Part shown: piece by piece, positions 1 to 64,000 of the stretch
How the letters are laid out: each line of letters begins with the position of its first letter
How positions within the stretch are numbered: position 1 is the stretch's first letter
NCBI RefSeq assembly: GCF_963675585.1
Contig: NZ_OY776414.1
Span: 3,389,001 to 3,453,000 of the forward strand
Reading direction: 5' to 3'
Source of the DNA: an uncultured Draconibacterium sp.
GTDB taxonomy: Bacteria > Bacteroidota > Bacteroidia > Bacteroidales > Prolixibacteraceae
Length of the DNA stretch: 64,000 nt
Translations under genes and position numbers: made by a program
The notes under the pieces: generated by a model
The model's database searches: none
The model's input: only the letters and a program-made list of their open reading frames with translations
Told to the model about the DNA's origin: nothing

Positions 1-1191
1 TTCAGCCATATAACGTTTAGTGACATCCTGAATCAAAACAATGTAATACCATGGTTTACCATCCTCATTTCGCACAATACTTATAGTCAGTTCTCCACGT
101 ATAACAGTTTTATTTTTATTCAAATAGCGTTTCTGTACCAATGCATATTGAATTTCTCCCCTGGCAATACTTTTAATTTCAGTCATGCCAATTTTTCTAT
201 CTTCGGGGTGGGTAATATCAGCAACTGTTTTCTCAATTAACTCACTTTCGTTATATCCTATTAATGTGCAGAATGCTTCGTTACATTCGATAAAACGCAT
301 ATCTAAACCTACCATTGCCATTGCTGCGTGCGACTGCTTAAATAATCCCCTAAATCGGTCTTCACTTTCTTTTAAGGCAATTTCTGCTTGTTGTTCTTTG
401 GTTATATCCCAGGCAAGTACCATGAAGCCTATAACTTGATTATTTTTGATATCAGGAACAAAGTTTGATTTAAAAATAGATACTTCGCCTGCTGAATTTT
501 TATACCTCGTTTCAAAGCTTACAAATTCACCCGACAGGGCTCTTAACATATGTCGATGCGATATTTCAAAAGTATCTTTTGAGATGATATCAACTACATC
601 ACTACCAATAATTTTGTCTACCTCTATTCCGGAATAATCGGCATACCTTTTATTTACATAGGTATATTTCAAATCAGTATCAATCTGCCCAACTAACGCC
701 GGTATATTATCCGTTATATTCCGAAGAAGCTCATCAGTATTATGTATATTTCTTTCCTTTTTCTCCAGCTCAGTAATGTCGGAAATACATGTTCTGATTC
801 CGTTAAACTCACCATTATCATCCAATACTCTTTTGTAATCAATTAGTACATATTCAAGTGATAATTTGCTATTTAAACGGCATTTATGAGGAGCAACATC
901 ACTGCCCTGCATCACTTTTTTGTAGTTGGACAGGATCTTGTCAATATCATCCTCGTGGATAAAGTCGGTGATTTGAATGAGTCCGTTTATGTAAGCATCT
1001 TTTCGATTTCCAAGTTTTTCTTCCAGGTTCGGGGAGATGTAAACGAGTTTTCCGGTTTTATCGCGATATGTTTCCCAGTAGTTGGAGTTATGCATAAATT
1101 GCTTGTAAAACTCCATTTGCTGATTTAAGCGAAAATTTTCGTGTTCGAGCTCGGTTAACCGATTCTGCAACTCCTGTTTATCTGTTGTCAT
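1..1191 (-). CDS. Multi-PAS sensor protein (partial, C-terminus missing)
   Basis: The open frame runs from an ATG at 1191 to the left edge, so only the first 397 residues are seen. Residues 1-35 look like a short coiled coil. Three PAS-type domains follow, at about 36-142, 150-268 and 275-397. The last two carry typical PAS/PAC wording such as DRFRGLFKQS, FIECNEAFCTLIGY and YYIVLIQDVT. No signal peptide or membrane segment is visible, so it looks cytosolic. The output domain (histidine kinase, GGDEF or other) lies beyond the window. In Bacteroidota a hybrid or simple histidine kinase is most likely, but that is inference. Confidence 0.85.
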   Translation of the reverse strand, partial: MTTDKQELQNRLTELEHENFRLNQQMEFYKQFMHNSNYWETYRDKTGKLVYISPNLEEKLGNRKDAYINGLIQITDFIHEDDIDKILSNYKKVMQGSDVAPHKCRLNSKLSLEYVLIDYKRVLDDNGEFNGIRTCISDITELEKKERNIHNTDELLRNITDNIPALVGQIDTDLKYTYVNKRYADYSGIEVDKIIGSDVVDIISKDTFEISHRHMLRALSGEFVSFETRYKNSAGEVSIFKSNFVPDIKNNQVIGFMVLAWDITKEQQAEIALKESEDRFRGLFKQSHAAMAMVGLDMRFIECNEAFCTLIGYNESELIEKTVADITHPEDRKIGMTEIKSIARGEIQYALVQKRYLNKNKTVIRGELTISIVRNEDGKPWYYIVLIQDVTKRYMAE

Positions 1192-1320
1192 CGCAATATG
1201 TTTATTACAAATTATCACAACCCCTTACCAGTTAAATGTAAGAAATTAAGACCTCTAATTCAAATTTGCAGTAGCTTTTCTTACGGAACAAATGAGCTTG
1301 AAAAATCTTGCATAACATAA

Positions 1321-1360
1321 AAATGGCTTGAATTAAATGCAAATTTAATTCAAGCCATTT
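1321..1360 (-). terminator. Hairpin terminator after GH36 gene
   Basis: A perfect 17-bp inverted repeat (1321-1337 and 1344-1360) with a 6-base loop. It lies between the stop of the GH36 gene and the start of the PAS gene, both on the minus strand. The stem is AT-rich at the loop and has a GGCTTG core. Confidence 0.6.
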
Positions 1361-1387
1361 TGTATTTGAGATAATACCTTTTGGTGC

Positions 1388-3583
1388 TTATTTTACTTCA
1401 GTTGCTTCAATAAGCACACTAGTGTTTCTTAAACTAACGTTTGGATTCATCCCCACTTTCATAAGGAAATCACCTGAATACACTTTTTCTGTGTCAATCC
1501 ACGAACGTCTGCCGGGATAAACATTCAATTCTTTTAAGCGGTACTTTTTGTTTGCATCCAATCCGGCAAATACTACAGGGCGCGTAGTTGCTGTTGACAT
1601 ATACCGATTATTTACCAAATAGTTAAACACAATGGCGCGGCTTTTATCGTTGTTTACATACATTAAAGCTGCAATGTCGTTTTCGTAAGGATTTACCAAA
1701 CGATACATGTCTCCGTGCCAAACAAGATCTTTAAACGAATTGTAATTTTTTACCGCGTCCTGAGCAAACTGTTTGTCCTTTTCGTTCAGTTCACCGGCCA
1801 CAATATCAAATCCCAGTTTTCCCATACTAGCAACATCAACACGATATTTTAGAGGCTGTTTTCCCCAGTCGGTTACATGGCAATCGGTTACAATGGCCGG
1901 AAAGAAATACGAGTAATTCCACTGCATATAAATTCGTTCGAGCGGATCGGTATCGTCGCTGGGCCAAAACTCGGTAAAGTATTTAAACAGCTCATAGTCA
2001 CCACGACCACCACCGCCCGAGCACATCATTATCGGAATTTTGGGAAATTTTGCACGAACACGCTGCATTACGGAATACAATCCTTTGGTGTATTCGATGT
2101 AAATATGAGTTTGCGGTACTTTTTGTGTTTCCAGATACGCAGAGTGCGCATTGTAGATTACAGAATTACAATCCCATTTTATAAAGGCCAACTCCGGATT
2201 ATTGTCCAGCAGCTTATCTACAATACCAAATACAAAATCCTGCACTTCCGGATTTGCCAGGTCCAGTACCAACTGGTTACGGAAATATTTCTCGGGGCGT
2301 TCAGGTTGACGAATCACCCACTCCGGATGATTTTCGTATAGCTCACTTTTCGGATTTACCATTTCAGGTTCAATCCAGATGCCAAACTTCACACCTTCTT
2401 TTGTTGCTTCTTCAACCAAATAACCAATTCCGTTTGGCAACTTCTTTTTATTCTCCTGCCAGTCGCCCAAACCTGCGTTATCGCCATTTCTGGGGTATTT
2501 ATTTGCAAACCAACCGTCATCGAGTAAAAACAAGTCAACTCCAAGTTCTTTTGCATCTTTAAAAAGTGCGGTTAGTTTATTTTCATCAAAATCGAAATAA
2601 GTAGCTTCCCAGTTATTTAGCAAAGTCAGGCGTTCACCGTTTCCATCAAGAACCCTGTAATCGCGTGCCCACGAATGCAAATTGCGGCTGGCCTCGCCGG
2701 TTCCCTCGTGCGAAACAACATATATTAGCGAAGGAGTTTTAAATGTTTCTCCGGGTTGCAGAGTATACTCCGACGCAAACGGGTTTATGCCGGCCAAAAA
2801 ACGCAGGTTGCCATTTGCAACCACCTCAAAATCGTATTGAAAATTAGAGCTCCACGCCAGTTGGCCAATTACAACTGTTCCGGTATTTTCAGCAGCCTTG
2901 CCATCGCAGGCCAAAACAAAATTAGGCGATTGCAACAAATAGGCCCTGGTTCCCAGTTTTGTGTCAATTGATTTTATGCCGCGGGTAAGTTTCTCTTCGT
3001 TACGTTGCATCTCTTTTGCCCACTCGTTTCCGAAAGAAGTAAGATAGTATTCTTTATTGGTGAAATACAAATTTGCAGATGCAAACTTCTTCATAACCAC
3101 GGCCTCTTTCTGCGTGTGTTTAATCTCTGTCCACTGCTCAATTACATTCTCCTTTGTCCATGCTTTGTAATACAAAACCACCTGAAAATTGTATTGTGCA
3201 TCTTCCAGTAAAATGGAAGTTAAAACGGCATTGTCGGAGGTTGCTTCTTGTTTATGGCTCACATATTTTAGCTCCAGCGATGTATTTCCATCCGATTGTA
3301 TCACCTCAAGTGCAGGTTCTACCAAATTCCAGGTTCCGGAAGTGGTGTATGTGGCATTGTAAATTCCACCGTTCGCATCTCTAAAATTGTAGGATGCTGC
3401 AACATTGCTGTATTCCTCAGTACCTTCCAAGGGTTTTCCAAAGTAAACGGTATTTAAAAGCCCCTCACGCGATGTTTGCAACAACATCAGGTTGTCGTTG
3501 GTCTCGATTGGGATAATCATTTCCTGGGCAAATAAACCTGCCGACAAGAAAAGCAGAACAATAATAAAAGGTACTTTTTTCAT
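1388..3583 (-). CDS. Alpha-galactosidase, glycoside hydrolase family 36
   Basis: This 731-residue exported enzyme hydrolyses terminal alpha-galactosyl (or alpha-GalNAc) residues. A signal peptide ending in GLFAQ occupies about residues 1-20. GH36 hallmarks are present: the IWIEPEMVNP motif near residue 404, KWDCN near 470 holding the expected nucleophile Asp, and SDDTDPLERI near 546 holding the expected acid/base Asp. The N-terminal third is the usual GH36 beta-sandwich and the last 90 residues a C-terminal beta domain. It stands alone behind its own promoter and terminator. Galactoside substrates such as raffinose-type or galactomannan side chains are likely. The exact specificity cannot be read from the sequence. 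Confidence 0.93.
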   Translation of the reverse strand: MKKVPFIIVLLFLSAGLFAQEMIIPIETNDNLMLLQTSREGLLNTVYFGKPLEGTEEYSNVAASYNFRDANGGIYNATYTTSGTWNLVEPALEVIQSDGNTSLELKYVSHKQEATSDNAVLTSILLEDAQYNFQVVLYYKAWTKENVIEQWTEIKHTQKEAVVMKKFASANLYFTNKEYYLTSFGNEWAKEMQRNEEKLTRGIKSIDTKLGTRAYLLQSPNFVLACDGKAAENTGTVVIGQLAWSSNFQYDFEVVANGNLRFLAGINPFASEYTLQPGETFKTPSLIYVVSHEGTGEASRNLHSWARDYRVLDGNGERLTLLNNWEATYFDFDENKLTALFKDAKELGVDLFLLDDGWFANKYPRNGDNAGLGDWQENKKKLPNGIGYLVEEATKEGVKFGIWIEPEMVNPKSELYENHPEWVIRQPERPEKYFRNQLVLDLANPEVQDFVFGIVDKLLDNNPELAFIKWDCNSVIYNAHSAYLETQKVPQTHIYIEYTKGLYSVMQRVRAKFPKIPIMMCSGGGGRGDYELFKYFTEFWPSDDTDPLERIYMQWNYSYFFPAIVTDCHVTDWGKQPLKYRVDVASMGKLGFDIVAGELNEKDKQFAQDAVKNYNSFKDLVWHGDMYRLVNPYENDIAALMYVNNDKSRAIVFNYLVNNRYMSTATTRPVVFAGLDANKKYRLKELNVYPGRRSWIDTEKVYSGDFLMKVGMNPNVSLRNTSVLIEATEVK

Positions 3584-3616
3584 GACAATTGAGTTAAGTA
3601 TTATTTCTATTTAGGA

Positions 3617-3645
3617 CGAAGATAAGAATGATTCTACCTATACAA
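3617..3645 (-). promoter_or_regulatory. Bacteroidota-type promoter of the GH36 gene
   Basis: On the minus strand a TTG (3645-3643) is followed after 18 bases by TATCTTCG (3624-3617), close to the TAnnTTTG -7 consensus. The start codon is 34 bases downstream. Confidence 0.5.
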
Positions 3646-3919
3646 TCCTTGTAAAGTTGAATTTATCCGTTTAGCTATGGCGATTTCTTTCTAATGTAAG
3701 ATTCTGAAGATATCCTGACATAGCATTGAGAAATGAGAATTTACTAGCAAGACCAAACCACAGCCGGAAAAAATGAATCGGTACTTGCAACAGCTTTGAT
3801 ACTATTTTGTAAAAAGCTTCAATATCCAAAATGATTAAACAAAAGAAGAGATTCCTTAGTCGCTGCTCTCCTTCGGAATTACAGAGAGGAATCTTTTCAT
3901 TTGAAAGGTATACATGAAA
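3646..3919. repeat. Intergenic stretch with imperfect palindrome
   Basis: This covers the rest of a 336-base gap. I see no gene. At 3848-3894 an imperfect palindrome (AGATTCCT arm at 3849-3856, AGGAATCT arm at 3887-3894) lies just downstream of the octaheme cytochrome gene. It may act as its terminator. Its arms and inner bases resemble a degenerate form of the palindromes at 14415-14485. Confidence 0.4.
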
Positions 3920-6286
3920 CTATAAACTCTGCTGTAAACTGGCAATGGCTTGCTGAAGTGCATCTTTATCCTGCTCAGATATTCCCTCCACTTTTAAAGC
4001 ATCCTTGTACAACTTTATGGCCATATCTTTATTTCCGTCGCGATAATAAATGTCGGCTAAAAAACTGGTAGCACTTAAAAACTCCGGATGCGATTTTATG
4101 AGCTGGTTTAATGTTTTTACCGATGCCGATTTATCGCCGTTTTGCATTTGATAATAGGCCAAAGTGTATTTGTAGTCCGGATCCTCGGGGCGAGACTCAG
4201 CTGCAATAGCTGCATACTTAACGGCCCCGGCAAAATCGCCATGTTGCGCAACAAGTACACTCAAATTTTTTGCTGCCACCGCATTTTTATCCGAACTGGC
4301 TTTTAAAGCATCTTTCAAAGCTATTTCTGCTTCCTCCATTCGGCCTTGCTCGGCCAGCAACAAACCGAGATTCATGTTTGCAGCTTCGTTTTCAGGATCA
4401 AAGGCAAGAACTTTTTTCAGGTTCTCTTCCGCTTTTGCCTGATTGCCAACATACGAATACAATACAGAACTGTTGATTAAGGGCATAATCGATTCGGGAT
4501 ACAAACGTGCTGCCGTTTCGTACGAATTCAAAGCTGCATCTGCATTTCCTTTATTCTGATGGTAAATTCCGAGGTTATAATGATTGCTCCAGTTATCCGC
4601 TCGCGAAGTCATTGAAGTAACATATTCTGCTTCTGCTTTATCTATTATTTTTTGTTGTTCGGCAGTAAAACGGGTGCTCTCAAAAATCAATATGGCGTTA
4701 ACAGCCTGAATACGTACCAACCTGATTTCGTCCTGACATGCTCTTAGCAAAGCTTCCTTTACTTCTTCTGATGTATTTCCCGACAAGCCATAAGCAGCGG
4801 CCGAACGAACCAGTTCCGATTCCGAATTGAGTGCCACCATCAACACGTCCCATTTCGAATCCAGTTGACAATTTCCCAGCAAACGAATGAACGATGTTGT
4901 AACAACTTCATTTGGTTTCCCGGTTTTAATGTAGTCGTACATTTTATCAATGTTTGTCCAATCGTTTTCTCTTGCCTCTTTTATAAGCTGTGCCCATTTT
5001 AAGGTTTCTTCCTGGTAATTTCCGTTGGGGCGTTTTTTAACAACTTCGTTTGCCCATTGTGGCGTTTTATCCGAGTGACACTGGTTGCATGCGTTTGGAG
5101 ATCCAAAACGAATAGTTGCTTCCGGCATCGGCGGTCGGAACGAATGATCGCTGCGTAAAAAATTACCCACAAACTCGCGTTTTGGCATGTGGCAACTCAA
5201 ACAGGTTAAACCATCTTTTGCTTTGTGTCCGGTATGTGTTTCCAAATCTTCCGTACGATTGTTGTGACAGCCTAAACAGGCCTGGTTTGGATTGTCTTTA
5301 TTCCTGTCGCGCCCACTCGATGTATGGCAGGTTACACAGTGCAATTCGCTCTCCTGCACACATTTATTCATCATCCATCCGGTAAGCGTGTAGTTTTCTC
5401 CCAAGTCGCGACCATCAGCAAAAAAGTCACGGTCTTCCAAAGTCGTTACATTGTAATTATCGAAGTATTTATCGCCGGGCATATAACTTGGCGTTATCGG
5501 ATTCATTTTTGCATGACAAGGCGAACACGAAGCATTGTGCTGTTCTTGTGTAAAAGTCGAGGTTACAATCAAACCAATATCCTCCGGAGCTTTTTCGCCT
5601 TCTTTCAAATTTTTAAAGATTCGCACATGTTCTCCGGCCGGGCCATGGCAGGTTTCACAGTTAATTCCTGCTTCGCGCCAAGTGGTTTGATAGGTTTCAG
5701 CATCTAAATCGAAATTGGTACTTAACTGACTGATATGACAACTGTAACAACCGGTATTAAAGGTATACATGGCGTCTCTCCACGGAAGTGCTTCATCTTC
5801 TTCCACACCTTCAACAAAATGCCGAACTGCCGATTCGGGGTAATTAAACCACGATTTTCGGTTAGCATCATAGGCAAGTGGTATAGTTTGTAATTTACCC
5901 TTTTCCATTGGGGTTAAGAAACAATACACATTATGACCACCAAGTGCCCAAATAATCTGGAAGGAATTCAAAAGTTTGCCGTCCTTTTTTTCGAGTAATG
6001 TCATGGTTGAATCGCCGAAAGAAACCTCATACATCTTACCTTCAGCAGCTATTGGCTGGCTATTGGGCAATTGATGTTTGGCAACAAAAGCTGCATTAAT
6101 GGGCATCATTGCCTGGCCATGGTACGAAGGAGACCAGAGTTGATAAAATTTTTCGTGACATTCGCGACAACTCTCCGATCCCAGAAACTCATTGGTTTCA
6201 GCTTGTTGCTGATTTCGTTGCTTACATGAAAACAAAACAAAAACCACTAAAATACCAAGTCCAAATTTGAATAATATCCGCTTCAT
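3920..6286 (-). CDS. Octaheme c-type cytochrome with HEAT and TPR domains (lipoprotein)
   Basis: The ATG at 6286 is preferred over the TTG at 6310 because it gives a clean lipoprotein signal ending in the lipobox LFSC. The mature protein has eight CxxCH haem motifs between about residues 42 and 403 (CRECH, CYSCH, CETCH, CSPCH, CVTCH, CLGCH, CLSCH, CNQCH), in the style of cytochrome c554/DmsE-like proteins. HEAT-like repeats follow at about 470-530, and about seven TPR units fill the last 240 residues. The N-terminus should carry electrons in the periplasm, and the C-terminus should bind a partner. Partner and acceptor are not evident, because the neighbours are unrelated. Single-gene transcription is likely. 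Confidence 0.88.
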   Translation of the reverse strand: MKRILFKFGLGILVVFVLFSCKQRNQQQAETNEFLGSESCRECHEKFYQLWSPSYHGQAMMPINAAFVAKHQLPNSQPIAAEGKMYEVSFGDSTMTLLEKKDGKLLNSFQIIWALGGHNVYCFLTPMEKGKLQTIPLAYDANRKSWFNYPESAVRHFVEGVEEDEALPWRDAMYTFNTGCYSCHISQLSTNFDLDAETYQTTWREAGINCETCHGPAGEHVRIFKNLKEGEKAPEDIGLIVTSTFTQEQHNASCSPCHAKMNPITPSYMPGDKYFDNYNVTTLEDRDFFADGRDLGENYTLTGWMMNKCVQESELHCVTCHTSSGRDRNKDNPNQACLGCHNNRTEDLETHTGHKAKDGLTCLSCHMPKREFVGNFLRSDHSFRPPMPEATIRFGSPNACNQCHSDKTPQWANEVVKKRPNGNYQEETLKWAQLIKEARENDWTNIDKMYDYIKTGKPNEVVTTSFIRLLGNCQLDSKWDVLMVALNSESELVRSAAAYGLSGNTSEEVKEALLRACQDEIRLVRIQAVNAILIFESTRFTAEQQKIIDKAEAEYVTSMTSRADNWSNHYNLGIYHQNKGNADAALNSYETAARLYPESIMPLINSSVLYSYVGNQAKAEENLKKVLAFDPENEAANMNLGLLLAEQGRMEEAEIALKDALKASSDKNAVAAKNLSVLVAQHGDFAGAVKYAAIAAESRPEDPDYKYTLAYYQMQNGDKSASVKTLNQLIKSHPEFLSATSFLADIYYRDGNKDMAIKLYKDALKVEGISEQDKDALQQAIASLQQSL

Positions 6287-6528
6287 AATGTTCAGTTTTA
6301 CAGCTAACAAATATTATGAATATCTACCAAAGAATGAAACTAAGTTATACATATTTGAAAGAAACCCTGCGTAACTTCTTCTCCGGAAAACAGAAACGCA
6401 ATTCAGCTTCTTGTTTCCAGTCAAATTCAACCCAGCAACTGCAAAATGCATTCGTTTCAGGAAGAATAAAATATTAATTGAATGGGAGTTGCCAATTTTT
6501 CTTAATTTCGATAAATTTTTCAAAAATC

Positions 6529-7740
6529 ATGAAAATAGGAATAGTAAGAGAAGGCAAAACACCCCCCGACAAACGAGTACCCTTAACTCCTGAACAATGT
6601 GTCGAAGTTCAGGAAAGATTTCCCGGAATTTCGGTTTTGGTGCAACCCAGTCCCATTCGCAGTTTTAAGGATGAAGAATATGCGGCTTTGGGAATTACTT
6701 TACAGGAAGATTTAAGCGATTGCGACATTCTTTTAGGTGTAAAAGAGGTTCGCATAGAGGATTTTATTGAAGGAAAAATTTACCTGTTTTTCTCGCACAC
6801 AATAAAAAAACAAGCGTATAACCGTAAACTTTTACAAACAGTTTTAGAAAAGAAAATTCAGCTGGTTGACTATGAAGTGTTAACCAACAAGGAAGGTTTC
6901 AGAGTGATTGGATTTGGCCGCTTTGCCGGCTTGGTTGGAGCATACAACGGATTTCGTGCCTTTGGCCTTAAAAACGAATTATTCGATTTAAAACCTGCAC
7001 ACGAATGTGATGACCTTGAAGAAATGTTGCAACATTTAGATGCCATAAATTTACCACCATTAAAAATTGCACTTACCGGCGACGGACGTGTAGCACACGG
7101 TGTAATCGAGATTCTGAACCACATGAACATCATGCGCGTTTCGCCCGAAGCATATTTAAAAGTGGACGAACCCGAGCAAGCTGTTTATGTTCAGCTATTG
7201 CCAAATAATTATGTGCGTAAAACCGGAGGCGACAGCACATTCGATTTAATGCACTTTTTTAATAATCCGGCACAGTACGAAAATGCCTTTTTGCCCTTTG
7301 CCGAAGCTACCGACATGTTGATAGCTGCTGCCTACTGGGATCCAAAAGCACCTGTTTTGTTTACGTCCGAAGAAATGAAAGCTAATGATTTCAGGATTAG
7401 TGTAATATCAGACATTACCTGCGACATTGAAGGTTCTATTCCATCCACAAAAAAAGCGTCTACAATCGACGATCCGTTTTACGATTATAACTTTGAGACC
7501 GGTGAAATGGAAGAAGCTTTTTCGAATCCCAACAATTTGTCGGTGCAGGCAGTTGATAATTTACCCTGCGAACTACCCAAAGATGCTTCACTTGATTTTG
7601 GACGAAACTTAATCGAAAAGGTTTTCCCAAGTCTTTTTGGAGAGGATGAAGATGGAGTGGTTGAGCGCGCGTCGATTACGAAAGATGGCCAATTAACTGA
7701 AAAGTTTGCGTATTTGCAGGACTTTGCTGACGGGGAATAA
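6529..7740 (+). CDS. NAD(P)-dependent alanine dehydrogenase / saccharopine dehydrogenase-like enzyme
   Basis: This 403-residue cytosolic protein starts at the ATG at 6529. The frame is open 51 bases further upstream, but those codons do not look coding. The N-terminus MKIGIVREGKTPPDKRVPLT matches the alanine dehydrogenase/PNT N-terminal fold (AlaDh_PNT_N), shared with NAD-dependent saccharopine dehydrogenase. A Rossmann-like part begins near residue 180 with IALTGDGRVAHG. Known family members oxidise alanine or saccharopine, and Bacteroidota homologues of this size are usually labelled one or the other. The substrate is undetermined. A TAATTTCG element at about 6503-6510 could be its -7 promoter. 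Confidence 0.8.
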   Translation: MKIGIVREGKTPPDKRVPLTPEQCVEVQERFPGISVLVQPSPIRSFKDEEYAALGITLQEDLSDCDILLGVKEVRIEDFIEGKIYLFFSHTIKKQAYNRKLLQTVLEKKIQLVDYEVLTNKEGFRVIGFGRFAGLVGAYNGFRAFGLKNELFDLKPAHECDDLEEMLQHLDAINLPPLKIALTGDGRVAHGVIEILNHMNIMRVSPEAYLKVDEPEQAVYVQLLPNNYVRKTGGDSTFDLMHFFNNPAQYENAFLPFAEATDMLIAAAYWDPKAPVLFTSEEMKANDFRISVISDITCDIEGSIPSTKKASTIDDPFYDYNFETGEMEEAFSNPNNLSVQAVDNLPCELPKDASLDFGRNLIEKVFPSLFGEDEDGVVERASITKDGQLTEKFAYLQDFADGE

Positions 7741-7769
7741 GGTTGCTCACCGGCCTACTTTTTAAAACC

Positions 7770-7819
7770 AAAGATCCGATCTGTATAAATTCAAAATAAT
7801 ACAGATCGGATCTTTTTTT
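7770..7819 (+). terminator. 17-bp-stem terminator hairpin
   Basis: A perfect inverted repeat (7770-7786 and 7799-7815; core AAGATCCGATCTGTA) has a 12-base AT loop and a T run. It lies just after the dehydrogenase gene. An almost identical hairpin, including the loop, lies at 27135-27180. Confidence 0.8.
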
Positions 7820-7833
7820 GCTTGAAAAATGGC

Positions 7834-7858
7834 ACAGATCGGATCTGTTTTTTTTTGT
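7834..7858 (+). repeat. Half-copy of the terminator palindrome with T tract
   Basis: ACAGATC-G-GATCTGT (7834-7848) is followed by ten T. It repeats the right arm of the adjacent hairpin and is itself palindromic except for the centre base. Confidence 0.6.
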
Positions 7859-7969
7859 AGATGAACAAGCAATAAAATAATCGCCGATCCATTTATCAAA
7901 TGACAAACGAACCGGCGTTACTTATTACTCTCCCTTGACCATGTTCCAACTGAATGGAACTCCTTCTCC

Positions 7970-10024
7970 CTATTTTATCAACTCTACACTTCGTTTTACA
8001 AATTTGTCCAAATCAGCTCCTTTTAATAACCCGTTGGCAAGTAAAGCTAAATCAACCATTTGTTTTGCAACCTTATTTTGTTTGCCAAAATCAGACAGCT
8101 GATCGCGTTTTGTTTCTTCCAGTTTAGCAAGCTCGGCATTTAAACTTTCCAGTTGTTCTTTTTCTGCTAGTGGAACTTCCTCGTCCTTTTTTCCTTCTTT
8201 TGCTTTTTCAAGAACAGTTATCTCATCTTTTTTGGCTGTTAATTCGCCTGCCAGAGTCTCCAGTTTTTTACCCAATTTTTTGTCTTTGGCATCCAATACT
8301 TTTTTTACCAGCGGATGAGTTGTATTTACTACAAGATTTAAACTTTCAGGAAAATCGCCGTACATGCTCATTCCACCTTGTGCAGCACTCATGTCTTTCA
8401 TACGACGCATAAACTCGTTGCGTGTAATTACCATTGGAGATCCTGTTTCTCCCAAATCCTGGAAATCAACAATAAATGAATAATCCTTATTTTCCGGACA
8501 AACCGCCTGAAATACGGGAGACAATTCCTGTTTTTGTTCCCAGGTAAGTTCTTCTTTTGTGGTATCATCTTTTTTAATCAGGTTTTCAACCACATCAGAA
8601 TCAACACGAACAAAACGTTTGTCGGTATATTTTTGCTCCAGTTTATTAATCAGGTGAGGTGCCAAAACATCATCGAGCACAAGAATATCGTAGCCTTTAT
8701 TTTTTGCCGCTTCAACAAATGTAAATTGCTCTTCCACATTTGTAGTGTACAAATAAATGGTATTGTTGTCTTTGTCAGTCTGACTGTCTTTTACCAGTTT
8801 TTCATACTCTTCCCAGGTAAAATATTTTGCCTCGGTATTTTTCAGCATAAAGAATTTCATGGCACGGTCGTAGAATTTCTCTTCGGTTAACATTCCGTAC
8901 TCAATAAAAATCTTCAGATCGTCCCATTTACTTTCAAAATCTTCGCGACTGTCTTTAAAAATCTGGTGCAAACGGTCGGCTACCTTTTTATTAATGTGGC
9001 TGCTAATCTTTTTCACGTTCGAGTCGCTTTGTAAATACGAGCGCGAAACGTTTAAGGGAATATCCGGCGAATCGATTACACCGTGTAACAATGTCAAAAA
9101 TTCAGGTACAATTCCTTCAACCGAGTCGGTTACAAAAACCTGGTTGCTGTACAATTGAATTTTGTTTTTCTGAACTTCGAAGTTGTTTTTGATTTTTGGG
9201 AAATACAAAATACCGGTCAGGTTAAACGGATAATCCACATTTAAATGAATATTAAAAAGTGGCTCCTCTCCCATCGGATACAATTTCCGGTAGAAATCTT
9301 TGTAATCCTGATCTTTTAAATCGGCCGGCATTTTTGTCCACGCCGGAGCAACATCGTTAATCTGATTGTCAACATCAGTATCAACCTGTGCTCCATCTTT
9401 CCATGTTTTTTCTTTTCCGTAAATAACCGGAACAGGAAGGAATTTGCAGTATTTGTTCAGAATTTCTGAAACTTTTGCATCATCCAAAAATCCTTTTTCT
9501 TCTTCGCTGATGTGCATTACAATATCGGTACCTACTCCGTCTTTTTCAACCTCTTCCAGGGTAAACTCCGGACTTCCGTCGCAACTCCATTTTACGGCCT
9601 GTGAACCTTCTTTGTGCGATTTTGTGATTACATCAACCGAGTCGGAAACCATAAACGAACTGTAAAAGCCAAGTCCGAAATGACCGATAATTGCATTGGC
9701 ATCGTCTTTATATTTATCTAAAAACTCATTGGCGCCTGAAAATGCAATCTGGTTGATGTATTTTTCAACTTCCTCTGCAGTCATTCCAATTCCGTTGTCC
9801 GAAACGGTGATTGTTTTGGCTTCAGTATCTAATTTTACAACAACCTTTGCATTACTAACTTCGCCATTGTATTCGCCTTTGGCGGCAAGTGTTTTTAGCT
9901 TTTGTGTTGCATCAACAGCATTCGATACAATCTCTCTTAAAAAAATGTCGTGGTCAGAATAGAGAAACTTTTTAATAATCGGGAAAAGATTCTCGCTGGT
10001 TACACCAATTTTTCCTGTTTGCAT
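7970..10024 (-). CDS. htpG: Chaperone HtpG (Hsp90)
   Basis: This 684-residue ATP-dependent cytosolic chaperone has the expected Hsp90 layout. An N-terminal GHKL ATPase domain carries SDNGIGM near residue 96 and GHFGLGFYSSFMV near 115. A middle domain carries NVSRSYLQSD near 328. The C-terminal dimerisation domain is rich in Lys/Glu (about 560-684). The length suits Bacteroidota HtpG. No CIRCE operator was found in the 298-base upstream gap, so heat-shock control, if any, is by another route. Confidence 0.97.
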   Translation of the reverse strand: MQTGKIGVTSENLFPIIKKFLYSDHDIFLREIVSNAVDATQKLKTLAAKGEYNGEVSNAKVVVKLDTEAKTITVSDNGIGMTAEEVEKYINQIAFSGANEFLDKYKDDANAIIGHFGLGFYSSFMVSDSVDVITKSHKEGSQAVKWSCDGSPEFTLEEVEKDGVGTDIVMHISEEEKGFLDDAKVSEILNKYCKFLPVPVIYGKEKTWKDGAQVDTDVDNQINDVAPAWTKMPADLKDQDYKDFYRKLYPMGEEPLFNIHLNVDYPFNLTGILYFPKIKNNFEVQKNKIQLYSNQVFVTDSVEGIVPEFLTLLHGVIDSPDIPLNVSRSYLQSDSNVKKISSHINKKVADRLHQIFKDSREDFESKWDDLKIFIEYGMLTEEKFYDRAMKFFMLKNTEAKYFTWEEYEKLVKDSQTDKDNNTIYLYTTNVEEQFTFVEAAKNKGYDILVLDDVLAPHLINKLEQKYTDKRFVRVDSDVVENLIKKDDTTKEELTWEQKQELSPVFQAVCPENKDYSFIVDFQDLGETGSPMVITRNEFMRRMKDMSAAQGGMSMYGDFPESLNLVVNTTHPLVKKVLDAKDKKLGKKLETLAGELTAKKDEITVLEKAKEGKKDEEVPLAEKEQLESLNAELAKLEETKRDQLSDFGKQNKVAKQMVDLALLANGLLKGADLDKFVKRSVELIK

Positions 10025-10322
10025 TTTTATATATTTTTAGTTTTACTTTAAATTTTACGTCGGGCCAAAATCAAACCCTGTGCCATTTGAGTTTTGTGAC
10101 GATTTGACAGAATTACATCTTTGCAGCCTGAAAATTGGGCAAGGTTTGGTTAAAATTTGGCAACCAAACGCGCCTTAAAATGTATTTTTTCCTAAAAACC
10201 AATTTGATTTTCAGCCATACTTTTGCGACCTTCATCACATATTTTTCGTGTTTTTTATGATTTTTACCCTCTATTAATTCACCCAAAGTGGTTTATTTTG
10301 CGTCTTGTATAAAAAGTGATTT

Positions 10323-11795
10323 ATGAGTAGTTTGGAACAGTATTTCGAAAAGTTCAGAGAAAACATTGTTGGCATCGACCAGGAATTTGATTCGCCCTTT
10401 GGGAAAAAGAAAATAATTTATGGCGATTGGATAGCCAGCGGCAGATTATACCGCCCAATTGAATGTAAGATTACTGATGAGATTGGTCCTTATGTTGGAA
10501 ACACGCACACCGAAACCAGCGAGACCGGCATTCGGATGACACATGCTTACCGCAAATCGCACCAGCTTATAAAACAACACGTTAATGCAGGCCCTCAGGA
10601 TATAATTATTACCGCCGGATTTGGAATGACTGCCATTATCAATAAATTTCAGCGTATTCTGGGATTAAAATATTGTGGAAAGGTTAGCGGGAAAAGTTGC
10701 ATAGCCGAACGCGAACGTCCGGTGGTTTTTGTAACGCATATGGAACATCATTCCAACCAAACATCGTGGTACGAAACCAATGCCGATGTGGTGGTAATTG
10801 AACCTGGCGAAGGATTGTTGGTGGATCCTGAAAATCTGAGAACTGCATTGGAAGAATACAAAAGCCGTCCGTTTAAAATTGGTTCGTTTACCGCCTGTTC
10901 GAATGTTACCGGCGTTCGAACTCCGTATTTCGAAATGGCAAAAATAATGCATGAATACGGTGGTGTTTGTTTTATCGATTTTGCAGCATCGGCACCTTAC
11001 GAAGAAATAAATATGCACCCTGAAGATCCTATGGAGAAACTGGATGCAGTTATGTTTTCGCCTCATAAATTTTTAGGTGGTCCCGGTTCGTCGGGAGTAA
11101 TTGTTTTCGATGCTTCGATGTATAAAAACGAAGTACCCGATGCTCCGGGCGGAGGAACAGTTGACTGGACAAACCGCTGGGGAAAATACAAATATGTGGA
11201 TGATATAGAAGCTCGCGAGGACGGTGGAACACCCGGATTTTTGCAATCGATTCGTACAGCTCTTTGTTTCGACTTAAAGGACAAGATGGGGATTGACAAC
11301 ATCAGAAAAAGAGAAGAAGAGCTGCTTGAATTGGCATTTGCCGGTTTGGATCAAATTGATGGATTAAACATACTCGCCGACAATGTTCGCGATCGTTTAG
11401 GTGTTATTTCGTTTTATGTTGAAGGCATTCACTACAATTTGCTGGTACGTTTGTTAAACGACAAATATGGAATTCAAACCCGTGGTGGTTGTGCCTGCGC
11501 CGGAACTTACGGACATTTTTTACTGGAAGTTTCGTATGAACAAAGCCAGGAAATTACTGACAAAATAAACACCGGAGACCTTTCGGAGAAACCGGGGTGG
11601 GTGCGTTGGTCCTTACATCCAACCATGAGAAACGAAGAAGTGGATTTAATGATGGAAGGTTTAAAAGACATCATCTCTAATATCGACGACTACAAAAACG
11701 ACTACATTTACGATAACCATACCAATGCTTTCTTTCATAAAAACGAAAAAAGCGATGAAGCTTTGATGAAAAAATGGTTCACGTTGGAAAAATAG
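10323..11795 (+). CDS. Class V PLP-dependent aminotransferase / cysteine desulfurase-like protein
   Basis: This 490-residue cytosolic enzyme belongs to the fold-type I, NifS/SufS-like superfamily. The PLP-binding lysine is in SPHKFLGGPGSSG near residue 248. A cysteine-bearing loop GGCACAGTYG lies near 388, in the place of the desulfurase active-site Cys. At 490 residues it is much longer than SufS (about 405), with extra sequence at both ends (EREERP-type insert near 125 and a tail after 440). No suf or isc genes adjoin it. It could be a desulfurase, a selenocysteine-lyase-like enzyme or another lyase. Confidence 0.8.
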   Translation: MSSLEQYFEKFRENIVGIDQEFDSPFGKKKIIYGDWIASGRLYRPIECKITDEIGPYVGNTHTETSETGIRMTHAYRKSHQLIKQHVNAGPQDIIITAGFGMTAIINKFQRILGLKYCGKVSGKSCIAERERPVVFVTHMEHHSNQTSWYETNADVVVIEPGEGLLVDPENLRTALEEYKSRPFKIGSFTACSNVTGVRTPYFEMAKIMHEYGGVCFIDFAASAPYEEINMHPEDPMEKLDAVMFSPHKFLGGPGSSGVIVFDASMYKNEVPDAPGGGTVDWTNRWGKYKYVDDIEAREDGGTPGFLQSIRTALCFDLKDKMGIDNIRKREEELLELAFAGLDQIDGLNILADNVRDRLGVISFYVEGIHYNLLVRLLNDKYGIQTRGGCACAGTYGHFLLEVSYEQSQEITDKINTGDLSEKPGWVRWSLHPTMRNEEVDLMMEGLKDIISNIDDYKNDYIYDNHTNAFFHKNEKSDEALMKKWFTLEK

Positions 11796-11812
11796 ATTGA
11801 TGAAGATCGATT

Positions 11813-11846
11813 AAGATGGAATAGAGATTGATAATCCATCTTTTTT
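11813..11846 (+). terminator. Terminator after class V aminotransferase
   Basis: AAGATGGA (11813-11820) pairs with TCCATCTT (11835-11842), followed by T's. It lies 17 bases after the stop codon. Confidence 0.6.
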
Positions 11847-11942
11847 CAATCCCTTCAATCTCACATCAATCTTATTCATTCAAATAATAAATCATTTCGT
11901 TTCTTCCTTTCCATTCGCATGCGTTTTTTAACTTTGTAAAAC

Positions 11943-12692
11943 ATGGCAAAAAAATACAAAACAGGACTGGTTTTAAGTGGAGGAGGAACGCGTGGCTTTG
12001 CACATTTGGGTGCCATTGCTGCATTGCACGAGAAAGGCATTCAACCCGATGTAATTTCAGGAGTAAGTGCCGGAGCCATTGTAGGAGCATTTATCGCTGC
12101 CGGTAAAACACCTGAAGAAGTACTCGATATTTTTAAAAAAGGATGGTTCTTTCAATACACAAAAATACATTTACCGGTTGACGGGCTTTTAAAGCTCGAT
12201 GGCGTAAAAGAAATTGTGCAGAATGAAATAAAGATTGAAAAGATAGAAGACCTCAAGATTCCGTTTTTTATTTGTGTTTCGAATTTGAACAAAGGAACTG
12301 TTGAATACAGAAACTCGGGACCACTTGGCGATACTGTTTTGGCATCGTCTTCAATTCCGGTACTTTTTGCACCCGTAACACTTGGCCGCGATTTATATGT
12401 TGACGGCGGTTTAATGGACAATATTCCGGTAGAACCCATTAAAAAGGATTGTGACAATCTGATTGTGTCGAACATTACGCCCATAAATCCGAAGGCTAAA
12501 ATGAAAAATCTGATACAAATTGCAACCCGGACCGTTTACATGAGTGTTAATGTAAGAACAAAAGAAGCTAAAAAAGTGGCCACGCATTATATCGAACCAA
12601 CGGGTATCGACGAGTACGATATGTTTATGCGCAAGCACGCCGACGAACTATTTGAATTGGGATACAAAACCACAAAAAAAATAATCGGATAA
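11943..12692 (+). CDS. Patatin-like phospholipase
   Basis: This 249-residue protein has the complete patatin catalytic set. The oxyanion-hole loop GGGTRG lies at residues 13-18, the nucleophile elbow GVSAG has Ser42, and the dyad Asp is in VDGGLMDNIP near 154. Length and layout match the small bacterial RssA/YchK type. The family hydrolyses acyl ester bonds of lipids. No signal peptide is seen, so it is probably cytosolic or peripheral at the inner membrane. It is transcribed alone and ends at a bidirectional terminator shared with the convergent GroES-like gene. Confidence 0.92.
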   Translation: MAKKYKTGLVLSGGGTRGFAHLGAIAALHEKGIQPDVISGVSAGAIVGAFIAAGKTPEEVLDIFKKGWFFQYTKIHLPVDGLLKLDGVKEIVQNEIKIEKIEDLKIPFFICVSNLNKGTVEYRNSGPLGDTVLASSSIPVLFAPVTLGRDLYVDGGLMDNIPVEPIKKDCDNLIVSNITPINPKAKMKNLIQIATRTVYMSVNVRTKEAKKVATHYIEPTGIDEYDMFMRKHADELFELGYKTTKKIIG

Positions 12693-12731
12693 AAAAACAG
12701 CCGCTTCGAATTTAAGAAACGGCTGTTTTTT
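12692..12731. terminator. Bidirectional terminator
   Basis: AAAAAACAGCCG (12692-12703) and CGGCTGTTTTTT (12720-12731) form a perfect 12-bp stem between two convergent genes. There is a T run in both directions. Confidence 0.85.
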
Positions 12732-12755
12732 AGTGTATCAATTTCTGTTATATCT

Positions 12756-13139
12756 TCATTCAAAAAGATTCTCATCTCTTATAATCATTAAAATAGCTGA
12801 GTGTGGAAGTATGATGTACTTTTCATTGTTAAACTCAATTTCGTGGCCACTCCGATTCAAATAAACGGCCAGGTCGCCAATATGAGTTTGCAGAGGTACA
12901 TATTTTACATCATCTTTTTTTTCTTTCCAAACTTCTTCTTCATCGCTTACCGCCGGAATTGGATAACCCGGTCCAACTTTTACAATATAACCGCTTTGCA
13001 CTTTTTCATTCTCCTGAACCGAAGGAGGCAAATACAAACCCGACTTTGTTTTTCCCGAAGGATTTTTGGGCTTCACCAAAACACGGTCGCCAACCATTAT
13101 AAATTTCTCTAAATCTTTCTCCTCAATTATTAACGACAT
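12756..13139 (-). CDS. GroES-like (Cpn10 family) co-chaperone paralogue
   Basis: This 127-residue protein belongs to the Cpn10 family. It shows VGDRVLVKP and the mobile-loop-like KTKSGLYLPP in the first 45 residues, then VGPG, IGDLAVY and ILPHSAILMII. It is about 30 residues longer than standard GroES, with an acidic/lysine insert (SDEEEVWKEKKDD) after VGPG. No groL lies next to it, so this is not the main groESL operon. Such extra GroES-family proteins are conserved in Bacteroidota, and their partner is unknown. A TATCTTTG -7 element lies upstream. Confidence 0.85.
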   Translation of the reverse strand: MSLIIEEKDLEKFIMVGDRVLVKPKNPSGKTKSGLYLPPSVQENEKVQSGYIVKVGPGYPIPAVSDEEEVWKEKKDDVKYVPLQTHIGDLAVYLNRSGHEIEFNNEKYIILPHSAILMIIRDENLFE

Positions 13140-13161
13140 AACTTATTTTTTTCGATAAATG

Positions 13162-13169
13162 CAAAGATA
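13162..13169 (-). promoter_or_regulatory. -7 promoter element of the GroES-like gene
   Basis: The minus strand reads TATCTTTG, an exact TAnnTTTG match, 23 bases before the start codon. The -33 region is only T-rich. Confidence 0.45.
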
Positions 13170-13385
13170 AAACTTTAGAAATGAGAAAAAATATCAGTGC
13201 TCTGAGATTTTTTATAAAAAAAGTTAGTTCTTTTTTCTGCAACTGATTATCATTTAACTGTCACAAAATCGAATTAACAACCTATTTGTTCAATTTTTTA
13301 ATCTTTTCAACAAACTACTAACTTGCACTATTCCTGTACATTAGCCAATTTAAGCAAAAATATTTTCAAAAAATATACTACTTTG

Positions 13386-13419
13386 TTTTGCATAGTACCA
13401 TTTTTTGTATTTATATTTG
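13386..13419 (+). promoter_or_regulatory. Promoter of the LExExWM-repeat protein, with long leader
   Basis: TTTTG (13386-13390) and TATATTTG (13412-13419) are separated by 21 bases, a good Bacteroidota promoter. The start codon is about 168 bases downstream, so the mRNA has a long leader. From about 13500 the leader is almost free of T and rich in AAACA/CAA. It ends in a strong Shine-Dalgarno AGGAGG at 13576-13581, unusual in this window. The rest of the 13140-13587 gap holds no gene. Confidence 0.6.
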
Positions 13420-13587
13420 CATAACCAACAACAAGGTTAAAAAGAGTACAATCTTTAAAAAAGTTCTAAAAAAATTGTAACGATTAAAAGTTTTAGGCGT
13501 CTTAATAACGAAGCAGAAACAGAAACAACAGAAAACAACAAGTCAAGCAAAGCAAAAAACAAGAAAACAAAAGCAGGAGGAAAAGTC

Positions 13588-14124
13588 ATGAAAACAAAAA
13601 ACAATGTTCAGAAAGCAATCTCAAAATCATTAGCAGTAATAGTTAGTTTTGTATTAATCAGCTTTACAGTAAATGCTCAGGATTTTTGGAAGACCGTATT
13701 GGAAAACACAAGTTTTAATCAAATTGCCATGGCAATGGTGGATGGAACTTACCCAAGCCCGGCATCAGCCGATGCCAGCTCGACTACCGACGCAGATGCA
13801 TTCGCCGGGTATTATGCAGTAGAAACAGAAGAAGCATTGGAATTGGAAAATTGGATGACCGAAGCCGACAACTTTTTCGCATCAGTAAACATTGAAACTG
13901 CAGTTGACAACAGCCTTGAATTAGAAAGCTGGATGACAAACGAAAGTTTATTTAACGGAATGGCCTCTTATTTTACAGTTGAAACCGAAGAAGCTTTAGA
14001 AGTGGAAGACTGGATGCAAAACACGCAGTACTTTGGAGTACAAACAATTGAAGTAGAATTGGAAGAAGAAAACGCATTAGAGGTGGAAGCATGGATGACA
14101 GACAACAAAGTATGGAAGATTTAA
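13588..14124 (+). CDS. Exported protein with four LExExWM repeats, unknown function
   Basis: This 178-residue protein has a clear signal peptide (residues 1-30, cut after TVNA). I do not recognise a named family. The mature part carries four copies of an acidic motif: LELENWM (84-90), LELESWM (110-116), LEVEDWM (137-143) and LEVEAWM (164-170). The spacing is 26-27 residues. Each copy is preceded by an acidic run (ETEEA) and followed by a short segment ending in an aromatic residue. The mature protein is strongly acidic with almost no basic residues and no cysteine. It is a single gene with a long leader, a strong ribosome site and its own terminator, which suggests high expression. Confidence 0.8.
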   Translation: MKTKNNVQKAISKSLAVIVSFVLISFTVNAQDFWKTVLENTSFNQIAMAMVDGTYPSPASADASSTTDADAFAGYYAVETEEALELENWMTEADNFFASVNIETAVDNSLELESWMTNESLFNGMASYFTVETEEALEVEDWMQNTQYFGVQTIEVELEEENALEVEAWMTDNKVWKI

Positions 14125-14145
14125 AACACGAATACCTCAATTTTT

Positions 14146-14182
14146 AAAGACCGCTTTTCCTGAATTGGATGGCGGTTTTTTT
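14146..14182 (+). terminator. Terminator after the LExExWM-repeat gene
   Basis: AAAgACCGC (14146-14154) pairs with GCGGTtTTT (from 14172), followed by a T run. Confidence 0.6.
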
Positions 14183-14290
14183 ATTGCCTCATTTCAGTCC
14201 CTTATTTCAATGGTTATTCAAGAAGCAAACCCTGAACTTTAGATAACGCTTCCTCTCTGAATTACAATTCTCCATTTGACCAATTAGAAC

Positions 14291-14367
14291 CTGAAACAAG
14301 TTCAGGTTGACGTTCCTTCTACAACTGAAGCGTCATGCTGAACTTGTTTCAGCATGACGCTTCAGTT
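14291..14367. repeat. REP-like palindrome, GTCATGCTGAA family
   Basis: A perfect 20-bp inverted repeat at 14323-14342 and 14348-14367 (core GCGTCATGCTGAA) has a 5-base loop. It is preceded by a degenerate half-copy at 14291-14312. Related sequence occurs at 25501-25589, 28966-29025 and 61431-61475, always between genes. Confidence 0.7.
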
Positions 14368-14414
14368 ATTACTCTACTATGCTACAAGAAGTATTGCCTA
14401 ACACTTCGTTCAAA

Positions 14415-14485
14415 TGTCATTTCGACAAAAAAAGAGGAGAAATCTCCACCTGATTTCTCTCTGTCTCTCACGGATCGAAATGACA
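14415..14485. repeat. REP-like nested palindrome, GTCATTTCGA family
   Basis: The outer arms TGTCATTTCGA (14415-14425) and TCGAAATGACA (14475-14485) enclose inner arms GAGAAATC (14437-14444) and GATTTCTC (14452-14459). It lies between the small exported-protein gene and map. Together with the element at 14291-14367 it explains most of the 378-base gap. Confidence 0.65.
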
Positions 14486-14502
14486 GAAAATCGTTTATAA
14501 AA

Positions 14503-15282
14503 TTACGTAATATCGTAATCGCCATGCACATCGGTTAGTACCTCATAACCGGTCTCGGTAACCAAAATTGTGTGCTCAAACTGAGCTGATAATTTATTGT
14601 CAATCGTACGAGCCGTCCAGCCGTCATTTTTATCAATACTGGCTTTTGGTTTTCCCTGGTTAATCATGGGTTCGATGGTAAAAATCATTCCCGGTTTCAT
14701 TTCCGGTCCGGTATTTCTGCGCGAAGCATGATCTACTTGCGGCTCTTCATGAAAATCAATTCCTACGCCGTGACCACAAAATTCGTAAACAACGCTAAAA
14801 CCTTTTGCTTTGGCATAGCGACTAATTACAAATCCGATGTTTCCAAACCTGTTTCCGGGTTTTACCTGCTCAATCCCCAAATCGAGGCAATGCCAGGCTG
14901 TATCAATTAATTCGTCGGCTACCGGAGTAACTTCCCCAACAGTAAACATACGCGAAGTATCACCATAATAACCGTTCAGAATAGTTGTGATATCGATGTT
15001 TAAAATATCACCCTCTTTTAAAATGGTTTCTTTTGATGGAATACCGTGGCAAATTACATTGTTCAGCGAAATACAACTCGACTTTGGGTAACCGCCATAT
15101 CCCTTGGTTGCAGGAATAGCTCCATGGGCAAGAATAAACTCCTCAATTTTATCGTCAATGAATTCGGTGTTAACACCTGCTTTTACAAGTTCGCCGGCAA
15201 AATCCAATGTTTGTGCAGCCAGGCGCGAACTTTGTCTGATACCTTCGATTTGTTCCGGAGTTTTAATAATAATCTTTCCCAT
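14503..15282 (-). CDS. map: Type I methionyl aminopeptidase
   Basis: This 259-residue cytosolic metalloenzyme removes the N-terminal methionine from nascent proteins. The five metal ligands expected for the family are visible: Asp in NIDITTIL, Asp in GYYGDTSR, His in FCGHGVGIDFHEEP, Glu in IFTIEPM and Glu in SAQFEHT. Length and the absence of an N-terminal zinc-finger extension fit type Ia. It is not in the usual ribosomal-protein (secY-map-infA) context; here it is a lone gene. A second map in the main ribosomal cluster is possible. Confidence 0.95.
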   Translation of the reverse strand: MGKIIIKTPEQIEGIRQSSRLAAQTLDFAGELVKAGVNTEFIDDKIEEFILAHGAIPATKGYGGYPKSSCISLNNVICHGIPSKETILKEGDILNIDITTILNGYYGDTSRMFTVGEVTPVADELIDTAWHCLDLGIEQVKPGNRFGNIGFVISRYAKAKGFSVVYEFCGHGVGIDFHEEPQVDHASRRNTGPEMKPGMIFTIEPMINQGKPKASIDKNDGWTARTIDNKLSAQFEHTILVTETGYEVLTDVHGDYDIT

Positions 15283-15364
15283 AAAACTTTAATTATTGCG
15301 CAAAATTGAACATTTGTAATTGATTTTCAAAACTGAACAATAAATTTGCAGAAAAGTTTAGCAG

Positions 15365-15396
15365 AAAGTTTGAAGAAGGGAGACTGAAGACCGAAG
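15365..15396. repeat. GAAGNNN heptad array (left inverted copy)
   Basis: Units at 15365, 15372, 15379, 15386 and 15393 keep a 7-bp period (AAAG, GAAG, GGAG, GAAG, GAAG). The segment ACTGAAGACCGAAG reappears inverted at 15581-15605. Confidence 0.55.
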
Positions 15397-15580
15397 TACT
15401 TTTGGCCCTTCGAAACTTTAATTCCTTTTTAAAAACAATAAAATGAACAAAAATAATTGGTCCGATAGGAGAAAACTTTCAACTTCATGATTCGATTGAA
15501 AAGTCTTTTCTTGTGAAACAATTACGAAAACATAATTAACGTTCGGATGAAGCTGTAGACATTCTGCCGGTACAATTATA
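15397..15580. other. Intergenic spacer between inverted heptad arrays
   Basis: With the arrays at either end this fills the 339-base gap between map and the thioesterase. It contains no gene or RNA that I recognise. The inverted ends would suit a small non-coding element (MITE-like), but no target-site duplication is evident. Confidence 0.35.
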
Positions 15581-15605
15581 CTTCCGGCTTCGGTCTTCAG
15601 ACTTC
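15581..15605. repeat. GAAGNNN heptad array (right inverted copy)
   Basis: CTTC occurs at 15581, 15588, 15595 and 15602, an exact 7-bp period. On the minus strand it matches the 15365-15396 array (TCTGAAGACCGAAG). Confidence 0.6.
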
Positions 15606-15621
15606 CGACTATTTTTTACTT

Positions 15622-16353
15622 ATGAAATACAAACAACACCTTACCACAAAATCGTACTTTGTAAACCGTTTTGGCAAATTGTCTACATCGTTTTTATTTT
15701 GGCAAATACAGGACATTGCCTGGGAACATGCCGAGCTTTTGGGATTTGGCTTTGACAACCTGAAAAAAGAACAGCAGTTTTGGGTATTGTCGCGTTTGCT
15801 GGTTAAAATAAAAAGACGACCAAACTGGGGCGAAAAATTTACGGTTGAAACATGGCCTGTGGGAACGGAAGGTTTGCTGGCGCTGCGCGACATCGAATTT
15901 ATTGACGAAAAAGGCGAAAGTATAATTCAGGCAACTACCAGCTGGCTGGTTCTCGATGCACAAACAAAACGTATTATTCGTCTTGACGATTTAAAGGATA
16001 TACCCTTAAACGGCGAACGTGTTTTGGACCAAACAGCCGGAAAGGTTAAAGCGCCAATTTCCGAACAGGAAGTAACATTTACACCTGCCTTATTTAACGA
16101 AATTGATATCAACCAACATTTTAACAGCGGTCGTTACCTCGAAAGAATAATAGATAGCTACGATTTCGATTTTCATGAAAAAAATGAACTAACAGAATTT
16201 GAGATCAATTTTGCCAAAGAAGGTGTGCCGGCTGACTGGCTGGGTGTTAAGAAACAATATCTGGATAAAAATAACCATCTTTGCAGTGTAATTCGCAAAA
16301 GTGATGGGGCCGAATTAATTAAAGCCAGATTAAACTGGCAAGCCAGAACCTAG
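15622..16353 (+). CDS. Acyl-ACP thioesterase (FatA/FatB-like double hotdog)
   Basis: This 243-residue cytosolic enzyme should release fatty acids from acyl carrier protein. It aligns with the bacterial acyl-ACP thioesterase family. The N-terminal hotdog includes the helix segment SFLFWQIQDIAWEHAELLG and the strand WGEKFTVETWPVG. The C-terminal hotdog begins near residue 155 with the DINQHFNSGRYLERI motif, equivalent to the plant DxNxHVNN catalytic region. Length is typical. It is transcribed alone from within repeat-rich DNA. Confidence 0.88.
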   Translation: MKYKQHLTTKSYFVNRFGKLSTSFLFWQIQDIAWEHAELLGFGFDNLKKEQQFWVLSRLLVKIKRRPNWGEKFTVETWPVGTEGLLALRDIEFIDEKGESIIQATTSWLVLDAQTKRIIRLDDLKDIPLNGERVLDQTAGKVKAPISEQEVTFTPALFNEIDINQHFNSGRYLERIIDSYDFDFHEKNELTEFEINFAKEGVPADWLGVKKQYLDKNNHLCSVIRKSDGAELIKARLNWQART

Positions 16354-16511
16354 GCAGCGCCTCACCTGTTTACAAAACTGAGTACAAAGGGAAGTATCCC
16401 AATCCTTTCATTTTTGAAAAAATAAGAAAGAAGGGCGAAAAAAAAATCAGGCAATTTCAAACGTTTGCATTGATTTTTCGATGGCTTTATCTGAATTATT
16501 TTAACTATTAA

Positions 16512-18701
<2,190 letters not shown>

Positions 18702-18723
18702 AATCCTGCAAAAGCTATTTCAG

Positions 18724-18758
18724 AATAAGGGCTGCAGTAATAAGGCAGCCCTTATTTT
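18724..18758 (+). terminator. Terminator after the GH97 gene
   Basis: AATAAGGGCTGC (18724-18735) pairs with GCAGCCCTTATT (18745-18756), followed by T's. It is a perfect 12-bp stem. Confidence 0.85.
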
Positions 18759-18760
18759 AT

Positions 18761-18919
18761 ATGCCTGCCACTATTATTCGCTTGCGAGCTGGTATTATTG
18801 GCTTGCGAGCTACATTTATTAGCCTGCGAGTTACTATTATTTGCTTGCGAGGTAGTTATATTACTATGCGAGTATATAATATTATAGTGCGAGTTATACT
18901 CGCATGCCATTATTTATAA
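18761..18919 (+). CDS. Possible 52-residue heptapeptide-repeat ORF within the phased array
   Basis: The ATG at 18761 opens a 52-codon frame through the direct half of the 21-bp array. Each DNA unit encodes seven residues, giving a repeating pattern with Leu-Arg or Val-Arg followed by hydrophobic residues (RLRAGII, GLRATFI, SLRVTII, CLRGSYI). It sits right after a strong terminator and has no recognisable ribosome site. It is probably a by-product of the repeat period, not a gene. Confidence 0.15.
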   Translation: MPATIIRLRAGIIGLRATFISLRVTIICLRGSYITMRVYNIIVRVILACHYL

Positions 18920-18987
18920 CTCGCACATCAATTCTAGTAGCTCGCAAGCCATTCTATTTAACTCGCGCCTTATTTTTAGCAGCTCGC
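18784..18987. repeat. 21-bp-phased inverted array (GCGAG x6, CTCGC x5)
   Basis: GCGAG starts at 18784, 18805, 18826, 18847, 18868 and 18889. The inverse CTCGC starts at 18899, 18920, 18941, 18962 and 18983. Both series have exactly 21-bp steps. The switch point is the perfect palindrome TGCGAGT-TAT-ACTCGCA (18888-18904). Spacers are AT-rich (TATTATT-like) and diverge, while the GCGAG cores are unchanged. The array fills most of the 398-base gap between the convergent GH97 and GH130 genes, with no gene or known RNA that I recognise. Confidence 0.85.
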
Positions 18988-19099
18988 ATTGGTTTTTATA
19001 TTGTGAACTGCATAAAAAAGCCACCGACGATAAAGCCGATGGCAAAAATTATTTGTAAAAACCCATCCCGGCCTCACCGCGAAGAGTATTTCCTGCGTG

Positions 19100-20275
19100 T
19101 TATTCCAGAACTGTTGACGACTCGGCCACTGCTATTTTAGAATCAGCAGTTCCGTAATACAGCAACCATTTATCTTTGAAATAAACCAGCCCTTCCAGAA
19201 AACTAACACTGTTTACCTGGCCTGTAATTTCGTAAGGTTTTTCCGGTCTGAAAAAATTAGATTCGGTTCTGGCAATTACTTGCATGGGATTGTTGACATC
19301 AAGCAAAACCTGTCCGGCCGAATAGGTACCTGCTGCCAGATTCGTATCGCCGTAATCTTTGTGGTTTTTCGAATTGTAAATAAATACAATTCCCTTTTCG
19401 GTGAGTATTGCCGGTGGCCCGGGTTCAACCAGTTCGCTGTCGAATTTTCCTTTTCGCGGAGCAAAAATTATTTTGAACGCCTCGTGTTTTCGCATTTCGT
19501 CGTACTGTTTTTTCGACTCATCGGTTTCTTCAACAGGTTCCCAGTCAATCAAATTATCTGACGTAGCCACATAAATATTCGATTCGCCAAAATACATCCA
19601 GTATTTGCCATTAATTTTTGTTGCTACCAGTTTCTCACCCACACGTTTTGTAACAACCGAACCCGATTTAGACCAGATTTTCACATACTCTCCATCTGCT
19701 GTTTTATTAAAAACCGAACCGTGTTTCGTCCAGTTTATCAGATCGTTTGAAGTGGCAACAAACAAACGGGCTTTATCGCCATTGTATGCGGTGTAGGTCA
19801 TGTAATACGTTCCATTCTCATCTTCTACAATTCGCGGATCTTCGCAGCCGCCTTCCCATTCGTATTCCGAAAACGCATCATTGTCGGGATAAAAAACAGG
19901 TGTTGGTTGTGTTTCAAAATGAAGCCCGTCGGCACTAATTGCCATTCCAATTCGCGAAGTTCCGGCATATTTTCCAACTGTGTCTTCAGCTCGGTATAGC
20001 AGGTAAACCTTCCCATCTTTTACAACGGCGGCAGGATTAAACACATCTTTTTCTTCCCAGTGCACAGTGTCCATTCGTACCGGACATAAAAAGGTTGAGT
20101 TGGGATTTGGATTGAGAACCGGATTCACCTCATCTATTTTGGTAAAAGGAGTAAGCGACCAGCTTTCATCTGATGCTTTTTCAGAGTTGCATCCTGAAAG
20201 AATAGAGAGGGCAACCATACTTACCATAAGTACACGCACAAGTTTAAACATATCGTTGATTTTTAGCTTATTCAT
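19100..20275 (-). CDS. Glycoside hydrolase family 130 lipoprotein (beta-mannoside phosphorylase/hydrolase type)
   Basis: This 391-residue five-bladed propeller has a lipoprotein signal ending in LSGC; the start is the ATG at 20275, or the ATG at 20251. GH130 marks are VFNPAAVVKDGKVYLLYRAE, GGCEDPRIV and the closing LLYYGTADSKIAVA. GH130 acts on beta-1,2- or beta-1,4-mannosides, by phosphorolysis or hydrolysis depending on the subfamily. Export as a lipoprotein would place it where phosphate and oligosaccharide are both available, but the mode is undetermined. It is convergent with GH97 across the phased array. Confidence 0.85.
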   Translation of the reverse strand: MNKLKINDMFKLVRVLMVSMVALSILSGCNSEKASDESWSLTPFTKIDEVNPVLNPNPNSTFLCPVRMDTVHWEEKDVFNPAAVVKDGKVYLLYRAEDTVGKYAGTSRIGMAISADGLHFETQPTPVFYPDNDAFSEYEWEGGCEDPRIVEDENGTYYMTYTAYNGDKARLFVATSNDLINWTKHGSVFNKTADGEYVKIWSKSGSVVTKRVGEKLVATKINGKYWMYFGESNIYVATSDNLIDWEPVEETDESKKQYDEMRKHEAFKIIFAPRKGKFDSELVEPGPPAILTEKGIVFIYNSKNHKDYGDTNLAAGTYSAGQVLLDVNNPMQVIARTESNFFRPEKPYEITGQVNSVSFLEGLVYFKDKWLLYYGTADSKIAVAESSTVLE

Positions 20276-20427
20276 TCATTCCGAACCAAAAGAACAGATA
20301 CGGAATTATCCCATCAAAGGTATGCAATTCGCACAGCAATACAAGCTATTTCACATATCAATCAGAGTGTTTTAAAGCAACTGAAGAGAGTTGAAAAAAT
20401 GTATAAAATCAAATTTTATTGGTACAA

Positions 20428-21024
20428 TTACACCAACACTTTAATACCGTTTATGAGCATTTGAACGGCCATCATCACCAGGATCATTCCCATTAAACGT
20501 TCAAGTGCTGTTAAACCGCGGTGTTTGAAAAGGCGCAGAAGAAATGGCGCCAGCATTAATATTACAGACGAAGCAGCCCAGGCAACAACCAGTGCAGTCA
20601 GCCAGTGCGTCATGTTTTCGGGACTGCTTTGTGTCATAAGCATTAACATTGCCAGCACCGAAGGTCCGGCAATTAACGGAATGGCAATGGGTACAAGAAA
20701 TGGTTCTCCATCAGGATTGGCTCCCATTATTCCTTCCGGTTTTGGAAAAATCATTCGCAATCCAATAATCAGCAAAATTATTCCTCCCGAAATAGTAACT
20801 GTTTCCTGTTGCAGATGTAGAAAATTCAACAAGGGTTTTCCGGCATAAAGAAATATGAGCAAAATTACCAAGGCTATTGATACTTCCCGGGCGATAATAA
20901 ATCGCTGCCGTTTGGGTTCAATTCCACTCAATACAGATAATAAAACCGGAATGTTTCCCAGTGGGTCCATTAAGAAAAACAGTAAAACTGCCGCCGACAT
21001 TATTGAATTTCCAATATCAACCAT
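20428..21024 (-). CDS. MarC/YhgN-family membrane protein
   Basis: This 198-residue integral membrane protein has six hydrophobic segments, starting with MSAAVLLFFLMDPLGNIPVLL and continuing through GGIILLIIGLRMIFP and VPIAIPLIAGPSVLAMLML. Those segments match the MarC (UPF0056) family. Despite the name, the family has no proven role in multiple antibiotic resistance, and transport of amino acids has been proposed. It is a lone gene between GH130 and the sugar kinase. No terminator is evident after it. Confidence 0.9.
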   Translation of the reverse strand: MVDIGNSIMSAAVLLFFLMDPLGNIPVLLSVLSGIEPKRQRFIIAREVSIALVILLIFLYAGKPLLNFLHLQQETVTISGGIILLIIGLRMIFPKPEGIMGANPDGEPFLVPIAIPLIAGPSVLAMLMLMTQSSPENMTHWLTALVVAWAASSVILMLAPFLLRLFKHRGLTALERLMGMILVMMAVQMLINGIKVLV

Positions 21025-21086
21025 AACACCTAATCATTAATTTCAGTGCAAAGCTAACAGTTAAGTTTGATATCGTAAATAAAAAC

Positions 21087-21123
21087 AAAAAATAAGCCCG
21101 GTCTGTCAACACAAACCGGACTC
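21087..21123 (-). terminator. Terminator of the sugar porter/kinase operon
   Basis: On the minus strand a GTCCGGTTTGT arm pairs imperfectly with ACAGACCGGGC and is followed by TTATTTTTTG. It lies about 125 bases after the kinase stop codon. Confidence 0.55.
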
Positions 21124-21247
21124 TACTAACCTAACGAAACTATGCTATCTACCAAATAAATTTTAAGCTCTACAATTCAGCATTGCCAGGCTCAACTTCT
21201 CTATTGGTTGAAATCACTCTAACTTTGTTATTACCAATTTTTCCCAT

Positions 21248-22141
21248 TTATTGTTTCAAAATTTCCTGAATCTCTTCCATATCGTACTTGGGTGTTGCTC
21301 CGGCTTTCGAAGCCACAAAAGCTCCGGTTGCACAGGCAAAAGCCAATGCATCAGCAGGTTTTTCCTTTTTCAGAAGAGCTGCAACAATCCCGGCTAAAAA
21401 AGCATCTCCCGCTCCAACGGTATCTACTGCATTTACCTTAAATCCGGGATGTTCGTAAAAGTCACCATCGCTGTACAACAGAGCCCCTTTTTCGCCTTTG
21501 GTTACACACACCATTTGAATGTTGTAATGGGCTACAAACCATTTTATCAATTCCTGTTCGCTTAACTGATTTTTGTTGTGCCACTGCGCAAAAATTTCCA
21601 GTTCATCATCGTTTAATTTTACAATGTCCGTTTTGTCAAGCAGAACTTCAACAACTTCGCGTGTATCATAAGGTTTGCGGAAGTTAACATCGATGAGTTT
21701 AATCGCATCGTTATCCAGTAACCTGGTAATTGTATTTCGCGACGTTTTGTTACGCGATGCCAGCGACCCATAAATAATCAATCCTGCTTTTTTCGCCTTT
21801 TCGGTAAGCGAATCGGTAAGCGTAATGTTGTCCCAGGCAACGGGTTCGCATATTTCGTAAGTCGCATTGTTATTTTCATCCAAATGAACCAACACTTCGC
21901 TGGTTGGCAACGACGAATCGATCTGAATGAGATCGGTTGAAACACCTGAGTTTTGCAGGAAAGTTTTTAATTCTTCTCCTGCTTCATCCTTTCCAATACT
22001 GCTGGCAACTGCCACGTTTAAGCCAATGGCATTTAAATGAAGTGCAACATTCATTGGTGCTCCTCCGGGTTTTGCACCCGACGGCAACCGATCCCAAAGC
22101 ACCTCTCCAATGCACAATATTTCGTTACTTTTTATTTCCAT
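21248..22141 (-). CDS. PfkB-family sugar kinase (fructokinase-like)
   Basis: This 297-residue cytosolic kinase phosphorylates a sugar with ATP. PfkB/ribokinase signatures are the N-terminal GG motif in KPGGAPMNVALHL (residues 24-36) and the C-terminal DTVGAGDAFLAGI near residue 240 with the catalytic Asp. The IGEVLWDRLP start is typical of Bacteroidota fructokinases. It follows the sugar porter by 30 bases on the same strand, so uptake and phosphorylation of a free hexose, probably fructose, is the likely joint job. Specificity for fructose is inferred from resemblance. Confidence 0.88.
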   Translation of the reverse strand: MEIKSNEILCIGEVLWDRLPSGAKPGGAPMNVALHLNAIGLNVAVASSIGKDEAGEELKTFLQNSGVSTDLIQIDSSLPTSEVLVHLDENNNATYEICEPVAWDNITLTDSLTEKAKKAGLIIYGSLASRNKTSRNTITRLLDNDAIKLIDVNFRKPYDTREVVEVLLDKTDIVKLNDDELEIFAQWHNKNQLSEQELIKWFVAHYNIQMVCVTKGEKGALLYSDGDFYEHPGFKVNAVDTVGAGDAFLAGIVAALLKKEKPADALAFACATGAFVASKAGATPKYDMEEIQEILKQ

Positions 22142-22171
22142 TTTATTGATTGTTATTGGTTCATTTTCTGT

Positions 22172-23512
22172 TTACGACCTCTTTTTCATTTCCACCTGAA
22201 TTTCTTCCAGTGACTTTCCTTTGGTTTCCGGAAGCACTTTCCAAGCAAAGAAGAAGTGCAGAACCATCATTATTGCAAAAAAGCCAAACGAAGGTCCACC
22301 GCCAACGGAATTATTCAGAACCGGGAACCCCCAGATTAATGCGGCCGCAAATATCCAGTGGGTAAAACTTCCAAGTGCCTGACCTTGCGAGCGCACTTTG
22401 TTTGGGAAAATTTCGGAAATAACCACCCAGAGAACTGCGCCTTGAGAGAAGGCAAAAAAGGCAATAAAACCCATTAAATAAATCATGACTCCATAACCAC
22501 CCAGATCGGAATAGTTTTGTGTAAAAAATGATTTGGATAACATTCCAAGGAAAAATACCATTCCAACAGAGCCAAGCATTAATAAGGTACGCCGGCCGTA
22601 TTTATCGATTAAAAACAGTGCCACAAACGTGAAAAGTAAATTGGTTGCCCCAACCGAAATCGATTGAAGCAATGAAGCGTCGGTGCCAAAGCCGGCCATT
22701 TCGAAAACACGCGGTGCATAAATCATAATGGCATTAATACCGGCCAGCTGATTAAAAGCGGCAATGGTTATCGCAATGATGATGGGCAAACGGTTTTCTT
22801 TTACAAAAAGTTTTCCATGTCCCAGCGCCATTTCCTGTTCAACAGATTCTTTTACAATCCGAACTTCTTCTTCCGGATTTTCAGCTTTAATACGTTTAAA
22901 AACAGCAAGCGCTTCATCAGAACGATTCTGGTTAATTAACCAGCGCGGACTTTCCGGCACCAAATTCAGTAAGAAAAAGAAAGTAGCGGCGGGTAGGGCT
23001 TCCACTCCTATCATGTAGCGCCACGAGGCAGTTTCGATGGCTTGTGCCAGCAAATAATTTACAGCAAATGCCAGAAAGATTGCGGTAACCACAAAAAACT
23101 GATTCAATAAAACCAGCTGCCCGCGTTTTTTTGCAGGCGATATTTCGGCAATAAACATGGGCGTTACAACAGAAATACATCCTAACAATATCCCGGTAAT
23201 CAGACGAAAAAGTAACAGCATTTCCCAGTTGATTGCAAACGCGCTTCCCAATGTTGAAAGTGCAAACAAACCGGACAAAAGAATTAACGATTTTCGACGG
23301 CCATATTTTTCGGCAGGTTTGCCAATTATTATGGTTCCGATTATGGTTCCGATTATGGCAATGGCAACTGTAAATCCCAGCCAGAAACTATTTAAATCAA
23401 AAAGCGATTCTAACTGCGAGGTAGTTCCCGACATCATTGCAATGTCGTAACCAAAAAGAAATCCGCCAAGCGCGATTATTATGGCGACTGTAAATACATT
23501 TTGCTGTTTCAT
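22172..23512 (-). CDS. MFS sugar porter
   Basis: This 446-residue inner-membrane transporter has 12 predicted helices. All sugar-porter signatures are present: GFLFGYDIAMMSG in helix 1, PAEKYGRRKSL, PESPRWLI after helix 6, IDKYGRRTLL, and the C-terminal PETKGKSLEEIQ. The family usually works as a sugar/proton symporter. It is first in a two-gene operon with the PfkB kinase, so it probably imports the kinase's substrate. The 176 bases upstream hold no clear regulator site. Confidence 0.93.
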   Translation of the reverse strand: MKQQNVFTVAIIIALGGFLFGYDIAMMSGTTSQLESLFDLNSFWLGFTVAIAIIGTIIGTIIIGKPAEKYGRRKSLILLSGLFALSTLGSAFAINWEMLLLFRLITGILLGCISVVTPMFIAEISPAKKRGQLVLLNQFFVVTAIFLAFAVNYLLAQAIETASWRYMIGVEALPAATFFFLLNLVPESPRWLINQNRSDEALAVFKRIKAENPEEEVRIVKESVEQEMALGHGKLFVKENRLPIIIAITIAAFNQLAGINAIMIYAPRVFEMAGFGTDASLLQSISVGATNLLFTFVALFLIDKYGRRTLLMLGSVGMVFFLGMLSKSFFTQNYSDLGGYGVMIYLMGFIAFFAFSQGAVLWVVISEIFPNKVRSQGQALGSFTHWIFAAALIWGFPVLNNSVGGGPSFGFFAIMMVLHFFFAWKVLPETKGKSLEEIQVEMKKRS

Positions 23513-23688
23513 ATTTCGATCTGAATTATTTATTGGTTTAATATAACCAAAGGTAGTTCAGCTTGCAATTTGCATGCTACAATCATGTTACAAAAGTGCG
23601 CAGAGATGTTACTTTTCGCCGTAAATATCAGTGATTTTTAAGCTATGTTACCAGTATGTTCGTATGTTACACCAGCCACAAAACGCGA

Positions 23689-24606
23689 TTAAGCCTTTAA
23701 CAGACGGACTATTTCATCAACTTTATCAGCCATTGGTAAATGACCGTTGATCCAGTGAATTTTGGTGCCGCGTTTTTCCATGCCACGGAACCAGGTCATT
23801 TGACGTTTTGCAAACTGATGAATGGCGATTTCCAGTTTCGAAAACATTTCGTCAAAAGTCAATTCGCCGATTAAATGCAAAGTCAGAAATTTGTATTCCA
23901 ATCCGTAATAAATGAGTTGCTCTGGTGTTAATCCCGAATCCAGTAGTTTTTGCACCTCATCCAGCATACCTTCTTCCAGGCGCTGTTTTAGACGCGTGGT
24001 AATTCTCTGTCTGCGCATTTCGCGGTCGAAATCAATTCCAATGTTCAGGCTGTTAATGTTGGGCATTTCCGAATCATCTTTCGGATTTTCGGCGTAATAC
24101 TTTTCTATTTCGATGGCACGAATGGCACGTCGGTCGGTTTCCACATCCGTATGATTGTGCAACTCCGGTTTTAATTCCTTCAGAATTTCGATTAGCTCTT
24201 CCAGCGTTTTACCTTCCAACTCTTTTCTTAGCTCCTTGTTTGGCGGCACCTCTATTAAACGGTAGTTTTTTAAAACCGCTTCCAGGTATAAACCACTGCC
24301 TCCACACAAAACAGGCAACTTTTCGCGCGAGTTAATTTCGTGAAACACTTTAATAAAATCGGTTTGAAAACGATACACATTGTAATGCACACCGGCGGCT
24401 TCAATGTCTACCAAATGAGAAGGGACTTCAACACCATCAACAAAATAATCTTCATAGTCTTTGCCGGTACCAAGGTCCATTCCCCTGTACACCTGGCGCG
24501 AATCTGCCGAAATTACTTCGCCATTCATTCGGGCTGCAAAATGCGCTGCCAATCCGGTTTTACCCGTAGCTGTTGGTCCTAAAACGGTTACTAAATTGTA
24601 TTTCAA
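23689..24606 (-). CDS. miaA: tRNA dimethylallyltransferase
   Basis: This 305-residue enzyme transfers a dimethylallyl group to N6 of A37 in tRNAs that read UNN codons. The P-loop GPTATGKTGLAAH starts near residue 10, followed by ISADSRQVYRGMDLGTGK, the substrate-binding LVDI segment and the QFAKRQMTWFR motif near residue 272. The start must be the TTG at 24606, because an in-frame stop lies five codons upstream and no ATG occurs before the P-loop. It stands alone. Confidence 0.95.
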   Translation of the reverse strand: MKYNLVTVLGPTATGKTGLAAHFAARMNGEVISADSRQVYRGMDLGTGKDYEDYFVDGVEVPSHLVDIEAAGVHYNVYRFQTDFIKVFHEINSREKLPVLCGGSGLYLEAVLKNYRLIEVPPNKELRKELEGKTLEELIEILKELKPELHNHTDVETDRRAIRAIEIEKYYAENPKDDSEMPNINSLNIGIDFDREMRRQRITTRLKQRLEEGMLDEVQKLLDSGLTPEQLIYYGLEYKFLTLHLIGELTFDEMFSKLEIAIHQFAKRQMTWFRGMEKRGTKIHWINGHLPMADKVDEIVRLLKA

Positions 24607-24759
24607 ACTTGTCTGATTTTAAAATGCAAATTAACAAAATAATGCCGGCATCCCGATTCTTTTTGTTCTCTTTTTCCCCAAATCAGAAGTACAACATTAA
24701 ATTACTTTTTAAATTTTTTATTAACTGCCCATATTTTTATAAATAATTACAAATTAAAG

Positions 24760-24767
24760 TATATTTG
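24760..24767 (+). promoter_or_regulatory. -7 promoter element of cutC
   Basis: TATATTTG is an exact TAnnTTTG match 26 bases before the cutC start. The region 20 bases upstream is T-rich without a clear TTTG. Confidence 0.4.
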
Positions 24768-24793
24768 ACATTTAATAAGTTTAAGTACTGATT

Positions 24794-25423
24794 ATGATAA
24801 AAGAAGCTTGCGTAGAATCATTGACAGAAGCCCGTTTGGCACAGGAAAATGGTGCCGACCGGATTGAACTTTGTGCCGATTTGGCCAACGATGGATTAAC
24901 GCCAACCTTTGGTTTAATGAAAAAAGCCTGCAAGGAACTTTCCATTCCGGTAATGGTTATGGCACGTCCAAGAGCCGGCAATTTTGTGTACAACGACCTG
25001 GAACTGGTTCAAATGAAAATAGCCATAAACCTTGCCAAAGAAGCAGGTGCGGCCGGAATTGTTTTGGGATTGCTAACCGAAGACAATAAAATTGACGAAG
25101 AACACACTCGTTTTCTGGCAGAATATGCACAACCGCTTGAAGTCACATTTCACAAGGCAATTGATGAAATGGAGAATCCGGTTGAAGGTGTAAAAGTTCT
25201 TAAAACAATTCCGGGAATTACCAGAATATTAACCTCAGGCGGAAAAGCCACTGCTGCAGAAGGACAGGAAATTATTCGCCAAATGATAAATGAAGCGGAA
25301 GATAAAATTACCATACTGGTTGCCGGAAAAGTTTTAGATACAAATGTGGATGAAATACAGCAATTAACGGGAGCCAAAGAATTACACGGCAGACGTATTG
25401 TCGGAATACTTTCAGCAAAATAA
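24794..25423 (+). CDS. cutC: CutC-family protein
   Basis: This 209-residue cytosolic TIM-barrel protein matches CutC: KEACVESLTEARLAQENGADRIELCADLANDGLTP is the family's opening segment (residues 3-37), followed by VMARPRAGNFVY, TFHKAID and RILTSGG. It is shorter than E. coli CutC (248). CutC was linked to copper tolerance, but its reaction is not established. No other copper gene adjoins it. A -7 element lies 26 bases before the start. Confidence 0.88.
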   Translation: MIKEACVESLTEARLAQENGADRIELCADLANDGLTPTFGLMKKACKELSIPVMVMARPRAGNFVYNDLELVQMKIAINLAKEAGAAGIVLGLLTEDNKIDEEHTRFLAEYAQPLEVTFHKAIDEMENPVEGVKVLKTIPGITRILTSGGKATAAEGQEIIRQMINEAEDKITILVAGKVLDTNVDEIQQLTGAKELHGRRIVGILSAK

Positions 25424-25500
25424 AATGCTGGTACCCTCAAAAAAGTCGAGTAAAAAAGTTACAAAACAAAAATAAATATCCGTTGTAAATCATAAAATAA

Positions 25501-25589
25501 ACGTCACCCTGAATTCTTTTCAGGAGCCTTTTGATAAAGCTCTGGTTATTATTAGGAAAAAGATGCTGAAACAAGTTCAGCATGACGTA
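25501..25589. repeat. REP-like element, GTCATGCTGAA family
   Basis: An ACGTCACCCTGAA start and a TTCAGCATGACGT end form inverted ends around a degenerate middle. The right part AGATGCTGAAACAAGTTCAG matches the palindrome at 14323-14367. It lies between cutC and the GH29 gene. Confidence 0.6.
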
Positions 25590-25636
25590 CAAAAAAGGTT
25601 ATGACACAATGTGGAAATTCAATAAACAAAAATAAA

Positions 25637-27115
25637 ATGAAAAAAATTCTCTCTTTTATTCCCATCCTGTTTGTGCTTATCGCAAACGCGCAGTACGAAC
25701 ATGAAATAACAGAATATGTTTGGCCCGAAGACCAGAAAGTACTTGAAAAACTGGAAGACTGGCAAGATCTAAAATTTGGATTGTTAATGCATTGGGGTGC
25801 ATACAGTCAGTGGGGAGTTGTAGAATCGTGGTCGATTTGCCCCGAAGATTATGGTTGGTGCGAACGCAAAAAAGGCAGCAATCCGGATGACTATTTCACT
25901 TACAAAAAAGAATACGAAAACCTGAAACTCTCCTTTAATCCTACTGGTTTTAATCCTGAAAACTGGGCAAAAGCAGCCAAAGATGCCGGGATGAAATACG
26001 TGGTTTTCACCACAAAACATCACGATGGATTTTGTATGTTCGATTCGAAATACACCGATTATAAAATCACAAGCACAGAAAGTCCGTTCAGCAGCAATCC
26101 CAAAGCCAATGTAGCAAAGGAAGTTTTTGATGCTTTTCGTGCCGAAGGTTTGTGGGCAGGCGCCTATTTTTCGAAACCAGACTGGCACAGCGAATATTAT
26201 TGGGATCCAAAATTCCCGCCTTTCGACCGAAATGTAAACTACGATCCGGCACTTTATCCTGAAAAATGGGAAAAATTCGTTGACTTTACCCAAAACCAGA
26301 TTATGGAGTTGATGACCGACTACGGAAAAATTGATATTCTGTGGTTAGACGGCGGCTGGGTTTCTAAAAAGAACATGAACGATTTAAACAGTGTTTATTC
26401 AGGTAAATTTTCGGAAACACCATCCGGATTTTTGAAAGGAAGAATCGTAAATCAAGACATACGCATGGATGAAATTGCAGCAAAAGCCCGTGAAAAACAA
26501 CCCGGATTAATTGTGGTTGACCGGGCAGTGCGGGGGCCAAATCAGAACTACCTGACTCCCGAAAACAAAGTACCTGAAAAACAATTACCCTATCCGTGGG
26601 AAAGCTGTATTATTGCCGGCGGAGGTTGGTCGTGGGTGCCCGATGCCGTATTTATGACACCCAAACAAAGCATCCACATGCTGATCGACATTGTGGCAAA
26701 AGGAGGTAACCTCTTGTACAATATTGCACCCGGTCCTGACGGGAAATGGCCGGAAGGTGCGTATGATTTACTGGAAGCAATGGGCAACTGGATTGATGTA
26801 AATGGAGAAGCAATCTACTCAACACGCGCCATTGCTCCGTTTAAAACCAACAACATTTGTTTAACGCAGCAAAAAGATACCAAAGCCGTGTACGCATTAT
26901 ATCTTGAAGAAGAAGATGGCAGTGGATTACCATCGTCGTTTATTGTTGGTGGAATACAAGCAGCTAAAAATGCAAAACTTTCCTTACTGGGAACTTCGGA
27001 AAACCTGAAATGGAAAAATACCAAAGAAGGATTAAAAGTTGAAATTCCTGAAAAAATCAGAAAAAACCTGCCTTGCGATCTTGCCTGGGCGGTAAAAATA
27101 TCGGCTGTAAAATAA
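25637..27115 (+). CDS. Alpha-L-fucosidase, glycoside hydrolase family 29
   Basis: This exported enzyme of 492 residues starts at the ATG at 25637. The open frame begins 36 bases earlier, but only this start gives a signal peptide (MKKILSFIPILFVLIANAQ). GH29 marks are LLMHWGAYSQWG, TTKHHDGFCMFDSKYTDY and DILWLDGGWVS, whose Asp is the expected nucleophile. A C-terminal beta domain follows after residue 400. It should release alpha-fucose from glycans or algal polysaccharides. It has a different domain make-up from the second GH29 at 55780-57537. Confidence 0.92.
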   Translation: MKKILSFIPILFVLIANAQYEHEITEYVWPEDQKVLEKLEDWQDLKFGLLMHWGAYSQWGVVESWSICPEDYGWCERKKGSNPDDYFTYKKEYENLKLSFNPTGFNPENWAKAAKDAGMKYVVFTTKHHDGFCMFDSKYTDYKITSTESPFSSNPKANVAKEVFDAFRAEGLWAGAYFSKPDWHSEYYWDPKFPPFDRNVNYDPALYPEKWEKFVDFTQNQIMELMTDYGKIDILWLDGGWVSKKNMNDLNSVYSGKFSETPSGFLKGRIVNQDIRMDEIAAKAREKQPGLIVVDRAVRGPNQNYLTPENKVPEKQLPYPWESCIIAGGGWSWVPDAVFMTPKQSIHMLIDIVAKGGNLLYNIAPGPDGKWPEGAYDLLEAMGNWIDVNGEAIYSTRAIAPFKTNNICLTQQKDTKAVYALYLEEEDGSGLPSSFIVGGIQAAKNAKLSLLGTSENLKWKNTKEGLKVEIPEKIRKNLPCDLAWAVKISAVK

Positions 27116-27134
27116 GATGCTGTTGTCCCGGTTC

Positions 27135-27181
27135 AAGATCCGATCTGTATAAAATCAAATATTACAGATCGGATCTTTTGC
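27135..27181 (+). terminator. Terminator hairpin, second copy of the AAGATCCGATCTGTA type
   Basis: AAGATCCGATCTGTA (27135-27149) and TACAGATCGGATCTT (27163-27177) form a perfect 15-bp stem with a 13-base loop and T's. It is almost the same sequence as 7770-7819. Confidence 0.8.
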
Positions 27182-27216
27182 TTTGTCTTTCCACTAAAAA
27201 AAACTCCTTCCAGCAG

Positions 27217-27234
27217 ATTAACAATACATTAACT
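27217..27234 (+). promoter_or_regulatory. Putative OmpR-type operator upstream of the SulP gene
   Basis: ATTAACA (27217-27223) and ATTAACT (27228-27234) are direct repeats 11 bp apart with a 4-base spacer. It is the same layout as the boxes at 35713-35730 and 38385-38402. It lies 46 bases before the putative -7 element. Confidence 0.4.
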
Positions 27235-27280
27235 CCCGCCTCTAAAACATGCTCTACAACATAGTTCTGATATTTTAGAC

Positions 27281-27288
27281 TACTTTCG
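27281..27288 (+). promoter_or_regulatory. -7 promoter element of the SulP gene
   Basis: TACTTTCG is close to TAnnTTTG, 43 bases before the ATG. There is no good -33 match, which would suit activation by a bound regulator. Confidence 0.4.
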
Positions 27289-27331
27289 CGCGCTGAATTA
27301 ATCAGTAGCACAAGACATTAGAAAAGAGCGT

Positions 27332-28936
27332 ATGAAGTTTCAGTTTAAATTTATTGATAAAAAACAAGGAAGTATTAAAGACGATATCCTGTCCGGATTA
27401 ACCGTTTCGCTGGCCCTTGTACCCGAAGCCGTTGCATTTGCATTTGTGGCAGGCGTTTCGCCAATTGTAGGATTGTACGGAGCATTTATGATGGGTTTGG
27501 TGACTTCCGTTTTTGGTGGCCGCCCGGGAATGATCTCAGGAGCAACCGGAGCCATGGCTGTAGTAATGGTTAGTCTTGTTCAGCAAGGAAATGCCCTGGG
27601 TGCAGCAGGCGAAATGCAGGGACTTCAATACCTTTTTGCAGCACTTGTTTTAGCCGGAATTATTCAGTCGCTTTTTGGTGTTTTCCGGCTTGGTAAATTT
27701 ATCCGCCTTGTTCCGCATTCAGTAATGATGGGTTTTGTAAACGGACTGGCCATTGTAATTTTTCTTTCGCAGCTGAACATGTTTAAAATGGGGGGAGAAT
27801 GGCTAAGCGGAACTCCACTTTTTATCATGCTTGGCCTGGTGGCATTAACCATGGCAATTATGTATTTCCTTCCCAAATTAAGTAAAGCCATTCCGGCAGC
27901 TTTGGTGGGAATTTTGGTTGTTTCGGCCATTGTAATATTTGGCAACATTGAAACAGAAACTGTTAAAAGTTTTATACAAGCCGGTGGTGGGCAAGGAATT
28001 AAAGCGGGATTACCCAATTTTAATGTTCCTGTAATTCCATTTAACTTTGAAACGCTAAAACTCATTTTTCCCTTCTCGCTGATTTTGGCAGCTGTAGGTT
28101 TAATCGAGTCGCTTATGACCTTAAACCTGGTGGATGAGTTAACGGAAACACGTGGTAGCGGAAACCGTGAATGTGTAGCGCAGGGAGCGGCCAATATTAT
28201 CAACGGATTTTTTGGTGGAATGGGCGGTTGCGCCATGATCGGGCAAAGTATCATCAATATAAAATCGGGTGGACGTGGCCGTTTATCGGGAATTATTGCC
28301 GCCGTTTCGTTACTGATGTTTATTCTTTTTGCATCTGCCTACATCGAAATGATTCCGATTGCTGCTCTGGTAGGTGTAATGTTTATGGTGGTTATCGGAA
28401 CCTTTGCTTGGAGTACATTTAAAATCATCAACAAAATACCGGTTTCCGATTTAATCGTAATTGTTTTGGTGACCGGATTAACCGTGATTTTCGATTTGGC
28501 AATTGCAGTTTTGGCCGGAGTAATTGTGTCGGCACTGGTGTTTGCCTGGGAAAATGCAACCCGTATTCGTGCCCGTAAAAAAGTGGATGAACATGGCATT
28601 AAACACTACGAAATTTATGGCCCGCTGTTTTTTGGTTCTACAACACTGTTCAACTCAAAATTCGATGTTCAAGACGATCCAAAAGAAGTGATTGTTGATT
28701 TTAAAGAATCGCGGATTATGGATCAGTCGGCCATTGAAGCCATTAACAAACTGGCCGAGCGCTACCAAAAAGAAGGCAAAACCATTCACCTGCGTCATTT
28801 AAGCAACGACTGTATAAAACTAGTTAAAAAGGCAGAAGCCATTTGCGACGTAAATGTGGTAGAAGACCCAAACTATTTTGTGGCCATCGACAATTACAAC
28901 CGCGTAATTAAACAAAGTCAGACTCCTTTTAATTAG
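27332..28936 (+). CDS. SulP-family anion transporter with STAS domain
   Basis: This 534-residue inner-membrane protein has about 10-14 membrane spans. SulP landmarks are DDILSGLTVSLALVPEAVAFA near the N-terminus, GGRPGMISGATGAMAVV, and the GNRECVAQGAANIINGFFGG segment near residue 280. The C-terminal STAS domain (about 425-520) has VIVDFKESRIMDQSAIEAI. Known substrates of the family include sulfate, bicarbonate and dicarboxylates; none can be assigned here. Sulfate-assimilation genes are not adjacent. Direct repeats upstream resemble those near the two-component system at 36-38 kb. Confidence 0.92.
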   Translation: MKFQFKFIDKKQGSIKDDILSGLTVSLALVPEAVAFAFVAGVSPIVGLYGAFMMGLVTSVFGGRPGMISGATGAMAVVMVSLVQQGNALGAAGEMQGLQYLFAALVLAGIIQSLFGVFRLGKFIRLVPHSVMMGFVNGLAIVIFLSQLNMFKMGGEWLSGTPLFIMLGLVALTMAIMYFLPKLSKAIPAALVGILVVSAIVIFGNIETETVKSFIQAGGGQGIKAGLPNFNVPVIPFNFETLKLIFPFSLILAAVGLIESLMTLNLVDELTETRGSGNRECVAQGAANIINGFFGGMGGCAMIGQSIINIKSGGRGRLSGIIAAVSLLMFILFASAYIEMIPIAALVGVMFMVVIGTFAWSTFKIINKIPVSDLIVIVLVTGLTVIFDLAIAVLAGVIVSALVFAWENATRIRARKKVDEHGIKHYEIYGPLFFGSTTLFNSKFDVQDDPKEVIVDFKESRIMDQSAIEAINKLAERYQKEGKTIHLRHLSNDCIKLVKKAEAICDVNVVEDPNYFVAIDNYNRVIKQSQTPFN

Positions 28937-28965
28937 CTTAGGTTAAACCTTAAATCTCGCGCGTC

Positions 28966-29025
28966 ATTCCGGACTTGTTTCCAAATCTAATGGCTTTAGG
29001 GAGATGCTGAAATAAATCCACCGTG
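28966..29025. repeat. Degenerate REP-like element
   Basis: GTCATTCCGGACTTGTTTCC ... AGATGCTGAAATAAATCCA is a decayed copy of the GTCATGCTGAA family, lying just after the SulP gene. Confidence 0.4.
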
Positions 29026-29066
29026 ACCTTCTGAAAAAGCACACCCGATTAAGAAACGATATTTCA

Positions 29067-29104
29067 GGGATTTCAACTTTAACCAGTTGAAATCTCTTTT
29101 TTTT
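29067..29104 (+). terminator. Terminator after the SulP gene
   Basis: GATTTCAAC (29069-29077) pairs with GTTGAAATC (29086-29094), followed by a T run. Confidence 0.7.
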
Positions 29105-29304
29105 GTGTTCCTCATCGGTGCCCCTCAGCAACAAAAAAAGCCCCGACAAACAAGCCAAAAGCAGAAAAATGCTTTTTATTTCTTTTATCGTGCAACCCTT
29201 TTATATTTATCATGTCTGTTAAAGCAAACAACCATAAATTGAAAGAATTGAATTCTGGAAAAATCCGATTCAACTCAGTTTTAGAAACTACAGAAAAACA
29301 AGTC

Positions 29305-30555
29305 ATGAAAATTTTTATCATCACACTTCTTCTTGCACTGTTGATCGAACCCTGTTTTGCACAAAGCAAAGGAACCCTTAACACTGCTCCTTTTCAGATT
29401 ACACTAATCAGTCCGCTTGGCACCAATGGAACCAACTCCATAAACACCGTAAATAAAGTATCGGTGAATATTTTGGGTGGCTACCACGCCGGATTGGAAG
29501 GAGCCGAATTTGGCGGCATCGCAAACATGAACCGCGATTACATGAGTGGCTTTCAGTTTGCAGGAATTTCGAACTACACCGGCGGAACAACCAAAGGCGC
29601 TCAGTTTGCAGGAATTTCGAATGTAAACCGAGGCAATGTTTACGCGTTCCAGTTTGCAGGAATTACAAACGTGAACTTTGGCGAATCGAGTGTATTCCAA
29701 TTTGCCGGCGTTACCAACGTAAATATGAAAGGCTCGCAGATATTCCAGGGTGCCGGGGTACTAAATTATACCATGGGAGTTTCGAATGTGATTCAGGCAG
29801 CCGGTGTAGCCAATTATGCTGAAGAACTAACCGGAGCCCAGTTGGGAGGCGTTTCCAACTTTGCACTAAAAAATGTGCAGGGAGCACAGATTGCCGGAGT
29901 CATAAATGCTGGAACCAGTATTAACGGGGCACAAATTGCCGGGGTGGTTAATGCTTCGAAATACGTGAGGGGTGCACAAATTGCCGGAGTAGTAAATGTG
30001 GCCAAAAATGTTGACGGAATGCAAATTGGAGTGATCAACATTGCAGACACGGTAAGAAACGGTATACCCATTGGTGTTTTAAGCCTGGTTCGCGATGGTT
30101 TTCATGAATTTGAAATTGGCTTTAGCGAAGGTTTAAATACCTATGCGTCGTTTAAAATTGGTGTAAATCAGTTCTACAATATATTTAGCATCGGCACCCA
30201 GTTTTTAAACCACAACTTCAGATGGGGCGTTGGTTATGGAATTGGTACTCACCTTGCAAACACTGAGAGTTACAAACTTAACCTTGAAGCCATTTCGTAC
30301 CAAATTAACGAAGGTACCCACTGGACAAATGCCTACAATGGCTTACAACAAATAAAACTGACCTACGCAGGCGTAATCAACAACCATACTGATTTTTTTG
30401 TTGGCCCAACTTTTAATCTGATGATATCGGAGTTTATCAATTCGGATGGAACGATTGGTTCAGATTTTCCTCCATACCAATTTGTTGACCACACAAACGG
30501 AAACACCAACCTGAAATTTTGGGTAGGAATAAATGCAGGATTAAGAATACACTAA
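29305..30555 (+). CDS. Exported solenoid-repeat surface protein (LA_2272-like)
   Basis: The ATG at 29305 gives a signal peptide (MKIFIITLLLALLIEPCFAQ) and a 416-residue protein; an earlier ATG in frame at 29212 would bury it. Residues about 65-245 hold eleven or twelve repeats of 15-16 residues with the pattern FAGIsNvN...Q, changing gradually to IAGVvNa...Q. This suggests a beta-solenoid. The last 170 residues look like an outer-membrane or beta-rich domain (WGVGYGIGTHL, FFVGPTFNLM). Similar repeat proteins are annotated as LA_2272-type surface-repeat proteins. Function is unknown. Attachment to or a location at the outer membrane is inference. Confidence 0.75.
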   Translation: MKIFIITLLLALLIEPCFAQSKGTLNTAPFQITLISPLGTNGTNSINTVNKVSVNILGGYHAGLEGAEFGGIANMNRDYMSGFQFAGISNYTGGTTKGAQFAGISNVNRGNVYAFQFAGITNVNFGESSVFQFAGVTNVNMKGSQIFQGAGVLNYTMGVSNVIQAAGVANYAEELTGAQLGGVSNFALKNVQGAQIAGVINAGTSINGAQIAGVVNASKYVRGAQIAGVVNVAKNVDGMQIGVINIADTVRNGIPIGVLSLVRDGFHEFEIGFSEGLNTYASFKIGVNQFYNIFSIGTQFLNHNFRWGVGYGIGTHLANTESYKLNLEAISYQINEGTHWTNAYNGLQQIKLTYAGVINNHTDFFVGPTFNLMISEFINSDGTIGSDFPPYQFVDHTNGNTNLKFWVGINAGLRIH

Positions 30556-30586
30556 AAATATTGAGTGGGGAGCGGGCGGTTTGGAA

Positions 30587-31639
30587 CTATGGCTCTTTTG
30601 TTCGACATTTAAAATGTTTCGAATCGCCCCACTCGCCATAACCAATTTCAGCTCCGGCAACATGAATACGAGCTTCCAGACAATTACGGCACAATTCCGC
30701 ATCTTCGTCCAGACAAGGTTTATCTTCGTACAACTGGTACTCTTCGCGATAAGCAGTGGGCGTTAAATTGGGCATAATTACATTCGCCCCAATCGCCAGT
30801 GCCTTTTCGCGGCCAGCCGGATCGATGGCTTGCAGAGCAGTGGCAGCAGCAATGTTTATATCGGGCATTAAAATGCGTAAAACCGCAATCATGTTCAGCG
30901 CCAAATCAAAACGTTCCTGCTTTGTTTTTAGCTGATGACGAAATTCATACAAGGGCGTATCTTCATGTTCAATGTACGGTCCCATCCCACACATGTCGAT
31001 GTCCAGCTTTTTCAGAAATAATAGATCGTTCGCCAAATCTTCGTAGGTCTGGAAAGGCAAACCGATCATAACTCCTGTTCCAACCTGATAACCTGCCTTT
31101 TTCAAAAAACCAAGAGCTTCTACCCTTTTGTCAAACGAATGCATATCGTTTTGCGGATGTATTTTGTAATATAAATCAGGATTCGACGATTCAATGCGCA
31201 GCAAGTACCGGTGTGCTCCGCTTTCGAACCAGCGTTTGTAGGTTTCAAGGCTTTGTTCGCCGCAGCTGAGTGTAATTCCCAGTTCGTTATTTGAGAGTTG
31301 TTTAATTTTTTGGAGCAGTTTATCCACTCGTTTTACATAGACAGGCGAACTTAATTCTCCCGACTGTAAAACCACAGACGCAAATTTGTTCTCCCAGGCA
31401 AAACGGCAGGCATCCAGAATTTCATCGTCAGAGGCTTCGTAACGAATTACCTTGTCGTTGCTTTTACGAATACCACAATACAAACAATCTTTGGCACAAA
31501 TATTCGAGAATTCAATAAGTCCCCGAAAGTACACTTTGTTGCCCACCTCTTTCACTTTAACATCCTGTGCACGCTTTAACAATGCCGTGCGAGCCTCTCC
31601 TTTCGCCTGTAATAATTGTATGATTTCCTGTTTCTCCAA
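30587..31639 (-). CDS. hydE: [FeFe]-hydrogenase H-cluster maturase HydE (radical SAM)
   Basis: This 350-residue radical SAM enzyme carries the cluster motif CAKDCLYC (Cys48, 52, 55), followed by SGELSSP, LSCGEQS and GTGVMIGLPFQT, all typical of HydE. HydE acts on the organometallic precursor made by HydG during assembly of the H-cluster diiron site. The start is a TTG at 31639. An in-frame stop lies 12 codons upstream and no ATG intervenes. A TACTTTTG promoter ends about 20 bases before it, so the leader is very short. It is divergent from the TM1266-hydG genes. Confidence 0.93.
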   Translation of the reverse strand: MEKQEIIQLLQAKGEARTALLKRAQDVKVKEVGNKVYFRGLIEFSNICAKDCLYCGIRKSNDKVIRYEASDDEILDACRFAWENKFASVVLQSGELSSPVYVKRVDKLLQKIKQLSNNELGITLSCGEQSLETYKRWFESGAHRYLLRIESSNPDLYYKIHPQNDMHSFDKRVEALGFLKKAGYQVGTGVMIGLPFQTYEDLANDLLFLKKLDIDMCGMGPYIEHEDTPLYEFRHQLKTKQERFDLALNMIAVLRILMPDINIAAATALQAIDPAGREKALAIGANVIMPNLTPTAYREEYQLYEDKPCLDEDAELCRNCLEARIHVAGAEIGYGEWGDSKHFKCRTKEP

Positions 31640-31659
31640 AATCGTAAAATTTATCGGGT

Positions 31660-31667
31660 CAAAAGTA
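31660..31667 (-). promoter_or_regulatory. -7 promoter element of hydE
   Basis: The minus strand reads TACTTTTG, an exact TAnnTTTG match. With initiation about 7 bases downstream, the TTG start would lie within 15 bases of the 5' end. Confidence 0.5.
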
Positions 31668-32002
31668 AGTTTTTTCTATTCAAAAAAACACGATCGAATT
31701 CAATACAAATCCAATGTTTTATAACTAAGCTAAAAAACATACGCACTTTACGACATTTCTCATGCCTGCAATTTAAAATATACACTACTTTTACACCGAA
31801 AATCCTGCGGGAAGGCTGTGGCTGACTTTAGGGAGAACAAATCAGGTTAAAAGCAAAAGTAAACAGGCAAAAGTCTGTTAACTCCTGTATCTCTGCTATT
31901 CCCGTATAATTTATTAGTAAACAACAAGAAGATGAAAGAATTAAGCCAAGCGAAAACGCTTCCGGCTTCTGTCTTACAACTTCTGAATTCTAACATTTAA
32001 AA
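31668..32002 (+). other. Leader/intergenic region before the hyd regulator
   Basis: No gene is seen in this part of the 363-base gap. TACTTTTA at about 31790 could be a -7 element for the hyd genes, which would give a leader of about 200 bases. Within it, AACAG/CTGTT arms (about 31860-31881) form a small hairpin. At 31959-31983 there is a CTTC heptad array (31959, 31966, 31973, 31980), the same family as at 15581-15605. I could not match a known riboswitch. Confidence 0.35.
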
Positions 32003-32248
32003 ATGAAACGACTGGGTTTTGTAGGAATAATAGTAGAAGACCGCGGAAAATGTGCGGGCATTGTAAATGACGTTTTGAGCAATTTTTCGGAGTTAATTCT
32101 GGCCCGAACCGGATTGCCAAATGCAAAAGGAAGTACCTCAATTATTACTCTGGTAATTGATGCTACAACAGACGAACTGGGTGTACTTACCGGAAAACTG
32201 GGAAACATTCCGGGAATTTCGGTTAAGTCAGGACTCGCAAAGAAGTAA
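32003..32248 (+). CDS. TM1266-family iron-only hydrogenase system putative regulator
   Basis: This 81-residue protein is an ACT/ferredoxin-like small domain: LGFVGIIVEDR, VNDVLSNFSELILARTGLP and a closing GISVKSGLAKK. It matches the TM1266 family, found beside hydE/hydG in many [FeFe]-hydrogenase organisms and proposed to be regulatory. It has no DNA-binding domain of its own, so any control would be by ligand or protein contact. It sits 51 bases upstream of hydG, probably in one operon. Confidence 0.88.
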   Translation: MKRLGFVGIIVEDRGKCAGIVNDVLSNFSELILARTGLPNAKGSTSIITLVIDATTDELGVLTGKLGNIPGISVKSGLAKK

Positions 32249-32299
32249 TAAGTTGCAGTCACAGTTTTCAGAAAAATAATTCAACTAAAAAAACATAAA

Positions 32300-33691
32300 A
32301 TGTATAAGGTACCTGCCGATTTTATAAACGAACAAAAAGTTTGGGAAACCATTGAGCAAAACCAAAATCCCGAACCGGAAAGAATACGCGAAGTATTAGC
32401 CAAAGCAAAGGAAATGAAAGGCTTAAACATGGCCGACGTTGCGGTATTAACCTGTATTAGCGATCCGGAAATGTTAGGCGAATTATTTGATACGGCTAAC
32501 CACCTGAAGGAAACAATTTATGGAAAACGGCTGGTAATTTTTGCTCCGTTGTACATTTCAAACCTCTGCAATAACGAATGTTTGTACTGCGCATTTAGGG
32601 CAACCAACAAAGAAATTGTACGCTCGGTTTTACCACAGGAACACATTGCCCGCGAAGTAAAAGAGCTGATTAACCAGGGACAAAAACGAATACTTTTAGT
32701 GGCAGGAGAGTCGTATCCGAAAAAAGGATTTCAATATGTGCTCGACTCCATAAAAACGGTTTACGATGTTAAAACAGAACACGGTGAAATACGACGTGTA
32801 AATGTAAATGTGGCACCGCTGGACACGGAAGAATTCAAACTACTAAAAGATGCAGGCATTGGTACCTACCAACTTTTCCAGGAAACCTACCATCGCGAAA
32901 CCTACAGCAAAGTTCACGTTGGCGGTAAAAAGCGCGATTACAACTGGCGGGTTTGGGCGTTGCACCGTGCCATGGAAGCAGGAATTGACGATGTTGGAAT
33001 TGGTGTTTTATTTGGTCTTTTCGACTATCGCTTTGAAATACTTGCCATGATGCAGCACATAAACGAGCTGGAAGAAAAATTTGGCGTTGGCCCACATACC
33101 ATAAGTGTTCCACGTTTGGAACCAGCCACCAACAGCGACATGGCATCGCATCCACCGTATCCGGTTTCCGACATCGATTTCAGAAAAATTGTAGCCATTT
33201 TACGATTGGCTGTGCCTTACACCGGCATAATCATGTCAACCCGCGAAACCGCAAAAATGCGCCGCGAAACATTTGCTTTGGGTGTGAGCCAGATTTCGGC
33301 AGGCAGTAAAACAAATCCGGGAGGTTACGAAGAAGAGGATGAAATTTCGGGTCAGTTTAGTTTGGGAGACCACCGTAAACTGGATGAAGTGATAAAAGAC
33401 GTTGCAAGCATGGGTTACATTCCTTCGTTTTGCACAGCATGTTATCGATTGGGACGAACCGGGCAAGACTTTATGGATTTAGCCAAACCGGGAGATATTC
33501 GTTTGCACTGTGCACCCAATGCGCTAAGTTCATTTAAAGAATATTTGCAAAATTATGCGTCGCCCGAAACAGTTGAGGTGGGCAATAAACTTATTGCTGA
33601 TTCCATCTCCGAAATGTCGGGCCTGGCAAAACAAAGAGCAGAAAAGCTGGTAAAAAGAGTTGAAGCCGGTAAAGATGACGTTTACTGCTAA
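32300..33691 (+). CDS. hydG: [FeFe]-hydrogenase H-cluster maturase HydG (radical SAM tyrosine lyase)
   Basis: This 463-residue enzyme cleaves tyrosine to give the CO and CN ligands of the H-cluster. The radical SAM motif CNNECLYC has Cys90, 94 and 97. The C-terminal cluster motif CTAC...HC has the exact CX2CX22C spacing of HydG, which separates it from ThiH. Length is typical. It follows the TM1266-type gene and is followed 31 bases later by a DUF4160/DUF2442 pair, then aspA. Confidence 0.96.
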   Translation: MYKVPADFINEQKVWETIEQNQNPEPERIREVLAKAKEMKGLNMADVAVLTCISDPEMLGELFDTANHLKETIYGKRLVIFAPLYISNLCNNECLYCAFRATNKEIVRSVLPQEHIAREVKELINQGQKRILLVAGESYPKKGFQYVLDSIKTVYDVKTEHGEIRRVNVNVAPLDTEEFKLLKDAGIGTYQLFQETYHRETYSKVHVGGKKRDYNWRVWALHRAMEAGIDDVGIGVLFGLFDYRFEILAMMQHINELEEKFGVGPHTISVPRLEPATNSDMASHPPYPVSDIDFRKIVAILRLAVPYTGIIMSTRETAKMRRETFALGVSQISAGSKTNPGGYEEEDEISGQFSLGDHRKLDEVIKDVASMGYIPSFCTACYRLGRTGQDFMDLAKPGDIRLHCAPNALSSFKEYLQNYASPETVEVGNKLIADSISEMSGLAKQRAEKLVKRVEAGKDDVYC

Positions 33692-33722
33692 ATTTGTATG
33701 CTGTAACTTAAAATAAACATAC

Positions 33723-34028
33723 ATGCCAAAAATATTTGAATACCTGGGAATTCTTATTTTCTTTTATTCCAACGAACACGAACCTATTCATGTTCATGCG
33801 CGTAAAGGGGAATACGAGAGCAAAGCAGAATTTATTATTCAAAATGGGGCAATAACAGAAATACGTATTCAACAAGTGAAAGGAATTTCGCCACTTATGA
33901 ATAATGAAATGAAATTATTCAAAGATTTCTTAGAAATTTATGCTGACAAAATTGTTCAAAAATGGATTGATTATTTTATTTTACACAAAGATGTTGAATT
34001 TGAAAGAATTACAAAAAAAATAAAATGA
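33723..34028 (+). CDS. DUF4160 protein (small toxin-antitoxin-like partner)
   Basis: This 101-residue protein opens with MPKIFEYLGILIFFYSNEHEPIHVHARKG at residues 1-29. The HEPIHVHA histidine motif is the mark of DUF4160. Its stop overlaps the start of the following DUF2442 gene by 4 bases. DUF4160/DUF2442 pairs are common, often in defence islands or near mobile DNA, and have been suggested to be toxin-antitoxin-like; no activity is proven to my knowledge. Codons look more AT-rich than those of hydG and aspA on either side, consistent with later insertion. Confidence 0.8.
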   Translation: MPKIFEYLGILIFFYSNEHEPIHVHARKGEYESKAEFIIQNGAITEIRIQQVKGISPLMNNEMKLFKDFLEIYADKIVQKWIDYFILHKDVEFERITKKIK

Positions 34029-34306
34029 AAATTGTTGAAGATACACATATTGAATATGAGATAGAAGCTGGAATCATTTCTGCAAGTTATATTTCTGATT
34101 ACAGGATTTCTGTGCATTTTGAAGACGGTACTTCAAAACTTATTGATTTTGAAACATTTCTGTCAAAATCACAACATCCTTCTATTCAAAAATACCTCAA
34201 CATTGAAAAATTCAAACAGTTTAAGATTATTAATGGGAATCTGAATTGGAACAATTACGATTTAATTTTTCCGCTTTCCGACTTAAAAAAAGGCACAATA
34301 CAATAA
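34025..34306 (+). CDS. DUF2442 protein (partner of DUF4160)
   Basis: This 93-residue protein has the DUF2442 pattern: ISDYRISVHFEDGTSKLIDF, FKQFKIINGNLNW and NYDLIFP. It overlaps the upstream gene (ATGA) and ends only 2 bases before the aspA start, so it is tightly coupled to both. Many DUF2442 proteins are antidote-like partners of small toxins, which is inference here. It is AT-rich like its partner. Confidence 0.8.
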   Translation: MKIVEDTHIEYEIEAGIISASYISDYRISVHFEDGTSKLIDFETFLSKSQHPSIQKYLNIEKFKQFKIINGNLNWNNYDLIFPLSDLKKGTIQ

Positions 34307-34308
34307 AA

Positions 34309-35700
34309 ATGGATACCCGCACCGAAACTGACTTACTCGGCCAAAAACAAATTCCGGCAGATGCGCTTTGGGGAATTCACACTGCGCGTGCTGTTGAGAA
34401 CTTTCCACTTACCGGAAGTACGGTTCATCCGGAGTTAATTAAAGCCTTTGGCGAAGTAAAAATGGCCTGTGCTCAAACCAATAATGAGCTGGGATTCTGG
34501 AAAGATTCTGAAAAAGCAGCAGCCATTGAACAAGCCTGTTTTGAGATGAGTGAAGGGCAGCTGAACCAACACATTTTAGTGGATGCCCTGCAGGGTGGAG
34601 CAGGTACATCAACCAATATGAATGTGAACGAAGTGATTGCCAACCGTGCGTTACAATTACTGGGGAAAGGTGCGGGCAACTACGCTGTTGTTTCGCCACT
34701 CGACGATATTAACTTGCACCAAAGTACAAACGACACCTACCCTACTGCATTAAAAGTGGCGGCAATAAAACAACTTCGTTTACTCGAACAAACGGTACTC
34801 GACTTGCAGGAAGCATTTCAGCAAAAAGAAAAAGAATTTGCCCACATTGTAAAAATTGGCCGTACTCAATTACAGGATGCAGTACTAACAACTTTAGGGC
34901 GCGAAATGAGTGCTTATGCCGAAGCATTTAACCGCGACCGCTGGCGAATATACAAATGTGAAGAAAGGCTCCGGGTTGTAAATCTTGGCGGAACGGCCAT
35001 TGGTACCGGACTTGGAGCGCCCAAACAATTTATATTTCGTGTGGTGGACAAATTGCGCGAAAACACAAACATGGGTTTGGCCCGAAGTGAAAACCTGGTT
35101 GACGGAACACAAAACGTTGATGTATTTGTGGAGGTATCCGGAATTTTAAAAGCCTGTGCAAGTAACTTACTAAAAATAAGCAACGACCTCCGTTTACTTG
35201 CCAGTGGCCCCGATGCCGGATTTGCAGAAATTGTGCTTCCTGAAATGCAGGCAGGATCGTCAATTATGCCTGGAAAAGTAAACCCTGTAATTCCTGAAAT
35301 GGTAGCACAGGCAGCCATAAAAGTAATGGGCAACGATCAGGTAATTGCACAGGCATGCAGTTCAGGAAATTTGGAACTCAACCAGTTTCTGCCCCTGATT
35401 GCTCATTCACTGTTGGAATCTTTAAGCCTGCTCACAAATACCTGTAAAATCTTCCGAGAGAAATGTATCGGCGGAATTTGCGCCAACGAAAAAGTCTGCA
35501 AAAAAAACGTAGAAAACTCAACGGCTACAATAACGGCACTTATTCCTCAAATTGGTTATTCCAAAGCCAGCGAAATAATACAACTCGCCAAAGAAAATGA
35601 TTTATCTATAAAGGAAGCCAGTCTAAAATCGGGGTATATTGCGGAAGAAGATTTTAATAATTTAATTACTCCGGAATCCGTTTGCAAGCTGGGAAATTAA
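34309..35700 (+). CDS. aspA: Aspartate ammonia-lyase, hyd-operon type
   Basis: This 463-residue enzyme of the fumarase/aspartase superfamily starts at the ATG at 34309; upstream codons in the same frame overlap the DUF2442 gene. The signature GSSIMPGKVNPVIPE lies near residue 325. TSTNMNVNEVIANRA and the catalytic STNDTYPTA segment are intact. It converts aspartate to fumarate and ammonium. Aspartase genes recur between hydG and hydF in Bacteroidota and other anaerobes. Ammonium supply for the bridging amine of the H-cluster is a possible reason, as inference. Confidence 0.9.
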   Translation: MDTRTETDLLGQKQIPADALWGIHTARAVENFPLTGSTVHPELIKAFGEVKMACAQTNNELGFWKDSEKAAAIEQACFEMSEGQLNQHILVDALQGGAGTSTNMNVNEVIANRALQLLGKGAGNYAVVSPLDDINLHQSTNDTYPTALKVAAIKQLRLLEQTVLDLQEAFQQKEKEFAHIVKIGRTQLQDAVLTTLGREMSAYAEAFNRDRWRIYKCEERLRVVNLGGTAIGTGLGAPKQFIFRVVDKLRENTNMGLARSENLVDGTQNVDVFVEVSGILKACASNLLKISNDLRLLASGPDAGFAEIVLPEMQAGSSIMPGKVNPVIPEMVAQAAIKVMGNDQVIAQACSSGNLELNQFLPLIAHSLLESLSLLTNTCKIFREKCIGGICANEKVCKKNVENSTATITALIPQIGYSKASEIIQLAKENDLSIKEASLKSGYIAEEDFNNLITPESVCKLGN

Positions 35701-35712
35701 ATCAGCTACTGC

Positions 35713-35730
35713 ATTAACATCACATTAACA
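35713..35730 (+). promoter_or_regulatory. Putative OmpR-type operator upstream of the first Cys/Lys-rich gene
   Basis: ATTAACA (35713-35719) and ATTAACA (35724-35730) are perfect direct repeats 11 bp apart with a 4-base spacer, in the style of PhoB/OmpR boxes. The response-regulator gene lies 0.5 kb further on. Confidence 0.5.
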
Positions 35731-35888
35731 CCATTCCTACCTGCTCATTTACTGACACTTACATAATTTAAAAGTATACAGGATTAAAATATCTTTATAT
35801 TGATTTGTTTTTTATTTTTATACTTATTAATATTGAGTCTAAATTAAGATTAAGACAATTAAATTTTATAACTTAAAAATTAGAAATC

Positions 35889-36200
35889 ATGAAAAAAGTA
35901 TTATTTGTTTTAGCATTTGTGGCAGTTTACGGAGTTTCAATGGCAATGACATCGAACACTCAGGTAGTATCTCTTGACCAACCTGTAACCGTTGTTGCCG
36001 ATGTAGACAATAGCATTGATACTCCTGAAGGAGAAAAAGAAAAAGAGAAAAAAGCAGCTAAAACTGAAGCAAAAGCAGAATCGAAAGCAGAATCGAAAAG
36101 CGAAGGTTGTTCAGGCACAAAAGCTAAATCAGAAGGTTGCGCCGGTGAAAAATCTGCAGAGAAAAGCGGATGTGGCTCAAGCTGTGGTGGAAAGAAATAA
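35889..36200 (+). CDS. Small exported Cys/Lys-rich protein A
   Basis: This 103-residue protein has a signal peptide (MKKVLFVLAFVAVYGVSMAM). The mature part has VTVVADVDN, then a charged EGEKEKEKKAAK stretch, and a tail with four Cys (EGCSG, EGCAG, GCGSSCGGKK). It is clearly a paralogue of the protein at 38463-38813: same signal, same VTVVAD block, same EGEKEK block and same CGGKK end. I know no function. Cys and Lys content suggests metal or redox chemistry in the periplasm, as speculation. A strong terminator follows. Confidence 0.8.
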   Translation: MKKVLFVLAFVAVYGVSMAMTSNTQVVSLDQPVTVVADVDNSIDTPEGEKEKEKKAAKTEAKAESKAESKSEGCSGTKAKSEGCAGEKSAEKSGCGSSCGGKK

Positions 36201-36228
36201 TCAACTTCTCATATAAATTGGGTTTAAT

Positions 36229-36265
36229 AGCCGCTTGTTGTTCTGGACAACAAGCGGTTTTTTTA
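36229..36265 (+). terminator. Terminator after Cys/Lys-rich gene A
   Basis: CCGCTTGTTGT (36231-36241) and ACAACAAGCGG (36247-36257) form a perfect 11-bp stem followed by eight T. Confidence 0.9.
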
Positions 36266-36267
36266 TT

Positions 36268-36957
36268 CTAACAATTCAGAATGTAACCCACTTTTACAAC
36301 ATTCTCAATGTTTATGTTTGGATCTTCGGCAAAGTATTTTCGAAGTTTCGAAATAAAAACATCCAGACTTCGCCCGGCAAAGTAGTCGTTCTCGCCCCAA
36401 ATGGCCGTGAGTATTTGTTCGCGCCTTACCACATTCTTTTTGGCATTGCACAACATTCGCAGCACTTCGGCTTCACGCGTGGTTAAACGTTTTATCTTCC
36501 CCTCGATTGTTAACGAGAGATTTTCAAAATCAAATTCGTAACGACCAATCTGAATCACATTTTCAATTACAGCTTCTGGTCTGTCGGACCGTTTACTGAT
36601 GGCAACAATTTTACACCAGAGCTCATCCTCATCAAATGGTTTGGTAATGTAATCATCGGCGCCAATAGTATATCCTTTCATCTTATCTTCCTTCATGGCA
36701 CGGGCGGTTAAAAACACCACGGGAATATCGGGATCTACCAATTTAATTTTCTGAGCAATGGAAAATCCATCCATTTTTGGCAGCATAACATCAAGTATAC
36801 AAAAGTTAAAGTTGCCGTTTTTGAATCCGTCCAAAGCAGCTTCGCCATCTTTAAACAAAGTCACCTTTACATTGCGGCTCTCTAAAAAATCAACCAACAA
36901 AAACCCAAGATTCAAATCATCTTCGGCAACGAGGATATTTAATTTGTTTTCTGTCAT
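36268..36957 (-). CDS. OmpR-family response regulator (RprY-like)
   Basis: This 229-residue regulator has a receiver domain (about 1-120) with the phospho-acceptor Asp in CILDVMLPKMDG and the conserved Lys in DDYITKPF. A winged-helix DNA-binding domain (about 130-229) has LTTREAEVLRMLC and RSLDVFISKLRKYF. It resembles RprY of Bacteroides. It overlaps the end of the upstream kinase gene by 41 bases, so the two are co-translated. Likely targets are the repeated TTAAC boxes in front of the flanking small genes. Confidence 0.92.
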   Translation of the reverse strand: MTENKLNILVAEDDLNLGFLLVDFLESRNVKVTLFKDGEAALDGFKNGNFNFCILDVMLPKMDGFSIAQKIKLVDPDIPVVFLTARAMKEDKMKGYTIGADDYITKPFDEDELWCKIVAISKRSDRPEAVIENVIQIGRYEFDFENLSLTIEGKIKRLTTREAEVLRMLCNAKKNVVRREQILTAIWGENDYFAGRSLDVFISKLRKYFAEDPNINIENVVKVGYILNC

Positions 36958-38221
36958 TTGTGCCGTTTAATATAGGTAGTTTTATAGTAAATGTTGTGCC
37001 GGTGTTTTCAGTGCTTTCAACTGTAATCTCACCATTGTGTGCCTCTATCACTTTTTTCACATAAGCCAGTCCTATTCCAAAACCTTTAACATTGTGAACA
37101 TCGCCGGTTGGCACGCGGTAATATTTATCAAAAATGTATTTCTGGTATTTCGATGCAATTCCAATTCCTTTATCGCTTACCATCACCCAAATAGTTTCGT
37201 TGTTACTTCTGGTTTCAACAAGTATTTCAGGTGCATCTTTCGAGTATTTAATCGAATTCGAAATCAGGTTGACCAATGCATTGGTAAGATGAAGTTTATC
37301 GGCAAACACCATTGTTTCAGTGGCATTCAGCAGTGTCGATATTTTGCCGTTCATGTCCTGAAGAATCATCTCGAAAGTAGAAATGCTATCTTCAACTACA
37401 GCATGTACATCAAGTGTTTCTTTTGAATAATCAAATTCATCGCGTTCAATTGCAGCCAAATGCAACATACTTTCCACCAAATGTTGCAACTTCTTATTCT
37501 CCTTCGAAATCAGTTCGGCATAGTTCACCAGCTTGTCTTCTGTATTGTAACGTTTTTTCCGAATCATATTCGAAGCCAGTGCAATACTCGATAAGGGAGT
37601 TTTAAACTCGTGACTAACATTATTCAGTAACTCTTTGGTATGTTCGGCAATCCGAAGTTCTTGTTTGTACAAACGCAGCAAATAAACCAGGGCTAAAATC
37701 AATAAAAAAATCAGGAGCAGCGAGGCCAGAAACATCAAACCTGTTTTTTCGAGAAAAAACTTTGTCCTTCCGGGAAACTTCACCACCAGTTCGTAACCGT
37801 TTTGTCCAATTAATTCGCCCAGATTTGTGGTGTAATACAAACCTTTATCGAGTTCCGCTTCAATCGTTTTTAATTCTTTTGAATCCGTCTCCAAAATCAT
37901 TAAATCGTATTCCAAAAAAATGTCGTAAGTTTTTAATTCGTCATCAATTGCGTTGTGAATTTTGTCCCAAACTCCGGTATTGGTCAGTTGTGTCTCCAAC
38001 CGTATTGAATCGCACTCAACACATTCCTTCATTTTACTGCAAAATGGCCGGTTGGCAGTTAAATTAGAAATGGTTTGGTTTAATGCGAGCGTTACACTTT
38101 TCTGAAATACTTTTTCCTGAAAATGAATGGAATACACAATCCAGCGCACCTGTGTTGCCAAAAGCGCAAAAATGATAACAAGGGTAAATCCCAATATATA
38201 TTTTCGGATGATGTTTTTCAT
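36917..38221 (-). CDS. Sensor histidine kinase (RprX-like)
   Basis: This 434-residue kinase starts at the ATG at 38221; a TTG at 38230 is possible. It has two membrane helices (about residues 8-25 and 165-190) enclosing a periplasmic sensor region with CSKMKECVEC. A HisKA box follows, with the phosphorylated His in NNVSHEFKTPLSS. The HATPase domain has VNLISNSIKYS, DKGIGI and GFGIGLAYVKKV. The Cys-rich stretch in the sensor region could respond to redox state or metal. It forms an operon with the response regulator. Confidence 0.92.
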   Translation of the reverse strand: MKNIIRKYILGFTLVIIFALLATQVRWIVYSIHFQEKVFQKSVTLALNQTISNLTANRPFCSKMKECVECDSIRLETQLTNTGVWDKIHNAIDDELKTYDIFLEYDLMILETDSKELKTIEAELDKGLYYTTNLGELIGQNGYELVVKFPGRTKFFLEKTGLMFLASLLLIFLLILALVYLLRLYKQELRIAEHTKELLNNVSHEFKTPLSSIALASNMIRKKRYNTEDKLVNYAELISKENKKLQHLVESMLHLAAIERDEFDYSKETLDVHAVVEDSISTFEMILQDMNGKISTLLNATETMVFADKLHLTNALVNLISNSIKYSKDAPEILVETRSNNETIWVMVSDKGIGIASKYQKYIFDKYYRVPTGDVHNVKGFGIGLAYVKKVIEAHNGEITVESTENTGTTFTIKLPILNGTNDRKQIKYPRCRR

Positions 38222-38384
38222 TCTGTACAAAATAAACGGTTAATTCGGAATATAGTTCAGCATTGCCAATCTACTTAAATCCCAAAATTCCGTTTCTTAT
38301 TTTTCAATTTCTGTAAGTAGCAAAAGGTACCAACTGCAAGCAAAAGTAATTATTCGATCAGTAAATAACTTCGATAAAAAGCCT

Positions 38385-38402
38385 GTTAACACCTCGTTAA
38401 CC
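38385..38402 (+). promoter_or_regulatory. Putative OmpR-type operator upstream of the second Cys/Lys-rich gene
   Basis: GTTAACA (38385-38391) and GTTAACC (38396-38402) are direct repeats 11 bp apart with a 4-base spacer. They end 21 bases before the -7 element, so they occupy the -33 region, as expected for an activator site. Confidence 0.55.
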
Positions 38403-38423
38403 CATTTTTACAGGAAAATAGAA

Positions 38424-38431
38424 TATATTTG
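38424..38431 (+). promoter_or_regulatory. -7 promoter element of Cys/Lys-rich gene B
   Basis: TATATTTG is an exact TAnnTTTG match, 31 bases before the start codon. The -33 TTTG is missing and is replaced by the TTAAC direct repeats. Confidence 0.55.
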
Positions 38432-38462
38432 ACCGAGAATAATTTATAAAACCAAAAAAATA

Positions 38463-38813
38463 ATGAAAAAAGTATTGTTTATTTTAGCCTTGGTACTTAC
38501 TTATGGAGTATCAGTTTCGAACGCAACACCAAAAGTAATTTCTGTTGAAAAATCGAAAGTAACTGTAGTTGCCGACAACGATAACTTTTCTACCGCAGTA
38601 GAAGGAGAAAAAGAGAAAAAGAAAGAAAAAAAGGCTGCCGAAGCCAAGAAAACAACAGAAACTAAAAAAGCTTGCTGTGGCGACAAAGCAACTGTTGAAG
38701 AAGAAGGAACAACAGGATGTAGCGAAGCTCAGAAAAAAAGCTGTGCAGCTGCAGGTAAAACTTGTGCCGACGAAAAAGCAGCAACAAAAAGTTGTTGTGG
38801 CGGTAAAAAATAG
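38463..38813 (+). CDS. Small exported Cys/Lys-rich protein B
   Basis: This 116-residue paralogue of protein A (35889-36200) has a signal peptide MKKVLFILALVLTYGVSVSNA. It shares VTVVADNDN and EGEKEKKKEKKAA, and its tail has seven Cys (ACCGDK, GCSE, SCAA, TCAD, SCCGGKK). It has more Cys than A, including two CC pairs. It lies on the opposite side of the two-component genes and has its own promoter, operator-like repeats and terminator. Function is unknown. Confidence 0.8.
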   Translation: MKKVLFILALVLTYGVSVSNATPKVISVEKSKVTVVADNDNFSTAVEGEKEKKKEKKAAEAKKTTETKKACCGDKATVEEEGTTGCSEAQKKSCAAAGKTCADEKAATKSCCGGKK

Positions 38814-38837
38814 AACCTACTATTTAGAATATATTTT

Positions 38838-38862
38838 AAGGGTGCAGTTTGCACCCTTTTTT
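38838..38862 (+). terminator. Terminator after Cys/Lys-rich gene B
   Basis: AAGGGTGC (38838-38845) and GCACCCTT (38851-38858) are followed by T's. Confidence 0.8.
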
Positions 38863-38923
38863 ATAGTTTAATTTTGCAGAGAATAGTACGAATTTGTACT
38901 TTCAACTTTCTTTAAAAACTATT

Positions 38924-40147
38924 ATGCGGGCACCAAAATCGTTTCGTTTGCACATTGGCATTTTTGGCCGAAGGAATGCAGGAAAATCGAGTATTTTAAA
39001 TGCACTTACCCAACAGGATGTTTCCATTGTTTCAGAAGTTGCAGGAACTACAACCGATCCGGTTGAAAAACCAATGGAACTACTTCCGCTGGGTCCGGTA
39101 CTTTTTATCGATACGGCCGGAATTGATGATGTTGGAGTCCTGGGCGAAAAACGAATCGCAAAAACACTTGCCGTATTCGACCGAACCGATTTGGGAGTTA
39201 TTGTGAGTAACTTTGAAGAATGGGGTAGCTACGAACAAAAATTAATGGACGAACTAAAAGACCGTGCTATCCCTTTTGTAATCGTCTTTAATAAAATCGA
39301 TTTATTCCAAACCGATGAAAGTATACTGGCACATTTAAACACGGAAAAAATAAAATATGCACAAACTTCAACGGTAGAAAGAACCGGCCTTTTGGAATTA
39401 CGCCAGTTGTTGCTAAACTCGGCTCCTGCCGATTATATCAATCGCCCGAGTATTTTGGCTGATTTGGTGGGTGCAGGCGAAGCAGCCGTTTTGGTGGTGC
39501 CAATTGACAAAGAAGCTCCCAAAGGCAGATTGATTTTACCACAGGTCCAGAGTATCCGCGATTTACTCGACAACGACGCATTTTGTATGGTTGTAAAAGA
39601 ACGGGAACTTCGGGAAGCACTTTCGCGTTTTAATAAACCACCCAAATTAGTGGTTACCGATTCGCAAGCCTTTTTAAAGGTTGCTGCCGACACGCCACCT
39701 GAAATACCTCTAACTTCGTTTTCAATTTTATTTGCCCGCTACCAGGGCGATTTAACAGCTTTGGTGCAAGGTGCAATGGCCATCGACAAATTAAAAACAG
39801 GCGATAAAGTGTTAATTGCAGAGGCCTGCTCGCACCATCCCATTGGCGAAGATATAGGAACAGTAAAAATACCACGCTGGCTGACTCAGTACGTTGGCGG
39901 AAAATTAGAAATTGACAGTACCCGCGGACACGACTTCCCTCCAAATTTGGCTGAATACAAATTGATTGTACATTGTGGTGCCTGCATGTGGAACCGCCGC
40001 GAAATGCTTAGCCGCATTATGAAAGCCCGCCAGGCAGGCGTGCCAATTACCAACTACGGACTCACAATTGCTTATTCTCTGGGAATATTTGAACGTGCAT
40101 TACACCCTTTCCCGGCTGCGCTCGAAGTTTATAGAAATGGAATTTAA
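38924..40147 (+). CDS. hydF: [FeFe]-hydrogenase H-cluster scaffold GTPase HydF
   Basis: This 407-residue protein starts at the ATG at 38924, because the upstream in-frame ATG lies close to the preceding terminator. The GTPase domain has the P-loop GRRNAGKSS (15-23), DTAG and NKID. A dimerisation domain follows. The C-terminal cluster site has the Cys/His set (EACSHHP near 305, HCGACMW near 350) typical of HydF. HydF carries the precursor cluster to the hydrogenase. It is separated from hydE and hydG by about 5 kb containing the two-component system. Its end overlaps the next, convergent gene by 4 bases. Confidence 0.95.
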   Translation: MRAPKSFRLHIGIFGRRNAGKSSILNALTQQDVSIVSEVAGTTTDPVEKPMELLPLGPVLFIDTAGIDDVGVLGEKRIAKTLAVFDRTDLGVIVSNFEEWGSYEQKLMDELKDRAIPFVIVFNKIDLFQTDESILAHLNTEKIKYAQTSTVERTGLLELRQLLLNSAPADYINRPSILADLVGAGEAAVLVVPIDKEAPKGRLILPQVQSIRDLLDNDAFCMVVKERELREALSRFNKPPKLVVTDSQAFLKVAADTPPEIPLTSFSILFARYQGDLTALVQGAMAIDKLKTGDKVLIAEACSHHPIGEDIGTVKIPRWLTQYVGGKLEIDSTRGHDFPPNLAEYKLIVHCGACMWNRREMLSRIMKARQAGVPITNYGLTIAYSLGIFERALHPFPAALEVYRNGI

Positions 40148-40626
40148 ACCTTTGAATTTATCTTTCTGAAGAAACCAAAAAATTCAATTTTCCCAAAAGC
40201 ATTCTTTTTTAACAGTTTAAGATTTCCTTTTTCAAAGGCAAACTGGAATTCAATACTATCCCTAAAATTTTCCGCATCGAGCAGTGTAACAAAGTTTTTA
40301 GCAACACTCCACTTGCCATTTTTACTGTTCTGAATCAGCGAAATGGGAATATTTGATTGTCTCGAATAACTCTGCTCCGAAAATTCAAGCTCAAATAACT
40401 GGCTTCTGGCTTTTAATTCTTTCTCTTCAAAATGTAGAAGTTCCTCCTTTTCATCTACAAAGTATTCGTACAACTGCCACTTTCCTGGTAATTTTTTACG
40501 CGGACGTTCGAACATTTCGGTCGCTTGTAACCAGCCACCAATTTTCAAAAAGAATGATTTTGTTGTCATAATTTTGGCTCTACTTTTATCAGACACAAAA
40601 AACACCCGATAGTTTAACCTTTCCAT
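40144..40626 (-). CDS. Hypothetical protein, small beta-rich domain
   Basis: This 160-residue protein starts at 40626, or at a second ATG at 40569 (MTTKSFFLKIGGW), which may be the true start. I do not recognise the family. The LPGKWQLYEYFVDEKEELLHF segment and regular alternation of hydrophobic and charged residues suggest a lipocalin-like beta-barrel. That is weak. No signal peptide is seen. It is convergent with hydF and overlaps it by 4 bases. Confidence 0.55.
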   Translation of the reverse strand: MERLNYRVFFVSDKSRAKIMTTKSFFLKIGGWLQATEMFERPRKKLPGKWQLYEYFVDEKEELLHFEEKELKARSQLFELEFSEQSYSRQSNIPISLIQNSKNGKWSVAKNFVTLLDAENFRDSIEFQFAFEKGNLKLLKKNAFGKIEFFGFFRKINSKV

Positions 40627-40861
40627 TCAACTTTCGCTAAAATACTGCAACATTTCAAATACCAGATTCGTCTGCTGTAAAATCCGGTTCGTGCAGATTG
40701 ATTAAATCTGTTCAATTAAGTGATGAAGTCATCTGATTATGGATGCATTTCACCGAACAAACAGACTAAGTTAACGAATTAAGTAGCATTATTTCACCGA
40801 CTTACATACTTTGCAATCTGCATTTGCGTTTTCTAGAATACTTAACTGTAAAATTAAAGCC

Positions 40862-42142
40862 ATGGAAACAGAAATTTTTCTGAAAGAATACCAGTTTACC
40901 CTCGAATCTGAATTGGCTACAAATCATCAACACCAATTAAAAAAAAGCAAAGAAAAAGGCGAAGAAGACGGGAAACGAAATTTGCCTTCGGTTGATGACG
41001 ATTTTACAACGCCAATAGAACAGGAAATCCGGAGTAAATACCAGGCAGAAATTGAGGGCTTGTACCAAAACGGACGACAGGTTTTAAACGATTTAAAGGA
41101 AAACAACTTTAAACAGGTAAACGAAGAACTAAATGAACTGGACGAAACTAAAATTACCGGATTGCTGACTGAGGTTGAAAACGAAAAAACAAAAAAACTG
41201 GAGGAATTAACCTTAAATCATTTAGACACGGTAAAAGACATTGAAAATTCGCCTCACTACCAGTTGGAGAAAAAACGCTTTGATAAAATTAAAAACCGCT
41301 GGGAAGAAGTTTCGGAGAAACACAACCGACAGGAAAGCAACATCCAGTTTAAACCCTACTGGGCCTACATATTATTGTTGCTTGGTATTGGTATTGCAGA
41401 GTTTCCTTTAAATAACCAGGTTTTTATTTCTTTTCGCGAAACACCGCTTTTAACACTGATAATGGCCGGCGTTTTGGTAATTACTTTACCCTTTTTGGCA
41501 CATGCCGCGGGTAAACTTTTAAAACAAGTAAAAGAGCGCAGTATTTACCCAATTCTGTTTATTATCCTGTTTTTAACAGTGGGAACGGTCAGCTATTTTA
41601 CAGCGCTTTTACGCAGTAATTATCTGGGAGAACTGGGCGTTGCTCAAGAACAACTTCTTCTGGATCAGTGGACCTTTTTTACCATTGGTGTTATTCTGTT
41701 TATGGTGGGTACCGTAGCCTCATTTTTTGCACACGACAGCAGCAACGAGTTTCACGAAGTTTACAAAAAGTACCATCGCGAAGAAGAACAGTTTTTAAAG
41801 CTCCAGAAAGAAGTTAGCGATAAAAGAGCTGCTGAGAAAGAAAATTTTGATGCTGAACGCAAACGCATTCAAAACGAATGCAGCGACAAAACCGAAGCAC
41901 TTAAAAATAAATTGCAGCATTTAAAAAGCAAAAAAACCGAGATAACAGGAAACTACAAAAAAGTATTTGCTTTTTGTCAGGGAATGGAGCGTAAAATAAA
42001 CAATCATTTTAAAGAAGCCATTTTTAATTACCGAGACACAAACCTCACCTATCGGAACAACCACCGACAACCCAAAGCATGGGGCGAACTGGTACCCGAT
42101 TTAAAGGGATATTTTGTTGAGAAAGAAAGTGAGCAGGAATAG
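40862..42142 (+). CDS. Coiled-coil membrane protein, unknown function
   Basis: This 426-residue protein starts at the ATG at 40862. Residues 1-155 are a long charged coiled coil. Four membrane spans follow (about 165-185, 195-220, 230-252 and 268-288). Residues 295-400 form a second coiled coil (EEEQFLKLQKEVSDKRAAEKE region). There is no signal peptide, so both coils should face the cytosol. I do not recognise a family. It lies 84 bases upstream of a VWA-like lipoprotein gene on the same strand, probably in one operon. Confidence 0.65.
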   Translation: METEIFLKEYQFTLESELATNHQHQLKKSKEKGEEDGKRNLPSVDDDFTTPIEQEIRSKYQAEIEGLYQNGRQVLNDLKENNFKQVNEELNELDETKITGLLTEVENEKTKKLEELTLNHLDTVKDIENSPHYQLEKKRFDKIKNRWEEVSEKHNRQESNIQFKPYWAYILLLLGIGIAEFPLNNQVFISFRETPLLTLIMAGVLVITLPFLAHAAGKLLKQVKERSIYPILFIILFLTVGTVSYFTALLRSNYLGELGVAQEQLLLDQWTFFTIGVILFMVGTVASFFAHDSSNEFHEVYKKYHREEEQFLKLQKEVSDKRAAEKENFDAERKRIQNECSDKTEALKNKLQHLKSKKTEITGNYKKVFAFCQGMERKINNHFKEAIFNYRDTNLTYRNNHRQPKAWGELVPDLKGYFVEKESEQE

Positions 42143-42226
42143 AGGTACAAAGATTACAGCAGTGTTCCAACTTGAGAAAGACAGCATCATTCCGCTCCAA
42201 ATAATTACCGTATAAAAGCCACAACA

Positions 42227-42979
42227 ATGAAACGAACTCGAATAATATTTCTAACGTTTGCACTTTTCACCTTGCTTCTTTCGTGCAAAACCGAAACACC
42301 ACAAAACACTGCCATTTCGGTGTTGATTGATGTTACCGACGAGCGATTTAAAGATGAAAATTTTATTGCTGAAAATCTGCCAAAATTCTTAACCCTTATG
42401 AAACTTGATAAAGAAACCGGGGGATTTTCGGGAGGAGAAATAAAACTTTCGCTTATTAACGAAGTTTCCGACTCTCGGTCAAAATCGATAAAAATAGCGG
42501 TTGGAGAAACAGGTATGATGGGCGAAAATCCATTAAACAGAAAAGATCAGGTAGAAAGGTTTTACAATGACTTGGACCAGGCATTTGTTTCCCTTATGGA
42601 AAGCGCAGACTGGGGAACCGATGCTTCAAAAATTTATCAGAAAGTAACGCGTGAGTGTATTAAAATGAACCGTACAGTAGCAGATAGAAAATACCTGATT
42701 ATTTATTCCGACATGTTGGAAAATAGTTCGTTGTTTAGTTTTTATGGCACCAATTGGAAAAACCAGATTGAGAAAATGACGACAGAACCAGATAAAACAC
42801 TTGGACAATTGGCCAAAAACGGACCTGCACTTCCGGATTTAAGCGCATTCGAAATTTATATTGTTGCGATCCGCACTTCGGGAAACGACGAAAAGATCAA
42901 TCTCTCGGAGCAATTCTGGACTTCACTTTTTGAGTACCAGGGAGCCGCAGTAACATTTAGTTCGGGTTTAGAAATCTAG
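42227..42979 (+). CDS. VWA-like lipoprotein, unknown function
   Basis: This 250-residue protein has a lipoprotein signal with lipobox LLSC. The mature part starts with a strand ISVLIDVTDERF, whose DVTD could be a metal-ion (MIDAS-like) site. YLIIYSDMLENSS near residue 150 looks like the second metal-binding loop of a von Willebrand A fold. It probably forms a unit with the coiled-coil membrane protein just upstream. No partner substrate is evident. Confidence 0.6.
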   Translation: MKRTRIIFLTFALFTLLLSCKTETPQNTAISVLIDVTDERFKDENFIAENLPKFLTLMKLDKETGGFSGGEIKLSLINEVSDSRSKSIKIAVGETGMMGENPLNRKDQVERFYNDLDQAFVSLMESADWGTDASKIYQKVTRECIKMNRTVADRKYLIIYSDMLENSSLFSFYGTNWKNQIEKMTTEPDKTLGQLAKNGPALPDLSAFEIYIVAIRTSGNDEKINLSEQFWTSLFEYQGAAVTFSSGLEI

Positions 42980-43285
42980 GACAAAAAGAAAGGGTAGCCC
43001 TCCAGCCACCCCCTGATAGATTTAAAATCTAATGATAAAAAATAAGGGTATACAAGTTTAGCAAAACATTCCGAGAGTTAAACCCCTTATTCAGACCTAT
43101 TTATTAACATTGCAACGTGTATAGCGCTAAAATTTCAACACTTTTATTAAAATTTTTAGTCCATATATTCGAAATTTCAAACGCTGTTAACATTTCAACA
43201 CAATTCATTCTACTTTATTAATAATCTGCATTTTACCCTACAAAAGCCAAAACCGCCAACTTTTTATCCAATCTTTAATTATCTG
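42980..43285. other. Intergenic region, no gene seen
   Basis: This is the first part of a 416-base gap before rpsO. A short palindrome TAGATTTAAAATCTA lies at 43017-43031. AATAAGGG (43041-43048) and CCCTTATT (43084-43091) could pair over a long loop. Neither is a convincing terminator. The rest is AT-rich without a coding frame. Confidence 0.4.
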
Positions 43286-43316
43286 TTTGAAAATCAAAAA
43301 CTTTTATATACTTTTG
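43286..43316 (+). promoter_or_regulatory. Promoter of rpsO-pnp
   Basis: TTTG (43286-43289), a 19-base spacer and TACTTTTG (43309-43316) form a textbook Bacteroidota housekeeping promoter. The leader to the rpsO start is about 75 bases. Confidence 0.75.
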
Positions 43317-43395
43317 TCGCCAATTAATTTTAAGCCGTTTCTATTTAAAGCGATGTTGCGGTTTAAACATTGTATAACAAATTAGTTCTTTTAAA

Positions 43396-43665
43396 ATGTA
43401 TTTAACATCAGAGAAAAAAACGGAACTGTTTACCAAACATGGTAAATCAGCAACCGACACAGGAAGTGCGGAAGGTCAGATTGCATTGTTCACACTAAGG
43501 ATTAACCACCTTACCGAACACTTGAAGCAAAACAAAAAAGACCACAGCACACGTCGTTCTTTAATTAAACTGGTAGGTAAGCGTAGAAGCTTGTTAGACT
43601 ACCTAATCAAAAAAGATATCGAACGTTATCGTGCGATTATCAAAGAGTTGAACTTACGTAAGTAA
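43396..43665 (+). CDS. rpsO: 30S ribosomal protein S15
   Basis: This 89-residue primary 16S rRNA-binding protein of the small subunit has the S15 signature GSAEGQIALFTLRINHLTEHL (residues 23-43), followed by HSTRRSLIKLVGKRRSLLDYL. Length matches the family exactly. It is followed after a hairpin by pnp, the usual rpsO-pnp order. Confidence 0.98.
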   Translation: MYLTSEKKTELFTKHGKSATDTGSAEGQIALFTLRINHLTEHLKQNKKDHSTRRSLIKLVGKRRSLLDYLIKKDIERYRAIIKELNLRK

Positions 43666-43672
43666 AGATATT

Positions 43673-43706
43673 GAAAGGCAATGCATTGGTATTGCCTTTC
43701 TTTTTT
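43673..43706 (+). terminator. Hairpin between rpsO and pnp
   Basis: GAAAGGCAAT (43673-43682) and ATTGCCTTTC (43691-43700) are followed by six T. As in other bacteria it may be an attenuating terminator or a processing site for the rpsO-pnp transcript. Confidence 0.8.
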
Positions 43707-43766
43707 GTAAATTGCAAATCCTCACCACCCATTGTAATTTAAACTTAAAGATTTATTAGAAAAATT

Positions 43767-46079
43767 ATGGTAAACGCTACAATTAAGACGATTGAACTTG
43801 CTGATGGCAGGTCGATTACCATTGAAACCGGAAAATTGGCAAAACAAGCCGATGGTTCGGTAGTGGTTCGAATGGGTGACACCATGTTGCTGGCTACGGT
43901 AGTTTCAGCAAAAGAAGCCAAAGAAGATGTAGATTTTATGCCGGTATCGGTTGATTACCGCGAGAAATTTTCAGCCGCAGGTCGTTTCCCCGGAGGATTT
44001 CTGAAAAGAGAAGCCCGTCCAAGTGACGAAGAAATTTTAGTGGCACGTTTAGTTGACCGTGCATTACGCCCACTTTTCCCTGCCGATTACCACGCTGAAA
44101 CAGCTGTGATGATTTCGCTTATTTCAGTAGGAAAAGACGAAATGCCGGATGCATTGGCAGGATTAGCTGCTTCGGCTGCTATTGCAGTATCTGACGTTCC
44201 GTTTGAAACACCAATTTCGGAAGTACGTGTTGCACGTATTAACGGCGAATTCGTTATCAACCCAACACGTGTTGAGATGGAAGAAGCTGATTTGGAAATT
44301 ATGGTTGGTGCTTCGTTCGACAACATTATGATGGTTGAGGGCGAAATGAGTGAGGTTTCAGAAGAGGTTATGCTGGAAGCCATTAAAGTGGCGCACGACG
44401 AAATTAAAAAACAATGTAAAGCTCAGGAAGAATTAGCTGCTGAGATTGGTGTTGTAAAACGTGAATACTGTCATGAAAACAACGATGAAGTATTGCGCGA
44501 AAAAGTAAAAGCAGAAACCTACGAAGCCTGTTACGAAGTAGCTAAAAAACAACTTACGAATAAAGCAGAACGTATGGATGCGTTTATGGTAATTCGTGAT
44601 GAGTTTATTGAAAAATATACTGAAGCCAATACCGAAAATGAAGAAATTGATTTGGCACAGCACATTGGTTTAATTAAAAGATATTACCACGACGTTGAAA
44701 AAGAAGCCATGCGCCGCATGATTCTTGACGACAAAATTCGTTTGGATGGTAGAGCGACCAACGAAATTCGCCCAATCTGGGGTGAGGTAAATTACTTGCC
44801 GGGTGCTCACGGATCTGCTATTTTTACACGTGGAGAAACTCAGTCGTTGACTTCAGTTACCATGGGTACAAAAATGGACATTAAAAAAATTGATGCAGTA
44901 ACTTACCAGGGAACTGAGAAATTTTTATTGCACTACAATTTCCCTCCATTCTGTGTTGGCGATCCAAAAACACCACGTGGAACCAGCCGTCGTGAAATTG
45001 GTCACGGAAACCTTGCTTACCGTGGATTGAAAAAAATGATTCCGGAAGATTTCCCATACGTACTTCGAATTGTTTCTGATATTTTGGAATCAAATGGTTC
45101 ATCGTCGATGGCAACTGTTTGTGCCGGAACATTAGGAATGATGGATGCAGGTATCAAAATCAAAAAGCCGGTATCGGGTATCGCAATGGGATTAATCACC
45201 GATAAAGGAGCAGAAAAATACGCTGTTCTTTCTGATATTTTAGGTGACGAAGACCACCTGGGAGATATGGACTTTAAAGTTACAGGAACTGCCGATGGTA
45301 TTACTGCAACTCAAATGGATATTAAAGTTGACGGACTTCCTTACGAAGTGTTGGCCGAAGCGTTACAACAGGCAAAAGAAGGTCGTTTGCACATTCTTGG
45401 CGAAATGTTGAAAGTAATTCCGGAACCACGCGAAGATTACAAACCAAATGTTCCACGTATCGAAACAATCGTGATTCCGAAAGACATGATTGGTGCAATT
45501 ATCGGACCTGGAGGAAAAGTAATTCAAGCGATTCAGGAAGAAACTCAAACGGTTATTGTTATTGAAGAAGTGGATGACCAGGGAAGAGTTGAAATTTCGG
45601 GTGCCGGATTGGAACCAATTGAAGCTGCAAAAGCTAAAATTAAAGCCATTACTGCACTTCCTGAAGTAGGCGAAATTTACAAAGGAAAAGTAAAATCGGT
45701 TGTATCGTTTGGTGCGTTTATCGAAATCATTCCCGGAAAAGAAGGACTACTTCATATTTCGGAAATGGACTGGAAACGTATTGAAGCCGCCGAAGATTTT
45801 ACAAAAGAAGGCGAAATTCTGGAAGTTAAATTAATCGGTGTTGACGAAAAAACCGGTAAATTAAAACTTTCACGCAAAGTACTTCTTCCAAAACCTGAAG
45901 GTTATGTTGAACGTCCTCCAAGAGAAAATCGTCCTCCAAGAGGCGACAACCGTGGTGGTGACAGAAGAGGTGGTGACCGCCGTGGTGGTGACCGTCGCGA
46001 CGATCGCAGAGGTGGAGACCGCAGAAACAACGATTTCCGTCCGCGCCGTGACAACGACCGACCAAGATCAGAAGATTAA
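43767..46079 (+). CDS. pnp: Polynucleotide phosphorylase
   Basis: This 770-residue 3'-to-5' exoribonuclease uses phosphate. It has two RNase PH domains (about 10-230 and 310-540) around a helical linker, with ISLISVGKD and [16 protein letters not shown] in place. The KH domain has [14 protein letters not shown] and the S1 domain has [20 protein letters not shown]. The last 50 residues form an Arg/Gly/Asp-rich tail ([10 protein letters not shown] type repeats), longer and more repetitive than in the family core, which probably helps bind RNA. It ends at a strong terminator. Confidence 0.98.
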
Positions 46080-46097
46080 TATTTTTGATGAACATAT

Positions 46098-46131
46098 AAA
46101 AAACGCTCTGCCACCTGGCAGGGCGTTTTTT
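46098..46131 (+). terminator. Terminator after pnp
   Basis: AAAAAACGCTCTGCC (46098-46112) pairs with GGCAGGGCGTTTTTT (46117-46131) with one mismatch. Confidence 0.9.
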
Positions 46132-46225
46132 GTTCAAATCTGTCTGGTTTTGATTAACTATAGACAACTTTCGTCACATTACTTTTAAATTCCTTTTTCT
46201 AAATTCGCAAACAAAACAGAAATAC

Positions 46226-46708
46226 ATGGATTCCTGGTCAAAACAATTAAATACCCAAATCGACGAAAAACTGAAAGGAGTAAACGAAAAAGACATTCGT
46301 TTTTTCAGAATAGATGAGTTTAAACGAAATGTTTCGCGCATCGACTCTTTTTCAAGCAGCTGTCACGAATGTCAGCAACAGAAACAATACATTCAGGAAG
46401 CGGTGGATAGCATCGACAAGGCAATTAAAAATGTTGGCTCGAAACGCCGCGATTACGATAAACTCATCTCAAAACTTTCGAAACACATGCAAAAAGAGCA
46501 TGGTTTTTATGCTCCCTACTATTTTACTTACATGTACTCGTTTCTGGGAATTGTTGCCGGAGGTTTGATTGGCTATCTTGTAATGAACCTTAATCCGGAA
46601 TACCAACTGGAGCTGTTTTGTTTGGGTTTTGCAATTGGATTATTGCCTCCCTATGTTGTTGGTTCGGTAAAAGACAAAAAAATAAGAAGACAAAAAAAAT
46701 TAATGTAA
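46226..46708 (+). CDS. Small membrane protein with CHEC motif, unknown
   Basis: This 160-residue protein has a helical charged N-terminal half with SCHECQQQK near residue 47, which could hold a metal or a disulfide. A coiled segment and then two membrane helices follow (about 103-120 and 128-147), with a basic tail KDKKIRRQKK. Both ends should be cytosolic. I do not recognise a named family. It lies 18 bases upstream of the S9 peptidase gene and may share its transcript. Confidence 0.6.
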   Translation: MDSWSKQLNTQIDEKLKGVNEKDIRFFRIDEFKRNVSRIDSFSSSCHECQQQKQYIQEAVDSIDKAIKNVGSKRRDYDKLISKLSKHMQKEHGFYAPYYFTYMYSFLGIVAGGLIGYLVMNLNPEYQLELFCLGFAIGLLPPYVVGSVKDKKIRRQKKLM

Positions 46709-46726
46709 TTCAATAAAAACTGCACA

Positions 46727-48853
46727 ATGAAGAACATATTTTTACTTTTAGGAACGGTTCTCGTTTTGGCGGCCTGCCACGAAACCACAAAAATTGAATA
46801 CCCGGTGACAAAAAAAGGAGATGTAAAAGACACGTATTTCGGAACTGAAGTGAGCGACCCGTATCGCTGGCTGGAAGATGACAATTCGGAAGAAACGGCA
46901 GAGTGGGTAAAAGAACAAAACAAAACCACTTTTGCCTACCTGAATAACATACCGTATCGCAGCGAAATTAAAGACAGGCTCTCAGCAATTTGGAATTACG
47001 AAAAAGTTGGAGCTCCATTTAAGGAAGGAGACTGGACCTATTTTTATAAAAATGATGGCCTGCAAAACCAGTACGTGGTTTACCGTTATAAAAACGGAGA
47101 GAGCCCGGAAACCGCACAGGTTTTTCTCGATCCAAATACGTTTGCCGAAGATGGCACTACTTCTTTGAGTACCTTGAGTTTTTCCGACAATGGCAAAATT
47201 GCTGCCTATTCAATTTCGGAAGGTGGCAGCGATTGGCGCAAAGTAATTATTATGGATGCCGAAACAATGGAACAGTTGGGCGATACTTTGATCGACATAA
47301 AATTCAGCGGCATTTCGTGGAAAGCAAACGATGGCTTTTTTTATTCGAGTTACGACAAACCAAAAGGCAGCGAACTTTCGGCAAAAACCGATCAACATAA
47401 ATTGTACTACCACAAACTGGGCACTGCACAAAGCGAAGATCAATTGATATTCGGTGGAACCGCAGCTGAAAAACACCGATACATTGGCGGATATACAACC
47501 GACGACAATAACTACCTGGTTATTACTGCAAGTATATCAACATCGGGAAATAAACTTTTTATTAAGGACCTGACAAAACCGGACAGCAAGCTGGTAACAA
47601 TTATAGGAGACGACAGCAGCGACACGCACGTAATTGACAATGACGGCAGCAAATTGTATTTGGTTACCAATTTGAATGCACCCAATACAAAAATTGTTAC
47701 AGTGGACTTCAGCAATCCTGCACCTGAAAACTGGGTGGATTTTATACCTGAAACAGAAAATGTGCTAAGTCCGTCAACCGGATGTGGTTATTTCTTTGCC
47801 ACTTACATGATTGATGCCGTTTCGAAAGTATACCAGTACGATTACGACGGGAAATTAATTCGCGAAGTTGAACTTCCGGGTGTTGGAACTGCCAGCGGAT
47901 TTGGAGCGAAAAAAGAAGATACGGAAATGTATTACACATTTACCAATTACACTACTCCGGGAAGTATTTATCAATACGATTTTAATACAGGCAACTCGGA
48001 ATTGTATGTAAAACCTGAGATTGATTTTAATCCCGATAATTTTGAAAGCAAACAGTTTTTTTACACCTCAAAAGACGGCACAAAAGTACCGATGATTATT
48101 TCGTATAAAAAAGGAATGGAACTGAATGGCAAAAACCCGACTATTTTATACGGTTACGGAGGTTTTAACATCAGTCTTACTCCTTCTTTTAGTATTGCCA
48201 ATGCCATTTGGATGGACATGGGCGGTATTTATGCTGTTCCAAACATTCGTGGTGGTGGCGAGTACGGAAAAAAATGGCACGTTGCCGGAACAAAACTTCA
48301 GAAACAAAATGTGTTTGATGACTTTATTGCTGCCGGCGAATACCTGATAAATGAAAACTACACCAGCGACGACTACCTGGCCATTCGCGGAGGTTCAAAC
48401 GGAGGATTGCTTGTGGGAGCTGTAATGACACAACGTCCTGATTTGATGAAAGTGGCACTTCCGGCAGTTGGCGTACTCGACATGTTACGTTACCATACCT
48501 TTACGGCAGGTGCAGGCTGGGCATACGACTACGGAACTTCGGAAGACAGCCAGGAAATGTTTGAATACATGAAAGCATATTCACCTGTTCACAGTGTTAA
48601 AGAAGGAGTTGAATATCCGGCAACACTTGTTACTACCGGCGATCACGACGACCGCGTTGTGCCGGCACACAGTTTTAAATTTGCTGCCGAGTTACAGGCA
48701 AAACAAGCGGGCACAAATCCAACTTTAATCCGGATTGAAACCGACGCAGGACACGGCGCAGGAACACCTGTAAGCAAAACCATTGAACAGTATGCCGACA
48801 TTTTTGGATTTACATTGTACAACATGGGAATTGAAAAATTATCAGCCGAATAA
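46727..48853 (+). CDS. Prolyl oligopeptidase family serine peptidase (S9A), lipoprotein
   Basis: This 708-residue exported peptidase should cut short peptides after proline. The signal ends at a lipobox (LAAC), giving a lipid-anchored protein. The N-terminus of the mature part has [15 protein letters not shown], as in prolyl oligopeptidase. A seven-bladed propeller follows, then an alpha/beta hydrolase domain from about residue 430. The triad is Ser in RGGSNGGLL near 558, Asp in DHDDRVVP near 643 and His in DAGHGAGTP near 677. All expected motifs are intact. Confidence 0.95.
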
Positions 48854-48929
48854 GAAACAGTAGATCTATAAAAGGATAAAATTTAGCGAGCTTAACCAAG
48901 AGCTTCTAAGAATAAATTGTATTTTTGAG

Positions 48930-48965
48930 TTCCCGGTAAACATATTCTGTTACCGGGAATTTTTA
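48930..48965 (+). terminator. Terminator after the S9 peptidase
   Basis: TTCCCGGTAA (48930-48939) and TTACCGGGAA (48950-48959) form a perfect stem followed by T's, just before the kinase gene. Confidence 0.85.
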
Positions 48966-48975
48966 TGTTGTAATT

Positions 48976-49605
48976 ATGCAGTTTCTCGTTATTGAAGGAA
49001 ATATTGGAGCCGGAAAATCAACGCTTTCGAAAATGATTGCCAAAGAGCAAAATGCCAAACTGGTTTTGGAACAATTTGCCGACAATCCTTTTTTGCCAAA
49101 ATTCTACAAAGACCAGGAACGGTATTCGTTTCCACTTGAACTTTCCTTTTTAGCCGATCGCTACAATCAAATAAAAAACGAGGTACTCAACCTCGATCTT
49201 TTTCAACCATTTATGGTGGCCGATTATTATTTTGCCAAAACAGCCATTTTTGCACAAAACACCTTAAAAGATGACGAGTACCGGTTATTCCGGCAAATAT
49301 TCGACATTATTTTTGAAACCATGCCCAAACCCGATTTGTACGTTTACCTGCATTCCGACATCGATCGGTTACTAAAAAACATAGCAAAACGTGGACGCGA
49401 TTACGAACAAGATATAAATCCGGCTTACCTCGACAAAATCAGCAAAGGTTACTTCCATTTTTTCAAACAAATTAATAGCTTCCCAATCTTGATTATCGAC
49501 ATAAATAACATCGATTTTGTTAAAAATCCTGAAGATTTTATAAGAATCAAAAATGCGATTTTTAATAGTGATTATAAATTAGGGATAAACCGCCTGATAT
49601 TGTGA
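48976..49605 (+). CDS. Deoxynucleoside kinase
   Basis: This 209-residue cytosolic kinase is of the deoxyadenosine/deoxyguanosine kinase (dNK) family. The P-loop EGNIGAGKST lies at residues 7-16, EQFADNPFLPKFY supplies the substrate-binding Glu, DRYNQI the DR(S/Y) motif, and KRGRDYEQDI the Arg-rich lid. It salvages deoxynucleosides with ATP. The start lies 11 bases after the upstream terminator, so a promoter must overlap that region or read-through must occur. Confidence 0.92.
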   Translation: MQFLVIEGNIGAGKSTLSKMIAKEQNAKLVLEQFADNPFLPKFYKDQERYSFPLELSFLADRYNQIKNEVLNLDLFQPFMVADYYFAKTAIFAQNTLKDDEYRLFRQIFDIIFETMPKPDLYVYLHSDIDRLLKNIAKRGRDYEQDINPAYLDKISKGYFHFFKQINSFPILIIDINNIDFVKNPEDFIRIKNAIFNSDYKLGINRLIL

Positions 49606-49646
49606 TAAAAACTTGATTCTCCGCTTTCAAATAATAAAAAGCTTTA

Positions 49647-49654
49647 TATTTTTG
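49647..49654 (+). promoter_or_regulatory. -7 promoter element of the OmpA-like/TPR lipoprotein gene
   Basis: TATTTTTG matches TAnnTTTG, 47 bases before the ATG at 49702. There is no clear -33 TTTG. Confidence 0.4.
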
Positions 49655-49701
49655 TGTGCTTAAGTGTAAAATTTTAATATACGTATAAACAATTGTCTGT
49701 T

Positions 49702-51453
49702 ATGAGAAGAATCAACTTTAAACCGTCTGTACTTGTAGTATTGGTGGCTGTACTTCTATCAAGTTGTGCAGGACTCAACAAAATGAAAAAGAATGCTGAT
49801 AATATCAACTTCAAAGTTACTCCTGAGGTGCTTGAAGCACACGCAAGTGAAGTTGATTTGGCAATCGACACCCGTTTCCCTGCCAAATATTTTGATAAAA
49901 AAGCGACTTTAACCGCAACTCCTGTTTTAAAATTTGCCGATGGCGAAACCAAATTCAAACCGGTTACCGTTCAGGGCGAAAAAGTAGAAGCAAACAATAA
50001 AGTTATTGGAGTAGCCGGAGGTAACGTTAGTTACAAAGACATGGTTGCTTTCGATAAAGCAATGGCGAAATCAGAATTGTATGTAAACATTACTGCTTCT
50101 AAAGGTGGTAAAAGCGTTGATTTCGATCCCATTAAAATTGCTGACGGAGTATTGGCAACCAGCGAAAAAGTTATTGTTATGCCACAACCCATTTTAGGCG
50201 TTGTTCGCGAAGCAAATACAAGTGGCAAATACGATGCAAACATCGATGCATTTCAACGAGTAGTACCTGACGAAATGATGGCTGATATCAAATATTTGAT
50301 CAACAAATCAAATCTTCGCAGCGATGAAACAGGAAAAAGCGAAGTTGTTGCTTTAGAAGACTATACTAAAAAAGCCAACAGCGACGAAAGAATCGACCTG
50401 AAAGAAGTTGAGGTTTCTGCTTATGCTTCTCCTGACGGTGAAATTGATTTCAACACTGATCTTGCTGCAAAACGTAAAGAAACTTCTTCTCAGTTTTTAG
50501 CTAAAAAATTGAAAGAAGCAGGTGTTAACGTTGAATTGAAAACAAAATACACTCCTGAAGACTGGGATGGTTTCAAAGAATTAATGGAGAAATCTAACAT
50601 TCAGGATAAAGAATTGATTTTACGCGTACTTTCTATGTACAACGATCCTGAAGTTCGTGAGCGCGAAATCAGAAACCTTAGTGTAACTTTCACTGATGTT
50701 GCCGAAGAAATTCTTCCTCAACTACGTAGAGCTAAATTAACTACCAGCGTTGATTTTATTGGTAAAACTGACGAAGAATTAAAAGCAGCTGCAAAAGCTG
50801 ATCCTTCTTCTTTAAATCCTGCTGAATTGCTTTACGCTGCTACTTTGTTTACCGACTTAAACGACCAGCTTGCAATTTACAACTCGTTTATTAAAGTTTA
50901 TCCAAACGACTGGAGAGGGCCAAACAACGCAGGTTATGTATTGGTAAAACAGTGGAAACATGCACAGGCAAAACCATTGTTCGAAAAAGCAGAAAAACTG
51001 AAAAACAACGAACCTATTGTTAAAAATAACGTTGGCGCTATTGCTTTAACTGAAGGAGATGTTGCAGGTGCCGAAACATTATTTGGTGCTGCTGCAGGTG
51101 CAGGCGAAGAAGTAAACTACAACATGGGTATTGTTAGCATTAAAAAAGCTGATTATGCCAAAGCAGTTAAATACTTCAGCAAATTTAAAGATGTAAACTC
51201 TGGCCTGGCTAAATTATTGGCCGGCGACAACAACGGAGCAATCAAAGATCTTGATGCTTGTACAATTGAAGGTTGTTACATGACTGAATATTTTAAAGCT
51301 GTTGTTGGTGCACGCACTGCAAAAGAAGCTTTGTTGTTCGACAGTTTGAAAGCTGCCTGCGACATGAATGCTGATTTAAAAGCAGTTGCTAAAACTGATA
51401 TGGAATTCGCAAAATATTTCGACAATGCTAAATTTAAAGCAATTGTTGACTAA
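49702..51453 (+). CDS. Lipoprotein with OmpA-like domain and TPR repeats
   Basis: The ATG at 49702 gives a 583-residue lipoprotein with lipobox LSSC. Residues about 230-340 resemble an OmpA C-terminal-like (peptidoglycan-contacting) fold, with VEVSAYASPDGEIDFNTDLAAKRKE split over the key N and R positions. The C-terminal 200 residues contain TPR-like repeats (WRGPNNAGYVLVKQWKHAQA, NMGIVSIKKADYAKAVKYF). Codon choice is very regular, suggesting high expression. It may link the outer membrane to the cell wall, as inference. A strong terminator follows. Confidence 0.75.
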   Translation: MRRINFKPSVLVVLVAVLLSSCAGLNKMKKNADNINFKVTPEVLEAHASEVDLAIDTRFPAKYFDKKATLTATPVLKFADGETKFKPVTVQGEKVEANNKVIGVAGGNVSYKDMVAFDKAMAKSELYVNITASKGGKSVDFDPIKIADGVLATSEKVIVMPQPILGVVREANTSGKYDANIDAFQRVVPDEMMADIKYLINKSNLRSDETGKSEVVALEDYTKKANSDERIDLKEVEVSAYASPDGEIDFNTDLAAKRKETSSQFLAKKLKEAGVNVELKTKYTPEDWDGFKELMEKSNIQDKELILRVLSMYNDPEVREREIRNLSVTFTDVAEEILPQLRRAKLTTSVDFIGKTDEELKAAAKADPSSLNPAELLYAATLFTDLNDQLAIYNSFIKVYPNDWRGPNNAGYVLVKQWKHAQAKPLFEKAEKLKNNEPIVKNNVGAIALTEGDVAGAETLFGAAAGAGEEVNYNMGIVSIKKADYAKAVKYFSKFKDVNSGLAKLLAGDNNGAIKDLDACTIEGCYMTEYFKAVVGARTAKEALLFDSLKAACDMNADLKAVAKTDMEFAKYFDNAKFKAIVD

Positions 51454-51479
51454 TTAAGTTGTGATAAACTTATTTGAAG

Positions 51480-51507
51480 AAGGGCATCCGTTTGGATGCC
51501 CTTTTTT
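51480..51507 (+). terminator. Terminator after the OmpA-like/TPR lipoprotein
   Basis: AAGGGCATCC (51480-51489) and GGATGCCCTT (51494-51503) are followed by T's. Confidence 0.9.
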
Positions 51508-51572
51508 ATGCTGCAAAGATTTTGATCCAGATAGCAAAGCAACCTTCCACTCCCTTTTTACATCTTAAAAAC

Positions 51573-54005
51573 ATGATTGTTTTTAAACCGGCTAAATTTT
51601 TGGTTTTTGCATTTTTTGCACTGCTGCTTTCGGTAAATGCCAGGGCACAATATTCGTATGTGGGGCGCACCAGCGAATTAAGTTCCGGCTATCCGGTAGC
51701 TGATGTAAACATTACGCATAAAAGATTGGGCACTACAATTGTTTCAGACCAAAATGGAGCCTTTTCGTGGGATTTTGACTCACCGGAAAAAACACAAAAC
51801 TACCGGATTATTTACAACCTGTTTTTTGCCCCCGACAACGCAAATGTTTCCTTACGTTTATTTACCAGCGATGGAAAAATCCTCATTGAAACACCTGAGA
51901 TTGGCGCCGGAGAAACCTACCTTCTGCCAAAACTAAAACCCGGCGTGTACATATTACAGGTTTTGTCTTATGCTAAAGTTGACGCATTAAAACTCTTTTC
52001 GTCGGGCGAACTACTTACGATCCTACAAAACCGGGAGCCCCAAAAAAGCACCTATTCAAACGATACTTTAGTCTTTTCGAAAAATGGATACTACAGTGTT
52101 GAAATTCCTTTTCCGCAGAAAGACACCATTGCGCATGTAAAACTATTGTCGAAAACCGACAATGATTTAAATTACTTAAACGGACTACCCAACTACCAGG
52201 CTTTCGACCTATTGCAAAGCAGTCCGTTTGTTACCAACCAGGGCGAAGTGGAATCGCTGAAATTTATTTACAACCAACACGACAACCGCATGTATTACAT
52301 GAACAGCAAAAGGTTTGAATTTCATTTTCCCTTTGCCGAGCAGTTTCTGGGTTACAACAAAGGGCATTACCATTTTAACATGACCCAATACACCAATTCA
52401 GGCGAACGCTTTCTATACCCGGGCTCAATAAACTATTACAAGGCGCTTGATAAATACGTGCTGCGTTTTTATGCCGGCGACGAAATGGATTGTTCGCAGA
52501 TCAGGCACATTTTCGACCGAATAAGTTCAACATCGTATTTGCAAGGCAAACTGTATTTATACCCTAACAACCCCGAATGGGAAAGCTGCTCTGAAGTGCC
52601 GGTAATAACTTCCGACGAATTGTATGAGGGGCAAAATTACCAGGCATTAAACCTCGCCAGTGGCTACGGATACTTGCGAAAAGTCGACTATGAACAGCTG
52701 AATTCAAACTACCTGGGGAAACACGATATTATTGTATTAAACGGCATTCCAAACGATGTTTCGGTGGTTGCCGGAATTATTACTACCGAGTTTCAAACAC
52801 CACTTAGCCACATTAACATTTTAAGCCACAACCGCGGAACACCAAACATGGCCCTCAGAAATGCATGGAACCATCCAAAGCTTGAAGAATTAATGGGCGA
52901 ACTGGTTTACCTTGAGGTGCAGGCCGATTCGTTTATCATACGAAAAGCCACTTTGGATGAAGCCACTGCCTTTTGGTCTCAAAACGAGCCTCAAACTGTT
53001 GTGTCGCTCCCGAAAAACACAAACACATCGGGTTTAATCGATTTAGAAAAAGCAGGTTATTCGAGCGTTAATACAATTGGAGGGAAAGCTGCAAATTTTG
53101 CAGAACTGCTAAAGCTTCAAAATCCATCCATCACCACACCCGAAAATCCTTTTGCCATTCCGTTCCATTATTACAAACGGCACATGGAAAACAATCAAAT
53201 CGATTTGTTTATGAACGACTTATTCGAAAATGAAATGTTTAAAACCAACCAGGAATACCGGAAACAAAAGCTGGAAGAACTGCGAACTAAAATTATTGAG
53301 GCCCCACTCGATCCTGCGTTAACAGAATTGATTCGTACAAAAATTAAGAATTTTAAAGATTTTGATGCCTGGCGTTTTCGTTCGTCCACCAATGCCGAAG
53401 ACCTGGAGTTCTTTTCGGGTGCCGGATTGTACGATTCCTTTTCGGCTAAAAAAGACGATGAAAACAAAACCATTGAAAATGCCATAAAAAAAGTGTGGGC
53501 AAGCTGCTGGAATTTCAGAGCATTCGAAGAACGCGAGTACTATAAAATAGAGCAAAACTCAGTAGCAATGGGCATTTTGGTTCACCGCTCTTTTCCAAAC
53601 GAAAATGCGAACGGAGTTGTTATCACCAAAAACCTGTACAACATTAATCCCGGATTTATTGTAAATGTTCAGTTCGACGAATACAGCATTGTATTTCCCG
53701 AGCCCGGAGTTCTTCACGATCAACTTATACTTTACACCTATTCGCTTGATCCGTCGCACAAATTTACCATCGAATATTTGTCGCATTCCAACATCCCTGG
53801 CTACAGCGGACAAAATGTATTAACCGAAAAAGAATTGTATCAGCTGGGAGAAGATTGTCTGCAAATTAAAAATCACTTTTTCAACAATGTACCTCATTCG
53901 TGCTCTTGCCTTTTTGATGATTTTGGACTCGATATTGAATTTAAAATTGATTCGCCCAACGGAAAAAGGAAACTTTATATAAAGCAGGTTCGCCTTTATC
54001 ATTGA
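51573..54005 (+). CDS. Exported phosphohistidine/ATP-grasp (dikinase-like) protein
   Basis: The ATG at 51573 gives an 810-residue protein with a signal peptide (cut after VNARA). The upstream ATG in this frame at 51474 overlaps the preceding terminator. Residues 25-65 resemble a carboxypeptidase-regulatory-like repeat. Residues about 85-130 (VSLRLFTSDGKILIE, PGVYILQV) resemble a beta-sandwich of the type IX sorting kind, here internal. A phosphohistidine swivel motif TPLSHINILSHNRGTP has His near 413. A PPDK-type ATP-grasp domain fills 495-805 (IGGKAANFAELL, RSSTNAEDLEFFSGAGLYDS). The PEP-binding barrel is absent. The order His domain then ATP-grasp is that of glucan water dikinase, opposite to PPDK. 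Confidence 0.78.
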   Translation: MIVFKPAKFLVFAFFALLLSVNARAQYSYVGRTSELSSGYPVADVNITHKRLGTTIVSDQNGAFSWDFDSPEKTQNYRIIYNLFFAPDNANVSLRLFTSDGKILIETPEIGAGETYLLPKLKPGVYILQVLSYAKVDALKLFSSGELLTILQNREPQKSTYSNDTLVFSKNGYYSVEIPFPQKDTIAHVKLLSKTDNDLNYLNGLPNYQAFDLLQSSPFVTNQGEVESLKFIYNQHDNRMYYMNSKRFEFHFPFAEQFLGYNKGHYHFNMTQYTNSGERFLYPGSINYYKALDKYVLRFYAGDEMDCSQIRHIFDRISSTSYLQGKLYLYPNNPEWESCSEVPVITSDELYEGQNYQALNLASGYGYLRKVDYEQLNSNYLGKHDIIVLNGIPNDVSVVAGIITTEFQTPLSHINILSHNRGTPNMALRNAWNHPKLEELMGELVYLEVQADSFIIRKATLDEATAFWSQNEPQTVVSLPKNTNTSGLIDLEKAGYSSVNTIGGKAANFAELLKLQNPSITTPENPFAIPFHYYKRHMENNQIDLFMNDLFENEMFKTNQEYRKQKLEELRTKIIEAPLDPALTELIRTKIKNFKDFDAWRFRSSTNAEDLEFFSGAGLYDSFSAKKDDENKTIENAIKKVWASCWNFRAFEEREYYKIEQNSVAMGILVHRSFPNENANGVVITKNLYNINPGFIVNVQFDEYSIVFPEPGVLHDQLILYTYSLDPSHKFTIEYLSHSNIPGYSGQNVLTEKELYQLGEDCLQIKNHFFNNVPHSCSCLFDDFGLDIEFKIDSPNGKRKLYIKQVRLYH

Positions 54006-54088
54006 GATAGTAATAAAAATCCTTTTTTATCTTCTGAATAAACCCTATTTTTTGGCCTTAATAGAAAAGAAAAAACATTTAATGCACT

Positions 54089-55459
54089 ATGGATTACATT
54101 AAAAGATATGTAGAGGAAAACAAAGACCGTTTTTTAGAAGATTTATTCGGATTAATCCGGATTCCGTCAATAAGTTCGATTCAGAGCCACAAGCCAGACA
54201 TGTATAAAGCGGCTGAATACTGGAAAAAAACCTTGCTGGATGCGGGAGCCGATAAAGCCGAAGTTTTTGAGACCGTGGGCAACCCGGTATGCTATGGCGA
54301 AAAAATTATCGATCCGAGCTTACCCACCGTGTTGGTGTATGCCCACATGGATGTAATGCCAGTTGATCCCATTGAGTTGTGGGAATCGCCACCCTTCGAA
54401 CCGGAAATTCGCGATGGTAAAATCTGGGCACGCGGTGCCGACGACGATAAAGGGCAAAGTATGATGCATGCCAAAGCCTTCGAACTGATGGTAAAAACCA
54501 ATACCCTTCCCTGCAATGTAAAATTTATGATTGAAGGCGAAGAAGAAGTGGGTTCGCCTAACTTAGGACTTTGGTGCGAGCAAAACAAAGAGATGTTAAA
54601 AGCCGATGTTATTTTGGTGTCGGACACATCGATGATTGATTCAAAAACACCATCGATTACAACGGGTTTGCGCGGATTAGCATACTGGCAGGTGGAAGTA
54701 ACCGGCCCAAACCGCGATCTGCACTCGGGATTATTTGGTGGAGCTGTTGCCAATCCTATAAATGTACTTTCGTCGATGATTGCCCAGATGGTGGATGAAA
54801 ACGGCAAAGTTACTGTTCCTGGTTTTTACGACGATGTTATGGACGTATCGGCAGAGGAACGTAATCTATTGGCCGGAGCACCTTTTGATGTGGAAGAATA
54901 CAAAAAGGCCATTGATGTAAAGGAATTAACAGGCGAAAAAGGATACAGCCCGATGGAATGCACCGGAATTCGTCCGAGTTTCGATATTTGCGGAATTTGG
55001 GGTGGTTACACCGGCGAAGGAGCAAAAACCGTTCTGCCATCAAAGGCTTTTGCAAAAATCTCATCGCGTTTGGTACCCAACCAGGATCATCATAAAATTG
55101 CTGATTTGTTTAAAGCACACTTTGAAAGTATGGCTCCCAAATCGGTAAAAGTGGAAGTTACTTCGCTGCACGGCGGACAGGGTTATGTTTGTCCGATTGA
55201 TATTCCGGCCTACCAGGCAGCCGAAAAAGCTTACAACGACACCTATGGCAAACGTCCGGTTCCCGTTCGCTCGGGAGGTAGTATTCCAATTATTTCAACT
55301 TTTGAACAAGTACTGGGAATTAAATCGGTGCTGATGGGTTTTGGCCTGGAAGCCGACGCCATCCACTCACCCAACGAAAACTATCCACTGGAACAGTTTT
55401 ACAATGGCATTAAAACCATACCACTGTTTTACAAGTATTTTGCTGAAATGATGAAGTAG
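54089..55459 (+). CDS. M20 family dipeptidase
   Basis: This 456-residue cytosolic metallopeptidase has zinc-ligand motifs VYAHMDVMPVDP (His near 86), GADDDKGQ (Asp), EGEEEVGSP (the catalytic Glu and a ligand) and a C-terminal His in DAIHSPNE. RDLHSGLFGG near 213 is the dimerisation-domain signature of the CNDP/DapE-like dipeptidase group. It should hydrolyse small peptides, probably dipeptides. No signal peptide is seen. It is a single gene with a terminator at 55587-55627. Confidence 0.93.
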   Translation: MDYIKRYVEENKDRFLEDLFGLIRIPSISSIQSHKPDMYKAAEYWKKTLLDAGADKAEVFETVGNPVCYGEKIIDPSLPTVLVYAHMDVMPVDPIELWESPPFEPEIRDGKIWARGADDDKGQSMMHAKAFELMVKTNTLPCNVKFMIEGEEEVGSPNLGLWCEQNKEMLKADVILVSDTSMIDSKTPSITTGLRGLAYWQVEVTGPNRDLHSGLFGGAVANPINVLSSMIAQMVDENGKVTVPGFYDDVMDVSAEERNLLAGAPFDVEEYKKAIDVKELTGEKGYSPMECTGIRPSFDICGIWGGYTGEGAKTVLPSKAFAKISSRLVPNQDHHKIADLFKAHFESMAPKSVKVEVTSLHGGQGYVCPIDIPAYQAAEKAYNDTYGKRPVPVRSGGSIPIISTFEQVLGIKSVLMGFGLEADAIHSPNENYPLEQFYNGIKTIPLFYKYFAEMMK

Positions 55460-55510
55460 TGTCTTACTTTTCATCGGATAACTTTTTTTAATCGCACCAT
55501 GTGATTGTTT

Positions 55511-55552
55511 GAAGGTTGGAGGCAGAAGGCAGAAGTTTGAAGTTTGAAGGCA
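55511..55552. repeat. GAAGNNN heptad array, six units
   Basis: Six contiguous 7-bp units begin at 55511, 55518, 55525, 55532, 55539 and 55546 (GAAGGTT, GGAGGCA, GAAGGCA, GAAGTTT, GAAGTTT, GAAGGCA). This is the cleanest copy of the family also seen at 15365, 15581 and 31959. Confidence 0.75.
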
Positions 55553-55586
55553 AACGAGAGAAGAATTCTGTTGACTTTGTAACGAT

Positions 55587-55629
55587 AAAAAAGGAACTGT
55601 TCAGATAAAATGAATGGTTCCTTTTTTTA
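55587..55629. terminator. Terminator between the M20 and GH29 genes
   Basis: AAAAAAGGAAC (55587-55597) and GTTCCTTTTTT (55617-55627) form a perfect 11-bp stem that works in both directions between convergent genes. The rest of the 320-base gap has only a 13-base direct repeat TACTGCGACTGAT (55662 and 55682, 20 bp apart). Confidence 0.75.
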
Positions 55630-55779
55630 TCTGCTGTTGCGCGATTCGCGAGACCGAGGTTTACTGCGACTGATCACTGACTACTGCGACTGATTACTAA
55701 TCATACAGCTGGTGCCTGATTGTAAGCATCCCCTTTTAAACCACATGATACAATTAGATAAAAATGCAAGTCAGTCGGT

Positions 55780-57537
55780 TTACTCTTTTATCAATTCAAT
55801 GTACATTAGTTCTACATTGTTCCAATTGTCTTTATCCGGAAGTAAGGACAGCAATTGATCACCTGGGTTTGTCAATTCTATTTTACCAAAATTTACGGTT
55901 TCAAAGCGGTCGCCGGTTGCGGATATTTCGGCATCAAGCTCTTTATCATCGCATTTTACCTTTATTTTTGCTGTTCCCGAAGTTCGTACTAAACCTTCCA
56001 CACGAAATACTCCGCTTGTTTTATTATTGAAAATCCACTCCAAACGTGTTCTTGCATCCACCCAGTTGTGTATAACCGATTTAGTCCCGCTTCCGCTTAA
56101 AAGCGCATGTTCGCCATACCCGGGATTATAAATATCGGCAAAATCGGCAGGGAGTAAAATGCTGCCTTCTTTTTCGGTGGGTTTGTTACTTGTTATTTCA
56201 ATTTTGCTTTTGGTTTTTAGTACCACAACCGTGTTAATTTCGTCGAAGGTAACCGATGGTGCATGTATTTGTAAATCGCCGTCAACAAACCTCCATGCAA
56301 AATGCTGGTTCGGATTCGAAAGCAGATACACATCGCTGATCCGGGTTTTTAATCCGGGTACTTTTAGTATGCCGTTTTTGGGCCAGTCGAAAACATGGAG
56401 GTACAATTGAGTATGTCCTTTTACCTCTTTTGTGGTACACCTGCCCCAGGGCAGTTTAAAAAACGGACTGGCCAAAGTGCCGTAAATCGATTCCCCGTTT
56501 TTTTGCATCCAAACACCAACTTCTTTTAATCGATCGACACTTGCTTTTGGAATTTCACCCTCTGCAGTTGACCCCACATTTAACAGCAGGTTTCCACCTT
56601 TGCTGGCAATGTCGGTTAACATGTGAATGATGTCTTTTGCCGATTTCCACTCTTGGTCGTACCATTTGTATCCCCAGCTGGTATTCATGGTCATACACAC
56701 TTCCCAGTCGTAATCGAGACCGCTTGGCGGCACGTGTTGTTCGGGTGTACTAAAATCGCCTTTCCATCCTTTGTACAGGCGGTTATTAGTGATCAAATCC
56801 GGGTAATCATCCACCACATTTTGCAAAGCCTGGGCCGCCTCCTCTGTCATTCCTCTTGGTGTGTCCCACCATAAAATATCAAGTCCGCCGTAGTTTTCAA
56901 GTATTTCTTTTACCTGCGGAACAGCTTTATTGTTTATGTAGTTCATAAGTGGTTCACGTTTTAAATCCGGATCCCAGTGTGGTTTTCCCTGTTCAATGTT
57001 GTAGTAGGTTCCACCCGGCTCGTGCCAGTCTTGTGCCTGCGAGTAATAAAACCCCAGGCGAATGCCCTGTTTTTTACATTCGTCGGCCAGTTCTTTTAAC
57101 GGATCGCGATCGAAAGGCGTTGCATCAACAATGTTGTATTTGCTTGCTTTGGAGTGAAACATAGAAAAACCATCGTGGTGTTTCGATGTAATTACAATGT
57201 ATTTCATGCCTGCAAAACGGGCCAGTTTTACCCATGCTTCGGCATCGTATTTTCCGGGATTAAAATTTTCAGCCAGTTTTTCGTATTCTGCTACCGGAAT
57301 TTCGGCACGTGCCATAATCCACTCACTAATTCCGGGAATTTTTTCGCCTTTCCATTCACCGGCAGGATCAGCATACAATCCCCAGTGAATAAACATTCCA
57401 AATCTAGCCTCGCGCCACCATTCCATTTTTTGATCCTGTTTTATGGTGGCTTCGTCTTTCAGTTCTGTTTTATCGGATTTTGATGAACACGAAAAAAGTA
57501 GAAAGGCAATTCCTAAAATAAGTAGTAATCTGTTCAT
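55780..57537 (-). CDS. Alpha-L-fucosidase, glycoside hydrolase family 29, lipoprotein
   Basis: This 585-residue lipoprotein has lipobox LFSC. The catalytic barrel has FIHWGLYADPAGEW, TSKHHDGFSMFHSKASKY and LDILWWDTPRG, whose Asp should be the nucleophile. After about residue 340 there are a beta-sandwich and a C-terminal carbohydrate-binding-like domain (SGTAKIKVKCDDKELDAEI). It is about 90 residues longer than the GH29 at 25637-27115 and only distantly alike, so the two probably act on different fucosides. It lies close to a PQQ-propeller protein on the same strand. Confidence 0.9.
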   Translation of the reverse strand: MNRLLLILGIAFLLFSCSSKSDKTELKDEATIKQDQKMEWWREARFGMFIHWGLYADPAGEWKGEKIPGISEWIMARAEIPVAEYEKLAENFNPGKYDAEAWVKLARFAGMKYIVITSKHHDGFSMFHSKASKYNIVDATPFDRDPLKELADECKKQGIRLGFYYSQAQDWHEPGGTYYNIEQGKPHWDPDLKREPLMNYINNKAVPQVKEILENYGGLDILWWDTPRGMTEEAAQALQNVVDDYPDLITNNRLYKGWKGDFSTPEQHVPPSGLDYDWEVCMTMNTSWGYKWYDQEWKSAKDIIHMLTDIASKGGNLLLNVGSTAEGEIPKASVDRLKEVGVWMQKNGESIYGTLASPFFKLPWGRCTTKEVKGHTQLYLHVFDWPKNGILKVPGLKTRISDVYLLSNPNQHFAWRFVDGDLQIHAPSVTFDEINTVVVLKTKSKIEITSNKPTEKEGSILLPADFADIYNPGYGEHALLSGSGTKSVIHNWVDARTRLEWIFNNKTSGVFRVEGLVRTSGTAKIKVKCDDKELDAEISATGDRFETVNFGKIELTNPGDQLLSLLPDKDNWNNVELMYIELIKE

Positions 57538-57734
57538 GGCCTGATATTAAGATTCTAATTAAGAAGTATAAATATCAGGATAAAAATTACAAATTCAATG
57601 CAGCCGCATGAATCAATCTACCATCAACATTAATTTTTCTGCGAAACAGTTGATTGCAACTTAGAATCGAAAGTGCAAAATATTTTTTCGAATAAAATAC
57701 CTACACCTTTTGCACATATTTTTGGTAATCAGGC

Positions 57735-59600
57735 TTATTCCATCATTTGTAAAGTTCCGAATGCGGCTTTTGTAAATTCATTTGAATTATGCGATGTAAC
57801 AGCCAAACCAACCAGAAGCTTCGCAGGAAGTTCTTGCTGGTATGTTGAATATAAATTCCAGGTTTTATTGTCGGAACTCATGTACGATTCAAACCTTGTT
57901 CCCACTCTCTTCAGACGAATCCATGTATTCGGAAAATCCACATCAAAGGTATTGCCGGCAGTTTCCATATCCGGATAAATGGCTTTCATTTCTCCGCCTT
58001 TTTCCGCACGGTATTGAAATTCGCAGCCACCGTTGTTTTTGTTTCGTGGCGTATTGTCCGGAAAAACCTGGAAATAAACATGCTTGCAGTTGTCGCTTAA
58101 ATCTTCGCGAGCCATTATTCCGGCTTTTGTATATTGATTGGCTTTACTTAATCCGCAAATTTGAACGCAAATATCAAAATCACCGGTCAGCTCTTTGTAC
58201 TTAAAGCCAAATTCGTCGTTAGTGCCCCAAATATCAGCACCGCCTGCAATCATTTCTATCCCATTGCTCGTGCTGCTTACTTTTCCTTCTTTGGTTGCAG
58301 CTCCCACATTTGCAAATTGCAATTCTGAATAAGAAACGTCCACGGCTTTATTTTGCATAGATGAACTCATTTCGCCAATACAGAAAAGGTTTTTATCACC
58401 GCGCAAATACAGTTTTCCGTTGCTGATCGCCGGAGAAGCATTCATCTTTTCCCCAATCGAATTTTTTGCAACAAGATCGAACGTTGCTCCAGGTCGGAAT
58501 ACAGTGATCATCCCCTCGTCGTTGGGCATATACACCAATCCTCCTACGATCACCGGCGATGAATACTGTTTTCCCAAATCTTCGATCCACAGGGTATTTC
58601 CGGTGGAGAGATCGATACAATACACCCTCCCGTTTGTCATGGTTGAAAAAAGGTAATCGTCGGTGGCAACAGGCGAAGGAACATAAAAAGCGCCTTCTTT
58701 TGTTTGCCACACCGCATGGCTTTCGGTAACATTTCCCGAACCGTTTGGTTTTATTGCCATAATCACACGCTGCGGCCAGGCACTGCTCATAATTACCAAA
58801 TCATTTTTTTGATTGTAAACCGGGCTGGAGCAAAAATCTTCTGAAGGCCCATCAACAAACCAATATTTCTCACCCGTACTTGGGTTGTAAGAAGTAATTT
58901 CTTTGTTTCCACCCACAATCATTTGCATTTTACCAGCCAGTTCTCTAAAAATTGGCGTGCTAAAACTGTGCGCCGGTTTGTCGAGGGAAACAGTCCATAC
59001 TATTTTTCCGGTGTTTTTATCCAGTGCGGCCAGAAAAGAATCGCCCTTACTCGTGCCATTTATAATTACTTTGTCTTCATAAAGAGCGGGCGAGCAACTA
59101 AAACCATGCGGGCTCGAATACTTTCCCGGGCGTTGTTGCCAAACCTGTTCACCCGAAAAATTATAGGCTGCCACAACCACCTCGTCTCCATCTAAAACAG
59201 AAACATAAACCAATTCACCATCTGTGGCCGGAGTGCCCGAAGCATAACTGTTATCGGGATGTATTTTTTCGAGTTCAGCAGTTAATATTGTTTTTTGCCA
59301 AAGTAGTTTGCCGTTACTGCTATCGTAACAAAGCAAGGCTCTTTCCTGTGTATCGGGCAAAGCAGTGAGTGTAAAAAGCCGGTCTTCCCAAATAATTGGC
59401 GACGAATGGCCGGTGCCGGGAACCGGACTTTTCCAAACCACATTTGTAACTGAATCCCAACGGGTGGGTAGGTTTATTTCAATACTTGTTCCATCGCCAT
59501 TCGGGCCGCGCCATATCGGCCAGTTTTGTGCCTGGCTATAAAATGATAAAAGGAAAATAAAAAATATAAGAGCTGCTTTTAAGGTTTTTAGCTTAGTCAT
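57735..59600 (-). CDS. Exported PQQ-like beta-propeller with C-terminal lectin-like domain
   Basis: The ATG at 59600 gives a 621-residue protein with a signal peptide (cut after YSQAQ); the TTG at 59630 is less likely. Residues about 22-400 are a propeller of PQQ-like (outer-membrane assembly BamB type) repeats: WPIWRGPNGDG, LLCYDSSNGKLLW, AALDKNTGKIVW and CIDLSTGNTLW. Residues about 430-615 form a concanavalin-like DUF1349-type domain (ELTGDFDICVQI, KAGIMARED, WIRLKRVG). No dehydrogenase active-site evidence is seen, so it is more likely a binding or scaffold protein than a PQQ enzyme. Confidence 0.82.
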   Translation of the reverse strand: MTKLKTLKAALIFFIFLLSFYSQAQNWPIWRGPNGDGTSIEINLPTRWDSVTNVVWKSPVPGTGHSSPIIWEDRLFTLTALPDTQERALLCYDSSNGKLLWQKTILTAELEKIHPDNSYASGTPATDGELVYVSVLDGDEVVVAAYNFSGEQVWQQRPGKYSSPHGFSCSPALYEDKVIINGTSKGDSFLAALDKNTGKIVWTVSLDKPAHSFSTPIFRELAGKMQMIVGGNKEITSYNPSTGEKYWFVDGPSEDFCSSPVYNQKNDLVIMSSAWPQRVIMAIKPNGSGNVTESHAVWQTKEGAFYVPSPVATDDYLFSTMTNGRVYCIDLSTGNTLWIEDLGKQYSSPVIVGGLVYMPNDEGMITVFRPGATFDLVAKNSIGEKMNASPAISNGKLYLRGDKNLFCIGEMSSSMQNKAVDVSYSELQFANVGAATKEGKVSSTSNGIEMIAGGADIWGTNDEFGFKYKELTGDFDICVQICGLSKANQYTKAGIMAREDLSDNCKHVYFQVFPDNTPRNKNNGGCEFQYRAEKGGEMKAIYPDMETAGNTFDVDFPNTWIRLKRVGTRFESYMSSDNKTWNLYSTYQQELPAKLLVGLAVTSHNSNEFTKAAFGTLQMME

Positions 59601-59716
59601 TAGGTTTAGTATAAAAATGTTTGACAACAAAAATTCGTCCTAAAAATAAGCATTTTTTGGTTCCTTTAACGAGCCTGATTGGGGTTTAATAAAATTTATA
59701 TTAACTGCAGAATGAA

Positions 59717-59965
59717 TTAACAACGTCCCCTGGCACACGGGCTGTTTGTGATAAAATAGCCAAAAAATGCACCAACAAGAATACTTTGAAAAATATCGCC
59801 GGCTGGAATTTTGTCCATCGACATTCCATCGGTAAAATAGAAAAAGCCAAAGCCTGCCACCGCTCCAATCAACATATAAACAGCTGTTTTTTTCGTATGC
59901 GGGTTGCGCCATTTTTTCTGAATCCAGCTACCTTCCTCTTCAATTTCTAACTTTTTAAACTCCAT
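59717..59965 (-). CDS. Small two-helix membrane protein, unknown
   Basis: This 82-residue protein has a charged N-terminus (LEIEEEGSWIQKKWRNPHTKK), two membrane helices (about 28-45 and 56-72) and a short tail with two Cys (NSPCARGRC). I do not recognise a family. It has a plausible ATG and lies alone between the propeller gene and the M23 peptidase. Confidence 0.5.
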   Translation of the reverse strand: MEFKKLEIEEEGSWIQKKWRNPHTKKTAVYMLIGAVAGFGFFYFTDGMSMDKIPAGDIFQSILVGAFFGYFITNSPCARGRC

Positions 59966-60052
59966 ATTTTATATCCAAATGTGCAGCCACAAACCTACCT
60001 TTTTCCCAAAAGTTTTTATGTGCGCTTTATCACACAGGAAAATAAAAATACT

Positions 60053-61339
60053 TTACTCCGAGTCGGCCAGAATTTCTTCTTCCCAGTGTATTTTCTGAAG
60101 TTCGTTCATCAGGGAATCTTTCACCACGGTAAACCGGGGCATATTTTCTTCTTTCACCGGCTCAACAGGTGGTGCTTTTACTTTAAGCGGATCGACCAAA
60201 CTGCCGTTTTTTGCCACTCTGAAATCGAGATGTGGACCGGTGGCAATTCCGGTAGACCCAACATAACCGATTATCTGGCCTTGTTTTACACGCGATCCGC
60301 TTGAAATGCCTTTGGCATATCCCGAAAGGTGCATATAGGTGGTCGTATAAACCGAGTTGTGTTTTATTTTTAAATAATTTCCGCCACCCCCTTTTTGATA
60401 GGCTTTTTTAATAACAGTTCCGTCGCCGATACTCATAACCGGAGTTCCTTTGGGCGCTGCATAATCAACACCATGATGCGGGCGGCGAATACGCAAAACA
60501 GGATGCATTCTTCCGTTGGAAAAACGCGAACTAATGCGCGAAAATTTTAGGGGTGCTTTTAAAAAAGCTTTACGTAAACTTTTCCCTTGGTCATCAAAAT
60601 AATCCAATCTATCGTCTTGATTAAAAATAAAAGCATAGTTGGCTTCTCCGTAATGATCAAACTGTACGGCATAAATTTCGCCAATGCCAATGGATAAGGA
60701 ATCAACAAACTGTTCGTCGTAAATTACCCGAAAACGGTCGCCTTTTTGAATGGCAAAAAAGTCGATGGTCCAGGCAAATATATCGGATAATTCCAACGCC
60801 AGCATCGGATCCTGGCCGTTATCCACCATGGCATTCCACAACGAGCTTTCCACTACTCCATGAGCAGTGCGTTGCCGGGTTTGTACTTCCTTTTCGCCTT
60901 TGTAAATCCCTAATGTATCTGTTAATTCGAAAACAGTATATTCCACTGCCGAATTTTCATACACAAAATATTTTGCCTGATTTGTTGAATCCTGACTTGA
61001 AAATATGGCGTAATTTTCACCGCTTTTAATTTTTCGAACATCAAAAACGGATCTCGATTTACGGGCAATCTTATCGATTGTTCCCATGCCTACACCTTTT
61101 TCATTCAGAATCTGGCTGAGGTACTGGTTGTTTTTAACTTTTCCGGTTTCAATACTGAACGAATCAACTGGTAATCCATATTTTAAAACAGGCACTTTTA
61201 CTTCCACAACCGTGTCCTGCGCAATAACTTCACTCTTTTTTGCCGTTTTTGGTGTACATGCAAAAAACAGATTTGCACCAATAACAAGTCCTGCTCCAAC
61301 CAACAATTTTAATCTTCCCTTCATCAAATGCATTTTCAT
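60053..61339 (-). CDS. M23 family metallopeptidase (cell-wall hydrolase)
   Basis: This 428-residue protein starts at 61339; ATGs at 61333 and 61324 are also possible. A signal leads to FFAC, a likely lipobox. The middle resembles a LysM/OapA-type domain (VGMGTIDKIARKSRSVFDVRKIKSG). The C-terminal LytM peptidase has the zinc motifs HHGVDYAAPKG and GPHLDFRV. It should cleave peptide cross-links in peptidoglycan, or act as a regulator of other hydrolases. Zinc ligands are intact, so activity is expected. Confidence 0.92.
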   Translation of the reverse strand: MKMHLMKGRLKLLVGAGLVIGANLFFACTPKTAKKSEVIAQDTVVEVKVPVLKYGLPVDSFSIETGKVKNNQYLSQILNEKGVGMGTIDKIARKSRSVFDVRKIKSGENYAIFSSQDSTNQAKYFVYENSAVEYTVFELTDTLGIYKGEKEVQTRQRTAHGVVESSLWNAMVDNGQDPMLALELSDIFAWTIDFFAIQKGDRFRVIYDEQFVDSLSIGIGEIYAVQFDHYGEANYAFIFNQDDRLDYFDDQGKSLRKAFLKAPLKFSRISSRFSNGRMHPVLRIRRPHHGVDYAAPKGTPVMSIGDGTVIKKAYQKGGGGNYLKIKHNSVYTTTYMHLSGYAKGISSGSRVKQGQIIGYVGSTGIATGPHLDFRVAKNGSLVDPLKVKAPPVEPVKEENMPRFTVVKDSLMNELQKIHWEEEILADSE

Positions 61340-61430
61340 AAGTGGTAAAAATAAGAAAACTTAATTCATATGTAATTTAGTATGATGATTTTAAAAAAAT
61401 ATTCAGAAATAATTTGGAATAGATGCGTAA

Positions 61431-61475
61431 GCCGTCATTCCGAATTTATTTCGGAATAATTTATGATTAAAGATG
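61431..61475. repeat. Degenerate REP-like element
   Basis: GTCATTCCGAATTTATTTCGG followed by AGATGCTG is a decayed member of the GTCATGCTGAA family, after the YitT gene. Confidence 0.4.
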
Positions 61476-61545
61476 CTGATTTGTCAATCGACAAAGAGCA
61501 TGCAGATTAAAGCGCCAACCTGAAAAGCGAATGAAAAGAGTTTGT

Positions 61546-62424
61546 TTACAGCTTTAATTTCTCAAAACCCTGACCGTATACGCCCATTACACTTCCCATC
61601 GAAATAAATGCGTTTGGATCAATTCTTTTAATTTCTCTGAAAATGGCACTCGTTTCTTTTTTGCGAACCACCGACATAATAATTTTAGTCTGTTCTTTTG
61701 TGTACCATCCCGACCCTTCGAGCAAAGTGACACCACGAATGGCCTGGTTGTTAATGTAGTCGGCAATTTCTTCGTAGTTTTTCGATACGATAAACATTTG
61801 TGCCGAACGATTTGCACCACTTAAAAACGAATCGAGCGAATAGGAAACCACCCACATGGAAACATAACCGTACACCAGCTTTTCGGGCGATTGAAACACA
61901 ATGTAAGAGGAAGCGATAATGACTACATCGCACAGTAAAATAATACGGCCGGGGCTAATATTGCGGTACTTGTTTACAATCATTGCAAAAATATCAGTAC
62001 CACCTGTACTTCCTCCTCTCGAAAAAACAATGCCCAGCCCTACTCCACACGACATACCACCAAGAATTGCGGAAAGAAAGGTATCGTTTACCAAAGGCTC
62101 GTTTAAAACATTCTGAAACAAGGCAAAGAAACCGGTTAAAACAGCGATACTGTATATGGTTTTTACACCAAAATTAGCACCAAGTATTTTAATGGCCACC
62201 AATACCAAAACCGCATTAATTGCCAGGAAAGTTAAACTTACCGGAATTTTTGTTGCAAAATAAACCACGGCAGCCACACCACTGATACCACCACCGGTAA
62301 TTTCGGCAGGGATTAAAAAAAGTACCCATCCGGCGGTGAACATGAGCAAACCAAATGTGATTATAAAATATTCTTTTAGCGTGCGTGCCAGGCGAGTATT
62401 TTTCGACAACATTTCCTTAACCAT
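61546..62424 (-). CDS. YitT family membrane protein
   Basis: This 292-residue inner-membrane protein has five or six helices in the DUF161 part (FIITFGLLMFTAGWVLFLIP, GGISGVAAVVYF, SRGGSTGGTDIFAMI). A cytosolic DUF2179 domain follows at the C-terminus (GVTLLEGSGWYTKEQTKIIM). This is the standard YitT layout. The transport substrate of the family is unknown. Confidence 0.92.
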   Translation of the reverse strand: MVKEMLSKNTRLARTLKEYFIITFGLLMFTAGWVLFLIPAEITGGGISGVAAVVYFATKIPVSLTFLAINAVLVLVAIKILGANFGVKTIYSIAVLTGFFALFQNVLNEPLVNDTFLSAILGGMSCGVGLGIVFSRGGSTGGTDIFAMIVNKYRNISPGRIILLCDVVIIASSYIVFQSPEKLVYGYVSMWVVSYSLDSFLSGANRSAQMFIVSKNYEEIADYINNQAIRGVTLLEGSGWYTKEQTKIIMSVVRKKETSAIFREIKRIDPNAFISMGSVMGVYGQGFEKLKL

Positions 62425-62546
62425 TTTATCCTTGTTTTTGAGTTTTAAAATTCGCGCAAAAGAACAAAGTCAAAAGCATAAACTATGTGATGTTTGTCAG
62501 GGATTTACGCCTTAACGGTAATTTAATAATACTTACTAAAATGTAT

Positions 62547-62580
62547 AAAAAAAGGACAGCAAAATTTGCCGTCCTTTTAA
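62547..62580 (-). terminator. Terminator after leuS
   Basis: AAAAGGAC (62550-62557) and GTCCTTTT (62571-62578), with an inner GCAAA/TTTGC pair, give a stem followed on the minus strand by a T run. Confidence 0.85.
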
Positions 62581-62599
62581 GTATAAATCATGTATTCTT

Positions 62600-64000
62600 T
62601 TATCCAATAGCAATGTTGATGATCTTTTTCGGAACAAAAATAAATTTGCGAACCGACTTATCTCCGATCCATTTCGCCGAACGTTCATCCGCCAAAATTG
62701 TTTTTTCAACCTCATCTTTCGGCACATCTAAAGGAAGTTTAACTTTAAAACGCATTTTACCGTTAAACGAAACCGGATATTCAAACGAATCTTCTTTTAA
62801 CAAACTCTCGTCAACTTCAGGCCAGGGTTCGTAGGCCAAAGTTTTTGTATGTCCGTACAGCGACCAAAGTTCTTCAGCCATGTGAGGAGCATAAGGAGCC
62901 AAAACTCTGGTAAAAATTTCGGCAGTTGCCTTTGTTACCTTGCCTTTTTTAATGGCCATATTGTTAAACACCATCAAAGCCGAAATACCCGTATTAAATT
63001 TCATGTTTTCAATGTCGTGCTCCACTTTTTGAATGGTTTGGTGCAACAGCTTTTCTACTTCGTTGTCCTCGGTTCCATCCACAATCTTTTCAGGATCGGC
63101 AAAGAAACGATACACGCGTGCCAAAAAGTTAAATACACCTTTCACGCCATTTTCAGCCCAGGGTTTGCGCTCATCAAGCGGCCCCATAAACATTTCGTAC
63201 AATCGTAACGAATCGGCTCCGTAACCTTCGATTACATCATCCGGATTCACCACATTTTTTAGCGATTTCGACATTTTTGCAACAATCTGTCTTAACTCTT
63301 CACCGGTTTCGGTGTGGAAATACTTTCCGTCTTTTTCTTCCACCAAATCGGAAGCTACTTTTGCTCCGGTTGCGGTTTCGTAGGCAAAAGCCAGAATCAT
63401 TCCCTGATTAAATAATTTCTGGAAAGGTTCATCGGTAGATACTACGCCCAAATCGAACAACACTTTGTGCCAGAAACGAGAGTATAAAAGGTGAAGTACA
63501 GCATGTTCCGCACCACCAACATACAAATCAACCGGCATCCAGTAGTTTTCCTTTTTTACATCAAAAATACTGTCTTCATTATTCGGATCGATGTAACGCA
63601 AATAGTACCAGCACGAACCGGCCCATTGCGGCATTGTATTCGTTTCGCGACGACCTTTACGGCCATTTTTATCCACCACAGTTAACCAGTCTTCTGCATT
63701 TGCCAATGGCGATTCACCACTCGCACTTGGTGTATATTCTTCCAGCTGAGGCAATTCCAGCGGCAGGTTTTCATCGTCTACCAGCGTAACTTCACCATCT
63801 TCCCAGTGAATAACCGGAAATGGTTCGCCCCAGTATCTTTGACGGCTAAACAACCAGTCGCGCAACTTGAAGTTATCGGTTGCTTTTCCCAGTCCTCTTT
63901 CGCCCAGCCACTCAACTGTTTTTTGAATACCGGCAGCTTTGTTTAATCCGTTAATGTCCAAATTGGTTTCGGTACTTGCCGAGTTTATGTATTCACCATC
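62600..64000 (-). CDS. leuS: Leucyl-tRNA synthetase (partial, N-terminus missing)
   Basis: The last 467 codons of LeuRS are present and the frame stays open to the right edge. The sequence begins in the editing/catalytic region (DGEYINSAS). It carries RDWLFSRQRYWGEPFPVI, WAGSCWYYLRYIDP and the KMSKS loop KMSKSLKNVVNPDDV near the middle. The anticodon-binding domain follows (about LLHQTIQKVEHDIENMKFNT), then the short C-terminal domain. It charges tRNA-Leu. No oddity is seen in the part shown. Confidence 0.97.
   Translation of the reverse strand, partial: DGEYINSASTETNLDINGLNKAAGIQKTVEWLGERGLGKATDNFKLRDWLFSRQRYWGEPFPVIHWEDGEVTLVDDENLPLELPQLEEYTPSASGESPLANAEDWLTVVDKNGRKGRRETNTMPQWAGSCWYYLRYIDPNNEDSIFDVKKENYWMPVDLYVGGAEHAVLHLLYSRFWHKVLFDLGVVSTDEPFQKLFNQGMILAFAYETATGAKVASDLVEEKDGKYFHTETGEELRQIVAKMSKSLKNVVNPDDVIEGYGADSLRLYEMFMGPLDERKPWAENGVKGVFNFLARVYRFFADPEKIVDGTEDNEVEKLLHQTIQKVEHDIENMKFNTGISALMVFNNMAIKKGKVTKATAEIFTRVLAPYAPHMAEELWSLYGHTKTLAYEPWPEVDESLLKEDSFEYPVSFNGKMRFKVKLPLDVPKDEVEKTILADERSAKWIGDKSVRKFIFVPKKIINIAIG

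Follow-up and report, generated by a model that had tools for sequence, protein, structure and literature searches.

The array of short repeats that occupies the gap between two convergent genes in the window (the whole 64,000 nt stretch of Draconibacterium DNA analysed here) is probably an unlinked copy of a kind of array that is often found 3' of the genes for a family of helical proteins, which would bind their own arrays through a C-terminal helix. These proteins, mostly of about 230–290 aa, are here called array-linked helical proteins (ALHP). It is established that the array family exists and is conserved, that gene and array are linked, and that helix and core change jointly. The original prediction, in which the array alone was described, missed the gene family whose members often bear such an array 3'.

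The regularity of the window array (Table 1) far exceeds chance. The pattern GCGAG-N16-GCGAG-N16-GCGAG, with no more than one mismatch, has 15 matches in the 6.03 Mb own genome, all of them within two arrays, and the reversed control pattern at the same stringency has none in the whole of it. The starts of the two central cores are offset by 10 bp, which is also the offset that was fixed in the pattern used to find the 24 arrays of the genus. The core positions and 21 bp steps of both arms had all been predicted and are exactly as given; the turn is indeed a perfect palindrome and the neighbouring genes are convergent. Well-kept arrays have six units per arm and CCCTG or TCCTG caps one in-phase step further out. 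The window array, with six units and five, therefore lacks a twelfth; its outer caps have eroded or are missing, with none seen on the right side. Given the hairpins 3' of both neighbouring genes, transcription from the GH97 and GH130 genes should not cross the array. The loop limit of the terminator scan was 8 nt and the hairpin 3' of the GH97 gene is not listed there.

Table 1. Features of the array and its surroundings, in positions of the window
Feature	Position	Strand	Description
GH97 gene	16512..18701	+	left neighbour of the array
Hairpin 3' of GH97 gene	18724..18756	+	12 bp perfect stem, 9 nt loop; probable terminator, weak T-run
GCCTG	18763..18767	+	one 21 bp step further out than the left arm and in phase with it; may be a CCCTG/TCCTG cap that has eroded
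Left arm	18784..18893	+	six GCGAG cores in 21 bp steps, starts 18784, 18805, 18826, 18847, 18868, 18889 (18784+21n); A/T-rich spacers
Dyad	18888..18904	.	17 bp perfect palindrome TGCGAGTTATACTCGCA
Right arm	18899..18987	-	five inverted cores (CTCGC), starts 18899, 18920, 18941, 18962, 18983 (18899+21n)
Hairpin 3' of GH130 gene	19020..19043	-	intrinsic-terminator-like, with T6; from terminator scan
GH130 gene	19100..20275	-	convergent right neighbour of the array

Similar arrays occur elsewhere. A second one, of the same geometry, is present in the own genome (G000:C4:641157-641381), and a search of 37 Draconibacterium genomes, the own included, with the centre pattern at up to three mismatches located 24 arrays in 11 of them. 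Two more are found in Carboxylicivirga linearis. Each genome has one to three GCGAG arrays. Among 393 genomes sampled evenly across the order, the own genome is the sole match (one mismatch), and the viral contigs searched have none. Of 21 candidate stretches, 8 are from Draconibacterium and 1 from Carboxylicivirga; another 11 have hardly any additional units, or none, and were put down to chance. A locus from the Odoribacteraceae (L058) is an unrelated GC-rich tandem repeat. When 1.13 Mb (overlaps included) were scanned de novo for arrays with whatever core at a score of at least 6, below which some known GCGAG arrays fall, known GCGAG arrays and four AT-rich words were recovered. Tandem pairs of units were also considered as regulated promoter sites and rejected, since 2 of 95 rows from seven genomes lie outside arrays, with one mismatch each, against 4 for the reversed control. 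About 60 bp behind the second own-genome array there is a short tandem repeat of GGTTACA units (G000:C4:641440-641480; L016, about 8441-8481).

The consensus of the unit is approximately TGCGAG-N-T-A-N-W-A-A-T-A-W-W, based on the 220 of 240 in-phase units that have no more than one core mismatch. In three arrays (L075, L078, and L081) one arm or cap has drifted from the phase by 1–2 bp. Base 6 of the unit has changed in concert within GCGAG arrays, the spacers differing nonetheless: across both arms of the same array likeness at this base is 0.60/0.56, against 0.32 between arrays (24 GCGAG arrays).

When assigned by their neighbours, eight arrays are at locus X, between a DUF4924 gene and a DCC1-like gene, seven are at locus Y, between a MutS-like and a ParE-like gene (both named by eye), and eight are at locus Z, 3' of a gene of 236 aa. 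None of these 23 shares the place of the window array. Between orthologous arrays at the three syntenic loci the cores are 92–96% identical and the spacers 53–63%, the figure for the cores being somewhat overstated because units having two or more mismatches in the core were excluded beforehand. Selection on cores held at constant helical phase, most likely for protein binding, is thus the part of the original prediction that stands. The two findings named there as counter-evidence, a lack of similar arrays and a loss of the 21 bp phase, did not come about, with orthologues compared at syntenic loci other than that of the window. The tie to convergent gaps was too narrow as worded, as the locus Y array sits between co-directional genes. 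In G012, G034, G003, and G036, which have no array at locus X, the stop codons on either side adjoin directly (12 of 34 loci read), and in G029 a shrunken remnant of the array is left. The convergent gap at locus X of the own genome (L152), where other species hold the X array, has imperfect short repeats, ACTCCTTACTCCTAACTTATTACTTC.

The small number of arrays per genome, together with the conservation of phase and cores, could also indicate a chromosome-level site for nucleoid organisation, segregation or termination, with a set place on the replichore. In G006 and G012 the arrays have no common position relative to the origin or terminus, as judged by eye from the sign changes of skew in 20 noisy, coarsely spaced samples per genome, and the segregation-type element originally proposed is not upheld in that form. 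Gene-linked arrays also occur in many sequence versions, and a site of this kind is very unlikely.

The gene at locus Z leads to the larger family. Its orthologues of at least 67% identity are present in 8 of the 37 genus genomes, and the Z array is there in all eight. In C. linearis one of the two arrays is directly 3' of a relative of the Z gene (46–47% identity). With more distant paralogues included, there are 56 ALHP matches in 22 of the 37 genomes, and other paralogues have 20–21 bp phased arrays 3' of the gene that are built on different cores (CCTGT, CCTGC, GTAGGA and more). A strict test, in which inverted arrays of an exact 5-mer had to score at least 5 in the 400 nt that follow the stop, was applied to 57 distinct genes (the 56 genus matches and one from Carboxylicivirga, the duplicates L203 and L204 being dropped). 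An array is present behind 36 of these, in front of none, and in none of 2,850 shuffles. Two of the 36 (L222 and L227) are doubtful, the word being an overlapping palindrome, which leaves 34 firm cases. One-arm chains of at least four are found behind 39 of the 57 and in front of none (shuffles 0/1,140), and seven genes do not have a chain of even three behind them.

In the family to which C. linearis belongs, 28 of 71 genomes have an ALHP gene. Fifty loci were read of the 82 ALHP matches (30 listed and 20 picked), and from these L262 and L263 (duplicates) and L255 (short flank) were dropped. By a similar score 16 of the remaining 47 have an array behind and none has one in front (shuffles 0/940); the 16 include three with AT-rich words that score 5, and 31 fall short. 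Across the two sets, L240 and L201 are one gene, and L173 and L218 have short flanks. With a looser array score, a value of 6 is reached by 26 of 408 shuffles and 17 of 102 upstream flanks, and a value of 8 by none. At a score of 6, arrays accompany 42 of 44 long-tailed and 7 of 11 short-tailed proteins in the genus set (p 0.011), and 16 of 19 and 16 of 26, respectively, in the second family (p 0.18). Gene and array are strongly coupled in Draconibacterium; in the second family the coupling is more patchy. No ALHP was found in the plasmids, phages, and viral contigs searched. A phylum sample at E 1e-12 has ALHP in the own genome alone of 395, which understates the spread of the family in light of the 28 positive genomes above.

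Were the array an RNA element, it would be transcribed and fold into a long hairpin, and the fold energy of the window array does beat that of shuffles (z about -6.8), as with any inverted repeat. Opposed spacers are, however, no more complementary than chance (0.447 for cognate and 0.455 for non-cognate spacers), which removes the long hairpin that had been offered in the original prediction as the alternative to protein binding. One-armed arrays exist, and there is no Rfam match in the window at the gathering score. Of the 102 genes scored, 60 have arrays of score 8 or more; 26 of these arrays start no more than 45 nt from the stop and 32 start at least 60 nt behind it. Terminator-like hairpins lie between stop and array in 23 of the 32 late starters (a count made without a shuffled control), or in 20 of 29 when L187, L190, and L219 are set aside, where the intervening hairpin belongs to the array. 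Where such a hairpin intervenes, the array is therefore probably outside the transcript of the gene. A role as RNA is extremely improbable.

ALHP are an undescribed family, without a Pfam model or a matching solved fold. None of the four tested matches Pfam. Two of three have a weak match over most of the protein to NCBIfam NF052641 (PQLLE) at E 1e-7 and 6e-7 (31.9 and 29.4 bits), far below the cut-off of 80 bits that none of the three reaches, and the third has no match. A sequence search of the PDB gave nothing convincing, the best hit having E 0.017 over 31 residues. The AlphaFold2 model, made with 16 hand-picked relatives, is all-helical (pLDDT 87.4, pTM 0.61) and places a C-terminal helix at residues 222–232, and Foldseek found no match to it at E 0.001 or better in the PDB and viral models. 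In the eight Z proteins the last 30 residues have a net charge of +6 to +8, compared with -8 to +4 for the rest.

Tails and cores correspond across ALHP subfamilies. Residues 228 and 231 (numbered on the own-genome ALHP) are the only two of 242 ungapped columns that separate the 8 CCTGT genes from the 10 CCTGC genes, and the same columns are among the 6 of 235 that separate the 4 GCGAGY from the 4 GCGAGG genes. An earlier test on 11 genes, a chosen close subset, had four separating columns; the final test takes all 18. Both subfamilies vary at one common base of the unit, provided that CCCTG is in register with GCGAG, a register taken from the in-phase caps. In the words within 400 nt behind the stop, counting C and T only as the base after [CT]CCTG, N or S at residue 228 goes with T in 93 of 103 and H with C in 67 of 74; K has 28 C and 19 T. 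There are exceptions. L205 was labelled CCTGC by hand, yet has T in 8 of its 12 units, and when it is relabelled one of the 18 genes departs from the pattern and full separation is lost in every column. The rule also does not cover the C. linearis ALHP, which has R at 228, K at 231, and base C.

Body trees intermix core types. For 41 of the 102 genes, those with clear cores, which were labelled by hand with the fragment L264 omitted, the partial correlation of tail and core given the body is 0.366. None of the other 51 segments of 16 columns has a correlation with the core above 0.24. The observed value is reached in 0 of 2,000 permutations, with the same result when permuting only within clusters of like bodies. 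In two pairs of genes, those of G012 and G030 and of G002 and G009, the bodies are 94% and 93% alike and the tail and array differ together, the DNA diverging from the same codons, about 226–228, onward. CCTGY arrays with the same core share spacers (0.69 compared with 0.53, right arms, 7 of the 8 genes tried). The codons of the tail and the adjoining array therefore move as one block. Such movement would fit a specificity cassette, and block exchange alone would yield part of the same signal.

It may be, then, that tail and core are coupled through linkage alone, with recombination exchanging the final codons and the array together while another protein binds the arrays. The tail does adjoin the array, the sharing of spacers and the common point of divergence in the two pairs would be expected, and just 5 of 11 unlinked arrays fit the local ALHP type (see below). 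Linkage alone would not predict, however, that the same two columns separate the genes in two subfamilies varying at one base, nor that arrays are kept behind paralogues in two bacterial families, and it is unlikely as the whole explanation. The joint change of the DNA word and the protein tail instead suggests that the array is recognised by the ALHP.

The arrays that are away from ALHP genes are a free test of this coupling, and they give no support to it at base 6. In genomes with a GCGAG-type ALHP there are 11 such arrays. Base 6 matches the local helix type in five (the window array, X of G002, and Y of G006, G024, and G030), mismatches it in five (X of G006, G024, and G030, and Y of G009 and G012), and is mixed in one (X of G009). 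In light of this tally the window array may be read by the GCGAG-type ALHP regardless of base 6, may be read by another protein, or may no longer be read. A GCGAG-type ALHP is present in 7 of the 10 genomes with X, Y or window arrays and in 1 of the 27 others, relatedness being uncontrolled; G005, G008, and G013 have kept X or Y arrays without one. Intact cores average 10.3 of 12 per unlinked array where the ALHP is present (11 arrays) and 8.6 where it is not (only 5 arrays). No ALHP remnant was found adjoining the X, Y or window arrays.

If ALHP do bind their arrays, the window array would present 11 (ideally 12) candidate protein-binding sites facing one side of the DNA. The best candidate ligand of the GCGAG arrays is the ALHP encoded at G000:C4:640417-641124, which has its own array with the same core. 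One protomer or dimer would occupy each 21 bp unit, equal to two helical turns, with the core read by the basic C-terminal helix and base 6 by the helix face carrying residues 228 and 231. Twelve phased sites could thereby seat a one-sided row of protein. The least secure part of this is the use of the window array in trans by that ALHP, which is put forward tentatively. As to what such a row would do, docking or bridging between arrays is a first guess and a rather doubtful one; about as likely is that the row is an end or target through which the module is mobilised.

The ALHP gene and array may themselves be such a module, small and either mobile or gene-converting, with the X, Y, and window arrays as its non-autonomous copies in the manner of RAYTs and REPINs, and the array as the recognised end or replicative unit, not a site that serves the host. 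The array-free X loci with abutting stops resemble empty sites, the window array is alone at its place, and there are up to nine ALHP copies per genome. In G837 three dispersed copies of an ALHP gene with its 3' region are 99–100% alike over 1.5 kb, and the shared stretch has a sharp edge some 720 nt 3' of the stop. These copies are, however, short-tailed ALHP without a clear array (strict score 4, the noise level), none of the ALHP searched matches a transposase or nuclease family or fold, there is no established target-site duplication, and most of the few GCGAG arrays in each genome are syntenic with kept cores. A mobile module is rather unlikely, if by no means far-fetched. Syntenic retention and conserved cores point to arrays that the host uses or to a module with a long history of vertical inheritance, and host use and mobility may both hold.

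REPs are present in hundreds per genome, and plasmid iterons are direct repeats about two helical turns apart beside the gene of their binding protein. ALHP arrays resemble iterons in that spacing and in being beside the gene of a putative binder, and differ from them in having inverted arms and no known replicon; nor did Pfam, NCBIfam or PDB sequence searches match any of the ALHP searched to a Rep initiator or winged-helix protein. RAYT-REPIN systems (PMC3116915) share with ALHP a gene with its own type of repeat, several types per genome, and extra extragenic copies elsewhere. The ALHP repeat is instead a 20–21 bp phased array, GCGAG arrays are far from hundreds per genome, and the conserved hairpin from an inverted pair of repeats is lacking in the GCGAG arrays tested. 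There is likewise no sign of a tyrosine (Y1/HUH) transposase in Pfam (four ALHP), in NCBIfam (three ALHP) or in the all-helical model. For spread within a genome, there are the empty X sites, the lone window copy, and the three like copies in G837 without a clear array. ParR-parC plasmid partition systems form families that do not bind one another's sites, and the likeness here is of a small DNA-binding protein, putatively so for ALHP, with its own cluster of sites (PMC9426499). ALHP arrays differ in being chromosomal, 3' of the gene, and often inverted, and the protein family is another one. No ParM-like or ParA-like gene was seen by eye among the ORFs at eight array loci. In mode of action ALHP would be closest to these three systems, and the comparisons made place their arrays in none of them.

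On present sequence evidence ALHP could, tentatively, be a new class of sequence-specific DNA-binding proteins with an evolving code in one C-terminal helix, in which helix and array form an exchangeable cassette and unlinked arrays are places of assembly in trans. If so, this would account for a type of intergenic array of which no description was found among open-licence papers, and the ALHP gene with its own array would add a new kind of gene-plus-site module to bacterial chromosomes. The core families would offer a natural dataset from which to read the recognition code, and with dozens of paralogues that have different cores and matching helices this code is directly testable.

Some features adjoining ALHP genes, or elsewhere in the own genome, are of separate note. 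A family of 154 bp tandem repeats adjoins the ALHP gene copies of G837 (L261, L262, and L263), with 4.7 copies in L261. The own genome has five equal-scoring ORFs of 239 aa for DnaA-like ATPases (G000 C1:815583, C3:417217, C4:117539, C4:2137033, and C4:2717860), which are presumed here to be insertion-sequence helper ATPases. In L264 (G428:C77) an ALHP gene is reduced to a C-terminal fragment of 81 aa, which still has a CCTGT array behind it and the matching tail.
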